Source: Hyphococcus sp. (GTDB taxonomy: Bacteria; Pseudomonadota; Alphaproteobacteria; Caulobacterales; Parvularculaceae). From it: a stretch of DNA of 64,000 nucleotides. The notes below the pieces were generated by a model. That model searched no databases. It worked only from the letters and a program-made list of their open reading frames with translations, and was not told the origin of the DNA. Below, in pieces: positions 1 to 64,000 of the stretch. Position numbers and translations under genes: made by a program. Every line of letters starts with the position of its first letter. Position 1 is the stretch's first letter. The DNA lies in assembly GCA_028281665.1 (NCBI GenBank), contig JANQJK010000016.1, positions 62,001-126,000 on the forward strand. The letters are read 5' to 3'.

Positions 1-1
1 C

Positions 2-367
2 CCCGAGGGCGCTCCCGGCACGACAACGGAAATTGTTGTTTCCGATCTTGCAGGCAATGTCGTCTACAGCGAACAGGCCGGCAGTCAGCGCCGGGAATTT
101 ACATGGCGCGGTGAAAACGGCGAGGGCGGGACAGCGCCGAATGGCGACTATGTCGTGAGCATCAATCGGTATAACGAGGGCGAACTCGTTGAGGTTGCTC
201 AACCGATCGCCTTCACGCGGGTCATCCAGGCGCGCTTTGAAGAAACAGGCGTGAGGCTGGTGCTTGAAAACGGCGCGATTGTCAGTCCGTCGGAAATCGC
301 CGCGTTGCGCAGCGCGCCTTCAGCGTCGCAAGGCGATGCTTCAGACGTCCTGCCGGGCGACGTTTAG
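2..367 (+). CDS. flgD: Flagellar hook-capping protein FlgD, C-terminal part (truncated by window edge)
   Basis: FlgD caps the growing hook and is needed for hook subunit assembly. The reading frame is open from base 2, so only the last 121 residues are visible. They contain the FlgD Ig-like region: a beta-rich stretch (EIVVSDLAGNVVYSE), then a WRGENGEGGTAPNGDY segment that matches the conserved W-x-G-x-N/D-x-x-G-x-x-x-P-x-G-x-Y pattern of the family. The C-terminus is a short Ala/Ser-rich tail. The true start is left of the window. The last 27 bases overlap tail to tail with the minus-strand FliL-like gene. The flanking flg genes agree with the call. Confidence 0.88.
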   Translation, partial: PEGAPGTTTEIVVSDLAGNVVYSEQAGSQRREFTWRGENGEGGTAPNGDYVVSINRYNEGELVEVAQPIAFTRVIQARFEETGVRLVLENGAIVSPSEIAALRSAPSASQGDASDVLPGDV

Positions 368-892
368 GATCAGGACGTCAACGACGTCCTCTCCCAGTAC
401 GGTTTTTGCGGAAGTTAATAGACGCGCGCGGATTTGCGCGAGGTTTTCCTGCTCAAGCAGGCTGCCGCCAAACGCATCTTCATTTGAGAGTTGCAACAGC
501 GTTTTAAGAAGCGCGTCCCGAACCTTCGGTTCGCGCGAATAGGCGTTTTCCGTCGCTGACGGATCAAGTTCCAGATTGATGTCCAGAATGACCAGTGCGG
601 AGACGTTGTTTCGCGATACGACCGGCACGACAAATTGCCGGCTGAATTTCATGAATCCTGTCGATTCGCCGCTGTCCTTGTCCTTGCCGCCATATTTGCC
701 GTCTTTCTTCGATTTCTTTTTTTTCTCTTTTTCTTTTTCCGGCTTGGCGTTGTCTTTTTTTGCCTGCTTGTCGCCGCCGCTGTCCGCTGATGCGAGCGTC
801 GGTTTTTGCGACCCCGTGCTCAGCGAGACGCCAACATAGGCGCCCCCGGCAACGGCGATGACCTGAATAACAATGGCGATAATCTTAATCAT
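341..892 (-). CDS. FliL-like small membrane protein (second FliL-type gene of the cluster)
   Basis: A 183-residue protein with one N-terminal membrane segment (about residues 3-22), a Lys/Glu-rich linker (about 38-68) and a C-terminal domain of about 110 residues. The domain has the features of the FliL periplasmic fold: a strand with VSALVILDINLELD, a helix carrying REPKVRDALLKTLLQL, and a final strand DVVDVLILNVARQDV that parallels the FliL ending in the protein at 8087-8593. FliL surrounds the stator and supports torque. It lies 5 bp after flgH, so it is probably the last gene of the operon, and its 3' end overlaps flgD by 27 bp on the other strand. Family assignment rests on pattern only; a rotor or stator accessory role is inferred. 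Confidence 0.6.
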   Translation of the reverse strand: MIKIIAIVIQVIAVAGGAYVGVSLSTGSQKPTLASADSGGDKQAKKDNAKPEKEKEKKKKSKKDGKYGGKDKDSGESTGFMKFSRQFVVPVVSRNNVSALVILDINLELDPSATENAYSREPKVRDALLKTLLQLSNEDAFGGSLLEQENLAQIRARLLTSAKTVLGEDVVDVLILNVARQDV

Positions 893-897
893 GGTTC

Positions 898-1653
898 CTA
901 GTAGGGCAGGACTGCGTCAAGGATCTTCTGGCCGTAGCGCGGCTGTTGTACGTCGCTGATAACGCCGCGTCCGCCATAAACGACACGGGCGTCGGCGATC
1001 TTCTCGTAAGTGATGGTATTCTGCCGTGAGATGTCTTCCGGCCGGATGATACCCGCGACCTGCAAGTCGCGTAACTCGTGATTAACACGCACTTCCTGAC
1101 TACCGGTTATCACCATATGTCCATTTGGCAGCATATGCGTAACCGTTGCGGCGACACGCAACGTCACTTTTTCCTCGCGCCGAATGTTGCCATCGCCGTT
1201 CGTTGCGGAGGACGACGAGGCGTCAATCGCTGGATCGAGCGTCGCGCCATTGGGCAGGACGTCAGATGCAAGGCTGGCGAGACCGAAGAAGTTCGGAATG
1301 GAGAGCCCTTCCGTGGCGTCCCGCGTGCGGTCGGTCCGGTTTTTGATTTCGGCTTCGTCGTCGATCTCGATAACAACCGTCAGAATATCGCCCAGCGTGC
1401 GCGCTCGGCGGTCGCCGAACAAGGAGGTCGGGCCGGACTGCCAAAGCGAGCCCGCTGATGCTGCCTCGTCGACCTCCGGTGCCGTCATGCCGGCGAGGGC
1501 GAGACGTTCGGCTGCGGCCGTTGGCACCTCCTGTCGCGGCGCGCCCGGCGGGGACATATGCGGTGCGGTGAAAGCGTGATCGAGGCGCCCGACACACGCC
1601 GTCGTCATCTGGCACGCGGCGATAACCGCGATGCAGGAAACAGTCTTTTTCAT
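898..1653 (-). CDS. flgH: Flagellar L-ring lipoprotein FlgH
   Basis: FlgH forms the outer-membrane L ring through which the rod passes. The 251-residue length fits the family. The N-terminus is a lipoprotein signal with cysteines at residues 14 (IAAC) and 20 (TTAC); the first matches the lipobox better. Family motifs visible include SLWQSGPTSLFGDRRARTLG, the ILTVVIEIDDEAEIKN segment and the C-terminal GIIRPEDISRQNTI with VYGGRGVISDVQQP. It overlaps flgA by 4 bp (ATGA), so translation is coupled in the order flgF-flgG-flgA-flgH. Only the length of the linker after the signal peptide varies from typical sequences. Confidence 0.95.
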   Translation of the reverse strand: MKKTVSCIAVIAACQMTTACVGRLDHAFTAPHMSPPGAPRQEVPTAAAERLALAGMTAPEVDEAASAGSLWQSGPTSLFGDRRARTLGDILTVVIEIDDEAEIKNRTDRTRDATEGLSIPNFFGLASLASDVLPNGATLDPAIDASSSSATNGDGNIRREEKVTLRVAATVTHMLPNGHMVITGSQEVRVNHELRDLQVAGIIRPEDISRQNTITYEKIADARVVYGGRGVISDVQQPRYGQKILDAVLPY

Positions 1654-2075
1654 AGGTTCGCCTTTACAGAGTCTGACCCGGTGACGACTACCGTCACGAT
1701 GCGTTTCGATCCGAGATTCATGACGCGAATGCGGTCGCCCAGTGCGCCGTTATCCAGCGCGCGGCCCTCGGCGGATATGGTCATCGCGCCCCGTGCAAAC
1801 TCCATCTGGACGATGGCGTTGCGTTTGATCAGGGTCGGCGGTCGAAGCTTCGACTCGTCGATCGGCTGACCGCGATAGAAGGCGCGATTGGCTTCCATGC
1901 CGATAATGTCGACCGCGCGGCGCAACGCGACGCGATCGTCCGGTGTGATTATGTCGGCCGCGGAGATAATGGACCCCGCGCGGATATTTCGTGCAGCGAC
2001 GACATCCTCGGCGACAGCGGACTCGATACTGGTTCCGAGAACTGACATTGCGATTACGCCGGCGAATTTTTTCAT
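1650..2075 (-). CDS. flgA: Flagella basal body P-ring formation protein FlgA (short form)
   Basis: FlgA is the periplasmic chaperone that assists P-ring (FlgI) assembly. This is a short version of 141 residues: a signal peptide (about 1-22, cleavage near AVA-ED) followed directly by the SAF-type domain (ARNIRAGSIISAADI and GQPIDESKLRPP) and the C-terminal domain (IVQMEFARGAMTISAEGRAL, GDRIRVMNLGSKRIV). The N-terminal extension of enterobacterial FlgA is absent, which is common in alphaproteobacteria. It lies 4 bp after flgG and overlaps flgH by 4 bp. Confidence 0.92.
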   Translation of the reverse strand: MKKFAGVIAMSVLGTSIESAVAEDVVAARNIRAGSIISAADIITPDDRVALRRAVDIIGMEANRAFYRGQPIDESKLRPPTLIKRNAIVQMEFARGAMTISAEGRALDNGALGDRIRVMNLGSKRIVTVVVTGSDSVKANL

Positions 2076-2079
2076 GACA

Positions 2080-2865
2080 TCACCTGATCTGCGTTGTCGC
2101 GCCCATCATCTGATCGGCGGCGGAAATGACTTTGGAATTGAGTTCGTAGCCGCGCTGCGCCTCGATCAATTCAGCGATCTGCTGCACGACATCGACATTC
2201 GACTCTTCAAGGTGGCCCTGGCGCAGCGTCCCGCGGCCATCCTGACCGGGCTGACCTTGCGCCGGCGTGCCCGACGCGGCGGTTTCGCGGTAAAGATTGC
2301 CGCCGAGCGGTTCGAGCCCTTTTTCGTTGGCGAAGGAAGCAAGCGTAAGGGCGCCGATGGACTGTTCGCCCGTCTGCCCCGTGAGCTGCACGAAAATTTC
2401 GCCGTCTGGGTTGATGGTGATGCGGCGGGTATCAAGCGGGATGGTGATGTTGCCGGCGATCGGGAAACCGTCGGCGTTCACGATAACGCCTTCGGAGGAG
2501 CGCTTCAGGGCGCCGTCGCGCGTATACGCGGTCTCGCCGGAGGGAAGCGTTACTTCCAGAAACCCTCGGCCTTCGATCGCGACATCAAGATCGCCGCCCG
2601 TCGCTTTCAGCGTGCCTTGCGACATGTCGACGGAGATCGATGCGGTTTTGACGCCGAGTCCCAGCTGAACCCCTTCCGGCACAACTTCACCGGTCGCCGA
2701 GGAAGAGGCGCCCGCCGCCCGAACAATCTGATAGTGCAGATCGGCGAACTCCGCCCGGCGCGTGCCGTAGGCGGTCGTGTTCATGTTGGCGAGGTTGTTG
2801 GAAATAACCTCCACCCTTTTTTGCTGGGCGTCCATGCCGGTCGCCGCGATGCTTAGTGCGCGCAT
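2080..2865 (-). CDS. flgG: Flagellar distal rod protein FlgG
   Basis: FlgG builds the distal rod of the basal body. The 261 residues match the usual length of about 260. The N-terminal signature of rod/hook proteins is present (VISNNLANMNTTAYG), as is the C-terminal heptad helix (EESNVDVVQQIAELIEAQRG followed by YELNSKVI). A clear ribosome-binding site, GAGGAG, lies 7 bases upstream of the ATG. It follows flgF after 28 bp and precedes flgA by 4 bp. Confidence 0.97.
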   Translation of the reverse strand: MRALSIAATGMDAQQKRVEVISNNLANMNTTAYGTRRAEFADLHYQIVRAAGASSSATGEVVPEGVQLGLGVKTASISVDMSQGTLKATGGDLDVAIEGRGFLEVTLPSGETAYTRDGALKRSSEGVIVNADGFPIAGNITIPLDTRRITINPDGEIFVQLTGQTGEQSIGALTLASFANEKGLEPLGGNLYRETAASGTPAQGQPGQDGRGTLRQGHLEESNVDVVQQIAELIEAQRGYELNSKVISAADQMMGATTQIR

Positions 2866-2893
2866 AATATTCTCCTCATTCTAAGGGCGCGTG

Positions 2894-3613
2894 TTATTGC
2901 GTCTGCCCAAGCGTTCGAACGGTTCGTGAGATCCGTTCATTTTCGTCCTCTGTAAATCGTTTGCTTGCTTCATACGTACGCTGAACTTCTATCAGTCGCG
3001 CCATTTCCTCGATGGCGTTCACATTCGATCCTTCAACAACTCCCTGGCGCACCCGGGCGTCTTCCAGAGCGGTAAATCCGCCCTGGGCCTCAAACAGGTT
3101 GCGGCCCTCGCGCACCAGGCCGGCGGAATCGGCGGTAACGACACCCAGTCTCGCAACAGGCTGCCCGCCGGCGAAGATGGAGCCGTCTTCGGCGACGGTG
3201 ATACTGTTTTGCCCCTGCGGTATCGTGATGGCGCCGCCGCTTTCGTCCAGAATTCGCAATTGCTGCGAGTTCACCAGCTCGCGTTCCGCGTTGAGCGAGA
3301 ACGCGCCGTCGCGGGTCAGGCGTTCGCCGTCCTGCGTTTCGACGAGAAAAAATCCGTCGCCGTCGATCGCAACATCCAGCGGTTCGTTCGTAATGGTGAG
3401 TTCGCCGGCGCTGAGATCGACAAAGCGCCTGCTGAGCGTCGACATGGAAAGGCTCGGGTCTTCGTTTTGCAGTGCTGCAATGTGCTCCGCGAATACGGAG
3501 CCCTCGCGGCGGTAGCCGTTCGTGTTCATATTGGCGAGATTGTTCGCAACCGCCGTGAGTTCGCGTTGCAATCCGATCTGCCGTGACAAGCCTACATAAC
3601 CAGCATTATCCAT
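2894..3613 (-). CDS. flgF: Flagellar proximal rod protein FlgF
   Basis: FlgF is a proximal rod subunit. The protein has 239 residues with the rod-family N-terminal motif VANNLANMNTNGYRR and the C-terminal helix (VEGSNVNAIEEMARLIEVQR, TYEASKRF). The start codon lies 8 bp inside the end of the 770-residue upstream gene, so the two are probably translationally coupled. It is distinguished from FlgG by its shorter length and by its position next to flgG, as is usual for this pair. Confidence 0.94.
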   Translation of the reverse strand: MDNAGYVGLSRQIGLQRELTAVANNLANMNTNGYRREGSVFAEHIAALQNEDPSLSMSTLSRRFVDLSAGELTITNEPLDVAIDGDGFFLVETQDGERLTRDGAFSLNAERELVNSQQLRILDESGGAITIPQGQNSITVAEDGSIFAGGQPVARLGVVTADSAGLVREGRNLFEAQGGFTALEDARVRQGVVEGSNVNAIEEMARLIEVQRTYEASKRFTEDENERISRTVRTLGQTQ

Positions 3614-5918
3614 CGCTCAGGATCTCCTCGAACGCATTGATTTCCTGCGCTGTCGCATCGGAAACCGCTCTTGCCCGTTCCAGCGCCGCGCCGTCTGTGT
3701 TTTTGAGAAAGAGACTGTTCAGGCCGGCCTTGATGGTCGCCGCCTGGTCGGAGAGGGCGGCGTCGACAACGCCCGGTAGTGATGCTTCGCCGCTCATATA
3801 GGCGGTGAGGCCATATCGGATCGCGTCCTTGTCATTGAAGCTGTTCGGATCGATGTTGCGAAATCCGGCGCTGGCCGCCTGCCAGTTTCGCGCCAGCCAC
3901 CCGGCGCGCGATTTCAGGTTCGCGCGGATTTTTTCATCGCTTATGGTCGCCGCCGTTGCGAGGGCGGCGTGATAATTCATTTGCCGGATGTTCGCTTTTG
4001 CGACGAGCGCGCCGAAGGCGGGGTCCGTGGCGTGGGGCGCGGCGAACCGGATGGCGGCGCTTGCATCGCCGGCGGCGAGGGCGGCCGTTGCAAGTTTTTC
4101 GCTTGCGTTGCGGTCGGGCGCGGCGCCGGTTTTCGTCATCAATTCAAGGGATAGGTTCGGCAATCCGGCGTTCAAGGCGACGTCGGCGGCGAGCGTGCGC
4201 AGCTCGCGCCGCGTACCTCTCACATCAATCCAGCTTTCATGAGCGAGGTAGGCTTCCAGCGCCGATGTCTGTAGCAACGCATCTTTGCCCGACAATGCGC
4301 GCATGATCATCGCGCTTGCCGACGCGGCGGCCATTTCGCCGTTGTCCGGCGATTTCGGCGCCTCGTTCTTCAATAGAAGCATCGCAGCGTCGAGATTGCC
4401 CGCCGCGGCCCAGGAATAGGCCTCAAAGAAAGCAGCGCGCGACGACCCGGCGATCTTGGCCAGCGCGCCGATGTCTTCCACAAATCCTTCATGGGGATCG
4501 CCGCCCCGTTCTGTATAAGCCTCCGCCAGCGCGAGCAGCGCTTCGTCCGATGCCGCCGAATCGTCCGTCGCAACCTCAAGAAGGGACTCGCGGGAGGTCT
4601 CGTCTTCCGCATCGTGATCATCGAGGCGCGTTCGAACATATTTGAGTTCCGGAGAAAGCTTCTCGCTGTCGCCGACGGCAATGTCGAACAGGCTCTGGGC
4701 GGCGTCCCACGCTTCAAGGTCCGCCATTTTCACGGCGAGACGCGTGGCGATATGCGTTTTCAGCCGGCTCGGAAGCGTTTCAATCGCGCGGCCGGAACGG
4801 TCATATTCGGCGGCCGCCGTCGGGTCGGGGTTCGCCACGGCCAGCCATAGCGCATGTGCGCCTGAACAGTTTTTTGCGCTGAGCAGCGGTCCTTCCGGGT
4901 CAAGCGGTCGCTCCGCAACAGCGCGCGCAACTTCATACAGCGCCGCGACATCCGCGTTTTTGTCTTTCAGTACAGAGAGCGCCTCCTCACCGAACCCGAT
5001 CGCGAGGAAGCCATTGGCGAGTTTGCGCAGTACGGCCTCCCGTTCGACGCCTGTCGTTTCTCCCAGCCGCACCTGCAACGCCTCAATCTCCACAAGCGGA
5101 TCGTTTTCGAAATCGCTGCCGTCAATGGTCAGATCGTGATCGCTCAAGCATTGGCTCGGCGCCGGAGCCGAAACGGGCGCGGGCGCAGGACCGGAAGCAG
5201 GGCCGGGCAGGGTGTCCGTAGAAGCCCGCAGGATCGATTGCGCCGCCCGCGATGTCGCCGGCGCCGGCGGTTTCTCTTTCTGTTCCGTCGTCGCCGTTTC
5301 CGAGGACGGCTCGCGAAGGGCGTCGCTGTCCGCCGCATCGGCAGTTTCGGTAGCCTCGGCGATGCCCGAGCTTCCATTTGCCGGAGCGCCCTTTAGATTA
5401 ATAAGACCTTCATCTGCGGCCTGCTGGAGCAAATCCATCATCCGGTCGTGCGCCTGCGCGACGGTCAGCGTATCGTCCGCAGCGGCTACGGATTTCCTGG
5501 GCGCGGGTTTCGTCAATTGTGTTGGCTGACGGTCCGCGCGGCGCGCAGTTGAGGCGTCAGGTCCGCCGGCGATGTCGATCACGATTTTTCCGTCCGGGGC
5601 CCGCAGCGACCGAACCGAACAATCGCAGTTCATCCGGAATTCGACTGTGTTGGCGTCCGCTTGGGTCGCGCGATTGACGCGAAACGCCTTTTGCCGGTCG
5701 TTGACGGCGCCGAGGTCGATCTCTGTGGCTGCGCCAATATTCCGTAAACGAATGATACGGCCCGATGTCTCTATTGCCAGACCGGGGTCGCCGCCGGCGA
5801 TGACGATACGCGAGAAATCGCCGTGTTCGCCCGCCGAAATAGCGACGGACGGGTCCGCCGCCAGGGCCGGCGTTGACGCAAGCGCAGCAGCGCTGATGAA
5901 AAACAGCTTTTGCATCAT
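3606..5918 (-). CDS. Large exported helical-repeat protein of the flagellar operon (MotC-like position)
   Basis: Not assigned to a named family with certainty. The 770 residues comprise a signal peptide (1-20, cut near ALA-AD), a beta-rich domain (about 22-120) with a Cys-Asp-Cys motif, a low-complexity Pro/Ala/Ser linker (about 125-260, with PAPAPVSAPAPS) and a long helical region (about 270-770) with Ala-rich TPR-like pairs. Its start overlaps the motA stop by 4 bp and its end overlaps flgF by 8 bp, so it is embedded in the motor operon. With a MotE-like gene two genes upstream, the arrangement resembles rhizobial MotC/MotE, where periplasmic MotC acts with the stator. That role is inferred from position and architecture. 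Confidence 0.55.
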   Translation of the reverse strand: MMQKLFFISAAALASTPALAADPSVAISAGEHGDFSRIVIAGGDPGLAIETSGRIIRLRNIGAATEIDLGAVNDRQKAFRVNRATQADANTVEFRMNCDCSVRSLRAPDGKIVIDIAGGPDASTARRADRQPTQLTKPAPRKSVAAADDTLTVAQAHDRMMDLLQQAADEGLINLKGAPANGSSGIAEATETADAADSDALREPSSETATTEQKEKPPAPATSRAAQSILRASTDTLPGPASGPAPAPVSAPAPSQCLSDHDLTIDGSDFENDPLVEIEALQVRLGETTGVEREAVLRKLANGFLAIGFGEEALSVLKDKNADVAALYEVARAVAERPLDPEGPLLSAKNCSGAHALWLAVANPDPTAAAEYDRSGRAIETLPSRLKTHIATRLAVKMADLEAWDAAQSLFDIAVGDSEKLSPELKYVRTRLDDHDAEDETSRESLLEVATDDSAASDEALLALAEAYTERGGDPHEGFVEDIGALAKIAGSSRAAFFEAYSWAAAGNLDAAMLLLKNEAPKSPDNGEMAAASASAMIMRALSGKDALLQTSALEAYLAHESWIDVRGTRRELRTLAADVALNAGLPNLSLELMTKTGAAPDRNASEKLATAALAAGDASAAIRFAAPHATDPAFGALVAKANIRQMNYHAALATAATISDEKIRANLKSRAGWLARNWQAASAGFRNIDPNSFNDKDAIRYGLTAYMSGEASLPGVVDAALSDQAATIKAGLNSLFLKNTDGAALERARAVSDATAQEINAFEEILSDG

Positions 5919-6781
5919 GCCGCCTTCTGAACCTCTTTCAGCGCTTCCTCGATTTCGGAGAAGCTCGGACGATGTTTTCGCGGCGCATTGCGGCGCGCGA
6001 CTTCGACGCAGAGTTGGGGCGTGTGCTTGTTCAGGCTGGCGACCAGCGCCTCGCGTATCAAATTGTAAAAGAGCTGCTCTTCCTCGTGGATCTGCTTCAC
6101 CTTGTCGGCGAATGGGCCAACGAGGCCGTAGGCGAGAAAGACGCCGAGGAAGGTCCCCACGAGCGCGCCGCCGATCATCTGCCCAAGGACTTCAGGCGGT
6201 TTGTCGATGGACGCCATGGTCTTGATAACGCCGAGAACGGCGGCGACAATGCCGAGCGCGGGCAGGCCGTCGGCCATTTTCTGCAGCGCGTGCGCGCCGT
6301 GAAGGCTGTCGTGATGCAGTCCCTCGATCTGCTTTTCCAGCAGTTCTTCAACCTGGTGCGGATTGTCGAAATTCATGATCATGGAGCGGATCGTGTCGCA
6401 GATCATCTCCATGGCGGCGGCGTCTTTTTTTATTTTCGGATACTGACTGAAAATCGTCGAGTCGTCGGGGTTTTCAATGTGCTGTTCGATCTCGACCGGA
6501 CTTTCCTTTGCGATCTTCACAAGGGAGAACATCAGGCAAAGCAGGTCCTGATAATCCTTCTTCTTCCATTTCGGACCGCTGAACACTCTGGTGATGTCGC
6601 CCAGTGTGTGTTTGATCACCGTTACGGAGTTGCCGACAACGAAGGCGCCGACAGCGGCGCCGCCGATAATCATCATCTCGTAAGGCAGGGAATTGAGAAT
6701 AATAGCGAACTTGCCGCCGGCTATCATGTAGCCGCCGGCGACCATCGCCAACGTGATTATAATGCCAAGAATGGCTCCCAT
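5915..6781 (-). CDS. motA: Flagellar motor stator protein MotA
   Basis: MotA forms the proton channel with MotB and contacts FliG to drive rotation. The 288-residue protein has four predicted membrane segments: two at the N-terminus (about 2-22 and 32-52) and two after the cytoplasmic loop (about 165-190 and 200-222). The loop carries charged residues. Conserved proline contexts are visible (GLPALGIVAAVLGVIKT and YGLVGPFADKV), corresponding to the two functional prolines of the family. Its partner motB is encoded at 19025-19858 rather than next door. A candidate CtrA site lies upstream at 6847-6861. Confidence 0.96.
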   Translation of the reverse strand: MGAILGIIITLAMVAGGYMIAGGKFAIILNSLPYEMMIIGGAAVGAFVVGNSVTVIKHTLGDITRVFSGPKWKKKDYQDLLCLMFSLVKIAKESPVEIEQHIENPDDSTIFSQYPKIKKDAAAMEMICDTIRSMIMNFDNPHQVEELLEKQIEGLHHDSLHGAHALQKMADGLPALGIVAAVLGVIKTMASIDKPPEVLGQMIGGALVGTFLGVFLAYGLVGPFADKVKQIHEEEQLFYNLIREALVASLNKHTPQLCVEVARRNAPRKHRPSFSEIEEALKEVQKAA

Positions 6782-6846
6782 GAAACAACACCTTTACGAG
6801 CGCCGAAAGAACGGTTTGCGCATCTCCGGTGTGTAAAGATTTATGC

Positions 6847-6861
6847 TTAATATGCCGTAAA
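6847..6861 (-). promoter_or_regulatory. Candidate CtrA-like site upstream of motA
   Basis: The forward strand reads TTAA-TATGCCG-TAAA, which on the minus strand is TTTA-N7-TTAA. This is one base off the TTAA-N7-TTAA core recognised by CtrA in alphaproteobacteria. It lies in the 92-bp gap between motE-like and motA, about 70 bp before the motA start, and could serve an internal promoter. Such short motifs also occur by chance. Confidence 0.35.
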
Positions 6862-6873
6862 ATGCGCAGGCAA

Positions 6874-7518
6874 TTATTGCCGGCGCACAGCTGCATTGCG
6901 GCTCGCGATGATGAGACTCGCTTCGTAGGCTTTGTCGGTGTTCATATTCGTTAAAATAAGCGCAGCGTTCTCGCTGTTCATTTGAGTCAGGAAACCGGCA
7001 GCGAAAGTCGGGTCCATTTTGTCAAAAATCTCACCGGCTTTTTGCGGCTTCATCTGTTCGTACATTTTCGACAAGAGGTCGATGTCGTTTTGTGCGGCTT
7101 CATCAGCGAAAGAGACAAGTTCGGATAGGGAAGCATTGCTTTTTTTAAGTTCGACCAGTTTTTCATCAACGCGCGCTTCGATAATTTCCAGATAGCGAAG
7201 CCGATCGTCGAGATCGCTTTCCTTCTGGTCGAGGGCTACATGGCGTTCTCTAAGCGCTTTTAGAAGCCGTTCCTTCTCCAGCGGGTCGTTGAGCGCATCG
7301 GCGAGATCCGCCGTGCGTTCGTCAATGACAGCGGGCGCCTTGCTTTCCGCGGGGGCCATTGTTTTTTCCGCCATCTTCGTCGCCTCTTTTTCAATCGGCG
7401 TCTTTTCGGCGAGTGGTTTGTCGGGCGCATTCAGCGAAGCATCGGCAACGCCGATCATGCGGCCGACAAAGGAACACGCAAAAATCACCGCAATAATGAC
7501 GAGCGGATTTACCTTCAC
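6874..7518 (-). CDS. MotE-like flagellar protein (MgtE N-domain-like C-terminus)
   Basis: MotE proteins are exported or membrane-anchored chaperones of the motor accessory protein MotC in rhizobia, and homologues lie in flagellar clusters of other alphaproteobacteria. This 214-residue protein has an N-terminal hydrophobic anchor (about 6-20), a Glu/Lys-rich linker, a coiled coil (about 85-135, with LDQKESDLDDRLRYLEIIEA) and a C-terminal helical domain (about 145-205) with YEQMKPQKAGEIFDKMDPTF and LTNMNTDKAYEASLI, the pattern of MgtE intracellular N-domains. It overlaps the upstream DUF6468 gene by 4 bp. Confidence 0.72.
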   Translation of the reverse strand: MKVNPLVIIAVIFACSFVGRMIGVADASLNAPDKPLAEKTPIEKEATKMAEKTMAPAESKAPAVIDERTADLADALNDPLEKERLLKALRERHVALDQKESDLDDRLRYLEIIEARVDEKLVELKKSNASLSELVSFADEAAQNDIDLLSKMYEQMKPQKAGEIFDKMDPTFAAGFLTQMNSENAALILTNMNTDKAYEASLIIASRNAAVRRQ

Positions 7519-8075
7519 GCCGCTTCTCCCTTAACAGCGTTATTGTCGTCCACGACAATTGAAACATCGATGGCGCCGCCATCTTCGTCGAAATTCGTCG
7601 CAGGCGGGGCGTCAGTCGGCGCCGGCGTTTCGGTCGGCGAGCCGGTTTCAGCGAGACGGACGGATTCAGAAACGTAAGACGCTTCGAGAGCGTCAAGCAG
7701 TTGATAGGAAATCTCCTGCGCTTCCTTGACATGCGGCGACAGTGTCTCGACGAGGTTCTTTGTCGCCGTTTCCGTTTCCTGCACTGCTGACTGGCTGATT
7801 TCAGTGATCTGTTGCATCAGTTCACGTAATTCAGGGATTTTCTTGTCTGCTTCGGTCAGAAGCTGTTCCAGCGCTGCGGAGTTTTCCGTCGCCGCGTCCT
7901 TTGTCGATGCAATTGCGGTCTGGATTTCCTCCGCCGACTGGGTCAGCGCCACGATGCCGGAGTGGATGCCGTCCTTCGTATTGGTGACGGATTTGATGCG
8001 CGTACTCAGCACCCAGCAGTAAAAACATGCGGCGCCTGTTGCAGCAAGCAGCAGAAAATCGACAATAAGGGCCAT
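7515..8075 (-). CDS. DUF6468-type flagellar cluster membrane protein
   Basis: A 186-residue protein with one N-terminal membrane segment (MALIVDFLLLAATGAACFYC), a helical, probably coiled-coil middle (about 25-125, rich in Glu, Gln and Thr) and a Pro/Thr/Asp-rich tail. This architecture and position (fliL-DUF6468-motE-like-motA) match the DUF6468 family found in alphaproteobacterial flagellar clusters. No molecular function is known to me. The start is supported by AGGAG 7 bases upstream. That ribosome-binding site lies within a small palindrome overlapping the fliL stop codon (8079-8095). Confidence 0.7.
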   Translation of the reverse strand: MALIVDFLLLAATGAACFYCWVLSTRIKSVTNTKDGIHSGIVALTQSAEEIQTAIASTKDAATENSAALEQLLTEADKKIPELRELMQQITEISQSAVQETETATKNLVETLSPHVKEAQEISYQLLDALEASYVSESVRLAETGSPTETPAPTDAPPATNFDEDGGAIDVSIVVDDNNAVKGEAA

Positions 8076-8078
8076 CGT

Positions 8079-8095
8079 CTAAACTCCTAGTTTAG
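8079..8095 (-). promoter_or_regulatory. Palindrome spanning the fliL stop codon and the ribosome-binding site of the next gene
   Basis: On the transcribed strand the sequence is CTAAACT-AGG-AGTTTAG: a 7-bp perfect stem with a 3-base loop. It contains the fliL stop codon (TAG, 8087-8089) and the AGGAG that precedes the DUF6468 gene. Ribosomes finishing fliL would open the stem, so the arrangement could couple translation of the two genes. The stem is short and AT-rich, so its stability in the cell is uncertain. Confidence 0.4.
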
Positions 8096-8593
8096 GACAA
8101 AATCGGTGATCAGAACGTTTTCAACACTGTCTGCCGGCGCAATCAGCTGTATCCGTCGCAGCATCTGCGCGCGCAGGCGGATCATCGCAGCCGGTTCTGC
8201 GATATCGCCTTCATCGACGGCGCGCAGATAAGTGTTCAGAACGTCGCGAAACTTGGGAACCAGATGTTCGACCTTCTTTTTCTGAAGATCGGTAGTTTCA
8301 AGCGTAATGGAAATCTTAAGATATTCTGAATTTGCGTTAGGTCCCAGGGAAATTACGAGCGGTTCAAGATTAACGAATGCGACATCTTCGTAGTTTTTTG
8401 TTTTCTTCTTCGCATAGGCGCCGTCGCCGCCATCGGCGACACATTCCGCGTTCGATCCGGACATAACAAATGCGACGCCGGCGGCAACGCCGCCCAAAGC
8501 GATTGCAGAAACCGCTGCTGGAATAAGGATTTTAAGAGGGGAGGGCTTTTTTGGCGCCTCTTCCACTTCTTCAATTTCTTCTTCTTCGCTCAT
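8087..8593 (-). CDS. fliL: Flagellar basal body-associated protein FliL
   Basis: FliL encircles stator units and supports torque and mechanosensing. The 168-residue protein has an acidic cytoplasmic N-terminus (SEEEEIEEVEEAPKK), a membrane segment (about 20-44) and the periplasmic FliL domain (about 72-168). The domain has typical blocks: FVNLEPLVISLG, YLKISITLETTD, HLVPKFRDVLNTYLR and the ending VENVLITDFVLN. It is the first gene of the leftward operon and is divergent from fliF across a 134-bp promoter region. Confidence 0.95.
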   Translation of the reverse strand: MSEEEEIEEVEEAPKKPSPLKILIPAAVSAIALGGVAAGVAFVMSGSNAECVADGGDGAYAKKKTKNYEDVAFVNLEPLVISLGPNANSEYLKISITLETTDLQKKKVEHLVPKFRDVLNTYLRAVDEGDIAEPAAMIRLRAQMLRRIQLIAPADSVENVLITDFVLN

Positions 8594-8643
8594 CGTCGTT
8601 GCTCAATTTCTTTGCGCATCTGTGCGGAAGATTTCCATGCGTT

Positions 8644-8658
8644 GTAACCTCCTCTTAA
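8644..8658. promoter_or_regulatory. Candidate CtrA-like site between fliL and fliF
   Basis: The sequence GTAA-CCTCCTC-TTAA matches TTAA-N7-TTAA with one mismatch. It lies 51 bp from the fliL start and 69 bp from the fliF start, in the only gap separating the two divergent flagellar operons. CtrA control of early flagellar operons is well established in Caulobacter and Rhodobacterales; its application here is inferred from motif and position. Confidence 0.42.
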
Positions 8659-8727
8659 TGATCAAATGGTAAACGCAATAGCACGTTTTGAGAGTGTCTC
8701 GTTTGCACTCGCGTTAATGGTATTAGA

Positions 8728-10260
8728 ATGATGCCTGGAATTGTAAAAGTCTGGACCAGCCTTCCTGCGTCGAAACAGCTCGTACTTGCGATTGTGCTGG
8801 CGGCGACAGTGTTTGCATTTTCAATGTTGGCGCGCACCGCGTCAAAGCCGAGCATGGCGCTTCTTTACAGCGGGCTTGATTCAAGCGCCGCCGGCGAGGT
8901 TGTCGACGCCCTTGAGCAGATGGATGTGGCGATCGATGTGCGCGGCGGCTCGATTTACGTGCCGGCGGGGCAGCGCGACAGCGTGCGCATGAAGCTCGCA
9001 CGGGAAGGACTGCCGCAACAGGGACAGGCCGGGTACGAACTGTTTGAAGGGCTGAACGGCTTTTCGACAACATCGGAAATTTTTGACGTTACCTACTGGC
9101 GGGCCATGGAAGGTGAGCTGGCGCGGACGATTATCGCGACGCCCGGCGTCAAGTCGGCCCGCGTGCATATTGCGCAGGAGCGCTCCGGCGCGTTTTCGCG
9201 CAACAAGCCCAAGCCCAAGGCTGTCGTCACGATCACCATGGCCAGGGGCGAGTTGACCACCGGCCAGGCAAACGCCGTCCGCTTCCTGCTCTCTTCCTCC
9301 GTTCCGGGACTGACGGCCGAACAGGTGGCTGTGCTGGATTCGGAGCGCGGCGTTGTTTTGAGCCCAGGCGAGATTGGCCGCGACGCATTTAATCAATCTG
9401 ATGCGCTGGGGCGGGAACAGAAGCTGGAAGCCGATATCCTTGACCTCCTCGAAGCCCGCGTGGGCGTCGGCAATGCGCGCGTTCAGGTCGCACTGGAAAT
9501 CGACGCCGAGCGCGAGGCGGTGACCGAGCGCGTTATAGATCCAGCCGGCCGCGTCGTCTCAAGCCGTGAGACGACGGAAGTGACGGAAACATCCTCCGGC
9601 GCAAACAGCAGCGCCGTCACCGTCGCCAGTAATCTGCCCGAGGGCGATGTCAATGGCGGCGGATCGCAGTCGAATTCGGAAAGAACGCAGACTGACGAAA
9701 GGCTGACATATGATCTGTCGGAAATTCGCCGCGAGCGCGAGAAGCTTCCCGGCTCCGTCAAACGGTTGAGCGTCGCTGTTCTCCTCAATGACGCTAAAAC
9801 GCTCGATGCCAATGGAGATACGGTTTCAACGCCGCGTTCCGAAGAGGAGTTAAGCGCGCTTCGCGAGCTTGTGACGATGGCCGCAGGCGTCAATGAACAG
9901 CGCGGCGACACGCTGACCATTCAGAGCCTTTCTTTCGAGCCCATCGTCAACGACGGCGTCGTCGCTGAACGCAATCTCGTTTCAGAGCTGACGGAGCGTT
10001 ACCTGATGACATTTGTGCAGGTTATCGTTCTGGCGATTGTCACGCTGGTGCTTGGGCTTTTTGTCGTGAAGCCGTTGCTGGCCGTCGCTCCGGCCGACGC
10101 GGCGCCGTCCTCGATCGAGCAGCTTTCGGCGGTAACGCCGCAGACGCCCGCAGCACCGCCTGATGCTCTCGATGCCTTACGAAATCTCGCCTCCGACAAA
10201 ACCGACGAAACAGCGGGGCTCATTCAGTCCTGGCTTGAAGAACCGGAGCAGACGGCATGA
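8728..10260 (+). CDS. fliF: Flagellar MS-ring protein FliF
   Basis: FliF builds the MS ring, the inner-membrane platform of the basal body and export gate. The 510 residues show an N-terminal membrane segment (about 18-36), ring-building domains with LLYSGLDSSAAGEVVDALE and SARVHIAQERSGAFSRNKPK, a low-complexity periplasmic section, a second membrane segment (about 430-450) and the FliG-binding tail (RNLASDKTDETAGLIQSWLE). The family is often slightly longer (about 530-570). The start may be 8728 or the adjacent ATG at 8731; no strong ribosome-binding site is visible. It overlaps the next gene by 4 bp. Confidence 0.95.
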   Translation: MMPGIVKVWTSLPASKQLVLAIVLAATVFAFSMLARTASKPSMALLYSGLDSSAAGEVVDALEQMDVAIDVRGGSIYVPAGQRDSVRMKLAREGLPQQGQAGYELFEGLNGFSTTSEIFDVTYWRAMEGELARTIIATPGVKSARVHIAQERSGAFSRNKPKPKAVVTITMARGELTTGQANAVRFLLSSSVPGLTAEQVAVLDSERGVVLSPGEIGRDAFNQSDALGREQKLEADILDLLEARVGVGNARVQVALEIDAEREAVTERVIDPAGRVVSSRETTEVTETSSGANSSAVTVASNLPEGDVNGGGSQSNSERTQTDERLTYDLSEIRREREKLPGSVKRLSVAVLLNDAKTLDANGDTVSTPRSEEELSALRELVTMAAGVNEQRGDTLTIQSLSFEPIVNDGVVAERNLVSELTERYLMTFVQVIVLAIVTLVLGLFVVKPLLAVAPADAAPSSIEQLSAVTPQTPAAPPDALDALRNLASDKTDETAGLIQSWLEEPEQTA

Positions 10261-10832
10261 GCGAAAACGTCCTGATCTTTGAGCAATTCGATGATGCGGG
10301 TGCGCTCGGCGCGGTTGGCGTTCGCGCGCAGCAGGAGCGCGCAGCCGACTATGCTGAGGGCTTCGCTGCTGGCGAGGCTGCGGCGCTTTCGCGCGCCATG
10401 GAGCAGAATACGCAGCTGCAAGCTGCTGCAGACGCGATTCAACGAAAACTCGCGACGTTTGATGATACGGCGGCGGCCTATCTCTGTGAGGCCTTAGCCG
10501 CCGCTGTTGCGAAAGTGTTTCCGGCGCTTTCCGAAAAAGGATTTGCGGCGGAAGCGGCGTCCGTCATGAACGATATTGTTCGTCAAAACGGTAAAGCGAC
10601 CCTGATTGTCAGAACCGCACCAGCGAAAACCGAAACGGTGAGCGCGGCGTTGGCGGCCCTCGCGATTGCCGAACGCGCGAGCGTCGTCGAAGACGATGCG
10701 CTCAACGGTTTTGAGATCTCCGCCGAATGGGACCATGGCGGGATTTCCTTTGATACGGAAAAGGCAACCGCGCTTTTCATCGCTTCTCTTGAAAAGGCAA
10801 TAGAAGAACTGAGGGACGAAGACAAAAAATGA
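10257..10832 (+). CDS. fliH: FliH-like flagellar export regulator
   Basis: FliH binds the export ATPase FliI and links it to the C ring. This 191-residue protein is divergent, but it has the expected N-terminal Ala/Glu-rich helix with small-residue spacing (ADYAEGFAAGEAAALSRAM, like the AxxxG repeats of FliH) and a C-terminal domain resembling the FliH/V-ATPase E-subunit fold. It lies between fliF and fliN, the usual position, and overlaps both neighbours by 4 bp. No fliI is present in the window. The call rests mainly on position and the helix pattern. Confidence 0.65.
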   Translation: MSENVLIFEQFDDAGALGAVGVRAQQERAADYAEGFAAGEAAALSRAMEQNTQLQAAADAIQRKLATFDDTAAAYLCEALAAAVAKVFPALSEKGFAAEAASVMNDIVRQNGKATLIVRTAPAKTETVSAALAALAIAERASVVEDDALNGFEISAEWDHGGISFDTEKATALFIASLEKAIEELRDEDKK

Positions 10833-11200
10833 CAGATACAACTGGTACGGATGGCCAGCCGCCGGAAGGCATTATTGTTGGCCAGGAAGACGACGAGGCT
10901 GAAGCGCCGAGGCTGGAACGGCGCGACGGGTCGGACGACAACCGGCTGAAACGCGTCATTTTCGATGTTCCGATCGAAGTGGTCGTCTCCGTCGGCAAGG
11001 CCCGTCCATTGATTGGCGACCTGTTGTCCATGGGGCGCGATCATCTCTTGCCCCTTGATGCGAAACTGGAAGATCCCGTTGAATTGATGGTGAAGGACCG
11101 CGTCATCGCCAAGGGCGAGCTTGTCCAGGCGCCGGAATCCGAAGGCCAGCTTGCGGTCAAGCTCACTGAAGTCGTCAACGTTTCGTCTCTGTCGGAATAA
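10829..11200 (+). CDS. fliN: Flagellar motor switch protein FliN
   Basis: FliN forms the lower part of the C ring and helps dock the export machinery and switch rotation. The 123-residue protein has an acidic, variable N-terminus (about 1-40) and a C-terminal SpoA domain (about 45-123). The domain carries FDVPIEVVVSVGKARPLIGD, LLSMGRDHLLPLDAKLEDPV and LMVKDRVIAKGELV, corresponding to the conserved FliN pattern. It overlaps the fliH-like gene by 4 bp and precedes fliP by 11 bp. Confidence 0.93.
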   Translation: MTDTTGTDGQPPEGIIVGQEDDEAEAPRLERRDGSDDNRLKRVIFDVPIEVVVSVGKARPLIGDLLSMGRDHLLPLDAKLEDPVELMVKDRVIAKGELVQAPESEGQLAVKLTEVVNVSSLSE

Positions 11201-11211
11201 CGCGGCGCGTC

Positions 11212-11934
11212 ATGAAAACCGTAACCGCCTTCATAGCCGCGGCCGCGATCCTTCTGTTCGCAGGGCCTGCGTTTGCACAGGCGGCGCCTGAAGCCGTTGC
11301 CGATGGCGCGCTCAGCGCGCGCGTCGTGCAGCTATTTCTGCTGGTTACGGTTTTAAGTCTCGCGCCGGGCATCGCCATGATGGTGACGTGCCTGCCCTTT
11401 ATGGTGATTGTTTTCTCGATCCTGCGACAGGCCGTGGGGTTGCAGCAATCGCCGCCCAACATGCTGATTATGAGCCTTGCGCTGTTTCTCACCTATTTCG
11501 TGATGGAGCCGGTGTTCTCCGAAGCCTGGAAGCTTGGCGTGCAGCCACTGCTTGACGGCGACATCACTGAAACCCAGGCGTTCCAGCGCGCTATTGAGCC
11601 GTTCCGCGTCTTTATGGAGGGGCGTGTTTCCCCGGCTGCGGTGGAAAGTCTGAGCGAAGCGACGGAGCGCGCCGCCGATGGCGACCGGACGCCGCTCTCC
11701 ATTCTCGTGCCTGCGTTCATGCTCTCCGAAATTCAACATGCGTTCCAGATCGGCTTCATCATTTTTCTTCCCTTTCTGATCATCGATCTGATTGTTGCAT
11801 CGGTCTTGATGGCGATGGGCATGATGATGGTGCCGCCGTCTCTCGTCGCCCTGCCGTTCAAGCTGGCGTTCTTCGTCCTCGCCAATGGCTGGGTGGAAAT
11901 CGCCAGCGCTGTCGTAAAAGGATACGGGACATAA
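11212..11934 (+). CDS. fliP: Flagellar type III export gate protein FliP
   Basis: FliP forms the core of the flagellar export gate with FliQ and FliR. The 240 residues comprise a cleavable signal peptide (1-22, typical for FliP) and four membrane segments. Diagnostic blocks are LAPGIAMMVTCLPFMVIVFS, AVGLQQSPPNMLIMSLALFL and AFQIGFIIFLPFLIIDLIVA followed by SVLMAMGMMMVPP. fliQ and fliR are not adjacent, so the remaining gate genes must lie elsewhere. fliG follows after 4 bp. Confidence 0.97.
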   Translation: MKTVTAFIAAAAILLFAGPAFAQAAPEAVADGALSARVVQLFLLVTVLSLAPGIAMMVTCLPFMVIVFSILRQAVGLQQSPPNMLIMSLALFLTYFVMEPVFSEAWKLGVQPLLDGDITETQAFQRAIEPFRVFMEGRVSPAAVESLSEATERAADGDRTPLSILVPAFMLSEIQHAFQIGFIIFLPFLIIDLIVASVLMAMGMMMVPPSLVALPFKLAFFVLANGWVEIASAVVKGYGT

Positions 11935-11938
11935 AATC

Positions 11939-13069
11939 ATGGCTGCAAGCGCGCTCACCAACCTGCAACCGTCGAAAACGCCGCCCGCTCTCGGGGACGG
12001 CGAACGGCCGTCCTTGGCGCAGCCGCAAAAAGCGGCTCTGATCGTCGCGGCGCTCGGACCGGAAGCCGCCGGCCCCATTATCGAGCGTATCGGCGACAAG
12101 CATCTTCGCGCTTTCACGCGCGCTTACGCGCACTTGCAGACCGTTCCGCGCGCGGCGCTGAAAAGCATTGTGGAGGAGTTCATCTCCCAGCTGACGCAGG
12201 AGGACAACGATATTCGGGGCGGTTTTGAGGAGACGCGCGAGTTCCTCAGCCAGTTCAAGACCTCCGATGAGATCATCCGTTTGATGGATGATATCGACAT
12301 CTCCGACGGCGAAACCATCTGGACGAAGCTGGAGCGCACCGACGACGAACAGATCGCCGAATATCTATCCGGGCAGCGGCCGCAAATCATCGCCGTGGTC
12401 CTGTCAAAACTGAATACCGAAAAAGCGTCGAACCTTCTGAACCTGATCGACGCCGACATTGCAGGAAAAGTGATCCTGTGCCTGTCCCGGCCGCTGGACA
12501 TCAAGCCCGAGGCGCTCTCCGTGCTGATGGACACCATCGAACGCGAGTTTCTGGCGCCCATGCGAAAAACGACGCAAAAGCGCAACCCCGGCGAAATGAT
12601 CGGGGCCATGATGAACAACGTCATTACCGAAAAGCGCGAAGCGCTGCTTGAGATCATCACGACGTCGGCGCCGGATATCCTGAAAGACGTTCGCAAATCC
12701 ATGCTGACCTTCCCGGATATTCCAACACGGGTGCCGCCAAACGCCATTCCCATGGCGATCAAGGAAGTGGAGTTGGAAGATTTCCTTCTTGCGGTGAAGT
12801 TCGGGCGTCAGAACGCGCCTTCCTCGGTCGAGTTCATCTTCAAGAATATTTCCCAGCGCATGGTGGCGCAGTATGAAGAGCAGCTTGAAGAATTAAAAAT
12901 GACATCTGTAAAGGACGCGGAAATCGCGCAGGCCGCCTTCATGACGGTTATCAGGAAGCTCGCAAAGAGCGGTGAAATCACGCTCATCGAAGAGTCTTCA
13001 GGCGACGATGACGATGAGGGCGGGGGTGAGAATGACGGCGAAGCGGCTGAGGGTGACGCCGCCGCGTAG
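11939..13069 (+). CDS. fliG: Flagellar motor switch protein FliG
   Basis: FliG is the C-ring subunit that contacts MotA. The 376-residue protein contains the three FliG domains in order: an N-terminal domain (about 25-125), a middle domain (about 130-215, with EYLSGQRPQIIAVVLSKLN) and a C-terminal domain (about 230-350, ending in AAFMTVIRKLAKSGEITLIE). The middle-domain EHPQ motif reads QRPQ here. An unusual acidic tail (about 350-376, with GDDDDEGGG) extends beyond the normal end. Its place after fliP, rather than directly after fliF, is typical of some alphaproteobacterial clusters. A strong hairpin follows at 13083-13108. Confidence 0.94.
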   Translation: MAASALTNLQPSKTPPALGDGERPSLAQPQKAALIVAALGPEAAGPIIERIGDKHLRAFTRAYAHLQTVPRAALKSIVEEFISQLTQEDNDIRGGFEETREFLSQFKTSDEIIRLMDDIDISDGETIWTKLERTDDEQIAEYLSGQRPQIIAVVLSKLNTEKASNLLNLIDADIAGKVILCLSRPLDIKPEALSVLMDTIEREFLAPMRKTTQKRNPGEMIGAMMNNVITEKREALLEIITTSAPDILKDVRKSMLTFPDIPTRVPPNAIPMAIKEVELEDFLLAVKFGRQNAPSSVEFIFKNISQRMVAQYEEQLEELKMTSVKDAEIAQAAFMTVIRKLAKSGEITLIEESSGDDDDEGGGENDGEAAEGDAAA

Positions 13070-13082
13070 GGCTGTCTGCGCT

Positions 13083-13108
13083 TGCCTGCCGGCATGCGCC
13101 GGCAGGCA
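13083..13108 (+). terminator. Hairpin downstream of fliG
   Basis: An 11-bp perfect GC-rich stem (TGCCTGCCGGC paired with GCCGGCAGGCA) with a 4-base loop ATGC lies 13 bp after the fliG stop. No run of T follows, so it may be an imperfect terminator or an mRNA-stabilising structure at the end of the fliF operon. Confidence 0.5.
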
Positions 13109-13254
13109 GCCTGGACGTGTCTCTGTTCAAACTTGAACGGCAGTTCTCCGCCAAAAAAGCACATATCTCATCTGAGAATTTGACCTCCATCAACTTTTGC
13201 AACTTGGGAAGGTGAATAAGCGTCCACGACTGACTCAGGCTCTTGGAGGGCGGT

Positions 13255-13965
13255 ATGAGTGACGCTAAATCAAGTCATCTTGCTGCGGACGGCAAACTAA
13301 AAGTTGCTCCCCCGAAGGTTGGCTCGATTGCAGTCGCCCGAATTGTCGGGGTGCTGTTCATCACAGCCACGGCGGCGACCATGATCAGTCAAATCATGAT
13401 GGAGCCTTTAAGGGTCGATGCCAACTTGACCGCCATAGCGGACAGTCATCGGGAAACGCTCGCCGCCGCCGTCCTTTTCGAAATCATCAGTGCTTTGGCA
13501 AGCGCAGGCATTGCAATAACGCTCTATCCAGTTCTTCGCCGTTGCGCCGAGCTTCCGGCAACCGGCTATCTCGGGATGCGTTTGGTGGAAGGCGCTGTTG
13601 GCGTCTCCGCTGCTATTGGGTTGATCGCGGTGTTGGAGACTGAGGGCCCGCTCACGGAACTTGTATTAGCGTTACACGACTGGATGTTTTTACTCGTTCT
13701 TATCGTGTTCAGCGTCGGAACCTTTTTGCTTTATCCGATGCTGTTCAGGTTTCGTATTGTTCCAAAATCGCTTGCGGTCTGGGGGTTGATTGGCGGCGCC
13801 ATGCTGCTCCTGTCGTGCATATCAGTTCTTTTTGGATGGATCGAGATGGGAGGGACGACGGATCTGATTCTTTCGCTGCCGATATGGATTAACGAAATGG
13901 CGCTTGTGCTTTGGCTTATCTTTAAGGGGTTCGACCTTTCGTATCTTGCGAACGAAAGGTCTTAA
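13255..13965 (+). CDS. DUF4386 domain-containing membrane protein
   Basis: A 236-residue integral membrane protein with six or seven hydrophobic segments. The pattern (IAVARIVGVLFITATAATM near the start, then LAAAVLFEIISALASAGIAI and LYPVLRR, and a late FRIVPKSLAVWGLIGGAMLL) matches DUF4386 proteins, whose function is unknown. The ATG at 13255 is preceded by GGAGGG 4 bases away; an upstream TTG in frame is less likely. It has no evident link to motility, and it lies alone between the fliF operon and the convergent flgI, like an inserted cargo gene. Its DNA looks less GC-rich than its neighbours. Confidence 0.75.
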   Translation: MSDAKSSHLAADGKLKVAPPKVGSIAVARIVGVLFITATAATMISQIMMEPLRVDANLTAIADSHRETLAAAVLFEIISALASAGIAITLYPVLRRCAELPATGYLGMRLVEGAVGVSAAIGLIAVLETEGPLTELVLALHDWMFLLVLIVFSVGTFLLYPMLFRFRIVPKSLAVWGLIGGAMLLLSCISVLFGWIEMGGTTDLILSLPIWINEMALVLWLIFKGFDLSYLANERS

Positions 13966-14026
13966 GAAACCGCGGACGTCAACATCGCTACGTTGAGGTT
14001 CGGCGTGACCATTCCGCGCTGTTTTT

Positions 14027-15133
14027 CTATTGCAGCACGAGTTCCGCGTGGAGCGCGCCGGCGGATTTTATGGCCTTCAGAATATCGATCATTTCGCGCG
14101 GGCTGACCCCGAGGGCGTTCAACCCGTCCACAAGATCGGCGAGGGTCAGGTTCTCTTCGATAAGGGCGACGCGCTGGTCGGCGGCATCGTCGACGCTGAT
14201 ATCCGTGCGCGGCACGACGATGGTCTCGCCGTTGCGCGAGAAGGGGTTCGGTTGCGATACGCCCGGCACTTCCCGAATCCGGATCGAGAGGTTGCCCTGC
14301 GCTACGGCGACGCTGGAGATTCGCACCTCCGACCCGAGGACAATCGTGCCGGAGCGTTGGTCGATGACAATGCGCGCCTTTTGCGCCGGATTGACTTCGA
14401 TGTTCTCCACTTCGCTGATCATATGGGCGGGCGACCGGAAACGGCTGTCGATTGCGACATCGACGGAAGCGGAATCGATCATCAGCGCAATCGGCTTGTC
14501 GAACTGGCTGTTGATCGCCGTTTCAATCCGCGCCGCCGTTGTGAAATCCGGCGCGCGCAGCGTGAACCGCAGGCTTTCCATTTCCGTGAAGTCAAACGAC
14601 AGCTCGCGTTCAACCCGTGCGCCGTTGGGTATCGTTGCAGCCGTGGGCACCCCTTCGGTGACAGACGCCGCTTCGCCTTCGGCGGAAAAGCCGCTGACGA
14701 GGACCGGGCCCTGGGCGACGGCGTAAATCATGCCGTCGGCTGCATTAAGCGGGGTCATGACCAGCATGCCGCCGGTGAGATTGGTCGCATCGCCGATCGC
14801 CGAGACGGTAACGTCAATGCGCGAGCCTGCGCGCGCGAAGGGCGGCAGAGTCGCCGTCACGAGAACTGCCGCAACGTTTTTGGGACGGAATTCCTCGCCC
14901 TGCACATTGACGCCGAGCCTTTCCAGCAGGCTCGAAAGCGCTTCTTCCGTATAGGGTATGTTTCGAAGCCCGTCCCCGGTGCCGTCAAGGCCGACGACAA
15001 GACCGTAGCCGACAAGATCGTTGCCCCGCACGCCTTCGACCTCCACGAGATCTTTTAGCTTCACGGACGCGGACGCCTCGGCAGCGAGGAGGAGGGCCGC
15101 ACAGGCGCTGACGATGAGAGAGAAAATCCGCAT
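14027..15133 (-). CDS. flgI: Flagellar P-ring protein FlgI
   Basis: FlgI forms the periplasmic P ring around the rod. The 368 residues match the family length. After a signal peptide (1-22, cut near ASA-SV) the conserved start KLKDLVEVEGVRGNDLVGYG and GLVVGLDGTGDGLRNIPYT are clear, and the C-terminus has LADLVDGLNALGVSPREMID. It is the last gene of the leftward hook operon, 5 bp after flgL. flgA, its chaperone, is in the other flg operon. Confidence 0.97.
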   Translation of the reverse strand: MRIFSLIVSACAALLLAAEASASVKLKDLVEVEGVRGNDLVGYGLVVGLDGTGDGLRNIPYTEEALSSLLERLGVNVQGEEFRPKNVAAVLVTATLPPFARAGSRIDVTVSAIGDATNLTGGMLVMTPLNAADGMIYAVAQGPVLVSGFSAEGEAASVTEGVPTAATIPNGARVERELSFDFTEMESLRFTLRAPDFTTAARIETAINSQFDKPIALMIDSASVDVAIDSRFRSPAHMISEVENIEVNPAQKARIVIDQRSGTIVLGSEVRISSVAVAQGNLSIRIREVPGVSQPNPFSRNGETIVVPRTDISVDDAADQRVALIEENLTLADLVDGLNALGVSPREMIDILKAIKSAGALHAELVLQ

Positions 15134-15138
15134 TGTGT

Positions 15139-16137
15139 TTACCGGATGAAATTGGTGATGCTGAGGCGCGCCAGTCGCGCTGTCAGGAGATATGAGGCTT
15201 CAAGCTGCGTTTCCAGAAGCTGGAGTTCGGACGCGGCCTCAAACTGGTCGCGGCCCGTTCTGTCGTTAAACAGAGAGGTCAGGATCGTTTCCTCGGTTTC
15301 GTATCGGGAAATGGCTGACGCGATCTGCGCTTCTCCGACCCCGATGACGCCGCGCAATTCCGTTATGTCGCCATCTGCGGCGATCGCTGTGGCCGCGTTG
15401 TTTTGAAGGAAAGCGTCGGCGTCACCGAACGAAGCGGCGCCCTGAACGGCGATCCCCACGAGCCCCCTCAAGAAGTCCTTGATCGGCTGGTCGGCCGCCG
15501 TTGCAGAAACGTCGATGCGAACCCCCGGCGAAATCTCAACCGGGGCCACCTTGTTGACGCCGCCCTGGTAAATATTCGTAGCGAAACCGCCGGCGGGATC
15601 GTTGAAATAAGTATCCAGCTGCGCCTGCGCGTCGGCGGCGTCTGTTGCGCCGGCGACAATCGCTTCAACATCCGCCAGCAATTGCGCTGGGTCGCCAAAG
15701 GGGAGTCGGTCCGAAGCATCGCCGCTGAAGAGGGCGCGGCCGCCCTCGGTAACGTTCAATACGCTGAATGTATTGAAAACGGCTGCCCGGGCGTCTGCGG
15801 CGAGCGTGCTCAGAGCGTATGAATCGTCGCGCCCGCTGGCCGCCAGCACCTCCGTGCCGATGCGCACGGCGTCGCCGCCGAGGGATTCCAGAGAGGTCTG
15901 CGTTCGCTGGGCGCGGATTTGTGAAACAACCAGCAATTCCTGAAACTTCTGTGCGTCGTCCACCGCCTTCTTGAGGAGATGGGCGCTGCCGACGTCGCCA
16001 TTCGTGGCCGCCGTGACATCCTGAATGCGTCCCGTCACGGATTCCGAGCGCGCGACATCGGCGCGTGATTTAATATCCGCGATGGCGCGCGACAGGCGGG
16101 CAAATGAAACCAGATCTGGTGCGTTGATATTGGTCAT
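15139..16137 (-). CDS. flgL: Flagellar hook-filament junction protein FlgL (HAP3)
   Basis: FlgL joins the hook to the filament with FlgK. The 332-residue protein has flagellin-like coiled ends: the N-terminal helix (about 8-65) and the C-terminal helix ending QLEASYLLTARLARLSITNF. The middle domain is small and variable. Its start codon directly abuts the flgK stop with no intervening base. It is assigned as FlgL rather than flagellin because of the flgK neighbour and the ending. Confidence 0.88.
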   Translation of the reverse strand: MTNINAPDLVSFARLSRAIADIKSRADVARSESVTGRIQDVTAATNGDVGSAHLLKKAVDDAQKFQELLVVSQIRAQRTQTSLESLGGDAVRIGTEVLAASGRDDSYALSTLAADARAAVFNTFSVLNVTEGGRALFSGDASDRLPFGDPAQLLADVEAIVAGATDAADAQAQLDTYFNDPAGGFATNIYQGGVNKVAPVEISPGVRIDVSATAADQPIKDFLRGLVGIAVQGAASFGDADAFLQNNAATAIAADGDITELRGVIGVGEAQIASAISRYETEETILTSLFNDRTGRDQFEAASELQLLETQLEASYLLTARLARLSITNFIR

Positions 16138-17595
16138 TTAAAGTTCAAGCAGCCGGGTTAACATTTCATCCGCTGTCTGAATGACGCGGGCGTTGGCGGC
16201 GAAAGCCTGTTCGATCAGCAGCAGTTTCTGTAACTCAAGATCGGTGTCGACCGATGTGGCGCGCTGCTCCGCTTCGCTCAGCGACTGGGCCCGTGCGCTG
16301 GAGGCCGCAAGTTTTGTCTCGGACGTAATCCGCGCCTGGCCGACCGATGTGGTGACGTTTGCCGCAATGTTCGCCGCCGACAGAAATCCGGTTTCGCCGG
16401 TGCTTGCGGGCGGCGCCTTGAGACTTGTCAGCGCGTCCAGAAACGTTGTGATAATGCTGGCGCTGCCGGCGGGCCCTTGCGCCGTCGCGCCAAGACCGTC
16501 GCGAAGCCGCCAGATCGCGCCGCCTTGCTCCGGATCGGCCGCCGCGTTGATCGCAATGCGTTCGGCGAGCCCTGTTTCCGCCGTCGGGTCGAGCGCCGAA
16601 CCGGCGTCTGTAAAGAGGCCAGGCGCGCCGGTCGCAAGCGTCGGGTCAATATCCTGAAAACGTTCAATGACGTCGCGGGCGAGCCCGTCGAGCTTCGTTT
16701 GGAACTGCGGGGCGATTTCATCGCGAACGGTGAACAGGCCCGCAATAGACCCCTGCCGCAATGAGAAGGTGCCGTCGCCGCCGGGCGTGATCTCTACGCC
16801 GTTGACGGTCAATCCGGAAAGGTCGCCGCTGGCGAGGGTTTCGTTCGGGCCGACGGTATTCGCTGCGGTGAACTCGATTTCCTGCGCTTTTCCGGCGATC
16901 AGGAAAACGCCCTCATCGGTAATGAGATCGACTTTGCCGCGATCCCGGCGCACTTCGCGGATCGGGATGCTCTCGGAAATCTGGTCGATCATAATCTTGC
17001 GCTGATCTTCAAGCGCTGTGGCGTCGCGCCCTCCCGCAGTCGCCGCGCTGATTGCCGTATTCAGATCTTCAATCTGTTTCAGCGTGTCGTTGATTATCCC
17101 GACTTCCTGGGCGATCTGCCCGTCTGCGCGCAACCGCGCCGACTGCGCCTGGGCGGTGAGGTCATGCAGGTTTGAAACGAGCGCTCTTGCCGTATCGAGG
17201 GTCTGCGATTGCAGCGCCTGCGACTCCGGTGATTGCGAAAGCGACCGGAGCGACGATTCGAAGTTCTGAAACTGCGCGAAGAGACTGAACGCATCGTCCG
17301 GCTCGCCAAGCGCCGAGTTGAAGGTTGCATGCGCATTTGCGACAATCTGATCGCGGCTGGAGGCGCTGTCGGCAAGACGCCGGTCGGTTGTAATCGCCTG
17401 GTCCGTCGCGCGGGTAACGCCGTTTACCTGGACGCCGGCGCCCCGTCCGTTCACCACATTTTCGCTGACGCTGACTTCCCGCCGCGCAAAGCCCGGCGTG
17501 AGAGCGTTTGCGACATTGTTCGACGCGATGTCGGCGCGCCGGGACGCGGCCGAGAGGCCGGAGGTCGCATTCAACAATGCTGACGAAATGCTCAT
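16138..17595 (-). CDS. flgK: Flagellar hook-associated protein FlgK (HAP1)
   Basis: FlgK is the first hook-filament junction protein. The 485 residues include the N-terminal rod/hook motif (IASNNVANALTPGFARREVS) and the C-terminal helix (DTDLELQKLLLIEQAFAANA followed by RVIQTADEMLTRLL). The intervening domain includes a coiled region (about 130-200). It lies 33 bp after flgE in the operon motB-flgE-flgK-flgL-flgI. Confidence 0.95.
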   Translation of the reverse strand: MSISSALLNATSGLSAASRRADIASNNVANALTPGFARREVSVSENVVNGRGAGVQVNGVTRATDQAITTDRRLADSASSRDQIVANAHATFNSALGEPDDAFSLFAQFQNFESSLRSLSQSPESQALQSQTLDTARALVSNLHDLTAQAQSARLRADGQIAQEVGIINDTLKQIEDLNTAISAATAGGRDATALEDQRKIMIDQISESIPIREVRRDRGKVDLITDEGVFLIAGKAQEIEFTAANTVGPNETLASGDLSGLTVNGVEITPGGDGTFSLRQGSIAGLFTVRDEIAPQFQTKLDGLARDVIERFQDIDPTLATGAPGLFTDAGSALDPTAETGLAERIAINAAADPEQGGAIWRLRDGLGATAQGPAGSASIITTFLDALTSLKAPPASTGETGFLSAANIAANVTTSVGQARITSETKLAASSARAQSLSEAEQRATSVDTDLELQKLLLIEQAFAANARVIQTADEMLTRLLEL

Positions 17596-17628
17596 GACGT
17601 TCTGTCGCTATGCATTCAGGCTGAGGCG

Positions 17629-18933
17629 TTAACGAATAAGGTTCGTTGTCTCCTGCAGCATTTCATCGACGGTTTGGATTATCTTCGCATTCGACGCGTA
17701 GGCGCGTTGCGTCTGAATGAGATCGGTGAGTTCCGCTGCGATATCGGTTGTCGATTCCGCCAGCGTAAAGCCGATGGTCGTACCGACCGGACCCGTGCCG
17801 GCATCCCAAAGGAAGAAGTCGCCGCTGGCTTGAGAGATGCTGAATGTCTGATTGTCAGAAGCCGTCAGGCCATTCACATTCGGTACATCTGCGAGCGGCA
17901 CCTGATAGACGGTTCGGCGGAAGCCATTATCGTAGATCGCCTCGACAAATCCGGAGTCGGTCACCTCTATTGAACTCAGCGTTCCAATCGGGGCGCCGTC
18001 AGCACGAACGCCTGTTGGCGAAAAACTGGAAGAAAGCTGAGTCAACGGACCGCCTGAACCGGGCGAACCAACAGCGAGATCAATAGAACCCGTTGATGTA
18101 TTGACTGTGACGAGGCCTGTGGTTGAGTCATACGTTGCGCCCGTTCCAGGCGTTAGGGTCAGGATCGAGCCTGCTGTCCCGGCCGCGTCGTCAAACACGA
18201 CATCAAACGATGCGATTGGCGTTGTCGGGTCGCCTGCCTGATCAATAATGGAAACCGCCCAGGTATTGCTTGAGCCCGAGGTGGGCACTTGCGGCGTGAA
18301 CGAAATCGACAATGTCTGTGAACTGCCAAGCGTATCAAAATACTCAATAGGTAAGTCAAACGCCGCGCCGTCGGAGCCGGCCTGCGTCGCGGAGGCGGGA
18401 ATATTGGCGCCAAGTTCGATGCGGCTGGTCGGGGAGGGAATAGACTGGTTAGCGGAGATCTGAACGGGCTCCAGGCCTACCGAGCTGTTTCGGCTCGGCG
18501 TGGTGATCGTGCCGTCAGGATTTGCAGGCCAGCCAAGCAAGTATGATCCGCCCTGCGTGCGAAGATAGCCGTCCTGATCCGGTGCGAATGAACCGGTTGT
18601 AGTCAAGAACAACGGCCGATCGCCGGCCGTCGCGGTTAAGCCGCCCGCTGTAGTGACCGGTAACATACCGCGGCCTGCTACAGAAATATCCGTACTGTTG
18701 CTCGTTGAGATGAGCGCGCCCTGCGCTGCAACATCTTTAAATGTCGACGCGCGAACACCGCCAGCCTGATAATCGCCGTTCCCTTGCTGAAGCACCAGAC
18801 TCGTAAATTCAGTGTCGGCGCGCTTGTAGCCGAATGTCTCGGAGTTGGCGATGTTGTCGGAAATTGTTGCGAGTTTAGTCGCATTGACCGCCAGCCCCAT
18901 AACGCCGGCGTTAAGAGATGAAGAAAGTCCCAT
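17629..18933 (-). CDS. flgE: Flagellar hook protein FlgE
   Basis: FlgE polymerises to form the hook. The 434-residue protein has the N-terminal signature ATISDNIANSETFGYKRAD, the FlgE D1/D2 region with a Ser/Thr/Gly-rich variable middle, and the C-terminal helix ELTDLIQTQRAYASNAKIIQ with TVDEMLQETTNLIR. The 91-bp gap upstream to motB holds a TTAA-N7-ATAA sequence, so it may have its own promoter. The hook length-control gene fliK is not in the window. Confidence 0.95.
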   Translation of the reverse strand: MGLSSSLNAGVMGLAVNATKLATISDNIANSETFGYKRADTEFTSLVLQQGNGDYQAGGVRASTFKDVAAQGALISTSNSTDISVAGRGMLPVTTAGGLTATAGDRPLFLTTTGSFAPDQDGYLRTQGGSYLLGWPANPDGTITTPSRNSSVGLEPVQISANQSIPSPTSRIELGANIPASATQAGSDGAAFDLPIEYFDTLGSSQTLSISFTPQVPTSGSSNTWAVSIIDQAGDPTTPIASFDVVFDDAAGTAGSILTLTPGTGATYDSTTGLVTVNTSTGSIDLAVGSPGSGGPLTQLSSSFSPTGVRADGAPIGTLSSIEVTDSGFVEAIYDNGFRRTVYQVPLADVPNVNGLTASDNQTFSISQASGDFFLWDAGTGPVGTTIGFTLAESTTDIAAELTDLIQTQRAYASNAKIIQTVDEMLQETTNLIR

Positions 18934-19024
18934 GGCTTCTGCCCACCTTGTCGCTTCTTACAAGAATAAGGAGCGAGGTTGGCGCATTATCATTAAAATA
19001 GTCATAAATTATCGTCGCGTTAGG

Positions 19025-19858
19025 TTACGACCGCAAAATCGTTATCGATATCCTTCTGTTTTGCGGCGCATACCGATCATGGACGAGCGGCTCGGTGTCG
19101 GCCTTGCCGGCGACCTCGTCGATCTTATTCTGGGGAAAGCCTTCCTCGACCAGAAGCCGTCGAGCGACATTGGCGCGGTCAGTCGATAGTTCCCAGTTTG
19201 AGTAATCCCGCGCGCCGGAATAGGCGAGACTGTCCGTATGCCCAACAATGGAAATTTCGTTCTCGACAAGCGCTAAGCTTGAGGTAACAGCTTTTAACAA
19301 AAGATGAAGCGTCGGCGAGGCGTTTGTCGACCCGACGTTGAACAGCGGGCTGCCGTCCACGTCGACAAGCTCGATAACGAGCCCCTCCGGCGTCACATGG
19401 GTTTGAATGTGCTGCGCAAGACCGTCGGCGTCGTCGCCGTCGATCTGGCCGCGAAGGCTTTCTTCAACGGACTCCAGATCTGAAGCTGCCTTGGCGTTTT
19501 CCGCGTCCCTCGCATCCTTGCTTGTGTTTTCCGACGGATCTTCTTCATTGTCGGAGCCTTGCGTCGTCTTCTTCCCGCCCGAACCGTCCTTCGCCAATGT
19601 CTTTTCCGCAAAGATGGTCGATCCGTTAAGGACGTCCGTGCCGCCGCCGGATATTTGACTGATGGGGACTGTGGGGTTGAAATAGTCCGCGATGCCCTTC
19701 CGCTGATCTTCGGTCGTCGCGTTCAGGAGCCACATCAACAGGAAGAACGCCATCATCGCGGTGACAAAATCCGCATAGGCGACTTTCCAGGCGCCGCCGT
19801 GGTGCCCCTCGGCCGACACTTTTTTCACCTTTTTGATGATGGGTTGGTCGTCGGCCAC
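19025..19858 (-). CDS. motB: Flagellar motor stator protein MotB
   Basis: MotB pairs with MotA, anchors the stator to peptidoglycan and carries the proton-binding aspartate. The 277-residue protein begins with GTG. It has a short basic N-terminus, one membrane segment (about 27-47, WKVAYADFVTAMMAFFLLMW) containing Asp30, the proton-accepting residue, a long charged linker, and an OmpA-like peptidoglycan-binding domain (about 165-277, with VGHTDSLAYSGARDYSNWEL and STDRANVARRLL). It is separated from motA by about 12 kb, which is usual in related alphaproteobacteria. A candidate CtrA box lies 57 bp upstream. Confidence 0.96.
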   Translation of the reverse strand: MADDQPIIKKVKKVSAEGHHGGAWKVAYADFVTAMMAFFLLMWLLNATTEDQRKGIADYFNPTVPISQISGGGTDVLNGSTIFAEKTLAKDGSGGKKTTQGSDNEEDPSENTSKDARDAENAKAASDLESVEESLRGQIDGDDADGLAQHIQTHVTPEGLVIELVDVDGSPLFNVGSTNASPTLHLLLKAVTSSLALVENEISIVGHTDSLAYSGARDYSNWELSTDRANVARRLLVEEGFPQNKIDEVAGKADTEPLVHDRYAPQNRRISITILRS

Positions 19859-19914
19859 GGTTTGCTACTCAACGGAACGGGTCGGCTTTGCAGATCAGAC
19901 ATAATCGCAGCGCC

Positions 19915-19930
19915 TTAATTTGACGCTAAC
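19915..19930. promoter_or_regulatory. Candidate CtrA box between motB and the FliM-like gene
   Basis: TTAA-TTTGACG-CTAAC matches the CtrA consensus TTAA-N7-TTAAC with one mismatch. It is the best such match in the window. It lies in the 163-bp gap between the divergent motB and FliM-like genes and could act in both directions. Two other TTAAC sequences occur in the same gap (near 19934 and 19997), so the region may hold more than one site. Confidence 0.5.
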
Positions 19931-20021
19931 ATCATTAACGGCCAAATCCGCCGGGCATTAGCACTCTTGAAACGAGTTGCGCGCTATTGATTTCGTTAAC
20001 CTTGGAGCACGGTGAAAATTC

Positions 20022-20957
20022 ATGCAAAATGAACAATCAAGCGTACTTCTGCAGAAAATAGAAAGCGCGCATTTCGAGGCTTCGGCCTATCCGTGCCTGG
20101 AAGAGTTTGCAATGTATCTGGGCAAAGAGTTCGCCGCCAGCGTGAACGACCAGATTGGAAGCGCGATCGAGGTTGCGGGCGCTGATTTCAGCGCTTTAAG
20201 CGGTCAGCGCTCGCTGAAAGAACGTGAAGACGATAGCGTCTTGTTTGTCAGCAAATCGGAGCGTGAAACCACGCCGGTCTTTGTTACCGTCTCGTCCAGC
20301 TTCGCCGGCGCAATGGCGGAGGCGATGTTCGGCGGCGAATTCACGCTTGAGGACTCTGCCGGCGCCGCGACGTCGGTAGACGCTGCAATTCTGGCGCTTA
20401 CACTGGAAAAAGTGCTGGCCCGTCTCGGTCGCTACAACTTTCCCAACACTGAAGCGCAACGCAGGCAGATCGGCGCGCGCGTCACGCCAATCGCTTTCTC
20501 ATCAAACGAGGCCGCCAAGGTGGAGGGAACGACACTCTGCAATATCGCCCTCGATTTGAGCCTTGAATCGGCGACGGCGCCCGGTGCGATAAGCTTTCAC
20601 TTTCCGATGGATTATCTGGAGTCTCAGGGGCTTCTGGAAAAAGGCCGCAAGCGCGACATGCAGGGCGCGGAGGAATCCCATTGGCGCCGGGACTTGCAGG
20701 CTAACGTCGACAACAGTGAAATTCAGCTGGACGTCATCCTGGACGCTTATGAGGCAAGGCTTTCGGAGCTTACGAGTCTGAAAGTCGGCGAACTTATTCC
20801 GTTGTCGAACAATACGGAAAAAGTCAGCAAGATCATGCTGAACACTGCGGAGGGCGCGCGCCTGATCGGAACCGGGCGGCTCGGCGCTTACAAGACCCAC
20901 AAGGCGGTGAAACTCATGGACGCGCTGGATCCGGCCATCGCCGATAAAGACCGCTAA
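20022..20957 (+). CDS. Divergent FliM-like flagellar motor switch protein
   Basis: A 311-residue protein whose C-terminal domain (about 235-305) has the SpoA pattern shared by FliM and FliN (EIQLDVILDAYEARLSELTS, LKVGELIPLSNNTEKVSKIM). The preceding 180 residues have the length and strand pattern of the FliM middle domain. It lacks the N-terminal EIDALL-type motif by which typical FliM binds phosphorylated CheY. FliM, between FliG and FliN in the C ring, is the expected role, since no other FliM is present in this cluster. Identity as FliM is likely but not certain because the sequence is divergent. Confidence 0.65.
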   Translation: MQNEQSSVLLQKIESAHFEASAYPCLEEFAMYLGKEFAASVNDQIGSAIEVAGADFSALSGQRSLKEREDDSVLFVSKSERETTPVFVTVSSSFAGAMAEAMFGGEFTLEDSAGAATSVDAAILALTLEKVLARLGRYNFPNTEAQRRQIGARVTPIAFSSNEAAKVEGTTLCNIALDLSLESATAPGAISFHFPMDYLESQGLLEKGRKRDMQGAEESHWRRDLQANVDNSEIQLDVILDAYEARLSELTSLKVGELIPLSNNTEKVSKIMLNTAEGARLIGTGRLGAYKTHKAVKLMDALDPAIADKDR

Positions 20958-20993
20958 ACCGGTCGCGATCTGCGCAGCCGGTCCGCTAAGACG

Positions 20994-23474
20994 TCACTCG
21001 GCGACACGGTGCGCCGCGTCCAGCACTTGCGCAGCCTTTTCGGTTTGAGACATTTGTTCGTAAAACGCCGCCTCAATGTGAGCGGCCCGATGGCGGTGCC
21101 AAAGCAGATCAAGGCGCAACTCGCCCGAGAGAAGGCTTTCGTTGTTCACGCGCGCTTCCTCGATGAGTTTGATCGCTTCGCGTCGTTTGCCGGAAGCGAA
21201 CATCGCCTGCGCCAGGTCTGTTTCGTAGATTCCGTACTCGTAGCCAAACAACTCCACCGCTTGCGCCAGAGCATCCACCGCCTGTTTCGCGTCCCCAGCG
21301 TTCAATGCCGCAAGGCCCCGCAGGTGAAAGATCGCCTTGTCTTCAGTGCGGTCCGGATTGTCTTCGGGCAATCTGTATTGTTCGAGTTCGGCGATGTCGT
21401 CGGCGACCGGTTGGCCGTTCCGCGCGTCGATGACGCCGCGTAAATGCACAAATCGCGTTGGCGCGCCGCCGGCCGGATCGTCCTCAATTCCCTGTTGCAG
21501 GTATTCATAGGCTCGCGCGGTGTCGCCAAGGTCAATCTGCGCTTCGGCAAGCACATACCAGTAAAGGCCGGTGCGCACGCCTTCATTGCGGATCAGTTCG
21601 AGAAGCGGCGACAATGCGTTCTCTATCTCGCCCGGCTTTTCAGAGGCCCGCAGCACATGAGCAAGATTAAACGCGGCGTCGATGCGGTGTCGCGGCGGCA
21701 GTGCTTCATCGTTTCGAATGTCGGTAAAGCCCTTTGCAGCAGTTTCCAGATCCCACTTTAACGCCTGCGCCTTGGCGATTCCGGTCCTGGCCGAAGTGAA
21801 TTCGGAGTCGAGCGCGAGCGCTTTTGAAAAATTCGCCTCTGCGCCGGATATGTCGGCGCGCCGCAAGTTGAGCGATCCCACAAGCTCCCAGGCATTCGGC
21901 GTCTCTGGGTATTGATCCACATATTCCTGCAGGACCGTCTCTGCCTCGTCGAGTTCGCCGATGGACGTCAGCTGGTATCCGAGGGCGCCAAGCACATGGG
22001 GGTTCTCCGGCTCCTGTAGTTTCAGCTGTTTCAGGACCTCAATCGCTTTCTGCTCCTGATACGTATCAAAATAGGCGCGCGCGAGGAGTTGTTGCGCCTC
22101 GATTTCATACGGATACTCGGCAAGGATCTGATTGTAGATCTCAATCGCCTTGTCCGACGCGCCGGCCAGGACCTGCCGAAAGGCCTCTATGTACAGTTGC
22201 TCTCTCTGATTGAGGCCGGCGTCGGCCGGTATGCTCGCAAACACTTCCTGCGCCTTGGCGCGGCGGCTTGTGGTCGTAAGGATGTCGGCGAGACGGTAAC
22301 GGACGATATGAAAATCCGGCGCCAGCGTCAGCGCCGTATTCATGGCCTGTTCGGCTTCTTCGTATTCGAACCGGTTGTAGTGCCGCAACCCGTCCACATA
22401 AGCCTCGTAAGCCGTGATGTTTTGGGTGACGAAGTCGGCCGACAGCGACTGCAATTCCCTTTCGCGCGGAATCTTCATCGCCTGTTTGATGTTGACGGCG
22501 ATGCGCGTTGAAGAGTTGACGAGCTCCGCCTCGGACAGGTCCGGATAAGTCTGCGACATGACGTCGATACCGGCGCGCAAATTCGTAACCCGCACCGTCG
22601 CTAGGAGATCGTCGTCGGCGCCGAGCAGTTCGCCGGAAACAAAATAGTCGATGCCGGCGCCTGCGGCTTTCGTCATCAGGTCCGCGTCGGTTTCGACGCC
22701 GTCAGCAAGGTTCAGCCAGCTCACCGGTGAAAGAACGACAGCGTAACGGGACGACGAAAGCTGGTCGCGCAGCAAATTCGCAAGACCGTCGCCGATCCAG
22801 TCGAGGTCCGTGTCGCCCGATACGTTCTGCAAGGGCTTGATCGCAATGCGGATCGGCGCCTCAAGGGTCGGCGTGATGTCGATATCGGCCCGTTCGGCGC
22901 CGGCGTTGCGTGCGCCGGACTGGATGCCGAAATAGATTGCGCCCGCCGCGACCAGTATGGCGGCGAGGGCGAGGAATCCTAATTGCCTGCTGTTGCGTGA
23001 CGCGATCCGTCCGAGACGTTGAACAGGATTGCCGATCAGCGCCTCATGAACCTTCTGGCGAAAGGTCTCTTCGTCATAATGGTCGGAGAAAATCGCCTGA
23101 TGGCTGCCCAGGCTGAAACTGAGGGCCGGGGGGAGCAGGACTTTGTCGATATAGGCAACGCGAACAGGAATGTTCAGTGAAAGCGCATAATCGATCTCAC
23201 GCTCGCAATTGGCGCTTTCGATCGATGTCTGCGATGCGATGAAAAGAACTTTCTCCGCATTCTGGATGGCGTTTGAAAGCTCCTCGCGCCATTTGCTGCC
23301 GGGCTCGATGCCTTCGTCGTACCAGATGTTCAGGCCGCGGTCGCGAAGATCGACAAGCAGGGGATAAACGGTTGCGGAATCAGCATGGGCGTAGCTGACA
23401 AATACATAAGGCTCATCGCCTTTGTATGCGGGGAATGGCCGTTGTTCCATGGGGGCGCCCTCTGAGCAACCCAT
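20994..23474 (-). CDS. TIR domain / transmembrane / TolB-like / TPR protein
   Basis: An 826-residue multidomain protein. It has an N-terminal TIR domain (about 20-150) with YVFVSYAHADS, LRDRGLNIWYDEGIEPGSKW and SANCEREIDYAL, where the glutamates lie where TIR NADases carry the catalytic residue. A single membrane segment follows (about 168-187), then a TolB/FlgO-like domain (about 205-330, IAIKPLQNVSGDTDLDWIGD with GLANLLRDQLS) and at least seven TPR-like repeats to the end. This puts TIR in the cytoplasm and TPRs outside the inner membrane. Such fusions are found in alpha- and gammaproteobacteria, with unknown signals. A second in-frame ATG at residue 9 is an alternative start. No defence genes flank it. 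Confidence 0.8.
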   Translation of the reverse strand: MGCSEGAPMEQRPFPAYKGDEPYVFVSYAHADSATVYPLLVDLRDRGLNIWYDEGIEPGSKWREELSNAIQNAEKVLFIASQTSIESANCEREIDYALSLNIPVRVAYIDKVLLPPALSFSLGSHQAIFSDHYDEETFRQKVHEALIGNPVQRLGRIASRNSRQLGFLALAAILVAAGAIYFGIQSGARNAGAERADIDITPTLEAPIRIAIKPLQNVSGDTDLDWIGDGLANLLRDQLSSSRYAVVLSPVSWLNLADGVETDADLMTKAAGAGIDYFVSGELLGADDDLLATVRVTNLRAGIDVMSQTYPDLSEAELVNSSTRIAVNIKQAMKIPRERELQSLSADFVTQNITAYEAYVDGLRHYNRFEYEEAEQAMNTALTLAPDFHIVRYRLADILTTTSRRAKAQEVFASIPADAGLNQREQLYIEAFRQVLAGASDKAIEIYNQILAEYPYEIEAQQLLARAYFDTYQEQKAIEVLKQLKLQEPENPHVLGALGYQLTSIGELDEAETVLQEYVDQYPETPNAWELVGSLNLRRADISGAEANFSKALALDSEFTSARTGIAKAQALKWDLETAAKGFTDIRNDEALPPRHRIDAAFNLAHVLRASEKPGEIENALSPLLELIRNEGVRTGLYWYVLAEAQIDLGDTARAYEYLQQGIEDDPAGGAPTRFVHLRGVIDARNGQPVADDIAELEQYRLPEDNPDRTEDKAIFHLRGLAALNAGDAKQAVDALAQAVELFGYEYGIYETDLAQAMFASGKRREAIKLIEEARVNNESLLSGELRLDLLWHRHRAAHIEAAFYEQMSQTEKAAQVLDAAHRVAE

Positions 23475-23575
23475 GATATTGGAGCGCGCTCAGGAAATCC
23501 AGCAGCGCTTAACGAGGGCGTTGCGGCAGCGGCGGCCTGTTGCGCCGCAGCCAATCAGGCAGGCTTTGCTTCCTG

Positions 23576-24967
23576 CTAGCGCGGCCGACGCACCGCGGAG
23601 CGCGACGTGCCGTCGCCGTCCTCGCAAAACTGCTCTTCGCCGTTCAGGTTCAGATCCACGAAGTTCAGGGGCGGGCATTCAAAGTCGTCACGCTCTTCAG
23701 CGAGGGACGGCGTCGTGACGATATTAATCCAGCGGACGGCTTCGTTGGAAAGGAGATTGTAGGCCGGCGTTAAGTCAGCGGCCGTAAAACGTCCGTCGTT
23801 GTTCGTATCGTCGATGAACTCCGGCGCGGCGCCTTCGACAACGACTGCCCTGATTTCGACCTTGAACTCATTCGGCGTTAGCGCAATCAGTTCATTGACG
23901 ATATCCGCGTCCGTCGCGGCTCCGGTAATTGTCAGTGACTCGGCCAGCCCGTCCTCAATCTTTCGGAGAATATCGAACGACGCCGGAATCGGATCGCCAA
24001 TCCCGACAACCCGGTCGATGTCGAAAAAAGTCAGCGGCGTGAGCATGCGCGGCCTGATGGGCATATGCGCCACGACCGTTGTTGCATCGTTTTTGTCAAT
24101 GAGCTCGCGCGTTACGCCTGAAATAAATCCGGCCATGTTGCGAATGCGCGTGTTGTCGTAGACGAGGTTTGCATCGAAAATTCTCGCGGCGCCTGTATTG
24201 ACCATGACAACCAGCGAGGTCAGGTCTTCGTCCGATCCATAACCGTAACAGTCTTCATGAAGCTTGCTGGTCGGATCAAAAGTGCTTTCCGCGCCGCCGG
24301 TGAACGGACCAACCGGAGAGCCGGTTGCAAACATCGAAGTCGGGTCTTTGATCACGTAGGCTTTGTTTGAGTCGCGGAAATCGACGACATTGCCCTCAAT
24401 TTCGTCATACGGGTCGTCAATGAGTCTTTCGCGCTTCGGGCCTTCGCAGCCGCCAGAGATGTAGGTATCCCTGACGCCGGGCGCATCATCGTAATCAATG
24501 TTAAACAGGACGAACTTTTCATCCTGAATTGCCGGGCAGTTGTCCTCAATCGGGCTAAGAGCGGGCGGCGACATACGAGGGTCGAAGGTTGGCTTAGCGT
24601 GGCTGAGATCAAGACAGCCATCCGGGTCTTTAAGGACAAGCGTTTCAAAGTTCGGTCCGCCATCGTTGTTGGAAAGCCGCGTACTGATCAGCGCGGGCGA
24701 GTCTTTAGCGGCAAGCCGAAAAGAAAGCGTCCAACCATCTTCGGTAAGCAAGGATCGATCGCGGCGCTTGCCATAGGAGCTTGCGTAAGGCTCGGGCAGG
24801 TATATCGGATAGTAAGACGAAAGCCGATTCGGCTGTCCGCCAGGTTCCTCGATCGTTAGATTGATATGCGGCCGCTTCTTGTATCCGTATTCAAACCCGT
24901 TCGATAACGCAGGTGAAACGGCAAAGGCGACAAACGCCGCGCCAGCGGCAAAAGCTTTAGTGTACAC
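23576..24967 (-). CDS. Secreted protein of unknown function with dockerin-like calcium motif
   Basis: Not recognised as a named family. With the GTG at 24967 (GGGGAG 8 bases upstream) the protein has 463 residues and a clean signal peptide (MYTKAFAAGAAFVAFAVSPA, cut near residue 22). A longer in-frame start at 25066 would place the signal internally and is less likely. Near the C-terminus, DDTNNDGRFTAADLTPAYNL resembles a dockerin-type calcium-binding repeat, followed by VDLNLNGEEQFCEDGDG. Several cysteines (for example SGGCEG and HEDCYG) suggest disulfides. It is divergent from the phytase-associated TonB receptor and shares its promoter region. Confidence 0.6.
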   Translation of the reverse strand: MYTKAFAAGAAFVAFAVSPALSNGFEYGYKKRPHINLTIEEPGGQPNRLSSYYPIYLPEPYASSYGKRRDRSLLTEDGWTLSFRLAAKDSPALISTRLSNNDGGPNFETLVLKDPDGCLDLSHAKPTFDPRMSPPALSPIEDNCPAIQDEKFVLFNIDYDDAPGVRDTYISGGCEGPKRERLIDDPYDEIEGNVVDFRDSNKAYVIKDPTSMFATGSPVGPFTGGAESTFDPTSKLHEDCYGYGSDEDLTSLVVMVNTGAARIFDANLVYDNTRIRNMAGFISGVTRELIDKNDATTVVAHMPIRPRMLTPLTFFDIDRVVGIGDPIPASFDILRKIEDGLAESLTITGAATDADIVNELIALTPNEFKVEIRAVVVEGAAPEFIDDTNNDGRFTAADLTPAYNLLSNEAVRWINIVTTPSLAEERDDFECPPLNFVDLNLNGEEQFCEDGDGTSRSAVRRPR

Positions 24968-25393
24968 AGTACGCACTCCCCAATACTGCGCCGCCGCATC
25001 ACGCAACGACGCCGACAGGTTAAAGTGCATCGGGTCCTGCGTAAACATGACGACCGCACACCCCAAATAGGCGAGTTCTCATCATTACGTAAACGGGTTT
25101 TGCCGACGCCGCGCGATGGCCGATTCCCGTTATGCGGGTAGTGCGCCGATAGCGGGAGATCGCGGCGGCGTGAATGTCAGTACTCTCAAAAAGTTTGAAG
25201 ACCTCGACGGACAATTGAGATCAAGGCAATTGTAATACTGCTCCGGAAAGAAGATCGACGGCGCTCGCCGGCAGTTTGCGTCACCATGTCACGCATAAGC
25301 GTCGAACTTTGCAAATTCAAAAAAACGTAAAGAAGCTGTCACGAAACGGTTACGCCGTGAGCGCATTCCCACCGCGCAATTGGTGGGGATCAC
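24968..25393. other. Divergent intergenic region with regulatory content
   Basis: A 426-bp stretch with no convincing gene. It separates the minus-strand secreted protein from the plus-strand TonB receptor. It contains a PhoB-box-like direct repeat (25336-25353), a GTCAC-rich segment near 25276-25292 and the ribosome-binding site of the receptor gene (GTGGGGATC before the ATG). Promoters for both genes are expected here. Confidence 0.6.
25336..25353 (+). promoter_or_regulatory. PhoB-box-like direct repeat upstream of TonB receptor/phytase operon
   Basis: CTGTCAC-GAAA-CGGTTAC: the first half matches the PhoB half-site CTGTCAY exactly. The second, 11 bp later, matches at five of seven positions. 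The spacing (two 7-mers separated by 4 AT-rich bases) is that of a Pho box. It lies 40 bp before the receptor start, suitable for an activator site overlapping the -35 region. Regulation by phosphate starvation would fit a phytase operon. Confidence 0.45.
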
Positions 25394-28186
25394 ATGATGA
25401 ATAAGTTGCTTCAAACGACCGCTGTTTCGGCGCTGCTTGCGGTTGCGGGAACGCCTGCGCTGGCGGGCGTCATTGAGGGCCGCATCAGCGAGCAAACCGG
25501 CGATATCTCGCTTGATGGCGCGATTGTCCGCATCGTTGAGACGGGCGCGACCACGACGACAAATCGCGCCGGCGAATATCGTTTCGCGGCTGTCCCGGCC
25601 GGCGAGTATACGCTGCGGGTCTCTTATGTCGGCGCCGATCAGATGACGGCGTCTGTCTCGCTTCCGACCGATGACGCCATTGCGCGGCGTGATTTCAAGC
25701 TTGGCGACGATGTAATCGTCACAGACAATATTCTCGTTGTCGGGCAACGCGGCGCGCTGAATTCCGCGCTAAGCCAGCAGAAAGCGTCCGACCGGGTGAT
25801 TACGGTGCTGTCGTCCGACGCCATCGGCCAGTTGCCTGACGAAAACGTTGCGGAGGCCGCGCGCCGCGCCGCGGGCGTAAACATCCAGAACGATCAGGGC
25901 GAGGGGCGTTTTGTCTCGATCCGCGGCGCCGATCCGAATTTCGTGACCTCGACGATCAACGGCGTGCGTATTCCTTCGCCGGAGGCCGATGCACGGCAGG
26001 TTCCGCTCGACGTAATCGACAGCGACATCCTTTCGTCCGTGACGATTACAAAAACTCTGACGCCGGATGTGGACGGCGACTCCATTGGCGGCAATATCGA
26101 GATCTCAACCCTTTCCGGTCTCGACCAGAAAGACCTGCTGTTGAAACTCAAGGCCGCCGGGATTTACGCCAATCAGGTTGAAGAATTAGGTCAGCGTTAT
26201 TCCGGCGTCATCGCCAATAACTTCATGGACGGCCGCCTCGGCGTCGCTGCCTCAATAGCCTGGCAGCAGCGCGAATTCGGTTCGGAAAACAAGGAAGTCG
26301 ACGGCCCGGACTGGGTGCTCGATGAAGCGGTTCCCTATCCGGAAGAGCTTGAATTCCGCGATTACCAGATCACGCGGGAGCGGCTCTCCGCATCGCTCAA
26401 TCTCGACTACCAGGCGAGCGACAGCCTGCTGTTATATGCACACGGCCTTTATTCGGACTTCTCCGATCAGGAGTTCCGCTCGCGGGTTGAAAACAAGTTC
26501 GGCGATTCGGACTTTGCGGGCGCGACCGGTTCGGTTGCAACATTCGACGCCGCGGCGGACGATCCGTTCGAAGTCGATCGCGACATTAAGGACCGCCTTG
26601 AGGAGCAGACGATCTACTCAATCGTCAGCGGCGCCAAGTTCAAGCAGGGCCAGGTGTCAGGCGACGCCTCGGTTTCCTATTCCTTCGCGAAAGAAGTTGA
26701 GCCGAACCGTCTCGATACCGATTTCCGCGCCGAATTCGACAGCGGAATCTTCGGCGTCGACGTCGCGGACCAGATCCTGCCGCGCCTTGCGTTCCCGGAT
26801 GCAGCCGCCGAGGCCGCCTATTTCAATCCGGATAACTACGCGTTCGACGGGCTGGAACTGACGAACGGCGCCAGCGAAGACGAGGAGTGGGCCTTTGCCG
26901 GGAACCTTCGATACGATCTCGATCTGTTCGGCGCGCCGGGCTATTTCAAGACCGGCGTAAAGGCGCGCCTGCGCGAGAAGTTTTATGACCTGGATCTTCA
27001 GGTCTATGACGGATTTGACGGCGCCGATCTCGTGTTGACGGACTTCATGCGCGATCTTGAGTACGCTTTGGATCGCATCAATCCCGTTCCCAACGGAGAG
27101 CTTGTGCGCGATTTCTTCTTCGCCAACAGAGCGTCGTTCGAGCTTTCCGACGATGACACAACGATAGAGTCAACGGTTGCCGATTACGACGCCAGCGAAA
27201 ACGTTTATGCCGCCTATTTCATGGGGCAGCGCACATTCAACTCCAATGTCAGCGTCATCGCCGGTCTGCGCGTCGAACACACTGAGTATAACGCCGACGG
27301 GTTCGCCGTAGACGAAGACGCCGTCGCCGCCAGCCCGATATCGGTCGGCAATTCCTATACGGACTTACTGCCAAGCGCGAATATGCGCTATGAAATCACG
27401 GACAACGTGATTGCGCGGTTGGGCTACTACAAGTCTCTTGCGCGTCCGAACATTGAAGCGGTGGCCCCGCGGACCCTTGTCGACGAGGACGCGGAAGGAG
27501 AATCCGGCAATCCTAATCTCGACCGGCAACGGGCTCACAATATAGACGCATCGCTTGCCTGGTATCCGAACAACGACGCGGTGCTGTCGGCTGGCGTCTT
27601 CTACAAAGACATCAAGGACTTCATTGCTGTCGAACAGCTCGAAGACATCGTTCTGAACACGGTTTTCTTCACCGAGGTCGATACGTTTATCAACGTGCCT
27701 GATGCGTCGATTTTCGGCTTTGAACTCAACATGCAGCAGCCGCTGGACATGCTGCCGGGCCTCCTCAGCGGACTGATTGTCAGCGCCAACTACACCTTTG
27801 TGGATGGCGATGCGACGCTCGACGACGGGCGCGTCATTTCGCTTCCGGGGCAGTCGAAACACGTGGCGACCGGCATTCTCGGCTATGAAATGGGTCCGAT
27901 CGACCTGCGCTTTGCGGCGACCTATCGCGGCGAGTTTCTTGACGAGATCGGGGTCGCATCGGATGAAAACGGCGTCGATCTCGACCGGATCGTTGACGAT
28001 CATTTCCAGATCGATGTGTCGGCGAAATACAAGATCACCGATCAGTTCCGCGCCTTCCTCGAGTTCAAGAATCTGAACAACGAGCCCTTCGTGGCGACGA
28101 TCCGTTCGCCGCAATTCGGCCGCCTCAACGCTCAATATGAAGAGTATAGCTGGACCGCGAAGTTCGGCATTGCCTTCACTTACTAG
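25394..28186 (+). CDS. TonB-dependent outer-membrane receptor with N-terminal carboxypeptidase-regulatory-like domain
   Basis: A 930-residue receptor. It has a signal peptide (1-24, cut near ALA-GV), a carboxypeptidase-regulatory-like beta-sandwich (about 25-112), a TonB-box-like stretch (VIVTDNILVVGQ), a plug domain (about 125-245, with QLPDENVAEAARRAAGVNIQ and GGNIEISTLSGL) and a 22-strand barrel ending in the aromatic residue typical of barrels (TAKFGIAFTY). This two-domain layout is common for receptors importing carbohydrates or organic phosphates. The phytase gene follows after 102 bp, and receptor-phytase pairs are known from aquatic proteobacteria. Uptake of phytate or its products is inferred from that context. 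Confidence 0.9.
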   Translation: MMNKLLQTTAVSALLAVAGTPALAGVIEGRISEQTGDISLDGAIVRIVETGATTTTNRAGEYRFAAVPAGEYTLRVSYVGADQMTASVSLPTDDAIARRDFKLGDDVIVTDNILVVGQRGALNSALSQQKASDRVITVLSSDAIGQLPDENVAEAARRAAGVNIQNDQGEGRFVSIRGADPNFVTSTINGVRIPSPEADARQVPLDVIDSDILSSVTITKTLTPDVDGDSIGGNIEISTLSGLDQKDLLLKLKAAGIYANQVEELGQRYSGVIANNFMDGRLGVAASIAWQQREFGSENKEVDGPDWVLDEAVPYPEELEFRDYQITRERLSASLNLDYQASDSLLLYAHGLYSDFSDQEFRSRVENKFGDSDFAGATGSVATFDAAADDPFEVDRDIKDRLEEQTIYSIVSGAKFKQGQVSGDASVSYSFAKEVEPNRLDTDFRAEFDSGIFGVDVADQILPRLAFPDAAAEAAYFNPDNYAFDGLELTNGASEDEEWAFAGNLRYDLDLFGAPGYFKTGVKARLREKFYDLDLQVYDGFDGADLVLTDFMRDLEYALDRINPVPNGELVRDFFFANRASFELSDDDTTIESTVADYDASENVYAAYFMGQRTFNSNVSVIAGLRVEHTEYNADGFAVDEDAVAASPISVGNSYTDLLPSANMRYEITDNVIARLGYYKSLARPNIEAVAPRTLVDEDAEGESGNPNLDRQRAHNIDASLAWYPNNDAVLSAGVFYKDIKDFIAVEQLEDIVLNTVFFTEVDTFINVPDASIFGFELNMQQPLDMLPGLLSGLIVSANYTFVDGDATLDDGRVISLPGQSKHVATGILGYEMGPIDLRFAATYRGEFLDEIGVASDENGVDLDRIVDDHFQIDVSAKYKITDQFRAFLEFKNLNNEPFVATIRSPQFGRLNAQYEEYSWTAKFGIAFTY

Positions 28187-28238
28187 TTTGACGCCGCGGT
28201 AACGTCCGTTTCGGGGAGACAGAATTCGTTGCGTAAAC

Positions 28239-28274
28239 CGGGCGGCGGCGTTGCGTTTGCCGCCGCCCGTTCTT
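28239..28274 (+). terminator. Hairpin between TonB receptor and phytase
   Basis: CGGGCGGCGGC pairs with GCCGCCGCCCG across a 9-base loop, and TTCTT follows. This resembles an intrinsic terminator or attenuator that would lower phytase transcription relative to the receptor. It sits 15 bp before the phytase start codon and partly upstream of its ribosome-binding site (AAGGGG). Confidence 0.55.
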
Positions 28275-28288
28275 CATAAGGGGATACG

Positions 28289-29302
28289 ATGCGCATTTGT
28301 CTGACTCTCATCCTGTTTGCCGGCGCGGCCTGCGCGCCGTTGTCGGTCGACCTCGCCGGGGTCGTGCCCGTTGCGGAAACCGACCCGGTGGCGTCCCGCG
28401 ACGACGCCGCCGACGATCCGGCGATCTGGATCAATGAGGCCAATCCCGGCGACAGCCGCATCCTGGGGACGGACAAGCGGGCAGGGCTTTACGTCTATGA
28501 CCTCAGCGGAAAGGAACTTCAGTTCCTCCCGACGGGCGCAGTCAATAATGTCGACATCCGCCAGAACGTGTCGCTGAAAGACTGGACCGGCGATATCGCC
28601 GCAGCGTCTAACCGAAGCAATGACACGATCGCGCTTTATGAGATCGAGGATGGCGTCGTGCGTGAAACCGGCGCGTTTCCATCGCCGATCGAGGAGCCTT
28701 ACGGTCTGTGCCTCGGCGCGACCGGTCCCAGCCTGACCGTTTTCGTGACTTACAAAACCGGCGCGTTAATCGCTTACGATCTCGACGGCGCCACAAGCGC
28801 TGCGCCCGCCGGCCGCGTAAACCTGGCGACCCAGCTTGAGGGCTGCGTTTTCGACGACGAAACCGACGTCCTTTATATTGGCGAGGAGGCACGCGGCATC
28901 TGGAAGGCGTCCTACGCCGGGGGAGCGTTTTCTGCGCCCGCGCTTGTGGATGAAGTGGGCGGCGACACCGGCGTTGCGGCGGACATAGAAGGGCTCGCGA
29001 TTTACCGCGCCGCCGGCGGACGGAAGTTTCTTGTAGCTTCATCCCAAGGCAACGACAGTTTCGCCGTCTACAACATGGCCGACGACAGTTTTCTGGGCCG
29101 TTTTGAAATTGTCTCGGGCGGCGGCATTGACGGCGCCGAGGAAACCGATGGCATTGAAGTCACGGCGACGCCGCTCGGGGACGCTTTCCCAAAGGGCGTT
29201 CTGGTGGTGCAGGACGGTTACAACCGCCCGCGGGGACAGGCGCAGAACTTCAAGATTGTCGACTGGCGCGACGTCGAGACGGCGCTGTCTTTGCCGGAAT
29301 AG
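28289..29302 (+). CDS. Beta-propeller phytase (3-phytase family), probably exported
   Basis: Beta-propeller phytases hydrolyse phytate to lower inositol phosphates using bound calcium. The 337-residue protein carries the two family signatures: DDAADDPAIWIN (pattern D-x-A-x-D-P-A-I-W) and NNVDIRQN. Other acidic clusters (ADIEGLAIY, EETDGIEVT, VVQDGYNRPRGQAQNFK) match the calcium and phosphate sites of the propeller. The N-terminus is a short export signal; Cys15 could be lipidated, but the preceding GAA is a poor lipobox. It lies after a TonB receptor, which suggests coordinated phytate use in the periplasm or at the outer membrane. Confidence 0.93.
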   Translation: MRICLTLILFAGAACAPLSVDLAGVVPVAETDPVASRDDAADDPAIWINEANPGDSRILGTDKRAGLYVYDLSGKELQFLPTGAVNNVDIRQNVSLKDWTGDIAAASNRSNDTIALYEIEDGVVRETGAFPSPIEEPYGLCLGATGPSLTVFVTYKTGALIAYDLDGATSAAPAGRVNLATQLEGCVFDDETDVLYIGEEARGIWKASYAGGAFSAPALVDEVGGDTGVAADIEGLAIYRAAGGRKFLVASSQGNDSFAVYNMADDSFLGRFEIVSGGGIDGAEETDGIEVTATPLGDAFPKGVLVVQDGYNRPRGQAQNFKIVDWRDVETALSLPE

Positions 29303-29447
29303 CGCTTTGCGAACACAACGGCGCTTGTGTGCGACATGTTAACTTAGTTGCGGGCGGGCGTCCCGCGCCTGAGACAAAAGCGATCATTCCTAACCGGCGT
29401 GATTTACGTTAGGCTCGCCGCCTTCGTTACATCACATGGTTTATTGA

Positions 29448-30179
29448 GTGCCTGAGCCTGCGCAGACGACCGAGCCGATCCTTGCTTTTCGCTGCGAGGG
29501 CGTAACCAAAGTCTATGGCGAGGGCGCCGCTGCGGTGCACGCTCTGCGCGGGGTCGATCTTGAGGCGCCGCAAGGCGAGCTTGTCGTCGTGCTGGGCGCT
29601 TCCGGCAGCGGCAAGTCCACCATGCTGAACATCATGGGCGGGCTAGACCGGGCGTCCGCCGGGCGGGTCTGGTTCATGGATAAAGAACTGACGGCCATGA
29701 ACGACGCGGCGCTCACCCGCTATCGCCGTCAACATGTGGGATTTGTTTTTCAGTTCTATAATTTGATGCCGAGCCTCACGGCGCGGGAGAATGTCGAGCT
29801 GGTGACGGAAATCGCCGGTAATCCCATGGATCCCGACGAGGCGCTGGCCCTTGTCGGCCTGGAAGATCGCGCGGGTCATTTTCCGGCCCAGCTATCGGGC
29901 GGGGAGCAGCAACGGGTCGCTATCGCCCGCGCCGTCGCCAAGCAACCGGAAGTTCTGTTCTGCGACGAGCCCACCGGCGCGCTAGACAGCAAAACCGGCC
30001 GCGCCGTTCTCCGCGTGCTGAAGGACGTCAATGAGCGCCTTGGCGCCACCGTGCTGATCATCACGCATGCGGCGGCCACCGCCGCCATGGCGGACCGCGT
30101 CCTGAATTTCGCGGACGGCAAGATCCGTGAAGTTACGGTGAACGACGCCAAGCTCGATCCGGAAGATATCAAATGGTGA
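29448..30179 (+). CDS. ABC transporter ATP-binding protein (MacB/LolD type)
   Basis: A 243-residue ATPase starting with GTG. It has Walker A (GASGSGKST), the Q-loop ([20 protein letters not shown]), the signature motif ([14 protein letters not shown]), Walker B ([12 protein letters not shown]) and the H-loop (IITHAA). The N-P-S-L-T-A-x-E-N-V region is typical of the LolD/MacB/FtsE group that serves FtsX-type permeases. It overlaps the permease gene by 7 bp. With the permease and the membrane fusion protein it forms one export system; the substrate is unknown. Confidence 0.93.
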
Positions 30180-32539
30180 GCCCGCTCGACCGCAAGCTGG
30201 GGCGTGATCTGTGGCGCATGAAAGGCCAGGCTCTGGCAATCGCCGTGGTGATCGCGCTTGGCGTCCTGATGCTTGTGATGATGGACGGGCTCGTTAATTC
30301 CCTGAATGAAACGCGCGCCGCGTATTATGAGCGGTACCGACTCGCAGACGTATTTGCACCAGTAAAGCGCGCGCCGGATCATGTCCTTGCGGACCTTGCA
30401 GCAATCGACGGCGTCGACGCCGTCGAGGGGCGCATTGTGGGCGGCGCGCTCATTGATCTTGACGACGAGCCGGCGCCGATCCGTGCTTTCGCTGTATCGC
30501 TGCCCGATTTCGGCGCCCCGCGCCTCAACGATGTTTATCTGACCGAGGGGCGGCGCATCGACCCCGCGCGCAAGGACGAGGTTCTCTTGCTGGATGGGTT
30601 CGCCAGAGCGCGTGGTCTTGCGCCGGGCGACACCCTGTCCGCGACCATGAACGGCGCCCGGCGCACGTTCGATGTTGTCGGTCTCGCTCAGTCTCCGGAG
30701 TATCTTTACGCCGTGCCGCCGGGCGAGCTGGCGCCCAACGATGCGAGTTTCGCCGTGCTGTGGATGATCCGCGACGCCCTGGGCGCCGCGTTCGATCTCG
30801 ACGGCGCCTTTAACGAAGCGCTTATCGCTCTTGGCCGGAACGCCGATCTCGCAGCCGTGCTCAACGCCGCGGACCGTGCGCTGGAGCCCTATGGAGCGGA
30901 GGGCGCGTTCGGCCTTGAGGACCAGATTTCGAACCGTTTTGTCTCCGAGGAAATCTCCAGTCTGAACGTGTCGGCGCGGAGTGTCCCGCCGATCTTCCTC
31001 GCCGTGGCCGCGTTTCTCCTCTACATCGTGATTGCGCGCATGGTTCAGTCCGAGCGCGAGCAGATCGGACTGCTGAAGGCGTTCGGATATTCGAGCTTCG
31101 AAGTCGGCGTCCACTACTTCAAATTTGTGCTGGCTGTTGCGCTCGGCGGTGCGCTCCTTGGTTGTGTGCTGGGCGTATTGAGCGGGCGTGGCATGGTCGA
31201 GCTTTATCTCGACTATTTCAAATTTCCGTTTCTGGTTTTCAATGTCGATCCCGGCGCTTTCATTATCGGGTTTGCCGTCAGCATTTTTTCTGCGTCCCTT
31301 GGCGGGGTTCTGGTGCTGCGTCAGGTCTTTGCATTGACGCCGGCGGTCGCCATGCGCCCGCCTGCGCCGGCGGACTACAGCACGTCGGCGTCGCTAAGTG
31401 CGCGCATGAAACGCATGCTCGATCAGCCGAGCCGTATGGTTTTGCGGCGCATCGCGCGCCAGCCGGGCCGAGCCGCCGCCGCAATCGCCGGCATAGGGTC
31501 AGGTATCGCGCTTTCCGTCTCGATGCTGACGGTGCTGGCGAGTTTCGACAAGATGATTGACCTCACATTTGGCGTTCTCGATCGCAGCGACGTTGCGGTC
31601 ACATTTATCGAGCCGCTCTCCGACGCAACGCTTTTCGATCTGCAAAGCATCCCGGGCGTGATCGAGGCGGAGCCTTTCCGCTCCGTGCCCGCCATTCTGC
31701 GTCATGACCGTCATTCTCATCGCGGCGCTCTCAGCGGCTTTGTGTCTGAGCCGCGTCTCAACCGCGCGATTTCGGCGAACAACGCCCCCATCTTCATCAG
31801 GGACGACGGCGTGGTGTTGGCCAAATCCCTGGCGGACAAGCTTCATATTGAGCCCGGCGACCGGCTTACGGTCGACGTGCGCGAAGGCCGCCGCCCGCAG
31901 CTTGACCTGCCGGTGGTTGGCGTGACGCAAAACCTGCTCGGCGCGCCGGCCTATTTTGAATTGCACGCGCTCAATCGCGCATTGAAGGAACCGGGCAGGG
32001 TGTCGGGCGCTTATCTTCGCATCGACAGCGCCAGAGCCGATGAGATTTATCTGGCGATCAAAGACATGCCCGCCGTTGCGGGCGTCAGCGTCAAGGCGGA
32101 GGCCCGTGGCGCCATGCAGCGCATGATGGACGAAGGATCCGGCGGCATGCGCTACATCATGGCGGCGATTGCCGGGATTATCACTTTCGGCATTGTCTAT
32201 AACAGCGCGCGCATCGCTTATGCCGAGCGCGAACGCGACCTCGCCAGCCTGCGGGTTATCGGTTTCACCAAAGGCGAGGCGGCGTTTGTGCTGCTGGGCG
32301 AGCTTGGGATCATCACCATCCTGTCGCTGCCCCTCGGGATGGTCCTCGGACACTATCTTTCGCTTGCCGTATCGGCCGGCTTCAGCACTGATCTCTACCA
32401 GATTCCGGTGTTCTTCGCGCCCGCAAGTTATGGGATTGCAGTTGTTGCAGTCCTCGCCGCCGCCAGCGTATCAGGGTGGCTCGTCAATCGCGACGTCGGC
32501 AGGATCGATCTCGTCGCATCCCTGAAAACCCGGGAATAG
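30173..32539 (+). CDS. FtsX-like ABC transporter permease
   Basis: A 788-residue permease made of two similar halves. Each has an N-terminal membrane helix (about 20-40 and 425-445), a large extracytoplasmic domain (MacB periplasmic core type) and an FtsX domain of three or more helices (about 270-390 and 665-780). Sequence blocks such as [20 protein letters not shown] and [20 protein letters not shown] are the cytoplasmic helices that contact the ATPase. The genes overlap upstream and lie 2 bp before the fusion protein. The double-FtsX type usually exports lipids, peptides or drugs. Confidence 0.92.
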
Positions 32540-32541
32540 GC

Positions 32542-33786
32542 ATGGAAAAGAAGAGTTCCAGAAATCGCGTCATGATCGGCCTCGCCGCCATTATTCTTTT
32601 TGGGCTGGCGTACACGTTCTGGCCGCGTCCGCTTATGGTTGATATCGGGGAAGCGGAAATCGCCCCGATGATCGTCACGGTGAACGAAGAAGCGAAGACG
32701 CGGGTGCATGACGCATACGTCGTCTCGGCGCCGATCGCCGGCCTCCTCATGCGCGTCGATGTTGAGCCCGGAGACGATGTCGTCGGCGGCGAAACGGTGA
32801 TCGCCACGCTGTTGCCGTCGCCGACAGCATCGCTGGATGAGCGCAGCCGCGAACAGGCCGAAGCCTCCGTTGAATCGGCGGCGGCGGCCGTGCGCCTCGC
32901 GCGCTCGGAACTGAATGCGGCGTTTGCGGATCAGGATCTCGCCCAGGCGCAGTTCGATCGCTACCGGGATCTTGCGCCTGTTGCGGCGACGGAAGAACGC
33001 GTCGATCAGGCGCGGCGCGAATTGCGCAGCGCGGGCGCCGCGGTTGACGCCGCGAAGTCGGCGATCTCCATGCGGGAAGCGGAACTGGCGCGTGCGCGCG
33101 CCGCGTTGATCGGGTTTTCCGAAACGCCGCCTCTCGAAAACGTCCCCGAAGGCGACATGGACGAGGACTATCGCCGCGCCGTTCCCATGACGGCGCCGAT
33201 CTCGGGGCAAATTCTGCGAGTCATCCAGAAAAGCGAGATGACCATGCAGGCGGGCTCTCCGATCCTCGAAATCGGCAACGTCTCGAACGATCTTGAAATT
33301 GTCGTTGAGCTGCTTTCGACGGATGCGGTGCGGGTAAAGCCGGGCCAGCGCGTGATTATCGAAAAGTGGGGCGGCGATACGGCGCTCGAAGGGATCGTAG
33401 AGCGCGTCGAGCCATGGGGCTTTACGAAGTTTTCCGCCCTCGGCGTTGAAGAGCAGCGCGTCAATGCGATTATTCAGTTTAAAGATCCTCTTGGCGCGCG
33501 CGTCGGTCTCGGTCACGGCTTTCGAGTCGAGGCGCGCATTGTTATCTGGGATGACGAAGAAGCGCTGACGATTCCGTCGCCGGCGCTTTTCCGCGACGGC
33601 GACGGCTGGGCGGTTTTCGTCGTCGAGGGCGGACGGGCGAAGCTGACCCCCGTATCTGTTGCGCGCAACAATGGCGTAAAGGCTGCAATCGAAAGCGGGC
33701 TCGTCGACGGGCAGCGGCTCGTGCTTTATCCGGGGCCAACAATCCGACACGGCTCGCGCGTCGCGCAGCGCGAAATCGGCGGGTGA
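32542..33786 (+). CDS. HlyD/MacA-type periplasmic membrane fusion protein
   Basis: A 414-residue adaptor linking the inner-membrane ABC exporter to an outer-membrane channel. It has one N-terminal membrane anchor (about 10-28), a biotinyl-lipoyl half (VSAPIAGLLMRVDVEPGDDV), a coiled-coil hairpin (about 95-190, ending near AAVDAAKSAISMREAELARA), the second lipoyl half (MTAPISGQILRVIQKSEMTM) and beta-barrel domains. The ATG at 32542 follows the permease stop by 2 bases; an upstream in-frame start overlapping the permease is less likely. No TolC-type gene is nearby, so a shared outer-membrane channel is assumed. Confidence 0.9.
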   Translation: MEKKSSRNRVMIGLAAIILFGLAYTFWPRPLMVDIGEAEIAPMIVTVNEEAKTRVHDAYVVSAPIAGLLMRVDVEPGDDVVGGETVIATLLPSPTASLDERSREQAEASVESAAAAVRLARSELNAAFADQDLAQAQFDRYRDLAPVAATEERVDQARRELRSAGAAVDAAKSAISMREAELARARAALIGFSETPPLENVPEGDMDEDYRRAVPMTAPISGQILRVIQKSEMTMQAGSPILEIGNVSNDLEIVVELLSTDAVRVKPGQRVIIEKWGGDTALEGIVERVEPWGFTKFSALGVEEQRVNAIIQFKDPLGARVGLGHGFRVEARIVIWDDEEALTIPSPALFRDGDGWAVFVVEGGRAKLTPVSVARNNGVKAAIESGLVDGQRLVLYPGPTIRHGSRVAQREIGG

Positions 33787-33868
33787 GACGCAATCAAGAC
33801 GCGCAAGCGGTTCGCCGCGCATCCACGCGCCATTGCCGCGCGTGGGCGCATTCGGCAGGGTCCGCGTG

Positions 33869-34915
33869 ATGAACAGCGCGCAGGAACATCCCATTTCGGT
33901 GTCGGTGGAGCGCGTCGCGCCGCTGTTGGAACAGGCGCGGGCCGCCGATCTTGACGTTCCTGAATTGCTGCGGTCCCTGGGTCTCGATCCGGATATCAGC
34001 CGGGCGCCGAAGGGGCGGGTTATTTCGCTGGCGGACTATTACCGTGTGCAGAACCGCCTGTCGATCCTGTTTGGCGATGAGACGCTGCATATGTCGTCGC
34101 GGCAATTGCTCCAGGGAAGCACGGACTTTGTTCTTCAGCATGTCAATGATTGCAACAATCTCTACGAGGCGATGCGCGTCATCGTTCGGTCTTACAATCT
34201 GCTGCATGGCGGGCAGTATAATTCCGTCGTCAAGCGGCGGACGTCAGTCGAATACATCATCGACGACCGGAACTTCACCTACGCGCCGGATCAGGAAATA
34301 GAATATTTATATTTCTCGATCGAATGCATTTTGATCTTCCTGCACTGTATGCTAATGATTATCTCGCCGCTGGCGGAAAACGCCATTACATCCCTGCATA
34401 TCAGGCGGCCGTCGCCGGGCGGCGATTGCGCCCATCTTGCCTATTGGGATGCGCCCATAAAATTCGGCGCGGACACCTATAAAGTAGCGTTCGCGCGGGA
34501 CGTTGCATTGTCGGCAATCACGCCGCCGCCGCCGGACGCGCTCACGTCGAACGCCGTTTATCAGAAGATCGTCGACGTCGTTGCCGGCAAGCATGCGAAA
34601 TACGAGCAGTTGAATTCCGCCGCGTCGCGCGTTCGCGACGCGCTGGCGCGGGGCATCGTCGAACAGACCGATGTCGCGGCGCAAATGGGGATCAGCGTCG
34701 CCACCCTGCGCCGGCGGCTCTCCACGGAAGGGGAGAGTTTCCGCGATCTTCGCCGGACCGTTCTCAATGAGACCGCAACACGCCTGCTTCTGGAGGGGCG
34801 GCCCGTTGCGGACGTTTCGGAAACCCTCGGATTCTCCGAGTTCCGCGCCTTTAACCGGGCTTTCAAGGATTGGAACGGCATAACGCCAAAGGCCTTCTTA
34901 CAGCGCAAAAAATAG
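33869..34915 (+). CDS. AraC-family transcriptional regulator
   Basis: A 348-residue regulator with an N-terminal ligand-binding domain of the AraC 'arabinose-binding-like' type (about 10-205) and a C-terminal pair of helix-turn-helix motifs (about 255-345): TDVAAQMGISVATLRRRLST and VADVSETLGFSEFRAFNRAF. The start was set at the ATG 33869 rather than an in-frame TTG 36 bases earlier, because the conserved part begins here. It lies 82 bp after the ABC exporter operon and before a TonB receptor operon on the same strand, so it may control either. Confidence 0.88.
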   Translation: MNSAQEHPISVSVERVAPLLEQARAADLDVPELLRSLGLDPDISRAPKGRVISLADYYRVQNRLSILFGDETLHMSSRQLLQGSTDFVLQHVNDCNNLYEAMRVIVRSYNLLHGGQYNSVVKRRTSVEYIIDDRNFTYAPDQEIEYLYFSIECILIFLHCMLMIISPLAENAITSLHIRRPSPGGDCAHLAYWDAPIKFGADTYKVAFARDVALSAITPPPPDALTSNAVYQKIVDVVAGKHAKYEQLNSAASRVRDALARGIVEQTDVAAQMGISVATLRRRLSTEGESFRDLRRTVLNETATRLLLEGRPVADVSETLGFSEFRAFNRAFKDWNGITPKAFLQRKK

Positions 34916-35070
34916 CCATGGAGCGCGGCGTCCGGTCGCACATTTTCGATCCCGGCGCCAGCGTAATGAGCGATATTGTACACTAATTTTGAGCCAAGCG
35001 GTCATTATGCGCCGTCGCGTGCGGGCGTAGCGTGGCGGAAAAACACGAATGATTGCTTCGGGAGAGGAAC

Positions 35071-37458
35071 ATGACAGGCAAGTTGCATTCGATATTGTTC
35101 AAAGGCGTCAGCAAGACCAGCCTGCTCGCCTATTGCGCGACGCTGCCCCTTGCGTTGGGCGGCGGCGGCGCTGTGGCGCAGGACGATGCGGCGTCCGAGG
35201 GCGACGGCGACGTTATTGTCGTGACATCGCGGCGGCGCGAGGAATCGTTACAGGATGTGCCGATCGCCGTCTCCGCTTTCAGCAGCGAACAGCTCGATAA
35301 TCTCGGCGCCGTTGATCTCACCGACATTGAGGCGATCACGCCAAACGTTACGCTGGAAACGTCGCGCAGCACCAACACAACGCTGACCGCGTTCATTCGC
35401 GGCGTCGGGCAGCAGGATCCGGTGGCCGGTTTTGAAGCCGGCGTCGGCATCTATATTGACGACGTTTATCTTAATCGTCCGCAGGCGGCCCTTCTCGATA
35501 TCTATGACGTGGAACGCATTGAGGTTTTGCGCGGTCCCCAGGGCACGCTATACGGGCGCAACACCATCGGCGGCGCGGTCAAATACGTAACGCGCCGGCT
35601 CAGCAGTGAGCCATACGCAAAGTTGCGCCTGACCGGCGGCACGTATGGGCAGTTCGATGCCGTGGGCACGTTCAACATGCCGCTCGCGACATCGGATTCG
35701 AGCGTCGGTGAACTTCTGCTCGGCGGCTCGGTCGCGTATATGCGCCGCAACGGCTTCGGGGAAAACCTGGTCAACGACCTCGGCAATTACGACAAGGATC
35801 TGCTGGCCGGGCGCCTGGCGCTGGAATGGAACCCGAGCAGCGATTTCTCCATTCGCATCAACGGCGACTGGACCGACGACAATTCCAATCCGAAGCAGGG
35901 CCATCGCATCCTGCCCTTCGGACCCTTTCCGGTTCTCGACAATGTCTACGACACCCGGGCCGGCCTGAATACGCCAGAGCAGAGTGTGGTCGCCAAGGGC
36001 GTATCGGGCGTTATTGAATGGAACGTCAGCGATACCATCACGGTAAAGAACATCCTCGCCTATCGTGAGGACCGAACGGAATCGCCGATCGACTTTGACA
36101 GCCTGCCGATTGCCGATCTCGATGTGCCGGTGATCTACGACAACAGCCAGTTCAGTGAAGAGTTCCAGATCCTTTATGAAGGCGACCGGCTGAACGGTCT
36201 TGTCGGCTTTTATTATCTCGACGCGAACGCCCTTAACGTTTTCGACGTGGTTCTTGACGATCTGGCGGCGTTCCTGATGTTGCCCGGCCTAAACGCGTTT
36301 ACATCGAGCGACGTGGACACGTCGACGTGGTCGATTTTCGGCGACTTCACCTATGACCTGACCGACACCATCTCGTTGTCGTTCGGCGGTCGTTACACGG
36401 AAGACGACCGGACGATCGACCTGTTGCGTCAGCGCTATTTCTCGGCCGGTTTCTCGCCCATCTTCGGCGGTCCCGACCGTCCGGCGACGCTTATCGATGC
36501 GGACATCAACGCGACGGCGAATTTCTCAGACTTCAGCCCGCGTGCGAGCCTGACATGGGAGCCGTCGGTGGAGCATACGCTCTATGCGTCCTATTCCCAG
36601 GGCTTCAAGGGCGGCAGCTTTGATCCGCGCTGCGGCGCCAATGCGGCGCCCGACCTTGATGGCGACGGACTGCCTGGCGCGGTCGACGTTGACGACCAGA
36701 TCGCGTTCTGCCGGTTTGAGCCGGAAGAAATCGACACCTATGAAATCGGCTGGAAGAACAACCTGTTCGGCGGCCGCTTTCGCTCCAGCCTTGCGCTGTT
36801 TTACAGCGACTACAAGGACGTGCAGGTTCCCGGATCCGTCGGTGTTGACGCTGACATGGACGGTATTGCGGAAACCTTCGCAGGGGTCACCACAAACGCC
36901 GCGGCGGCGACCATTTACGGTCTCGAACTGGAAGGCGTCGCAACGCTCGCCGAAGACATGATGAACCCCGGCGATTCTCTCAACTACCAGTTCTCGCTCG
37001 GTTATATCGAGCCTGAGTTCGACGAGTTCATCGGCCGCACGGGCGCCAATATCGCAGACGATATCGTTGTCTTCCAGAACACGCCGAAGCTGACTGCCTT
37101 TAACCAGCTGACCTACGCCAAGCCGAAAAGCCTGTTCGGACGCGACGGCGATCTCGGCATTTACACGTCGGTTTCCTACCGCAGTCTGACCCATCAGTTC
37201 AGCTACGAAATTCCGGCGCTCGATCAGGAACAGTTCGCGCTCCTGAACGCCGGCTTCTACTGGACCTCCGCCGATGGCGGGTTGAAACTTTCGGTACACG
37301 GCACAAACCTGACCGACCAGCGCTACATCGTCGCTGGATATGACTTTGTCACCTCGGTGCCGGAACTTGGCAACAATCCCCTGGGTCTCAGCGGCGTGCA
37401 GACCGCCTTCTACGGCGATCCGCGCCGCGTTATGGGCACGATTGAAGTACAGTTCTAG
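35071..37458 (+). CDS. TonB-dependent outer-membrane receptor
   Basis: A 795-residue receptor of the type frequent in sphingomonads and marine alphaproteobacteria. It has a signal region (about 1-37, ending near AVA-QD), a TonB-box-like segment (VIVVTSRRREESLQDVPIAV), a plug (about 55-165, with RIEVLRGPQGTLYGRNTIGG) and a beta-barrel ending in EVQF. The ATG at 35071 is preceded by GGGAGAGG. The barrel contains a calcium-like acidic loop (DLDGDGLPGAVDVDD). The substrate is unknown; the following hydrolase, MFS carrier and desaturase suggest a lipophilic or ester compound. Confidence 0.92.
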   Translation: MTGKLHSILFKGVSKTSLLAYCATLPLALGGGGAVAQDDAASEGDGDVIVVTSRRREESLQDVPIAVSAFSSEQLDNLGAVDLTDIEAITPNVTLETSRSTNTTLTAFIRGVGQQDPVAGFEAGVGIYIDDVYLNRPQAALLDIYDVERIEVLRGPQGTLYGRNTIGGAVKYVTRRLSSEPYAKLRLTGGTYGQFDAVGTFNMPLATSDSSVGELLLGGSVAYMRRNGFGENLVNDLGNYDKDLLAGRLALEWNPSSDFSIRINGDWTDDNSNPKQGHRILPFGPFPVLDNVYDTRAGLNTPEQSVVAKGVSGVIEWNVSDTITVKNILAYREDRTESPIDFDSLPIADLDVPVIYDNSQFSEEFQILYEGDRLNGLVGFYYLDANALNVFDVVLDDLAAFLMLPGLNAFTSSDVDTSTWSIFGDFTYDLTDTISLSFGGRYTEDDRTIDLLRQRYFSAGFSPIFGGPDRPATLIDADINATANFSDFSPRASLTWEPSVEHTLYASYSQGFKGGSFDPRCGANAAPDLDGDGLPGAVDVDDQIAFCRFEPEEIDTYEIGWKNNLFGGRFRSSLALFYSDYKDVQVPGSVGVDADMDGIAETFAGVTTNAAAATIYGLELEGVATLAEDMMNPGDSLNYQFSLGYIEPEFDEFIGRTGANIADDIVVFQNTPKLTAFNQLTYAKPKSLFGRDGDLGIYTSVSYRSLTHQFSYEIPALDQEQFALLNAGFYWTSADGGLKLSVHGTNLTDQRYIVAGYDFVTSVPELGNNPLGLSGVQTAFYGDPRRVMGTIEVQF

Positions 37459-37478
37459 GATGCCTCCCATCCTGGTGC

Positions 37479-37513
37479 TTGAGGCGGCGATTGCGTAAGT
37501 ATCGCCGCCTCAA
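37479..37513 (+). terminator. Perfect hairpin after the TonB receptor gene
   Basis: TTGAGGCGGCGAT and ATCGCCGCCTCAA form a perfect 13-bp stem around a 9-base loop, 20 bp after the stop codon. No T-run follows, so it may act as a weak terminator or 3'-end stabiliser that separates receptor and hydrolase expression. Confidence 0.55.
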
Positions 37514-37543
37514 CAATCGCCCCGTGCACAAAGGCCCGTTGTC

Positions 37544-38503
37544 ATGAAAAAGATCGTTCTCGCGCTGGCGTTGCTTGGTTTGTCGATGGCGTCCGGCGCG
37601 GGCTTTCTCTACTGGCGCGCAATGTCGGGCGTTCCCGCCGATCAGGTGGAAGACGCGTATATGACGCCGGCCGATCGCTTTGTGGATGTCGCCGGCGCCC
37701 GGGTGCGCGTCCGCGAGGAAGGCGCCGCCGACGCGCCGGTCGTTCTTCTCATTCACGGGTTTTCCCACAGTCTTGAGACATGGGACGGATGGGCGAGCGA
37801 GTTGAAGAAGACCCATCGCGTTGTTCGTTATGACTTGCTCGGCCACGGACTGACCGGGCCCGATGCGCAAGAGCGCTATTCGCCGGAAGAGCGGGCCGCC
37901 TTTGTCGGCGATGTTCTTGACGCGCTCGGCGCCGATCACGCCATCATTGCCGGGAACTCTCTGGGCGGCCTTGCGGCGTGGCGCTTTGCGGCGGAAAACC
38001 CGGAGAGGGTCGACGCGCTGATCCTTGTTTCGCCGGGCGCCTACCAGCTCAACGGCGTCAAGGATACGCCGGCGGAGATCCCCGCGGCGATGAAAGCCTA
38101 TCTGATGACGGCGCCAGAAGCGGGCGTGCGCGCCAGCGCCGAATTGATCTACGGCGATGACGGGAAAATCACCGACAGCCGCGTCGCGACCATGCGCGAC
38201 ATGATCCGCCGCGAGGGAAACGGCGCCGCCATGATCAAATCCCTTGAAGAGTTTACGCTGCCCGATCCGACACAGGATCTCGCGCGCATTGCTGCGCCAA
38301 CGCTCATCTTGTGGGGCGAAGATGACATCGTGATCGCCGTCGAGCAGGGGCGCAGGATTGAGGAGACTGTTTCCGATGCGCGCATGATCACGTTTCCGGG
38401 CGTTGGACACGCGGCGCAGGAAGAGGCGCCGGCGGAAACGGTCGCCGAAGCGATTGCTTTCATCGACAGCGTTGCGGCGCCGATGATGGACGACGCCGAA
38501 TAG
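37544..38503 (+). CDS. Alpha/beta hydrolase, exported or membrane-anchored
   Basis: A 319-residue hydrolase with a signal or anchor segment (about 5-22). The fold's motifs are visible: oxyanion region LLIHGFSHSLETWDGW, nucleophile elbow GNSLGG (Ser catalytic), acid in WGEDDIVIA and histidine in FPGVGHAAQEE. This is a serine esterase/lipase-like triad; the substrate cannot be read from the sequence. The MFS gene starts at the base after its stop, and a TonB receptor precedes it, so a periplasmic hydrolysis step after receptor uptake is plausible. Confidence 0.88.
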   Translation: MKKIVLALALLGLSMASGAGFLYWRAMSGVPADQVEDAYMTPADRFVDVAGARVRVREEGAADAPVVLLIHGFSHSLETWDGWASELKKTHRVVRYDLLGHGLTGPDAQERYSPEERAAFVGDVLDALGADHAIIAGNSLGGLAAWRFAAENPERVDALILVSPGAYQLNGVKDTPAEIPAAMKAYLMTAPEAGVRASAELIYGDDGKITDSRVATMRDMIRREGNGAAMIKSLEEFTLPDPTQDLARIAAPTLILWGEDDIVIAVEQGRRIEETVSDARMITFPGVGHAAQEEAPAETVAEAIAFIDSVAAPMMDDAE

Positions 38504-39823
38504 ATGGATACGCGGCCCACATCGAAAGCCTACCGCGCCTATGTCCTCTTCATTCTTGTCGTTGTTTACACCTTCAATTTCATAGACCGGCAGATCGTCG
38601 GCATCCTCGCTGTGCCGATCAAGGCGGATCTCGCGCTGTCCGACACGCAGCTGAGCCTGATGGGCGGGCTCGCCTTTGCGCTTTTCTACACGTTCCTCGG
38701 CATCCCGATTGCCATGCTTGCCGACCGCAAGAGCCGCACATGGATCATGACGATTGCCTTGGCGACGTGGAGCGCCATGACGGCGTTGTGCGGGCTTGCA
38801 CAGAACTTTCTTCAGCTGTTCCTGGCGCGGCTCGGCGTCGGCGTGGGTGAGGCGGGGGGCGTTGCGCCGGCCTATTCGCTCATTTCCGATTACTTTCCGC
38901 CGGAAAAACGCGCGCGCGCCCTATCGATCTATTCATTCGGCATTCCCATAGGTTCCGCCCTCGGTATTCTTCTTGGCGGGGTCCTGACGACTTATCTTGG
39001 CTGGCGCTCGGCCTTCATCATTGTCGGCCTTGCGGGCGTCGCGATTGCGCCGGTGTTCAGGCTGACCATGCGCGAGCCGAAACGCGGCGGCCTTGACGGC
39101 GCCGGCGCCGTGACGAAACCGGCGGGCGTAAAGGAAGTGGCGGCGACGCTGATCCGTAAGCCGAGTTTCTGGGGCTTGTCGTTCGGCGCCGCCAGCTCGT
39201 CCATGATGGGCTATGGCCTGATCTTCTGGCTGCCGTCCTTTTTCGTCAGAAGTTACGGTGAGGCGCTCCCCGGGTTTTTCGCGTGGATGCCGGGCTTTCT
39301 CATTCCCGCCGATCCGGGCCCGTTGCTGTTTGCGTCGTATTTCTATGCAACGATCCTGCTCGTTGGCGGCGTCGCGGGGATCTGGCTTGGCGGCGTTATG
39401 GCGGACCGCTACGGGCCGGACCGGAAGGCGGCCTATGCGCTCGTTCCCGCCGGCGCCTTTATCGCGACCATTCCATTCTTCATTGTCGGCGTATTGGCGC
39501 CGTCCCTTTGGATCGCCTTTCCCGCATTTCTTGTCCTGCAGGCTTTAAGTCTTGTCTGGCTGGGGCCGGTGCTTTCCGCCTTTCAGCACCTCGTCCAACC
39601 GAACATGCGCGCCACCGCGTCGGCGATCTTCCTATTTGTCAATAATCTGATCGGCATCGGCCTCGGCAACCTCGCTATCGGCGCCATATCCGACGTCCTG
39701 AATGCGACCTATGGCGACGAATCGCTTCGCTATGCGATCCTTTCCGGAACGGTGTTTTATGTCATCGCCGCGGGCTTGTTCATTTTTACAGCCCCGCGCC
39801 TGAAACGGGACTGGGCCGCCTAG
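38504..39823 (+). CDS. Major facilitator superfamily transporter (Spinster-like)
   Basis: A 439-residue carrier with about twelve membrane helices. The first loop carries the MFS signature in GIPIAMLADRKSRTWIMTIA (A-type motif) and the N-terminus has YTFNFIDRQIVGILAVPIKA, a pattern typical of the Spinster-type group often found beside TonB receptors and hydrolases. The second half has GVMADRYGPDRKAAYALVPA. The start ATG immediately follows the hydrolase stop. Uptake of the hydrolysis product across the inner membrane is inferred. Confidence 0.9.
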   Translation: MDTRPTSKAYRAYVLFILVVVYTFNFIDRQIVGILAVPIKADLALSDTQLSLMGGLAFALFYTFLGIPIAMLADRKSRTWIMTIALATWSAMTALCGLAQNFLQLFLARLGVGVGEAGGVAPAYSLISDYFPPEKRARALSIYSFGIPIGSALGILLGGVLTTYLGWRSAFIIVGLAGVAIAPVFRLTMREPKRGGLDGAGAVTKPAGVKEVAATLIRKPSFWGLSFGAASSSMMGYGLIFWLPSFFVRSYGEALPGFFAWMPGFLIPADPGPLLFASYFYATILLVGGVAGIWLGGVMADRYGPDRKAAYALVPAGAFIATIPFFIVGVLAPSLWIAFPAFLVLQALSLVWLGPVLSAFQHLVQPNMRATASAIFLFVNNLIGIGLGNLAIGAISDVLNATYGDESLRYAILSGTVFYVIAAGLFIFTAPRLKRDWAA

Positions 39824-39952
39824 GGCGCAGGCGGCGGCGGCCGTTTGAGATTTCAAGGATTGACGGTAAAATACCGCCGGTTTCCGGCCGGCGCGCGGCG
39901 GTGATTTCATCTCCACACAGCTCTCCCGGCCGGGTCTTCCCGATGGAGACGT

Positions 39953-40909
39953 TTGTTGGAAGCGACGTTTGCGAAGTCGATTGAAGTGCCGCCGTCGCAG
40001 CTGAAACAGCTGGGCGGCAAGTCGGATATTCGCGGCTGGCTTCAGGCCGGGACGCATCTTGGCGCGATTGCAATCAACAGCGCGGCGCTTGCGGCGACCT
40101 GGGGCGGCTGGCTTGCGGTTCCGTTCTTCGTGATTCAGGGGATCCTGATCAATTGTCTTTACGCTGGCGTTCATGAGTTGAGCCACAACACGGTTTTTAA
40201 AACGCGCGGACTCAACGAGTTTTTCGGACGCCTATTTGCGTTTGCGGTGCTGATCGGGCGCGATCAGGACAAGTTCGAACATTTTCAGCATCATCGGTTC
40301 ACCCAGGATGTGGAACGCGACGCTGAGATCGTCGGCGGCAAGCCGCTCTCATTGAGCGGGTACCTGCTTTATATCTCCGGCGTTTCCTACTGGCCCGCGC
40401 GCATCGGCGAGGTCATTCGCCTGGCGCTTGGGCAGACCGACCGCTGGCCCCATCTTTCGTCGTCGCAGTTCCGCACGGTCCATGCCGAAGCGCGCCTGAT
40501 GCTGCTTGGCTACGCCGTCATCGCTGCCGCATCGTTCGCCGCCGGCAGCACCGCTGCGCTCTATTTCTGGTTGCTGCCGGTGCTGACCATGAAATGGTTT
40601 CACATGCTTCAGAACACCGTCGAACACACAGGCATGCCTCATGAAGACGACATTCTCGTCAACACCCGCACGGTTCGCACCAACGCCCTTATGCGCTGGC
40701 TGTTGTGGAACATGCCCTATCACACGGCGCATCATTGCTACCCGATGATCCCGTTTTATCAGTTGCCGAAGCTTCATGAGGCTGTTGTTGGCGTCATCGG
40801 CGCGGAGCCGCCGACCATCAGCCATTTCGGTTTTCAGAAGCATATGATCAGGAAGCTGATCAAAGAGGGAACGTCGAAATACGCCGGCAAGGATATCGCC
40901 GCGTACTGA
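39953..40909 (+). CDS. Fatty acid desaturase family protein
   Basis: A 318-residue membrane desaturase with the three histidine boxes that bind the di-iron centre: HELSH (near residue 66), HFQHH (near 104) and HTAHH (near 259), plus membrane helices at about 30-68 and 180-205. The start is one of two adjacent TTG codons (39953 or 39956); GGAG lies 7 bases before the second, and no ATG is available in frame nearby. Desaturases of this type act on acyl lipids or related chains. It follows the MFS gene after 129 bp and could be a separate transcript. Confidence 0.85.
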   Translation: MLEATFAKSIEVPPSQLKQLGGKSDIRGWLQAGTHLGAIAINSAALAATWGGWLAVPFFVIQGILINCLYAGVHELSHNTVFKTRGLNEFFGRLFAFAVLIGRDQDKFEHFQHHRFTQDVERDAEIVGGKPLSLSGYLLYISGVSYWPARIGEVIRLALGQTDRWPHLSSSQFRTVHAEARLMLLGYAVIAAASFAAGSTAALYFWLLPVLTMKWFHMLQNTVEHTGMPHEDDILVNTRTVRTNALMRWLLWNMPYHTAHHCYPMIPFYQLPKLHEAVVGVIGAEPPTISHFGFQKHMIRKLIKEGTSKYAGKDIAAY

Positions 40910-40927
40910 CCTGCGGCGAGGCCCCGC

Positions 40928-42367
40928 CTAGCGGCCGAGACCGCCAAACAGCGAATACTTCACATCGAGATAATCGTCGAGGCCGTATTTCGAGCCTTCC
41001 CGGCCGATGCCGGAATCTTTCACGCCGCCAAATGGCGCGACCTCGGTTGAAACGAGCCCTTCGTTGACGCCGACCATGCCGTATTCGAGCTTCTCCGAAA
41101 GGCGCCAGGCGCGGCCGAGATCGCGCGTATAGGCATAACAGGCAAGGCCGTATTCGGTGTCGTTGGCCATGGCGATCGCTTCCTCTTCCGTTTCAAAGCG
41201 AAAAAGCGGCGCAACGGGTCCGAATGTTTCTTCACTGAATATTTTCATTGTCGGAACAACGTCGGTCAGGAGCGTCGGCTGGAAGAACGTGCCGCCTTTT
41301 TCATGGCGCCCGCCGCCGAGGCGAACGCTCGCCCCGCCGCTTACGGCGTCGGCGATATGTTCCTCGACTTTTGCAACGGCCGCGTCGTCGATCAGCGGCC
41401 CCTGGGTGACGCCGTCCTCTGCGCCGTTCCCCACATTGAGCGCGGCGATGGCGGCGCTGAGTTTTTCCGCGAATGCATCGTAGACACCTGACTGGACAAG
41501 AATGCGGTTCGCGCAAACGCATGTCTGTCCGGCATTGCGGAATTTCGAAATCATTGCGCCCTCGACCGCCGCATCTAGATCTGCGTCGTCGAAGACGATA
41601 AAGGGCGCGTTGCCCCCCAGCTCCATGGAGATGCGCTTCATTTGCGCGCCCGCCTGTGCCGCAAGCCGCTTGCCGACCGCCGTTGAGCCGGTGAACGTAA
41701 TTTTTGCGACTTTCGGGTTTTCACACATCTCCGCGCCGATTTCCGATGCGCGTCCGGTAATCACGTTGACGACGCCCGGCGGCGCGCCGGCTTCCTCGGC
41801 GAGATCGCCATAGGCGAGCGCCGAATAGGGGGTTTGAGCGGCGGGCTTGATGACCATCGTGCAGCCGGCGGCCATTGCCGCCGACAGCTTGCGGGCGATC
41901 ATCGAGCTTGGAAAGTTCCACGGCGTGATGGCGCCGACGACGCCGACCGGATGTCTGGTCACGACAATGCGCGTCTCGGCGAAAGGCGAGGGGATCGTAT
42001 CGCCATATACCCGCCGCGCTTCCTCCGCGTACCACTTAAAGAATTTTGCGCCGCCGGCGACTTCGCCTTTCGCTTCGTTGAGGGGTTTGCCCATTTCCTC
42101 TGTAAGGATTTCGCCGAGGCGGTCGCGATGATCCATCAGGCATTCGTAAAGCCTGTAAAGAACGCCGGCGCGCGCTTCGGCGCCGGCGTCGCGCCATGCG
42201 GCGAACGCATCATGGGCGGCGTCGATGGCGCGTGCTGTCTCCGCACGCCCGCAATTTGGAACGCTGCCGATTCGCTCTCCGGTCGCCGGATTTGTTACGC
42301 TGATTGTCGCGCCGTCATCCGCGTCAATCCATGCGCCGCCGCTATAGGCCTGTTGCCGTTTTTCCAT
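40928..42367 (-). CDS. gabD: NAD(P)-dependent succinate-semialdehyde-type aldehyde dehydrogenase
   Basis: A 479-residue aldehyde dehydrogenase of the GabD group, which oxidises succinate semialdehyde to succinate in the GABA pathway. Conserved blocks are ITPWNFPSSMIARKLSAAMA, FTGSTAVGKRLAAQAG, the catalytic Glu in MELGGNAPFIVF and the catalytic Cys in NAGQTCVCANRI, which is diagnostic of GabD-like enzymes. Start codons at 42379 (ATG) and 42424 (TTG) are also possible. It has no GABA transaminase partner here, so substrate specificity is inferred. It is convergent with the desaturase gene, with an 18-bp gap. Confidence 0.82.
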   Translation of the reverse strand: MEKRQQAYSGGAWIDADDGATISVTNPATGERIGSVPNCGRAETARAIDAAHDAFAAWRDAGAEARAGVLYRLYECLMDHRDRLGEILTEEMGKPLNEAKGEVAGGAKFFKWYAEEARRVYGDTIPSPFAETRIVVTRHPVGVVGAITPWNFPSSMIARKLSAAMAAGCTMVIKPAAQTPYSALAYGDLAEEAGAPPGVVNVITGRASEIGAEMCENPKVAKITFTGSTAVGKRLAAQAGAQMKRISMELGGNAPFIVFDDADLDAAVEGAMISKFRNAGQTCVCANRILVQSGVYDAFAEKLSAAIAALNVGNGAEDGVTQGPLIDDAAVAKVEEHIADAVSGGASVRLGGGRHEKGGTFFQPTLLTDVVPTMKIFSEETFGPVAPLFRFETEEEAIAMANDTEYGLACYAYTRDLGRAWRLSEKLEYGMVGVNEGLVSTEVAPFGGVKDSGIGREGSKYGLDDYLDVKYSLFGGLGR

Positions 42368-42703
42368 GTTATTTTTCATCGATCCGGTTACGCTGTTGGG
42401 TCTATAAATGAGCGATGCTCGCAAAGAAAGCGCGACCGGGCCGCAAGTGCCGCATTGCGCTATGCTCGCCGATCATGGTCGAAAGTGTCGCGATTACGGG
42501 GGCGGATTTCGGGTTTGATGCGCCTGAATTTGTCGATAAAGAGAGACCGGCTCCCGCGGGGCAGTTGTCCATCGGCAGCAACTTTTGCCGCCGGCGCCCA
42601 GCGATAGGTTCAAAATCGGCATGAGCAGTATGTCTGAGATAATGAAAGCGTCGTTACGTCTGCGGTCGGCTGAAACCGGTCTCGGCGTGCAGACGGGCCG
42701 GGC

Positions 42704-43702
42704 ATGACGATTGCCGCCGATGCGAAAGGGTTGCGCGAGCAGGCGCAGCTATTGGCGCCCGGCGTTTTTATGGCGTTTACGATTGCCGCCGCTGCAACGT
42801 TTCTGACGGAACATTACGGCGCACCGGTGATGCTGTTTGCGTTGCTCATCGGCATGGCGTTCCATTTTCTCAGCCAGGACGGGCCGTGCGTTGACGGTAT
42901 TGAATTCACCGCGTCGAGACTCTTGAAGATCGGCGTCGCGCTGCTCGGTGTCCGGGTTTCGTTTTCTGAACTCGCAAGCCTCGGACCCGGACCTGCACTG
43001 CTGACGCCTGTATTGATCGGTTCGACCATCGGCGCCGGCGTTTTGATCAGCCGGGTTTTCGGTCGACGATTGCGGTTCGGTCTGTTGACCGGCGGCGCCG
43101 TCGCGATTTGCGGCGCGTCCGCGGCCCTTGCGCTTGCGTCGGTCCTTCCGAAGAAAGAAGGCGGCGAGCGCGATACGCTGTTCGCCGTTATCGCGGTGAC
43201 GACCCTGTCGACAATCGCGATGATTGCGTATCCGATTATCTTTACTGCCCTCGGGTTTAACGACCAGCAGATCGGGTATCTGATCGGCGCAACAATTCAC
43301 GACGTCGCGCAGGTGATCGGCGCGGGTTACGCCGTTTCCGAAAACGCCGGCGCGGTGGCGACCTATGTGAAGATGATGCGCGTTGCGATGCTGCCCGTCG
43401 TGATCATCGTATTGGCTTTGGCCTTTCGGAGCGATGCAAGCGCCGGAAGGTCGTCGTTTCCCTGGTTCGCCGTCGGGTTTGCGGCCCTACTCGCGCTGAA
43501 CAGCACCGGCGTCATCCCGCCTGTCGTTGTGGGCGTTCTGACGGGCGCATCGCAATGGCTGCTGGTTGCGGCGATCGCGGCGCTCGGCATGAAGACATCG
43601 CTGAAGGCCATGGCCGACCTGGGCGCCGGCCATATCGGCGTCGTCGTGGCGCAATCCCTGTTCCTGTTCGGGCTCGCGCTTGCGGCGGTGAACCTGATTT
43701 AG
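42704..43702 (+). CDS. YeiH-type (UPF0324/PSE family) putative sulfate exporter
   Basis: A 332-residue membrane protein with about ten helices. It has the UPF0324 core: GPCVDGIEFTASRLLKIGVA, LLGVRVSFSEL, TGGAVAICGASAALALASVL and IGYLIGATIHDVAQVIGAGY. Members have been called putative sulfate exporters, but few have been tested. Its stop codon forms part of a 16-bp perfect palindrome shared with the convergent TonB receptor. Confidence 0.88.
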   Translation: MTIAADAKGLREQAQLLAPGVFMAFTIAAAATFLTEHYGAPVMLFALLIGMAFHFLSQDGPCVDGIEFTASRLLKIGVALLGVRVSFSELASLGPGPALLTPVLIGSTIGAGVLISRVFGRRLRFGLLTGGAVAICGASAALALASVLPKKEGGERDTLFAVIAVTTLSTIAMIAYPIIFTALGFNDQQIGYLIGATIHDVAQVIGAGYAVSENAGAVATYVKMMRVAMLPVVIIVLALAFRSDASAGRSSFPWFAVGFAALLALNSTGVIPPVVVGVLTGASQWLLVAAIAALGMKTSLKAMADLGAGHIGVVVAQSLFLFGLALAAVNLI

Positions 43703-43715
43703 GCGCCGGCGCCTA
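43700..43715. terminator. 16-bp perfect palindrome made of two convergent stop codons
   Basis: TAGGCGCCGGCGCCTA is perfectly self-complementary. Its first three bases are the stop of the YeiH-type gene and its last three, read on the other strand, are the stop of the TonB receptor gene. It may act as a compact two-way end structure. As RNA, a 16-base palindrome with no spare loop gives a hairpin of only about six pairs, so terminator strength is doubtful. Confidence 0.4.
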
Positions 43716-45839
43716 GAACCGATACTTCAACCCGCCATAAACGGTGGCCCGCGCGCCGGGCGTGAAAATGCGGTCCTCGTCGATATTGATGGTGAGAACC
43801 GGCGACACGCCTGCGACGTAGTTTGAGTCGAAAAGGTTTTCGCCCGATGCAAAGACCTCAATCTGGTCGTTCAGACGATAGCCGGCGGAGAATCCGACAA
43901 TCGGGTCCGTCGGCACGCTGACGGTGTTCTCGTGATCGGCGAAGTAGGCGCCGCCAGCCAGTTGAACATTGGCGGCGACGAACCACGCATCCTTCACGTC
44001 ATAGCGAATTTCCCCGCGATAGTGGTGGACAGGCAGGCCCGCAATGCGGTTGCCGTCGATGTCGCCGAATTCAAAGCCGCCGTCGACGATGCGATGGCTG
44101 GCGTAGTTGTAAACATTGCGCAGGGTGAGTGCGGCGCCGCGATTGGCCATCGCGCCGGGAAAGAGGTGAAGGTCCACGCCCGCCTCGACGCCTTTATGCG
44201 TCGTCTTGTCAGCGCTGCCATATAAGGCGCCGGAGATAAAACTCGACGGCTCCGCGAGGGAGATGATCTCATTCTCGACGTCTGTGTCGTAATAGGCGAC
44301 GTTGAAGCCGATCCAGTTTCCGATTTTCCCGCGCAGGCCCGCTTCGAGGGTGAAGGAATCCTGTTCCTCAAGGTCGTTGAGGAAGGTCGGGTTGCCGGCG
44401 GTCAACTCCTCCATGCTGGGGGGCTCGTAAGCGCGCGAGGCGCTGGCGTAAAACTGAAGCTTGTCGCTGACGTCAAACCGCGCGCCGCCGCGCGCCGCGA
44501 CGCCGGTGAATGAGCGCGTATCGATATCGTCGTCTGCGAAATCGGTCAGGCGGCGCTCGACCTTGATGAACTTTGCGCCGACTTCCACCGCAAGCCGTCT
44601 GAGCGGTTTGTAGACGCCCTCGACAAATGCGTTGATCAGCTTCGACTTCTGGTCGGTCTCGGAGATGGCCGCGCCGGGATCGCTGTTTTCATTGTCAAAA
44701 ATATCGGAGGTCTGGCTGCCGTCGACCCATTCGCCGCCAAAACGGTAAAGGGCGTCGCCGCCGAAAAATCGCAAGGATCGTTCCGCCTCTAGCCGGGCGC
44801 CCCATTCGGATCCTTCCTGGTCGATGAAGCCCACAAAATCGATCTGCGGCGACTCAATCTCGCGGCGGGTGTAGTGGCCGCCTACAGTAAAGTCGTGCCA
44901 CAGAAGGCTGAACTTCGTTTCGTTCGCGATGCGCCCTTCGCGAATGTCGCGGGCGAAATCGTCGGCGCGGGCGCCGTCAACGAGGTTTATGATCGGACCG
45001 CCCGGAAAAAGCGGTCCAAGGGTAATCGGCGGGGTCGGTCGCTGGGCGTCCTCTTCCAGTTGCGCGAGCGTCAGGCCGCCTGCAAGCTCCGTCTTGGAGT
45101 TCGCAACATCCACAAAAACCCGCGTGCTGAGATTGTCGCGAAGCTGAAAGCCGATATTGCCGTGAAACTGCTGGCTTGTCCGCCGGTTATTGTCACGCCA
45201 GCCGTTTTCATAAACGCCGGTGACGCCGGCATAGTAATCCATGTTGGAAGCGGCGCCGGCGAAACTGATGTGACCCTGACCGCCGGCCTTGCCGTCAATC
45301 GTTGAGCCGCCGTCAAGGCGCGCGGAAAGACCGGCCGGCGCGTCGCGCCCGGTGCGCGAAACAAGATTGACAACGCCGCCAAGATTGCCGCCGCCCTCTC
45401 GCAGATTGGCGACGCCGCGGACAATATTGATTTCGCGCGTTGAAAGGAGATCGATCTCGCTGGCGTTCGTTGTTCCGTGAACGTCGGTGAGGCGGGCGCC
45501 GTCGCGCAGCACGATCACATTCGACCGCTGCCCGCTATTGCCGACGGCGAAGCCGCGAATTGAAAGGCGCGGTTCCTGAATATCCAGACCGTTTACGGTG
45601 ACGCCCGGCGCGAAGAATACGCCGTCGCCGATGTCGTCCGCGTAGTTGTCTTCGTAATCGCTGGCGTCGCGTATATCGACCGCGCCCGTCGCGCCCTGAT
45701 AGTCCGCCAGCGGCCTGTCCCGCAACACGACCGGCTTGAAGACGCCGGCCTCTTCCATCGCGGCGATGGCGGCGGTAGCTCCGGCGGCGAGGGTCGTTGT
45801 CGCCAGCAAGAACATGGAAAGTGGTTTCTTGACAGTCAT
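43713..45839 (-). CDS. TonB-dependent outer-membrane receptor (FecA-like layout)
   Basis: A 708-residue receptor. It has a signal peptide (about 1-26, cut near AIA-AM), a plug (about 40-165) with RLSIRGFAVGNSGQRSNVIV, REINIVRGVANLREGGGNLG and GVVNLVSRTG, and a barrel with SRAYEPPSMEELTAGNPTFL and a terminal YGGLKYRF. The plug/barrel motifs resemble siderophore and metal receptors (FecA/FhuA type), but the ligand cannot be deduced. The divergent region to the next gene upstream is 115 bp; DUF1501 and DUF1800 genes are read in the same direction before it. Confidence 0.92.
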   Translation of the reverse strand: MTVKKPLSMFLLATTTLAAGATAAIAAMEEAGVFKPVVLRDRPLADYQGATGAVDIRDASDYEDNYADDIGDGVFFAPGVTVNGLDIQEPRLSIRGFAVGNSGQRSNVIVLRDGARLTDVHGTTNASEIDLLSTREINIVRGVANLREGGGNLGGVVNLVSRTGRDAPAGLSARLDGGSTIDGKAGGQGHISFAGAASNMDYYAGVTGVYENGWRDNNRRTSQQFHGNIGFQLRDNLSTRVFVDVANSKTELAGGLTLAQLEEDAQRPTPPITLGPLFPGGPIINLVDGARADDFARDIREGRIANETKFSLLWHDFTVGGHYTRREIESPQIDFVGFIDQEGSEWGARLEAERSLRFFGGDALYRFGGEWVDGSQTSDIFDNENSDPGAAISETDQKSKLINAFVEGVYKPLRRLAVEVGAKFIKVERRLTDFADDDIDTRSFTGVAARGGARFDVSDKLQFYASASRAYEPPSMEELTAGNPTFLNDLEEQDSFTLEAGLRGKIGNWIGFNVAYYDTDVENEIISLAEPSSFISGALYGSADKTTHKGVEAGVDLHLFPGAMANRGAALTLRNVYNYASHRIVDGGFEFGDIDGNRIAGLPVHHYRGEIRYDVKDAWFVAANVQLAGGAYFADHENTVSVPTDPIVGFSAGYRLNDQIEVFASGENLFDSNYVAGVSPVLTINIDEDRIFTPGARATVYGGLKYRF

Positions 45840-45954
45840 AGCGCTTACTTGAATTCGAAAACGGCCTTTAATGTAAAACGTTCTGCGACTGATCGCTTTC
45901 TTGCGACGCAGTCCATTGGCTGTTGTTCGAAATCCCCTCTTTTTTTGCGGCTGC

Positions 45955-47358
45955 TTAAAACAGCCCGATGTCGCGTTGTGAGAAATTGCTTAGTCCGGGC
46001 AGCGCCATGTCCAGTTCGCCGTTGTCGAGGCCGAACCAGGCGCCGAGCGTGGCGGCGAATTGATCGACGGACGTCGTCGGGATCAGGCGGCCATTGCCGC
46101 TGTCCTGATCGTGGTCCAGCACCGGCAACGGCATCTGGCCGACCATGCGCGATCCGTTCACGGCGCCGCCGAACACAAAATGATGCCCGCCCCAGCCATG
46201 GTCCGTGCCGTCGCGATTGATTGTCAGGGTGCGTCCGAAGTCCGAGGACGTGAAACTGGTTACGTCCTGTTCGACGCCCAGCTCCGTCATGGTGTCATGG
46301 AATGCGCGGATCGCCGAAGCGATGCCGCCATGGCGGTTGGGGATGCTTGACGCCTGGTTCGAGTGCGTGTCGTACCCGCCGTCGGCGACGAAGAACACCT
46401 GGCGGCTGACGCCAAGCGTTCCGCGCAGGGCGATGATCCGGGCGACGACCTGTAACTGCCGGGCGAGCCGGTTCTGAGGAAACACGGTCGTGAACGGGGC
46501 GTCGGCGCCGAACGATTCCCGCAGTGTCCGGTTGGCGTCGATCGACCGGTCCATGATGTTGACGAAGTCACGCCGGAGAAGATTGGAAACGGTCTGGCCT
46601 TCGGCTTTCAGCATGGACTCATAGGCCCCGGGCAGGGCCGCCGAGCCAAACAGCTCGTCGTCGCTGACGCCGACGATTTCCTGCGGTCCGTTGCCGCCGA
46701 CCTGATACTGGCCCACGACTTCGCCTTGCAGAAAGACGGTGTTGCCGGACGCCGAAACAGCCGTGAATGTTGAGTCCGGATTGCTGCTGGAGGCGGCAAT
46801 CATGTCGGCGAGGCGTCCGCCCCATCCAAACCGTGCGCCTTCCGGTTCCGAGGACATCCAGACGGACTGCTGGTCGTTGTGCGAGAAGAGGCGCGGGGGG
46901 CGCGGTGCGGAGCGGTTCCGGAAATCTTCCCTGTTCATCGGCACGACGAGCGGACCAACGTTTGCGATAATCGAGCCGTCGCCCCGTTCGATCAGTTCAT
47001 GGACCGGCGCCAGTTCCGGCGGCAGGGCGAATTGCCGGCCGCCAAAGTCCGATGCATTGGCGAGATTCAGCGGCAAGAGCTGGTCGCGCGCCCGCGTCGA
47101 ACCGCCCATGTTGTTTGCGTAGCGATTGAACAGCTCGCGCCTGACATCGGCGAACGCGTTATAGTTCGTGGTGTCGTAAGGGATGACGGTATCGTGTCCG
47201 TCCATCCCGCCGAACAGGAACACGCAGACAAGCGCTTTGTACCCGCTTGTGTCTGCGGCGAATGCGTTGAAGCGCATCATGTCATTGGCGAATCCGGTCG
47301 CCGCGCCGAGAGAAAGCGCTGCGCCGGTTTGAAGGAAATGTCGTCTGGAATGCCGCAT
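45955..47358 (-). CDS. DUF1501 domain-containing exported protein
   Basis: A 467-residue protein with a twin-arginine signal (SRRHFLQTGAALSLGAA). The body has the DUF1501 pattern: FLFGGMDGHDTVIPYDTTNY, a VDGGYDTHSNQ-like segment (FVADGGYDTHSNQASSIPN) and TSSDFGRTLTINRDGTDHGW. DUF1501 proteins share the alkaline-phosphatase/sulfatase fold, but their reaction is unknown. It follows the DUF1800 gene by 12 bp, and the two families are commonly paired, so a joint function in the periplasm is likely. Confidence 0.92.
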   Translation of the reverse strand: MRHSRRHFLQTGAALSLGAATGFANDMMRFNAFAADTSGYKALVCVFLFGGMDGHDTVIPYDTTNYNAFADVRRELFNRYANNMGGSTRARDQLLPLNLANASDFGGRQFALPPELAPVHELIERGDGSIIANVGPLVVPMNREDFRNRSAPRPPRLFSHNDQQSVWMSSEPEGARFGWGGRLADMIAASSSNPDSTFTAVSASGNTVFLQGEVVGQYQVGGNGPQEIVGVSDDELFGSAALPGAYESMLKAEGQTVSNLLRRDFVNIMDRSIDANRTLRESFGADAPFTTVFPQNRLARQLQVVARIIALRGTLGVSRQVFFVADGGYDTHSNQASSIPNRHGGIASAIRAFHDTMTELGVEQDVTSFTSSDFGRTLTINRDGTDHGWGGHHFVFGGAVNGSRMVGQMPLPVLDHDQDSGNGRLIPTTSVDQFAATLGAWFGLDNGELDMALPGLSNFSQRDIGLF

Positions 47359-47370
47359 CGGTTCTGGTTC

Positions 47371-49047
47371 CTACCGCTGGACGATGTAATCGGATGAATT
47401 CATGACGAAGAGGACGGCGAGGCGGGCCCGCAATTCATCCCGGGAGAACGAGCCGCTTCCCGATGAAATCGCGTTTACTGCGTCGATGATCTGGGTTCGC
47501 GTCGCAGCGTTCAGCGCGCCATGCGCGAGCAGCGTGTTGAGATGATCCACAAGGGCCGCCGCGTCGCCGGCGAGCGCCACTTCCGTATCGTAATTCGGCG
47601 CGAAATCGGTCCGGCCTTCGTCGTTGAAAATAAAGTCCGTCATGAAGTTGGCGTAACCCGTGACGCTTGCCGCAGTCGTGATCTGCAATTCCGGCGCGAC
47701 CATGCCGGCCGCGGCGCTTTCAGACCCCGGCTGCACGTAACCCGGCCGATAGAAGTTGAAGACCGACGGCGAGCGATAGGCCTGCTGGTTCAGCCTGTTC
47801 GGCGTTTGCGTATCGCGCACCAGTTCTTCATTGCCGACATCGGTGCTCGTTACGTCAAAGGCGCGGGCCCATTGCGCGAAGCGAATGACCGGTTCGCGGA
47901 CCTTGCCGTATTGCGCATTGCTCGTGAACGTTATGTCGCGCGCTTCATCATCGAGGAGGATCGCCGCAACCACGGCGCGCATGTCGCCGCGTCCGGCGCC
48001 GCCGGCGACGCGTCCGTCAGGCATCGTAAAGCTGCCCGAGCGAAACGCGGTTGCGACGCGGTTCACATAGGCTGATGACGGGTTGCTTGTGACCATGCGC
48101 TGAATGAGCTGGCGCGAGATAAAGGGCGCCGTGTTCTGATGGTTGAACAATGCATCCAGCGCGATGGCGATCGACTGATCGCCAGGCGTGTTCGCCGGGA
48201 TCGTTGTGCCGAGAAACGACTTCGCTTCCGGGGAATGCTCCTCGTCAAACATCACCAGCGGCAGATACTCCGAGCGAATATCGTCCGGTCGGCCGAGAAA
48301 GCGGGTTTGTTCCGCCCAGCTGAGGCCGGTAAAGACCTTGGCAAGTTCGGTGATGTCCCCGTTGTCGTATGTTTCGACCGGATTGCCGCCCACGAGCACG
48401 GGATCGCCGTTCGGTTGCAGATCCACAAGACCGATTGTGAAAAGTTGCAGGATTTCGCGGGCGTAGTTTTCGTCCGGCACGACCCCCTGGTCAGGGTCCG
48501 CCTTCTGGTTTTGCAGGTAAGTCAGCCAGATCGCCATCGCCGGGCTGTAGGTGACGTTTTCCAGCGTCTGACGGAAATTGCCGAACGCGCCTGCATTGAT
48601 GATGTCCATGTAGTTCGCCATGGCGACCGGGCGGTCTTCCAGCGCGCCGTCCGCGTAAGACGCGACGATGATCTGGGACAGGGCGAAACCGAACCGTTGA
48701 CGAAGCTGATCGTCGCCAAGAATGGCCCGTGTCCAGAATGTTTCGGAAAGCTCGGTCCGGCCCGCTTCCGCGCCGGAGGCTTCAACGAGCAACACCGATT
48801 GCAGAAGCGATTCCTGCGGTTTGGCGAACTCATCAAGCAGCCATTGTTCATAACCGATGGCGCGCAAATTATCGATGTCGCCCTGGGTTGCGCCAAAAGT
48901 CGCCTGACTGAGAAAGCGAACCGCTTCGAGTTCGCTCATCCCGACCGGCCCGCCGGTGGGCGGCGGCGGCGCGCTTCCGTCGCCTCCGGACTCCGTACAT
49001 CCGGCGGCGGCGATCAACAGCGCGCCCGCTGCAATCACGCGTTTCAT
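47371..49047 (-). CDS. DUF1800 domain-containing lipoprotein
   Basis: A 558-residue protein starting at the ATG 49047. It has a lipoprotein signal (MKRVIAAGALLIAAAGC; Cys17 is lipidated) and a Gly/Pro-rich linker, then the DUF1800 region. Recognisable blocks are SELEAVRFLSQATFGATQGD, LRQRFGFALSQIIVAS, YAREILQLFTIG and ELAKVFTGLSWA. DUF1800 is widespread next to DUF1501 in proteobacteria and planctomycetes; no reaction is known to me. The upstream in-frame ATG at 49074 would bury the signal and is less likely. Confidence 0.92.
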   Translation of the reverse strand: MKRVIAAGALLIAAAGCTESGGDGSAPPPPTGGPVGMSELEAVRFLSQATFGATQGDIDNLRAIGYEQWLLDEFAKPQESLLQSVLLVEASGAEAGRTELSETFWTRAILGDDQLRQRFGFALSQIIVASYADGALEDRPVAMANYMDIINAGAFGNFRQTLENVTYSPAMAIWLTYLQNQKADPDQGVVPDENYAREILQLFTIGLVDLQPNGDPVLVGGNPVETYDNGDITELAKVFTGLSWAEQTRFLGRPDDIRSEYLPLVMFDEEHSPEAKSFLGTTIPANTPGDQSIAIALDALFNHQNTAPFISRQLIQRMVTSNPSSAYVNRVATAFRSGSFTMPDGRVAGGAGRGDMRAVVAAILLDDEARDITFTSNAQYGKVREPVIRFAQWARAFDVTSTDVGNEELVRDTQTPNRLNQQAYRSPSVFNFYRPGYVQPGSESAAAGMVAPELQITTAASVTGYANFMTDFIFNDEGRTDFAPNYDTEVALAGDAAALVDHLNTLLAHGALNAATRTQIIDAVNAISSGSGSFSRDELRARLAVLFVMNSSDYIVQR

Positions 49048-49381
49048 GGAAAAATCAATAAACGAGCAAAACATGTCGCCCGGCTCCCGTGCTACGGAGC
49101 TGCTTCTAGACGCGTTCTGTAAACGGAAGTGAAAACGGGCGGCGCAATTTGTCTAAAGCTTTCGCAATGACGCAGAATTCCGCGCAGCCATAACGAATTG
49201 GCGCAGATTGAATTTTATTCAGGTTTAAAATCAGGCGCTTCGTGCGCCTTTTAGCCTATGTCGATGGTTGCGGGGGCCGCGCTTCGACACGTGCAGCGCG
49301 TAAAGTTTCGTCAATACACGCTAAATTTTCTGCAACGGCGCAACGCTGTTTGCCGAGAACACGATGACGTTTCGGCAAGCT
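49048..49381. other. Intergenic region, no gene seen
   Basis: A 334-bp stretch between the DUF1800 gene (start 49047) and the end of the phosphotransferase gene (49382). It is clearly more AT-rich in places (for example around 49200-49240), compatible with a promoter for the DUF1800 operon. I see no open frame with coding character and no strong hairpin. Confidence 0.6.
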
Positions 49382-50455
49382 TTATGAATCGGCGCCGGCG
49401 TTCTTCGCAAATTGCCACGCGAGGGCGGCAAGGGGCTGGACCTGCGCGCCCATTTTCGCCGCTTCGGGCGAGGACGCATTGCCCTGTAGCGAGCGCGCGT
49501 AAACGCCCTGAATGATCGCCGCGATTCGGAACATGTTGTAGGCGAGGCAATAGTCGAGATCGGGCACGCCGTCCCGGCCGGTCCGTTCGCAGTACAGCTG
49601 CACGGCGTCGTCGAGGGACGGAACGCCGAGGTCGTCGAGATCGAGACCGGCAAGACCGCCGCGCACTTCTCGGGGAAAGAAATAGACCATCAGGAAATAG
49701 GTGAAGTCCGCCAGCGGATGACCGAGCGTCGATAACTCCCAGTCGAGCACCGCCAGCGTTTTCGGTTCGGTCGGATGCATGATCGCGTTGTCAAAACGAA
49801 AATCCCCATGGACGACGCTGGTTGCGTCGTCATCGGGCGCCGCGCTCGGCAGCCATTCGATCAGGCGGTTCATCTCGTCGATATTTGTCGTCTCCGCGCC
49901 TTTGTACTGTTTGCTCCAGCGTCCGACCTGGCGTTCGAAGTAATTGCCGGGCTTGCCATAGTCGCCGAGACCTGCGGCCGCGTGGTCGACATTGTGCAGA
50001 TCGGCCAGCGTCCCGATCAACGCCTTGAACAGCGGCGCGCGATCGGGCTTGGAGACTTCGGGGAGACTTGAATCCCAGAAGATCCGGCCTTCCACGAAAT
50101 CCATAATAAAGAACGCGGTTCCGAGAACCGCATCGTCCTCACAGAGCGCATAGGTCTTCGGTACGGGAAAACCCTGACCGCCAAGCGCCGTCATCACGCG
50201 ATACTCCCGGTCGACGGCATGGGCTGACGGAAGCAGGTTTCCGGGCGGTTTGCGGCGCAGGACGTATTTTTTGTCCGGCGTTGTAATCAGGTAGGTCGGG
50301 TTGGACTGACCGCCTTTGAACTTGCCGACGTCGATCAGTCCCGCAAACCCGTCGACATGAGCCTTCATGTAATCGACAAGCGCGCCTTCATCGAAGGCGA
50401 GATGGTCAGGCGTCTCGCTGACGCCCGTGAACGCATCGCTATTAGTGTCAGCCAT
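49382..50455 (-). CDS. Phosphotransferase family protein (ACAD10/APH-like kinase)
   Basis: A 357-residue protein of the aminoglycoside phosphotransferase-like family in the subgroup close to the kinase part of ACAD10/ACAD11. The ATP-binding lobe has KFKGGQSNPTYLITTPDKKY with VLRRKPPG. The catalytic loop is VVHGDFRFDNAIMHP, with Asp as base and Asn for metal, and LAVLDWELSTLGHPLADF carries the second metal-binding Asp. In alphaproteobacteria this group is linked to hydroxyacyl-CoA metabolism. The substrate here is unknown. It lies upstream of no obvious partner gene. Confidence 0.85.
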   Translation of the reverse strand: MADTNSDAFTGVSETPDHLAFDEGALVDYMKAHVDGFAGLIDVGKFKGGQSNPTYLITTPDKKYVLRRKPPGNLLPSAHAVDREYRVMTALGGQGFPVPKTYALCEDDAVLGTAFFIMDFVEGRIFWDSSLPEVSKPDRAPLFKALIGTLADLHNVDHAAAGLGDYGKPGNYFERQVGRWSKQYKGAETTNIDEMNRLIEWLPSAAPDDDATSVVHGDFRFDNAIMHPTEPKTLAVLDWELSTLGHPLADFTYFLMVYFFPREVRGGLAGLDLDDLGVPSLDDAVQLYCERTGRDGVPDLDYCLAYNMFRIAAIIQGVYARSLQGNASSPEAAKMGAQVQPLAALAWQFAKNAGADS

Positions 50456-50471
50456 ATCGATGAAGGTCCCT

Positions 50472-50747
50472 TCAAGTCCTCAGAAAATCGGAAATCATCA
50501 TGGCGCCGATGATGACGAAACCGGCGCCCGCGATGAGTTTCAACGGCGCGGCGGCCAGGTATTTTTCCGCTGCTGCTCCGGCGATAACGGCAATCGCCGT
50601 CGATGCTGTCAGGGCGGCGGTCGCGGCGGCGAAGACGACCCAGCGCGGTCGGTCGCCGTCAGCGGAAAACAACAATGTTGCGAGCTGGGTCTTGTCGCCA
50701 AGCTCCGCCAGAAAAACGGCGGCGAAGACGGTCAGAAATGCGGTCAT
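50472..50747 (-). CDS. Half-size TMEM165/GDT1 family transporter
   Basis: A 91-residue membrane protein with three hydrophobic segments and one ELGDKTQ motif, the E-x-G-D-K/R-T/S signature of the UPF0016/GDT1 family of Mn2+/Ca2+ transporters. Typical members have two such repeats in about 200 residues; single-repeat bacterial proteins are thought to dimerise. The start overlaps the hydrolase stop by 4 bp (ATGA), so it is expressed with the hydrolase and purD. Confidence 0.85.
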   Translation of the reverse strand: MTAFLTVFAAVFLAELGDKTQLATLLFSADGDRPRWVVFAAATAALTASTAIAVIAGAAAEKYLAAAPLKLIAGAGFVIIGAMMISDFLRT

Positions 50748-51634
50748 TGGGTGACGGCTCCGTTTTCCCGGTGGAATTGCAGAAACAACTCGGCGACGCG
50801 CTCGGGGTCCTCCGTTTGCGGATAATGCCCGATTTCGCCCAGAAGGGTCGCTGCGCCGCGGGGAACCTGTTGTTTGAAATAGTCGAACATGTGTTTGCCG
50901 GAAACCGGGTCCGCGCCGCCGTCGATGAGTCCTACCGGAATGGTCGCCTGCTGGAGGGCGCCAACCCAGCGTTCACGGTTTTCGCGCCGCTCCGGAATGT
51001 AGTGGAGCAGCTTGTGAAAGATTCGTTGCCCGTCATTTTCAGACAGCAGCGCCCAGTGCGCGTCGATTTCGTCCTCGGAGGCTTTTGTCTCGGGCCCGAA
51101 GACCTCGTCGAAACCTTTTTGCAGCGTTTTGCGAGAGAGAAGCCGGCCGACGAGGCCGCCAATAGGTGAGAGGCCCAGCTTCTGGATCGGCCGGGCTCTA
51201 TGCTGTTCGGGGAACAGGCCGCCATTCAGAAACATCACGGATTTCAGCGAGAAGCTCAGCGTATTTTCAGTATGACGCGCCAGCAATTCCTGCGCGACCG
51301 TATCGCCATAGTCATGGGCGAGAATATGAGCATCGCCGACGCCAAGCTGTTCGAGGAGGACTTCCTGAAAATCCGCCTGATCGGCAATGCGATAGCGGAT
51401 GTTGCGCGGTTTGTCGGAAAGACCGAAGCCAAGCATGTCGATGGCGGCGAGGTTGAACCGGCTTTCAAGCATCGGCCAGACGCCGGTCCAGTCCCAGGAC
51501 GAGGTCGGGAATCCATGGATGAGCAAAAGCCACGGCTTGTTGTCGTCGGGTTGCGTCGGCGCCCAACAGGCGAGGCGCCAGCCATGGGCGATGAGTGAGC
51601 TCGCGCGTGCGCGCCATTCGCCGAGCGGTTTCAA
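50744..51634 (-). CDS. MEST-like alpha/beta hydrolase with aspartate nucleophile
   Basis: A 296-residue hydrolase. The nucleophile elbow is AHDYGDTVAQELLARH, with Asp in place of Ser, as in haloalkane dehalogenases and epoxide hydrolases. The blocks LNGGLFPEQHRA, RERWVGALQQATIP, DGGADPV and GHYPQTEDPERV closely follow the eukaryotic MEST (PEG1) protein from memory. The oxyanion motif is LLIHGFPTSSWDW. It overlaps both purD and the GDT1-type gene by 4 bp. The substrate is unknown. Confidence 0.82.
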   Translation of the reverse strand: MKPLGEWRARASSLIAHGWRLACWAPTQPDDNKPWLLLIHGFPTSSWDWTGVWPMLESRFNLAAIDMLGFGLSDKPRNIRYRIADQADFQEVLLEQLGVGDAHILAHDYGDTVAQELLARHTENTLSFSLKSVMFLNGGLFPEQHRARPIQKLGLSPIGGLVGRLLSRKTLQKGFDEVFGPETKASEDEIDAHWALLSENDGQRIFHKLLHYIPERRENRERWVGALQQATIPVGLIDGGADPVSGKHMFDYFKQQVPRGAATLLGEIGHYPQTEDPERVAELFLQFHRENGAVTQ

Positions 51635-52917
51635 CTGTCGGCCTCTAGCGCGCGCCAGCCAATGTCCCGCCGATAAAACCCGTCCGGCCAGTCTATTGCG
51701 GCGACGCCCTCATAGGCGCGGTCAACCGCTTCGCGAATGTCGCCGCCGGTGGCGGTGACATTCAGAACGCGGCCGCCACTGGCGCGCAACAATTCGTCGT
51801 CCTTTTTTGTGCCGGCGTGGAAGACCACAACCCCCGGCGCGTCGTTCGCCTTTTCGACGCCCCGAATGACCGAACCCTTTTCGTAGGAACCGGGATAGCC
51901 CTCCGCGGCCATGACGACGAGGGCGCCGGCGTCGCTGGACCATTCCATGGCGTGGCCGCGCAGTGCGCCCGTTGCCGCGGCGTGCAGGACGGGGAGGAGA
52001 TCGCTCTGCAACAGCCGCATCATGATCTGACATTCCGGATCGCCGAACCGCGCGTTGAATTCCACAAGGCGCGGATTGCCGTCCTCGATCATCAACCCTG
52101 CATAGAGCACGCCGACATAGGGCGTTTTTCGCCTCGCCAGTTCCGCAACGACCGGCTCGATGATGCGCTCCAACGTCTTTGTACGGACTTCTTCGGTAAA
52201 AACGGGAGTGGGGGAGTAAGCGCCCATGCCGCCGGTGTTCGGTCCCTTGTCGCCGTCAAAGGCGCGTTTGTGATCCTGAGCGGCGATCATCGGCAGAATG
52301 GTTTCGCCATCGGTAATCGCGAAGAAACTTGCTTCCTCGCCCTCCATGAATTCCTCGATGACGATTTCCGCGCTCGCATCGCCGAACTGTCCGGCAAGCA
52401 TCTCGTCGATGGCGGCGTCGGCGTCCGGCAGCGATTCGGCGATCACAACGCCCTTGCCGGCCGCGAGTCCGTCGGCCTTGATCACATAGGGCGCGGTCTG
52501 CGCGCGAAGGAACGCCTTGGCGTCGTCGGCGTCGGTGAACTTTCCGTAAGCGGCGGTCGGCGCGCCGACCGCGGCGCAGATTTCCTTCATGAAGGATTTT
52601 GATGTTTCAAGCCGGGCGGCGTCCCTGTCGGGGCCGAAACAAGCGATTCCCCCCGCGCGCAGCGCGTCGCCTAGCCCCGCGGCGAGGGGCGCTTCCGGCC
52701 CGATCACCACAAGATCGACATCATTTTCCTGTGCAAAGGCGACAATCGTGCGCGGGCTCGCCCAATCTGTCGCTCCATCACTGGAAACAGGGGCGCCAAT
52801 GTGATTAAGACCGGGGTTTCCGGGTTCTACGTAAAGCTTGGAAAGCAACGGGCTTTGCGCGATTTTCCAGCCGAGCGCATGTTCGCGTCCGCCGCCGCCG
52901 ACCAACAGGACTTTCAC
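51631..52917 (-). CDS. purD: Phosphoribosylamine--glycine ligase (GAR synthetase)
   Basis: PurD joins phosphoribosylamine and glycine using ATP, the second step of purine synthesis. The 428-residue protein starts at a GTG (52917) preceded by GGGAGAGG; the sequence begins KVLLVGGGGREHALGWKIAQ, exactly the family's N-terminus. ATP-grasp blocks are PYVIKADGLAAGKGVVIAES, FMEGEEASFFAITDGETILP, AQDHKRAFDGDKGPNTGGMG and LVEFNARFGDPECQ. The distal gene overlaps suggest transcription together with the hydrolase and GDT1 genes. A longer in-frame start at 52974 is unlikely. Confidence 0.97.
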   Translation of the reverse strand: MKVLLVGGGGREHALGWKIAQSPLLSKLYVEPGNPGLNHIGAPVSSDGATDWASPRTIVAFAQENDVDLVVIGPEAPLAAGLGDALRAGGIACFGPDRDAARLETSKSFMKEICAAVGAPTAAYGKFTDADDAKAFLRAQTAPYVIKADGLAAGKGVVIAESLPDADAAIDEMLAGQFGDASAEIVIEEFMEGEEASFFAITDGETILPMIAAQDHKRAFDGDKGPNTGGMGAYSPTPVFTEEVRTKTLERIIEPVVAELARRKTPYVGVLYAGLMIEDGNPRLVEFNARFGDPECQIMMRLLQSDLLPVLHAAATGALRGHAMEWSSDAGALVVMAAEGYPGSYEKGSVIRGVEKANDAPGVVVFHAGTKKDDELLRASGGRVLNVTATGGDIREAVDRAYEGVAAIDWPDGFYRRDIGWRALEADS

Positions 52918-52973
52918 TTGCAGCCTCTCCCAATCAGAGCCCCCGCGTTTAAGGGTCCGGCGCGCCGGGATCA

Positions 52974-54404
52974 ATGCCAGTCGTCATGACCGAAGAGGAG
53001 CAGAATCAACTCACTGCCGCACGCCGGCGCCGAAGAACCCGCAAACGGGGTTTGCGCCGGCTGCGCATGCTGGTGGAAAGCAGCGTCGATCGCGTATTGG
53101 GGCGGTGGGTGGACCCGCTCTCTGCATCGGCCCGGCGCCGGCGAATGGCTGCGCTCAGCCTTGCCCTCGCCATCAATCTTGTGGTCTTCACGCTGATGTC
53201 GCTGTTCGCCCGCGTGCGCATCTGGGTTCCGAACGCGCCCAGCGATACGATCCAGGTCACGCTTGTGGAATGGGAGCGTCCGGAATTTCCCGAGTTGCGC
53301 GATCCGCTCATCGAGGAAGAGCCGGAACCTGAGCCGGAACCTGAGCCAGAACCAGAACCCGAGCCGGAACCGGAGCCAGAGATTATCGAGGAGCCCGAGC
53401 CGGAACCCGAACCCGAACCTGAGCCGGAACCCGAGCCGGAACCGCCTGTCGAACCCGAACCGGAGCCCGAACCCGAGCCGGAACTGGAGCCTGAGCCGGA
53501 ACCCGAAGAGTTGCCGGACCTGACCGGCCTCGATCTCAGTCCCGATCCTGCGCCGGCGCCCGAGGCCCTTGAGCCGGAGCCGCTCATTCCCGATCCCGCG
53601 CCGGCGGCGGAAGACGATCTCTCCTTGCCGGAGCCGGAGGACGAGCCGCTGGAACAGACGCCTGTCGAGGAAGACCCCGAGCCGCTGATTTCCGTGGACC
53701 CGGAACAGGATCTCGATCCGGGCCTTGAAGACATCGTCGCCCCGGAGGATGCGGAAGGCGAAGACGCGGCCGGCGACGAGAACGCCGAGGAGCAACAGGA
53801 TCTGCTTCCCGAGACTGTCGAGCCGCCGGAGGAAGAACTGATCGCCGAAGAAGAAGAGATTACTGGCGACGACATGTTCGATCAGGAGCCGGTCTTTTCG
53901 AGCCGCCGTTTCACATTGCCCCAGGTTGAATTGCCGACCGGCGACATTGCGATCGACCCAGGCTCGTCAGGTGTTGTCGCAATCTTCTGTCCCGAAGAGT
54001 TCGAAGACGCAGACAAGGCCGCAGAATGCGCGGGGCGCACGCAAATCCTGTCCGGATGGCGACCCGGTCAGGGTACGGAGGACTTTTCACGGGCCGAGCA
54101 ATTGCTCCGGCGCGCGCGAACGGCTGGCCAGACCGGTCCCGATCTCGATAAAATTGTTGGTCCTCGATCAGCGCGCCGGATTGACGATCGCGAGCGCATC
54201 AATGCGCTGAAAGATTTCCGCCGCGGCGTAGGCGAGGGCAATGATATCGCGGGAGGGTTCAGCGACAACCTCGCCGGCGACTCGCCCAACGTAGGCGCGC
54301 CTGCCCTTGAACCCACATGGACGTTCCGCGAAGACGGCGAACTCACGCAAAAGGAAATCGAGGAGCTTGAGGAGGCGCTCCGCGAAGCCGAAGAGAACAA
54401 ATGA
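52974..54404 (+). CDS. TonB-like single-span protein with long Glu-Pro repeat
   Basis: A 476-residue protein with a basic cytoplasmic N-terminus (about 1-55), one membrane segment (about 58-78, [20 protein letters not shown]) and a long periplasmic part. A Pro/Glu repeat (about 113-182, runs of EPEPEP) is typical of TonB-type spacers. The C-terminus has two cysteines ([17 protein letters not shown]) and a helical, charged tail. No standard TonB C-terminal domain is evident, so it may be an unusual energy transducer or an envelope-spanning protein. The start could also be the ATG at 52986. It is divergent from purD. Its last 132 bp are repeated at 55137-55268. Confidence 0.65.
53310..53510 (+). 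repeat. Hexameric GAGCCG/GAACCC-type repeat encoding Glu-Pro
   Basis: About 200 bp of imperfect 6-bp repeats with GAR-CCN codon pairs inside the TonB-like gene. Codon variants alternate (gag/gaa, ccg/cca/cct/ccc), so slippage is limited but possible; in-frame length change would only alter spacer length. The opposite strand reads as Ser-Gly repeats, a consequence of the repeat rather than a gene. Confidence 0.85.
54273..54404 (+). repeat. Direct repeat copy A: 3' end of the TonB-like gene
   Basis: The last 44 codons (including stop) of the TonB-like gene. It pairs with copy B at 55137-55268 in the same orientation at about 94% identity by manual count. Copy A is the functional gene end and is followed at once by a hairpin at 54402-54427. 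Confidence 0.9.
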
Positions 54405-54427
54405 CGGCGCGCCGCGGAGCGCCGTCA
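54402..54427. terminator. Hairpin at the end of the TonB-like gene
   Basis: TGACGGCGC pairs with GCGCCGTCA (9 bp) over an 8-base loop. The stem begins with the gene's own TGA stop codon. It lies between the convergent TonB-like and orphan genes, and the second repeat copy lacks it. Confidence 0.5.
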
Positions 54428-54432
54428 GTTGA

Positions 54433-55014
54433 CTAAAAACGGCGCCAGACCGGTTCGGCGCGATCATCAAGCAGTATGGGTTCGCAGACGCTCCTGACGC
54501 CGGACAGTTGCGCAGCGGCATTCTCTAACTTGGCAACGGTTTCGTCGAAATTTTCCGGATTTGGGTAATCGTAACCGCGATATGGCCCCAGAGAACTTAC
54601 GGCGTCTTCGATTGCTTCATATCCTATCGAAGTATTCTCTGCTTCAGAAAAAAATAAACTTCCAATATCGACAAAGTTCTGAAGGCGGCTGACGGCTAAA
54701 TTTGCATTGCCTAAGAACCTTCGCTCGGCTGTGCTGCGAAACCTGGCCTCGTCTACGCCGCTGTCATCGTCAGAAAGTTCCTGATATCTAAGCATATCAT
54801 CGATCATGGCTTGGGTATGTCGCTGCAACGTTTGTTCGGAGTCTTTGGTGACTCTGCCCAGTTCAGAGAGCGACGTAATCAAATTCCGGCAATTGTTGAT
54901 CCTTGAATAATCTCTTTGCGAAACCTCACGTCCGCCGTCTCGCCAGATTAAGTAAGCCTGCGCCGACGCTGCAATCGCTGCAATTGACGCAAGTATCACT
55001 GCAAACATTTTCAT
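54433..55014 (-). CDS. Orphan membrane-anchored protein in the inserted segment
   Basis: Not recognised. The 193-residue protein starts at ATG 55014 (an upstream in-frame start at 55062 is less likely). It has an N-terminal membrane anchor or signal (about 3-22, MFAVILASIAAIAASAQAYL) followed by a helical, charged body with short coiled stretches (about 45-130) and two cysteines (NCRNL and VCEPIL). Its DNA is visibly more AT-rich than its neighbours, with codons such as ata, tta and aaa, which suggests recent transfer. It lies between the two copies of the TonB-like gene end (54273 and 55137), facing the TonB-like gene. Confidence 0.6.
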   Translation of the reverse strand: MKMFAVILASIAAIAASAQAYLIWRDGGREVSQRDYSRINNCRNLITSLSELGRVTKDSEQTLQRHTQAMIDDMLRYQELSDDDSGVDEARFRSTAERRFLGNANLAVSRLQNFVDIGSLFFSEAENTSIGYEAIEDAVSSLGPYRGYDYPNPENFDETVAKLENAAAQLSGVRSVCEPILLDDRAEPVWRRF

Positions 55015-55136
55015 TATGACGCCCCACCGATGACTCCCGATAAAACAATAATTGCCGGCCAAATGATTGGCAAGTATTTGTCATCTGAAATGAATTGAAA
55101 GTGGTTTAGCAGGTGAATACGGGGCTGCTTGATTGC

Positions 55137-55268
55137 GCCGACGATTCGCCCAATGTGGGCGCGCCTGCCCTTGAACCCACATGGACGTTCCGCGAGGACG
55201 GTGAACTCACGCAAAAGGAAATCGAGTAGCTTGAGGAGGCGCTCCGCGAAGCCGAAGAGAACAAATAA
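55137..55268 (+). pseudogene. Direct repeat copy B: displaced 3' end of the TonB-like gene
   Basis: Forty-four codons matching the end of the TonB-like gene. Differences against copy A are: one Gly-to-Asp change at the left edge, five synonymous third-base changes (gac/gat, aac/aat, gta/gtg, gaa/gag, ggc/ggt), one nonsense change (gag to tag at 55227-55229) and a different stop (taa). It has no start or upstream coding sequence. The pattern indicates that the two copies diverged while coding, followed by loss of function of copy B. Confidence 0.85.
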
Positions 55269-55313
55269 ATGTGTCCCGGGCTCGCCCCGCGCGAACCCGG
55301 AAAGAAAGAAACG

Positions 55314-57107
55314 TTAGAGCTGGCTCAGCGACGGCGTTACCTTTTTGTGACCAAGCCAGGCGTCCTTGAAGAGTTTGCCGGCGTATTTGGCGCCGTTTTT
55401 GTCGCCTTGCCGCTTATAGGCTTCTGAGAGGCCGTAAAGCACGAACGCATTGTTTGGCGACTCTGTCAGCGCTTCCAGGAACAATTGTTCGCCGCGTTCC
55501 GTATCGCCTTTCTCGACAAGCATCGCCGCGAGGGTCTGCTTCGCGGGATAGTACCAATAAGGCGGTTCCGTATAGGCGATCTGGTCCTGAATGCCGACGG
55601 CGCCCTCCATGGCCTCAATCGCCGTGTCGAACTTGTCTTCCGCCGCTGCGGCGCGCGCGGTGACGGTAAGGTGCGCGATGTTCAGGATATCCAGCGCCGG
55701 CACGCCATTATCCGTAAGGCTCGAAAGGTCTTCATTCGTGACGATCGAAGCGATGGCTTCCGCTTCCCCATAGGCGCCGGCGGCGTCGCCTTTTTTGGCC
55801 AGCGCCTCGCCGCGTGCGTAATGCCAGGCGCCGATGAGATACGGGAACGCTGTATCGGGTTTTTCCAGCGCGAGGATATCGTCAGGGTCGCCGAACTGCG
55901 CCATCGCGTAATAGGGCGCTGCTTTGATCGGTTGAACGAAGGGCGCGGCGCTCGCCATTTCGATGGGGAGTTTCTCGTCAAGGCGCGCCGCCATAGCGAG
56001 TGCTGTTTCGCCATCGCCCGCCATCTGCGCGGACGTCATCGCGAAATGAATGTTGTGGGTATAGTAGCCGAACTCATAAAGAATGCTCGCGTCGTTGCTC
56101 TCAAGATAGGCCGTGTCGACGGCGACGGCCCTGATGTTGTGATCAAGCGACTGCTTGAACCGACCGATGCGGTAATAAGTGTGCGACGGCATATGAATAA
56201 GATGGCCGAGGCCCGGCGTCAGGTCTGCAAGACGATCCGCATGGTCCGCGGCGCGATAAGGGTCCTGCGACGCTTCGGTGATATGAATATAGAGATGGAT
56301 TGACGCCGTATGCAGCGGGTTGCGGGCGATCACCCCTTCGAGCAGCGAGACGGTGCGCGCGGTCCGTCCTTTCGGCGTCCGTCCGCCGTCTTCCCAGTAA
56401 TCCCAGGGCTGCGTGTCCATATTGGCTTCCGCGGCAAGCGCTGCGATGAAATCGTCTTCCGGATATTGCAGGGCCACCGCGTCCATGGCGTCGGCGAACG
56501 CGTTGTCGAGTTTTGAACGGTCCTCCACGGGGCCTTCTTCATAGCGATAGTTGAGCGCGTCGATCAGCGCCTGTTCTTTTTCGCTGGCGCCGCTTTTGGC
56601 GGCGTTGGCTTTTTGCAGCGCGGCCCAGGCTGGCGCGACCGCGTCAGGGAAAAACGGCGCATTGATGTTCGGCCCGTGGGCGAAGGCTTCGCCCCAGTAA
56701 CACATGGCGCAGTCGGGATCGGCGGCTTGTGCTTTCTGAAACGATTTTATCGCTTCGCCGTGATTGAAGTTATAGGTGTGCGCAAGCCCCTGGTTGAACC
56801 ATGACTGCGCTTCGGCGTTGGCGGTGGTGACCGAATAGCTGATCTCGCCGAGGGTCGAGTTCAATTCATTTGACGGTTTGATCGTCGGCGCGGTCGCCTC
56901 GGCGTAAGCGGATGCGGCGCGCACGAAAAACTGCCGGCGCTTGGCGAGTTCATCCTCGCCATTGCCGCAAAGAAATCGGGCGACTGCCAGTGGATGAACG
57001 AAGGGCGCGGCGTTCGTCTCATTCGAATCGACGGAAGAAATGCTGAAGCTTGCGCCGGTGAGGATCATTGCGCCTGCGGCGACGCCGGCCAGTAACTTGA
57101 GTTTCAT
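55314..57107 (-). CDS. Exported TPR-repeat protein
   Basis: A 597-residue protein with a signal peptide (about 1-25) and a helical-repeat body. One TPR-like pair is clear at AQSWFNQGLAHTYNFNHGEA followed by IKSFQKAQAADPDCAMCYWG, and more occur near the C-terminus (LFLEALTESPNNAFVLYGLS). The middle has conserved-looking HTASIHLYIHITEASQDPYR and HLIHMPSHTYYRIGRFKQSL with many histidines, seen in a common but uncharacterised family of secreted TPR proteins. The ribosome-binding site GAGGAAGG precedes the ATG. Function is unknown. Confidence 0.72.
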   Translation of the reverse strand: MKLKLLAGVAAGAMILTGASFSISSVDSNETNAAPFVHPLAVARFLCGNGEDELAKRRQFFVRAASAYAEATAPTIKPSNELNSTLGEISYSVTTANAEAQSWFNQGLAHTYNFNHGEAIKSFQKAQAADPDCAMCYWGEAFAHGPNINAPFFPDAVAPAWAALQKANAAKSGASEKEQALIDALNYRYEEGPVEDRSKLDNAFADAMDAVALQYPEDDFIAALAAEANMDTQPWDYWEDGGRTPKGRTARTVSLLEGVIARNPLHTASIHLYIHITEASQDPYRAADHADRLADLTPGLGHLIHMPSHTYYRIGRFKQSLDHNIRAVAVDTAYLESNDASILYEFGYYTHNIHFAMTSAQMAGDGETALAMAARLDEKLPIEMASAAPFVQPIKAAPYYAMAQFGDPDDILALEKPDTAFPYLIGAWHYARGEALAKKGDAAGAYGEAEAIASIVTNEDLSSLTDNGVPALDILNIAHLTVTARAAAAEDKFDTAIEAMEGAVGIQDQIAYTEPPYWYYPAKQTLAAMLVEKGDTERGEQLFLEALTESPNNAFVLYGLSEAYKRQGDKNGAKYAGKLFKDAWLGHKKVTPSLSQL

Positions 57108-57294
57108 CGTTTCGGTCCTTCCTCATTATTGGTGTCGCCGCCGGTGCGCGGACGGCGTTTTTCTTCGGGCGCGGATTACGCGACGGGCGCAGGGCGACAG
57201 AACTGACAAAAGTTAGCGCCGGACCGCCCAATTCCTTCTCCAGGTCCGCGCTCGGCGTCTCCCCACGCCACAGAAAGTGTGTTTTAAACCCCCG

Positions 57295-58719
57295 ATGGAC
57301 CGCGATCAAATCGGTAATGTTCACGAATACACCGTTTCCGAGCTTTCGGGCGCGGTCAAACGGGCGATTGAGGACAATTTCGGCCTCGTGCGTGTCAAGG
57401 GCGAGCTGGGCCGCGTCACGCGCGCCGCATCGGGCCATGTTTATCTCGACCTCAAGGATGAAAAAGCCGTCCTTTCCGGCGTCATGTGGAAGGGCATGGC
57501 CGGACGCCTGACCATCCGTCCGGAACAGGGCATGGAGGTTGTCGCCACGGGCCGCATGACGACGTTCCCCGGCCAGTCTCGCTATCAGATCATCATCGAT
57601 TCGCTGGAGCCCGCCGGCGTCGGCGCCCTGATGGCGCTGTTTGAGGAGCGTAAGAAGAAGCTCGCGGGCGAGGGACTTTTTGCGCCGGAGCGGAAAAAGC
57701 CAATCCCGTTTCTGCCCGATGTTGTCGGCGTTGTAACCTCGCCGTCTGGCGCCGTCATTCGCGATATCCTGCATCGCCTGCGCGAACGTTTTCCCCGTCA
57801 TGTCCTTGTCTGGCCGACGCTGGTGCAGGGAAGGGGCGCGGAGGAAAAGATCGCCGCGGCCATTGACGGCTTCAACGCCCTGGCGCCCGGCGGCGATGTT
57901 CCGCGTCCGGATGTTATGATCGTCGCCCGCGGCGGCGGGTCGCTGGAAGATTTATGGTGCTTCAACGAGGAGGCCGTCGCCCGCGCCGTTGCGGCGAGCG
58001 ACATTCCCGTTATCTCCGCCGTCGGTCACGAAACGGATACGACGCTGATCGACTATGTGGCGGACAAGCGCGCGCCGACGCCGACGGCGGCTGCGGAGTT
58101 CGCGGTGCCCGTCCGGTCGGAACTTTTGAGCGAAGTCCTGAACAAGGAACGGCGCATGGTTGGCGCCGCGGCGCAGATGATGGATGCGCGCCGAAGCGCC
58201 CTGCGCTCGGCCGAGCGCGGATTGGGGCGCCCTGAAGACGTGCTGGGCGCTGCGCAGCAATTGCTCGACCGGCGCAGCGACCAACTGGCCGCGGCGTTAA
58301 GGGCGCGGTCGGCGAAGGCGGCGAACGATCTTGCGCGCATTGCCGGGCCGCTTTCGCTGAATGCGTTGCGCAACATGGCGACAACCATGCGCCGGGAAAC
58401 GGAGACGCTGGCGAAACGGCTTCAGCCGGCGGCGCGGCGCCTCGTCGATCAGCGTAAGGATCGGCTCGCGGCGACCGCGCGATTGCTCGAAAGTTATGCC
58501 TATAAGAATGTGCTGGCCCGCGGCTTCGCGCTGGTGCGCGATGCTGACGGCAAGCTGGTGCGCCGCGCAGAGGCGGCCCCCGCGAGCGGGCCCGGCGAAA
58601 TCGAGTTCGCGGACGGCGCGCGGGCGGTGACGTTTTCAGGCGAGCCGGCGCCGGCGCCGCGCAAAACTTCGAAAAAGAAAGCGCCCGCCAGGGCAAGCCA
58701 GCCAAGGCTCTTTGACTGA
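57295..58719 (+). CDS. xseA: Exodeoxyribonuclease VII large subunit
   Basis: XseA is the catalytic subunit of exonuclease VII, which degrades single-stranded DNA from both ends with XseB. The 474-residue protein starts at ATG 57295 (an in-frame GTG 18 bases earlier is less likely). It has the N-terminal OB-fold (YTVSELSGAVKRAIEDNFGL, VRVKGELGRV), the catalytic region (PDVVGVVTSPSGAVIRDILH, MIVARGGGSLEDLWCFNEEA, SAVGHETDTTLIDYVADKRA) and a long coiled coil (about 275-420). xseB is not adjacent. The neighbourhood with purD is common in alphaproteobacteria. Confidence 0.96.
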   Translation: MDRDQIGNVHEYTVSELSGAVKRAIEDNFGLVRVKGELGRVTRAASGHVYLDLKDEKAVLSGVMWKGMAGRLTIRPEQGMEVVATGRMTTFPGQSRYQIIIDSLEPAGVGALMALFEERKKKLAGEGLFAPERKKPIPFLPDVVGVVTSPSGAVIRDILHRLRERFPRHVLVWPTLVQGRGAEEKIAAAIDGFNALAPGGDVPRPDVMIVARGGGSLEDLWCFNEEAVARAVAASDIPVISAVGHETDTTLIDYVADKRAPTPTAAAEFAVPVRSELLSEVLNKERRMVGAAAQMMDARRSALRSAERGLGRPEDVLGAAQQLLDRRSDQLAAALRARSAKAANDLARIAGPLSLNALRNMATTMRRETETLAKRLQPAARRLVDQRKDRLAATARLLESYAYKNVLARGFALVRDADGKLVRRAEAAPASGPGEIEFADGARAVTFSGEPAPAPRKTSKKKAPARASQPRLFD

Positions 58720-58907
58720 GGGCGTGTTGCTTCCGGATTCGACCCGTCTGGTCGCCGCAAAACGTCCAAAATGCGCCAAATCCCGCCAATAAAGCTGCGC
58801 GCAAGGGGCCTCTTGCCCCGACCGGTCGTCATTGCTATCTCCCCGTTGTCCGACAATCCGATAATGCGAGATAAGTGCGCCGCGCAGAACGGCGCCGGGA
58901 GACTGCG

Positions 58908-60080
58908 ATGCTTTCAAACAGCCAGGCCTTCATGAAATTCGACCTCGATCCCATGATTGAGGAAATGCGCGAAATGGTGGTGCGCTGGGCCGCCGACAGG
59001 CTGGCGCCGAGGGCGGCGGAAATCGACGAGACGAACGAGTTCCCGCGCGATCTATGGCCGGAGCTTGGCGAGCTTGGGCTTCTCGGGATCACCGTATCCG
59101 AAGAGGACGGCGGCGCGGGGCTTGGCTATGTGGCCCATTGCGTCGTCATGGAAGAGATCAGCCGCGCCTCCGGCGCGGTCGGTCTCTCATATGGCGCCCA
59201 CTCCAATTTGTGCGTGAACCAACTGAAGCTGAACGCCAACAAGGCCCAGAAAGAAAAATACCTGCCGAAGCTCATCAGCGGCGAGCATCTGGGCGCGCTC
59301 GCAATGTCAGAACCGGGCGCCGGCTCCGATGTCGTCGGCATGCGTACGCGCGCGGAGAAGAAGGGCGACCGCTACATTTTGAACGGCAACAAGATGTGGA
59401 TCACAAACGGGCCGGGCGCCGATACGCTCGTTGTTTACGCCAAGACCGAGCCGGATGCGGGATCGCGCGGCATCACGGCGTTCATCATCGAAAAAGGCTT
59501 TAAGGGTTTTTCAACGGCGCAGAAACTCGACAAGCTCGGCATGCGCGGCTCCGACACGTGCGAGCTGGTTTTCGAGGACTGCGAAGTGCCGGAGGAAAAC
59601 GTGCTCGGCGAGGTCAATGGGGGCGTGCGCGTCCTGATGTCGGGGCTCGACTACGAACGCACGGTCCTTTCGGCGGGATCGACGGGAATCATGCAAGCCT
59701 GTCTTGATGTTGTCCTCCCCTACATTCATGACCGCAAACAGTTCGACAAGCCGATCGGGTCGTTCCAGCTTGTGCAGGGCAAGCTCGCGGACATGTATGT
59801 GACCATGAATGCGGCGAAGTCATATGTTTATCAGGTGGCGAAGGCCTGCGACCGCGGTGAGACCACCCGTCAGGACGCGGCGGGCTGTATTCTTTTTGCA
59901 GCAGAGAACGCCACCAAGATCGCCCTCGACGCGATCCAGCTGCTCGGCGGCAACGGCTACATCAACGAATATCCGACCGGCCGGCTCCTGCGCGACGCGA
60001 AGCTCTACGAAATCGGCGCCGGCACCTCGGAAATCCGCCGTATGCTGATCGGCCGCGAACTCTTCTCGAAGACGGCGTAG
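58908..60080 (+). CDS. Isovaleryl-CoA dehydrogenase-type acyl-CoA dehydrogenase
   Basis: A 390-residue FAD enzyme of leucine breakdown type. GGGAGA precedes the ATG at 58908. Family blocks are [59 protein letters not shown] and the C-terminal [20 protein letters not shown] with [18 protein letters not shown]. The glutamate of [11 protein letters not shown] corresponds to the catalytic base of isovaleryl-CoA dehydrogenases, which lies in this loop rather than at the later position of other acyl-CoA dehydrogenases. No methylcrotonyl-CoA carboxylase genes follow, so a leucine operon is not assured. Confidence 0.9.
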
Positions 60081-60105
60081 TTATCAATCCTAGGTGGTGG
60101 CGGTA

Positions 60106-60294
60106 ATGAGTTATCGTTTTAGCAAAGTTTTGGGATGGTTCTTACTTGCGTTGTTTGCTGGATACGTCGCCTTCCTTTTTGCGTACCACGCTCTGAATCC
60201 TGAGAACACTTGCGATAATCTCGAGGATTGGAATCCTGAAACTAGGAAGTGTGTAACAGGCTTCGGAGCCAATAATTCGTATACGGAAAACTAA
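60106..60294 (+). CDS. Small membrane protein of unknown function
   Basis: A 62-residue protein with one membrane segment (about 8-27, VLGWFLLALFAGYVAFLFAY) and a short polar tail containing two cysteines in TCDNLEDWNPETRKCVTG, probably outside the membrane. It starts at ATG 60106 with AGGTGG upstream. The DNA is AT-richer than its neighbours, including rare-looking codons, which suggests acquisition. It ends 5 bp before the GntR gene. I do not recognise a family. Confidence 0.5.
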   Translation: MSYRFSKVLGWFLLALFAGYVAFLFAYHALNPENTCDNLEDWNPETRKCVTGFGANNSYTEN

Positions 60295-60299
60295 AGTCT

Positions 60300-61028
60300 A
60301 TGGATGGAGAATTTCAGCCGCTGAGCCGCGAGCCGGCTTACCTCAAAGTCTGCCGCGCCATTGAGGACAAGATCGTCGCCGGCGATCTCGCCGACGGCGC
60401 CAGCCTGCCGACGGAAGCGGAACTCTGCGAGCAGTTTGCGGTAACGCGTTCGACCGTGCGCGAGGGCCTTCGTCTCCTGGAGCAGACAGGGCTCATCATG
60501 CGCGGGCCCGGCAAGCGCATGTATGTGTCGCGTCCCAAGACAGAAGATGTGGCGGCCGCAGCGAGCCGAAGCCTGTCGCTCGGCGGCGCAACCTTTCGCG
60601 AGGTCTGGGAAGGGCTGGCAACGCTTTATCCGCCGGCGGCGCGGCTGGCCGCCGAGCGGTTCGATCCGAAAACCATCGATGCGTTGCGCGCCATTAACAC
60701 CGATCTGACGCAGCGGAAAAACTCAGAGACGCAAGCCGTGGTCGCGGGCGCGGTGGGCTTCTTCCACGAAATCGCCGGCGGGCTCGGCAACCGTGTCATG
60801 CACGCGATGCTCGATTCTCTCAACATGATGATCGAAGCGAGCCTCAGCCGTGTGATCGAAAAAGCGCCGAATGCTCGCGCGCGCATCATAGAGGCGCAGG
60901 CCCATATTATTGACGCCCTCGCCGCCGGCGACGGGGTGCGCGCCGAGCAATGGATGAAGCGTCACACCGATGACATTGCGCGGGGTTGCGCCGTCGCCGG
61001 CCTCGATCTCGACGCGCCGGTGATATGA
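60300..61028 (+). CDS. GntR/FadR-family transcriptional regulator
   Basis: A 242-residue regulator with an N-terminal winged helix (about 10-80; LPTEAELCEQFAVTRSTVRE with GLRLLEQTGLIMRGPGKRMY) and a C-terminal FCD effector domain (about 95-230) rich in helices, with FHEIAGGLGNRVMHAMLDSL near its ligand/metal site. It lies between the acyl-CoA dehydrogenase and the aldehyde dehydrogenase, so one or both may be its targets. The effector is unknown. Confidence 0.9.
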   Translation: MDGEFQPLSREPAYLKVCRAIEDKIVAGDLADGASLPTEAELCEQFAVTRSTVREGLRLLEQTGLIMRGPGKRMYVSRPKTEDVAAAASRSLSLGGATFREVWEGLATLYPPAARLAAERFDPKTIDALRAINTDLTQRKNSETQAVVAGAVGFFHEIAGGLGNRVMHAMLDSLNMMIEASLSRVIEKAPNARARIIEAQAHIIDALAAGDGVRAEQWMKRHTDDIARGCAVAGLDLDAPVI

Positions 61029-61051
61029 TCTGCGTGCATGTATAAGTCAGT

Positions 61052-61127
61052 GTCATTGCCGGGCTTGCCCCGGTAATCCATTGAAGGCCAAGAAACCCCG
61101 GATTGCCGGAATAAATCCGGCAATGAC
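61052..61127. repeat. Alphaproteobacterial-type intergenic inverted repeat
   Basis: Two arms of about 28 bases face each other. The left arm contains GTCATTGCCGGG-CTTG-CCCCGG and the right arm ends in ATCCGGCAATGAC. The left arm can also fold on itself (CCGGG with CCCGG). Such GTCATTGCCGGG/CCCGGCAATGAC pairs are, as I recall, dispersed in intergenic regions of many alphaproteobacteria; I cannot count copies here. It lies in the 121-bp gap before the aldehyde dehydrogenase start. Confidence 0.65.
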
Positions 61128-61149
61128 AATCGGTAGAATTGTTAGAGAC

Positions 61150-62658
61150 ATGACTCAACGACCATCCCCACGCGAAGAAGCGCGCGCAATCCTCGAAACT
61201 CTCGGTGTCGAGACTGCTCTTGACGGCGGCGCGTTATTGGTGACGTCGCCAATCGACGACGGCGAGATTGCGGCGATTGCGACGTCGTCCGCTTCGGAAA
61301 CCGACGAAAAAATCGCTGCCGCCCATGAGGCCTTCCTGCAATGGCGCATGACGCCGCCGCCGGTTCGCGGAGAGTTTGTGCGGCGTCTCGGTCTCGCCCT
61401 TCGTCAGCATAAGGAAAGCCTCGGGCGGCTCGTCACCATCGAATGCGGCAAGCCGATCTCCGAAGGGCTCGGCGAAGTGCAGGAGATGATCGACATTTGC
61501 GACTTCGCTGTCGGTCTTTCGCGGCAGTTGCACGGGCTCACCATCGCCAGCGAGCGGCCCGGCCATCGGCTGATGGAAACTTGGCATCCGCTCGGTCCTG
61601 TGGGCGTCATTTCTGCGTTCAACTTTCCCGTCGCCGTCTGGGCGTGGAACGCGGCGCTTGCCTCTGTGTGCGGCGACAGCGTTGTCTGGAAGCCGTCGGA
61701 AAAAACGCCCCTGACGGCCCTGGCAGTTCAGGCGCTGGTTGAGCGTGTCGCGAAGGATTTCGACGACGCGCCCGCGGGACTGTCGTCCGTTATTGTTGGC
61801 GGCCGCGAGGCCGGCGAAGCGCTGGTCGATGATCCGCGTATCGCGCTGGTCTCCGCCACCGGGTCCACCGCCATGGGACGGGCGGTGGGCGCGCGCGCCG
61901 CTGGCCGCTTCGCCAAGACCATTCTTGAACTCGGCGGCAACAACGCCGCCATCGTCGCGCCATCGGCGGATCTCGATCTGGCGCTGCGGGGCGTCGTCTT
62001 TTCCGCCGTTGGCACGACCGGCCAGCGCTGCACCAGCCTGCGGCGGCTGTTCCTGCATCGAGACATCCGTGACGTCTTCCTGGAGCGCGTAAAGAAAATC
62101 GTCGGTTCGATTTCAATCGGCGATCCGCGCGAAGGCAAAAATCTCATTGGCCCGCTGATCGATGAAGACGCCTATGAGGGAATGCAGCGCGCACTTGCCC
62201 GCGCTCGCGAGTCGGGCGCGACAGTGCACGGCGGCGAGCGCATCAGCGCAGACGGCGTTTACGTCACGCCCGCGATCATCGAAATGAAGGCCCATGGCGG
62301 GCCGGCGCCGGAAGAAACCTTCGCCCCAATTCTATACGTATTTCCGTATACCGATATTGCTGAAGCCATCGCCATGCAGAACGCGGTGGGCGCGGGGCTT
62401 TCTTCATGCATCTTCACGACGGATATGCGGGAGGAGGGGCTGTTCCTGTCCGCGGCGGGGTCCGATTGCGGCATCGCCAACGTAAATCTCGGAACCTCCG
62501 GCGCTGAAATCGGCGGCGCCTTTGGCGGCGAAAAAGAAACCGGAGGCGGGCGCGAAAGCGGCTCCGACGCCTGGAAAGCCTATATGCGCCGGCAGACCAA
62601 TACGGTGAATTATTCGTCGGACCTGCCCCTCGCCCAGGGCGTTGAATTCGATGTCTGA
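61150..62658 (+). CDS. ALDH7-type aldehyde dehydrogenase (alpha-aminoadipic semialdehyde dehydrogenase-like)
   Basis: A 502-residue aldehyde dehydrogenase. The ATG at 61150 was chosen because the upstream frame runs through the intergenic repeat. The catalytic Glu is in ILELGGNNAAIVAP, the catalytic Cys in GTTGQRCTSLRRLFLH, a block typical of the ALDH7 family. The C-terminus NLGTSGAEIGGAFGGEKETG and KAYMRRQTNTVNYSSDLPLA is also ALDH7-like. ALDH7 enzymes oxidise alpha-aminoadipic semialdehyde (lysine breakdown). The adjacent GntR gene is a likely regulator. No other lysine-pathway gene is in the window, so the substrate is inferred. Confidence 0.85.
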   Translation: MTQRPSPREEARAILETLGVETALDGGALLVTSPIDDGEIAAIATSSASETDEKIAAAHEAFLQWRMTPPPVRGEFVRRLGLALRQHKESLGRLVTIECGKPISEGLGEVQEMIDICDFAVGLSRQLHGLTIASERPGHRLMETWHPLGPVGVISAFNFPVAVWAWNAALASVCGDSVVWKPSEKTPLTALAVQALVERVAKDFDDAPAGLSSVIVGGREAGEALVDDPRIALVSATGSTAMGRAVGARAAGRFAKTILELGGNNAAIVAPSADLDLALRGVVFSAVGTTGQRCTSLRRLFLHRDIRDVFLERVKKIVGSISIGDPREGKNLIGPLIDEDAYEGMQRALARARESGATVHGGERISADGVYVTPAIIEMKAHGGPAPEETFAPILYVFPYTDIAEAIAMQNAVGAGLSSCIFTTDMREEGLFLSAAGSDCGIANVNLGTSGAEIGGAFGGEKETGGGRESGSDAWKAYMRRQTNTVNYSSDLPLAQGVEFDV

Positions 62659-62676
62659 TCGAGACCGTCTGGGCTC

Positions 62677-63240
62677 TTAGGCGCCCCGCCAGCGATTGAC
62701 GAAATCGCTTTCAATATCGAGCAGGTCCATCACCCGGCCGACGGAATGATCGATAAGGTCGTCCACCGTTTCCGGTTTGGCGTACATCGCCGGCATGGGC
62801 GGGGCGATGATCGCGCCGAGCTGCGCGGCTTCGTGCAGCAGTTTGCAATGGCCGGCGTGAAGCGGCGTTTCCCTCGGCATGAGGATGAGCGACCGGCGCT
62901 CCTTGAGGCAAACGTCGACGGCGCGCGTTAGCAGGTTATCCGCATAGGAATGAACAATCGCCGAGAGCGTTTTCATGGAACAGGCGGCGACGACCATGCC
63001 GTCGGTCCTGAACGACCCGGAGGCGATTGCCGCGGCGATATCCGTATGGCGATAGGCGTGATCGGCGAGGGCCGCGACGTCCGCCGGTTTCCATTCCGTC
63101 TCCAGCCCCAGATTCATGATCGCCGTCTGGCTCATGACGAGGTGCGTCTCAACGCCCTCGGCCTCGCGCAGCTTCTCCAGAAGCCGGACCCCGTAGATGA
63201 CGCCCGAGGCGCCGCTGATCCCGATGATGATTTTTTTCAT
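62677..63240 (-). CDS. ubiX: Flavin prenyltransferase UbiX
   Basis: UbiX attaches a dimethylallyl group to reduced FMN, making the cofactor for UbiD-type decarboxylases, including that of ubiquinone synthesis. The 187-residue length is typical. Diagnostic stretches are IIIGISGASGVIYGVRLLEK, GSFRTDGMVVAACSMKTLSA and LILMPRETPLHAGHCKLLHE. No ubiD is adjacent. It is convergent with the ALDH7-type gene, with an 18-bp gap. Confidence 0.95.
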   Translation of the reverse strand: MKKIIIGISGASGVIYGVRLLEKLREAEGVETHLVMSQTAIMNLGLETEWKPADVAALADHAYRHTDIAAAIASGSFRTDGMVVAACSMKTLSAIVHSYADNLLTRAVDVCLKERRSLILMPRETPLHAGHCKLLHEAAQLGAIIAPPMPAMYAKPETVDDLIDHSVGRVMDLLDIESDFVNRWRGA

Positions 63241-63573
63241 ACGCTGTATCTAGGCCATCTGGCGCCGCGTCGCCATCGGTCGTTTGGCCGCCGCGGCCCC
63301 GCGGCGCGCGACACTTATAAGGAGAACAAGCATCGATCCCGCTCGCCCATTAGGCGAAAATCGCGCGGAATCCCGCATTTGGTAGATACGTATCAACGTC
63401 TTCTCGGGCGGGCGTATAATGATGCGATGATGAATGTTGCGACAATCCTTCCAAGGGCGGAGCGTTTGTGGCTGCCTCAATGATGGCGCCCCGCATTGGG
63501 CCGACGCGCCCCTGAAGCGGACCTCCGGCGAGGGGTAGCGGCGCCGGCGCCGGGCGCCTATGTTCCGGGCCTT
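63241..63573. other. Intergenic region upstream of mnmA
   Basis: A 333-bp stretch without a recognised gene. It contains a TATAAT sequence (63415-63420) without a clear -35 box at the usual distance, and a very short frame of about 20 codons ending at 63483 whose coding status is doubtful. Promoters for ubiX (left) and mnmA (right) are expected in it. Confidence 0.5.
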
Positions 63574-64000
63574 ATGAGCCGCGAGATAGACATCGCCGCC
63601 CTTGACGCCCCGCCGATAGATTTCGGCGTGCCCGCCGGCGCGCGCGTCATTGTGGCGATGTCCGGCGGCGTCGACTCGTCGGTCACGGCGGCGCTGGCCA
63701 AGCTCGCCGGATACGATGTGGTCGGCGTTACGCTACAGCTTTACGATCACGGCGTCGCCATCCAGAAGAAAGGCGCATGCTGCGCCGGTCAGGACATCGC
63801 CGATGCCCGCCGCGTCGCTGAAGCGATGGATTTTCCGCACTATGTCCTCGATTACGAAGACCGCTTCAACGACGCCGTCATGGAGGACTTTGCCGACACC
63901 TATCTTGCCGGCGCGACGCCGATCCCGTGCGTGCGCTGCAATGAACGGGTGAAGTTCCGCGATCTCATGGAGACGGCCCGCGACCTTGGCGGCGCCGCCA
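63574..64000 (+). CDS. mnmA: tRNA 2-thiouridylase MnmA, N-terminal part (truncated by window edge)
   Basis: MnmA thiolates the wobble uridine (U34) of certain tRNAs. The visible 142 residues contain the PP-loop ATP-binding motif ([20 protein letters not shown]), the alphaproteobacterial insertion [20 protein letters not shown], and [17 protein letters not shown], where the first Cys is the conserved catalytic residue. The ATG at 63574 lies in a GC-rich context with no strong ribosome-binding site. The frame is open to the window end. Confidence 0.95.

Follow-up and report, generated by a model that had tools for sequence, protein, structure and literature searches.

How does the end of a gene come to stand twice in a bacterial chromosome, with a single orphan gene between the two copies? 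The question is raised by a locus in a Parvularculaceae genome (G000; 3.35 Mb, 28 contigs), of which we analyzed a stretch of 64,000 nucleotides, here called the window. A first-pass annotation had interpreted the arrangement as the remains of a mobile element that carried its own version of a gene end. We therefore examined the repeat, its flanks, the orphan gene and the corresponding loci of related genomes.

The end of a TonB-like gene is repeated beyond an orphan gene

A TonB-like gene with a proline-glutamate repeat occupies positions 52974-54404 of the plus strand. It shows weak NCBIfam TonB matches over the proline-rich part, and the Pfam TonB_C domain was not found in it. The last 131 bp of this gene, through the first base of the stop codon (54272-54402, plus strand, copy A), are intact and in frame, and they recur as a direct repeat 864 bp downstream (55136-55266, plus strand, copy B). 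The spacing agrees with the first-pass annotation; the length had been given as 132 bp, whereas the gapless homology starts at 54272 and position 54403 is already mismatched. Both copies are identical at 124 of 131 positions (94.7%). Comparison over 43 codons revealed seven differences, six of them transitions: five are synonymous, one changes Gly to Asp at the second compared codon, near the left edge of the repeat, and one changes GAG to TAG, which places an in-frame nonsense codon in copy B. In this respect the earlier description, an intact copy A and a copy B with five synonymous changes, an edge substitution and a nonsense codon, was accurate. The stop codons are TGA in copy A and TAA in copy B.

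Copy B is truncated at its 5' end, where the homology ends abruptly at 55136; on the right, homology runs up to the stop codon. Beyond a convergent spacer of 45 bp (55269-55313), which holds a terminator-like hairpin at 55274-55302, copy B adjoins its apparently native right-hand neighbor, a conserved TPR-repeat gene on the minus strand (55314-57107). Self-BLAST of the window (plus strand, 40 bp or more, E 1e-4) returned the A/B repeat as the only direct pair in 64 kb, besides one within the proline-glutamate repeat of the TonB-like gene (E 8e-53). An assembly artefact was considered and rejected. The longest identical run between the copies, read from the positions of the differences, is 39 bp; k-mers above 39 are unique and an artefact is therefore unlikely.

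Between the copies lie one hairpin and one gene. The hairpin (54402-54427) is situated between convergent gene ends and is terminator-like on the minus strand. The orphan gene runs on the minus strand from an ATG at 55014 to a stop at 54433 and encodes 193 aa. It is followed toward copy B by an AT-rich upstream region (55015-55135), at whose border we place a putative illegitimate joint (55135/55136). With a GC content of 49% for the ORF against 60% for the window, the gene is indeed AT-richer, as noted before together with the hairpin after copy A. Elsewhere in the window, an ARAGORN tRNA call at 4025-4115 was discarded, being without Rfam support at gathering score.

A related species has an empty site

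G001, which is another species, has no insert at this site; its one gene end is followed by a 51-bp spacer and then by the TPR gene. This is the uninterrupted gene end that the first-pass annotation had proposed to look for in relatives. The window aligns from copy B rightward (55135-56759) as one block, with 79% identity, to the G001 gene end and TPR gene. The distance from stop codon to TPR gene in the window is 45 bp from copy B and 909 bp from copy A, and copy A sits in the native gene on its left. Since G001 has a single gene end directly before the spacer and the TPR gene, the hairpin and the orphan gene, together with one of the two gene ends, are an insertion.

The non-coding flanks of both copies were compared at equal length with those of relatives, counting the shuffles out of 2000 that reached the observed score. 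Against the 51 bp adjoining the TPR gene in G014, no shuffle reached the score of the copy B spacer, but 1003 reached that of the copy A flank. Against the G001 spacer the counts were 54 for copy B and 107 for copy A, and against the 51 bp that directly follow the gene in G014 they were 421 and 1515. The contrast is thus clear only against the TPR side of G014 and weak against G001. Contiguity with the TPR gene and the G014 match point to a native right side of copy B; because the G001 comparison separates the flanks poorly, this assignment rests mainly on the contiguity.

The interval between the TonB-like and TPR genes is variable

The TonB-like gene was matched in 34 of the 60 genomes searched, own genome counted, with 35 matches outside it. 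Loci were fetched for 20 of these 35, and both neighbors are kept in 15 of them (14 genomes, as G014 has two loci). The TPR gene is absent from the fetched stretch in the other five; L042 and L044 reach a contig end within ~1 kb and L047 within ~5 kb, and L043 and L053 have no TPR gene in ~9 kb of sequence. Spacers at the 15 loci range from 51 to 1933 bp and hold unrelated cargo. Pfam supports a GIY-YIG domain (G014), an amino-acid permease (G013) and a molybdopterin oxidoreductase (G008), while a 126-aa ORF (G015) and 68-aa ORFs (G009, G022) are without Pfam support. Six loci are in effect empty, with spacers of 51-200 bp (G001, G016, G021, G020, G018 and the second G014 locus), and three spacers lack a standout gene (G003, 385 bp; G026, 576 bp; G019, 875 bp). 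Other cargo at the same site, which had been suggested as a check, is therefore present in other species.

The two G014 loci are different purD - TonB-like - TPR arrangements, L035 on C15 and L036 on C6. Their purD proteins are 87% and 74% identical to that of the window, and their TPR proteins 90% and 77%. They may represent a second old copy, a transfer or a mixed bin.

Self-BLAST of 17 loci together with the window showed that the window alone has a pair involving the TonB-like gene end. Of the 15 loci with both neighbors, 13 were included in this self-comparison and showed no duplicated end; the other two (L037, L050) have spacers of 51 and 53 bp. Pairs in L038, L040, L045, L049, L051 and L054 fall, judged by position, in the repeat region of the TonB-like gene, upstream of its conserved C-terminal part. 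In L035 the GIY-YIG cargo is flanked by an imperfect pair (99 columns, 71%) that looks like palindromic repeats; the locus also has a 47-bp pair. No direct pairs were detected in L036, L039, L041, L046, L048, L052, L065 and L067. Away from the studied gene end, L053 (G002) carries a tandem pair of 507 bp with 87% identity at 2670-3697.

The orphan gene belongs to a small family with other genomic contexts

Homologues of the orphan protein were found in three of 61 other genomes of the family, G009 (32%), G074 (29%) and G029 (26%). Among 385 sampled genomes of the class, G000 alone had a match, and a profile search of 398 genomes of the order returned the same four genomes. Relatives were not found in IMG/VR viral contigs, in a search reaching close relatives only, nor in plasmids or phages, and plasmids gave no DNA match. 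Pfam, NCBIfam and PADLOC contained no family match. Accordingly, the statement that no recombinase fits in the 864 bp agrees with our data, the single gene of the insert being without family match. PHROGs returned weak matches (E 0.16 for the window orphan; for two homologues, 0.1 and 0.087 at best), and the lowest E among PDB profile matches was 0.059; both were taken as chance.

Aligned with one another, the four proteins share a conserved hydrophobic segment at the N terminus, and two cysteines, C43 and C178, are invariant. The structure predicted from this four-sequence alignment is all-helical and moderately confident (pLDDT 77.9, pTM 0.70), with an N-terminal hydrophobic helix and a helical domain. 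The protein thus reads as membrane-anchored or secreted. Foldseek against the PDB gave nothing at E 0.001 or better, and we consequently make no fold claim; the best, non-significant matches (E 0.11 at best) were helical bundles, OspC and the Tar sensor domain among them.

In G009 and G029 the homologue is located between the genes for the NADH dehydrogenase 49-kDa subunit and the 2Fe-2S thioredoxin-like subunit, which we take to be nuoD and nuoE. A TonB_C-domain gene lies near it in G009, and G029 has a match just under the TonB_C cut-off. In G074 the homologue adjoins a thioesterase gene. The first-pass annotation had raised the prospect of the orphan at other 3'-end insertions, and this was not borne out: no duplicated gene end was seen beside the three other copies, loci L065 and L067 have no direct pair of 40 bp or more, and L066 has only a tandem array. 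A move of the orphan gene from the nuoD-nuoE interval was also considered. The interval holds no orphan in G000, G001, G014 and G020 (G004 has no nuoD in the fetched stretch and G018 no nuoE match), and we found no link between the two sites.

The nuoD-nuoE interval is itself another variable spot. It ranges from ~0.9 to 2.9 kb and differs in content (L065, L066, L076-L078, L080), with TonB_C-type genes in some genomes. The tandem repeats of L066 (G029), with units of ~97-103 bp, lie within this interval at 7454-8037, beside the orphan homologue.

Copies A and B form a sister pair among the sampled orthologues

For the repeated stretch (129 nt), a tree was built from both copies together with orthologues, 22 of the 35 being included. 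It joins A and B as sisters at a support of 0.97, closer to each other than to any of the 22 orthologues, with branch lengths of 0.022 (A) and 0.041 (B). The nearest orthologue, from the first G014 locus, is identical to A at 105 and to B at 103 of 129 positions. Polarized by the relatives, B has changed at the Gly/Asp, GGC/GGT and nonsense codons, and A appears changed at an AAC/AAT codon. As closest relatives, A and B should therefore stem from one species or from an unsampled sister. The first-pass annotation had named a grouping of A and B as a recent local duplication among the results that would speak against its reading. The sisterhood partly agrees with that, though it is also what a donor from the same species would produce.

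We further asked how the synonymous differences compare with expectation, using a transition bias of 1-8 and an omega of 0-0.1. For a local duplication with A constrained and B free, the expected synonymous share is 0.35-0.46, and five or more of seven have a P of 0.05-0.16. With both copies free, P is 0.008-0.027. The first-pass annotation had taken the synonymous bias to mean that the ends diverged in separate functional genes. The data lean in this direction, but less strongly than stated; at the level of codon comparison the bias is only suggestive of separate functional histories of A and B.

Recombination with DNA of a close relative as the preferred explanation

On balance, we slightly favor a homology-anchored recombination with DNA of a close relative that ended in a non-homologous right joint, at a spot resembling a minimal mobile element; this reading takes donor and recipient alleles together from one genome. 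The donor would have been a segment of the same or a sister species with the orphan gene after its TonB-like gene, and the recipient a chromosome in which the TonB-like gene directly faced the TPR gene. A homologous crossover inside or upstream of the TonB-like gene would have formed the left side, leaving the gene complete and with the end of the donor as copy A. On the right, the incoming DNA would have been joined without homology 131 bp before the stop of the resident gene (55135/55136), and the resident end would have stayed as the 5'-truncated remnant, copy B, which may since have gained its stop codon. Because the resident end between joint and stop simply stays, no backward copying is needed. 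The reverse polarity, with copy B and the TPR side incoming, would be equally possible. A meeting of two alleles whose non-coding flanks are unrelated would place the right edge of homology at the stop codon, where it is found.

We count for this explanation the block alignment of copy B and the TPR gene to G001, the spacer match to G014, the unrelated cargo at the spot, the five synonymous among seven differences and the fact that both the A and the B branch have length. Genes of the ComEC and DprA families are present in G000 and permit natural transformation; they do not show competence, because both families match the E. coli controls too. Ku had been considered for the joint, and no match was found in the G000 genome, which we also count in favor of the recombination. 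Against it we count that both alleles are read from one genome, that the synonymous bias also fits an old local duplication, that A and B are sisters, that the flank scores against G001 are nearly equal and that the copy B spacer shows no resemblance to the sequence following the gene in G014.

The event would belong to homology-facilitated illegitimate recombination, with two convergent conserved genes enclosing a permissive spot. The non-homologous joint in this type of recombination often shows microhomology. In the literature, the process has been described for three competent species as well as for conjugation in E. coli (PMC3240628), a similar insertion with the effector 3' end shifted back was proposed for Vibrio cholerae T6SS arrays (PMC5361080), and illegitimate recombination aided by homology is presented as a source of small variable segments (PMC2884548). 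Like in these cases, one homologous side and one non-homologous joint would explain an insertion with a resident end left behind; the gene is intact and in frame through copy A, and homology stops abruptly at 55136. Unlike in these cases, donor, recipient and joint are deduced here and the cargo is one orphan gene. Hotspots without integrases, with recombination at flanking core genes, have been described (PMC5635113), and the spot also resembles minimal mobile elements as defined in PMC3082526: two conserved genes, kept as a pair at 15 of 20 loci, enclose differing cassettes with no mobility gene in the insert. The variation seen here is one between species.

A local duplication, in which the end was copied within the same chromosome when the orphan inserted and A then stayed under selection while B was free, is rather unlikely in our view. 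It would account for the grouping of A and B among the 22 orthologues and for both amino-acid-changing differences lying in B, and the five synonymous differences are compatible with it. However, the synonymous share exceeds the expected one, and there is no evident mechanism for copying 131 bp. We regard as similarly improbable the single crossover, within the shared 131 bp, of a small circle consisting of the TonB-like gene end and the orphan, that is, an insertion with long target duplication. Such a crossover yields the same structure, and insertions of this type are described for Helicobacter pylori (PMC1643837, PMC4978471), where, according to the former source, the insert lies between long direct repeats and the empty form is single-copy. 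The window likewise has long direct repeats around the insert (131 bp, 94.7%), and a single-copy empty allele exists in G001, although in another species. In contrast to H. pylori, the copies differ by 5% and the cargo is without restriction-modification family match. The circle would moreover have to bear a 131-bp gene-end fragment, the homology is short and diverged given its longest identical run, and neither viral contigs, plasmids nor phages yielded orphan relatives.

An integrative element that brought its own gene 3' end to restore the reading frame, and that has decayed or was mobilized in trans, is very doubtful. The restored gene end, the AT-rich cargo and the duplicated ends would suit it. 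However, the insert has no recombinase, its one gene being without family match where an integrase would be expected, and the viral, phage and plasmid collections hold no relative. Recurrence at gene ends is likewise lacking, as three of 61 genomes have an orphan homologue and none is so placed, and other cargo occurs at the spot without a duplicated gene end. Of the original interpretation, the insertion and the remnant nature of copy B hold, while the element is not supported. Equally far-fetched is the idea of an integrase-less cassette with the orphan family as its cargo, which would carry along a copy of a host gene's 3' end, serving as both homology anchor and repair patch, and could be excised through A/B recombination; there is no need for such an element. 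The insertion is real and ordinary in kind, most likely a trace of DNA exchange with a close relative, and a new kind of mobile element is not called for. It is of interest as a readable footprint of how a single-gene insertion can reach a bacterial chromosome without a mobile element; the resident gene end that stayed behind would then indicate where the non-homologous joint lies. The locus also provides an example, from the Parvularculaceae, of variable content between two convergent genes.

Solitary GIY-YIG genes are flanked by palindromic motifs

Solitary GIY-YIG genes, such as the cargo of G014 (L035, 4349-4612), gave 20 matches (loci L087-L106), distributed over all eight genomes of the genus searched. 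REP-like palindrome motifs lie within 300 bp on both sides in 13 of 18 full-length GIY-YIG loci and in one of 30 control loci, compared with 0.12 motifs per 300 bp elsewhere in the same GIY-YIG loci; this count is biased, because the motifs were picked after two spacers had been seen. The association resembles the RAYT/REP type, with another nuclease family. Among the literature matches listed, by their titles and abstract starts, no report of GIY-YIG genes with REP-like motifs was found. These palindrome-flanked genes may be of more interest than the duplicated gene end.
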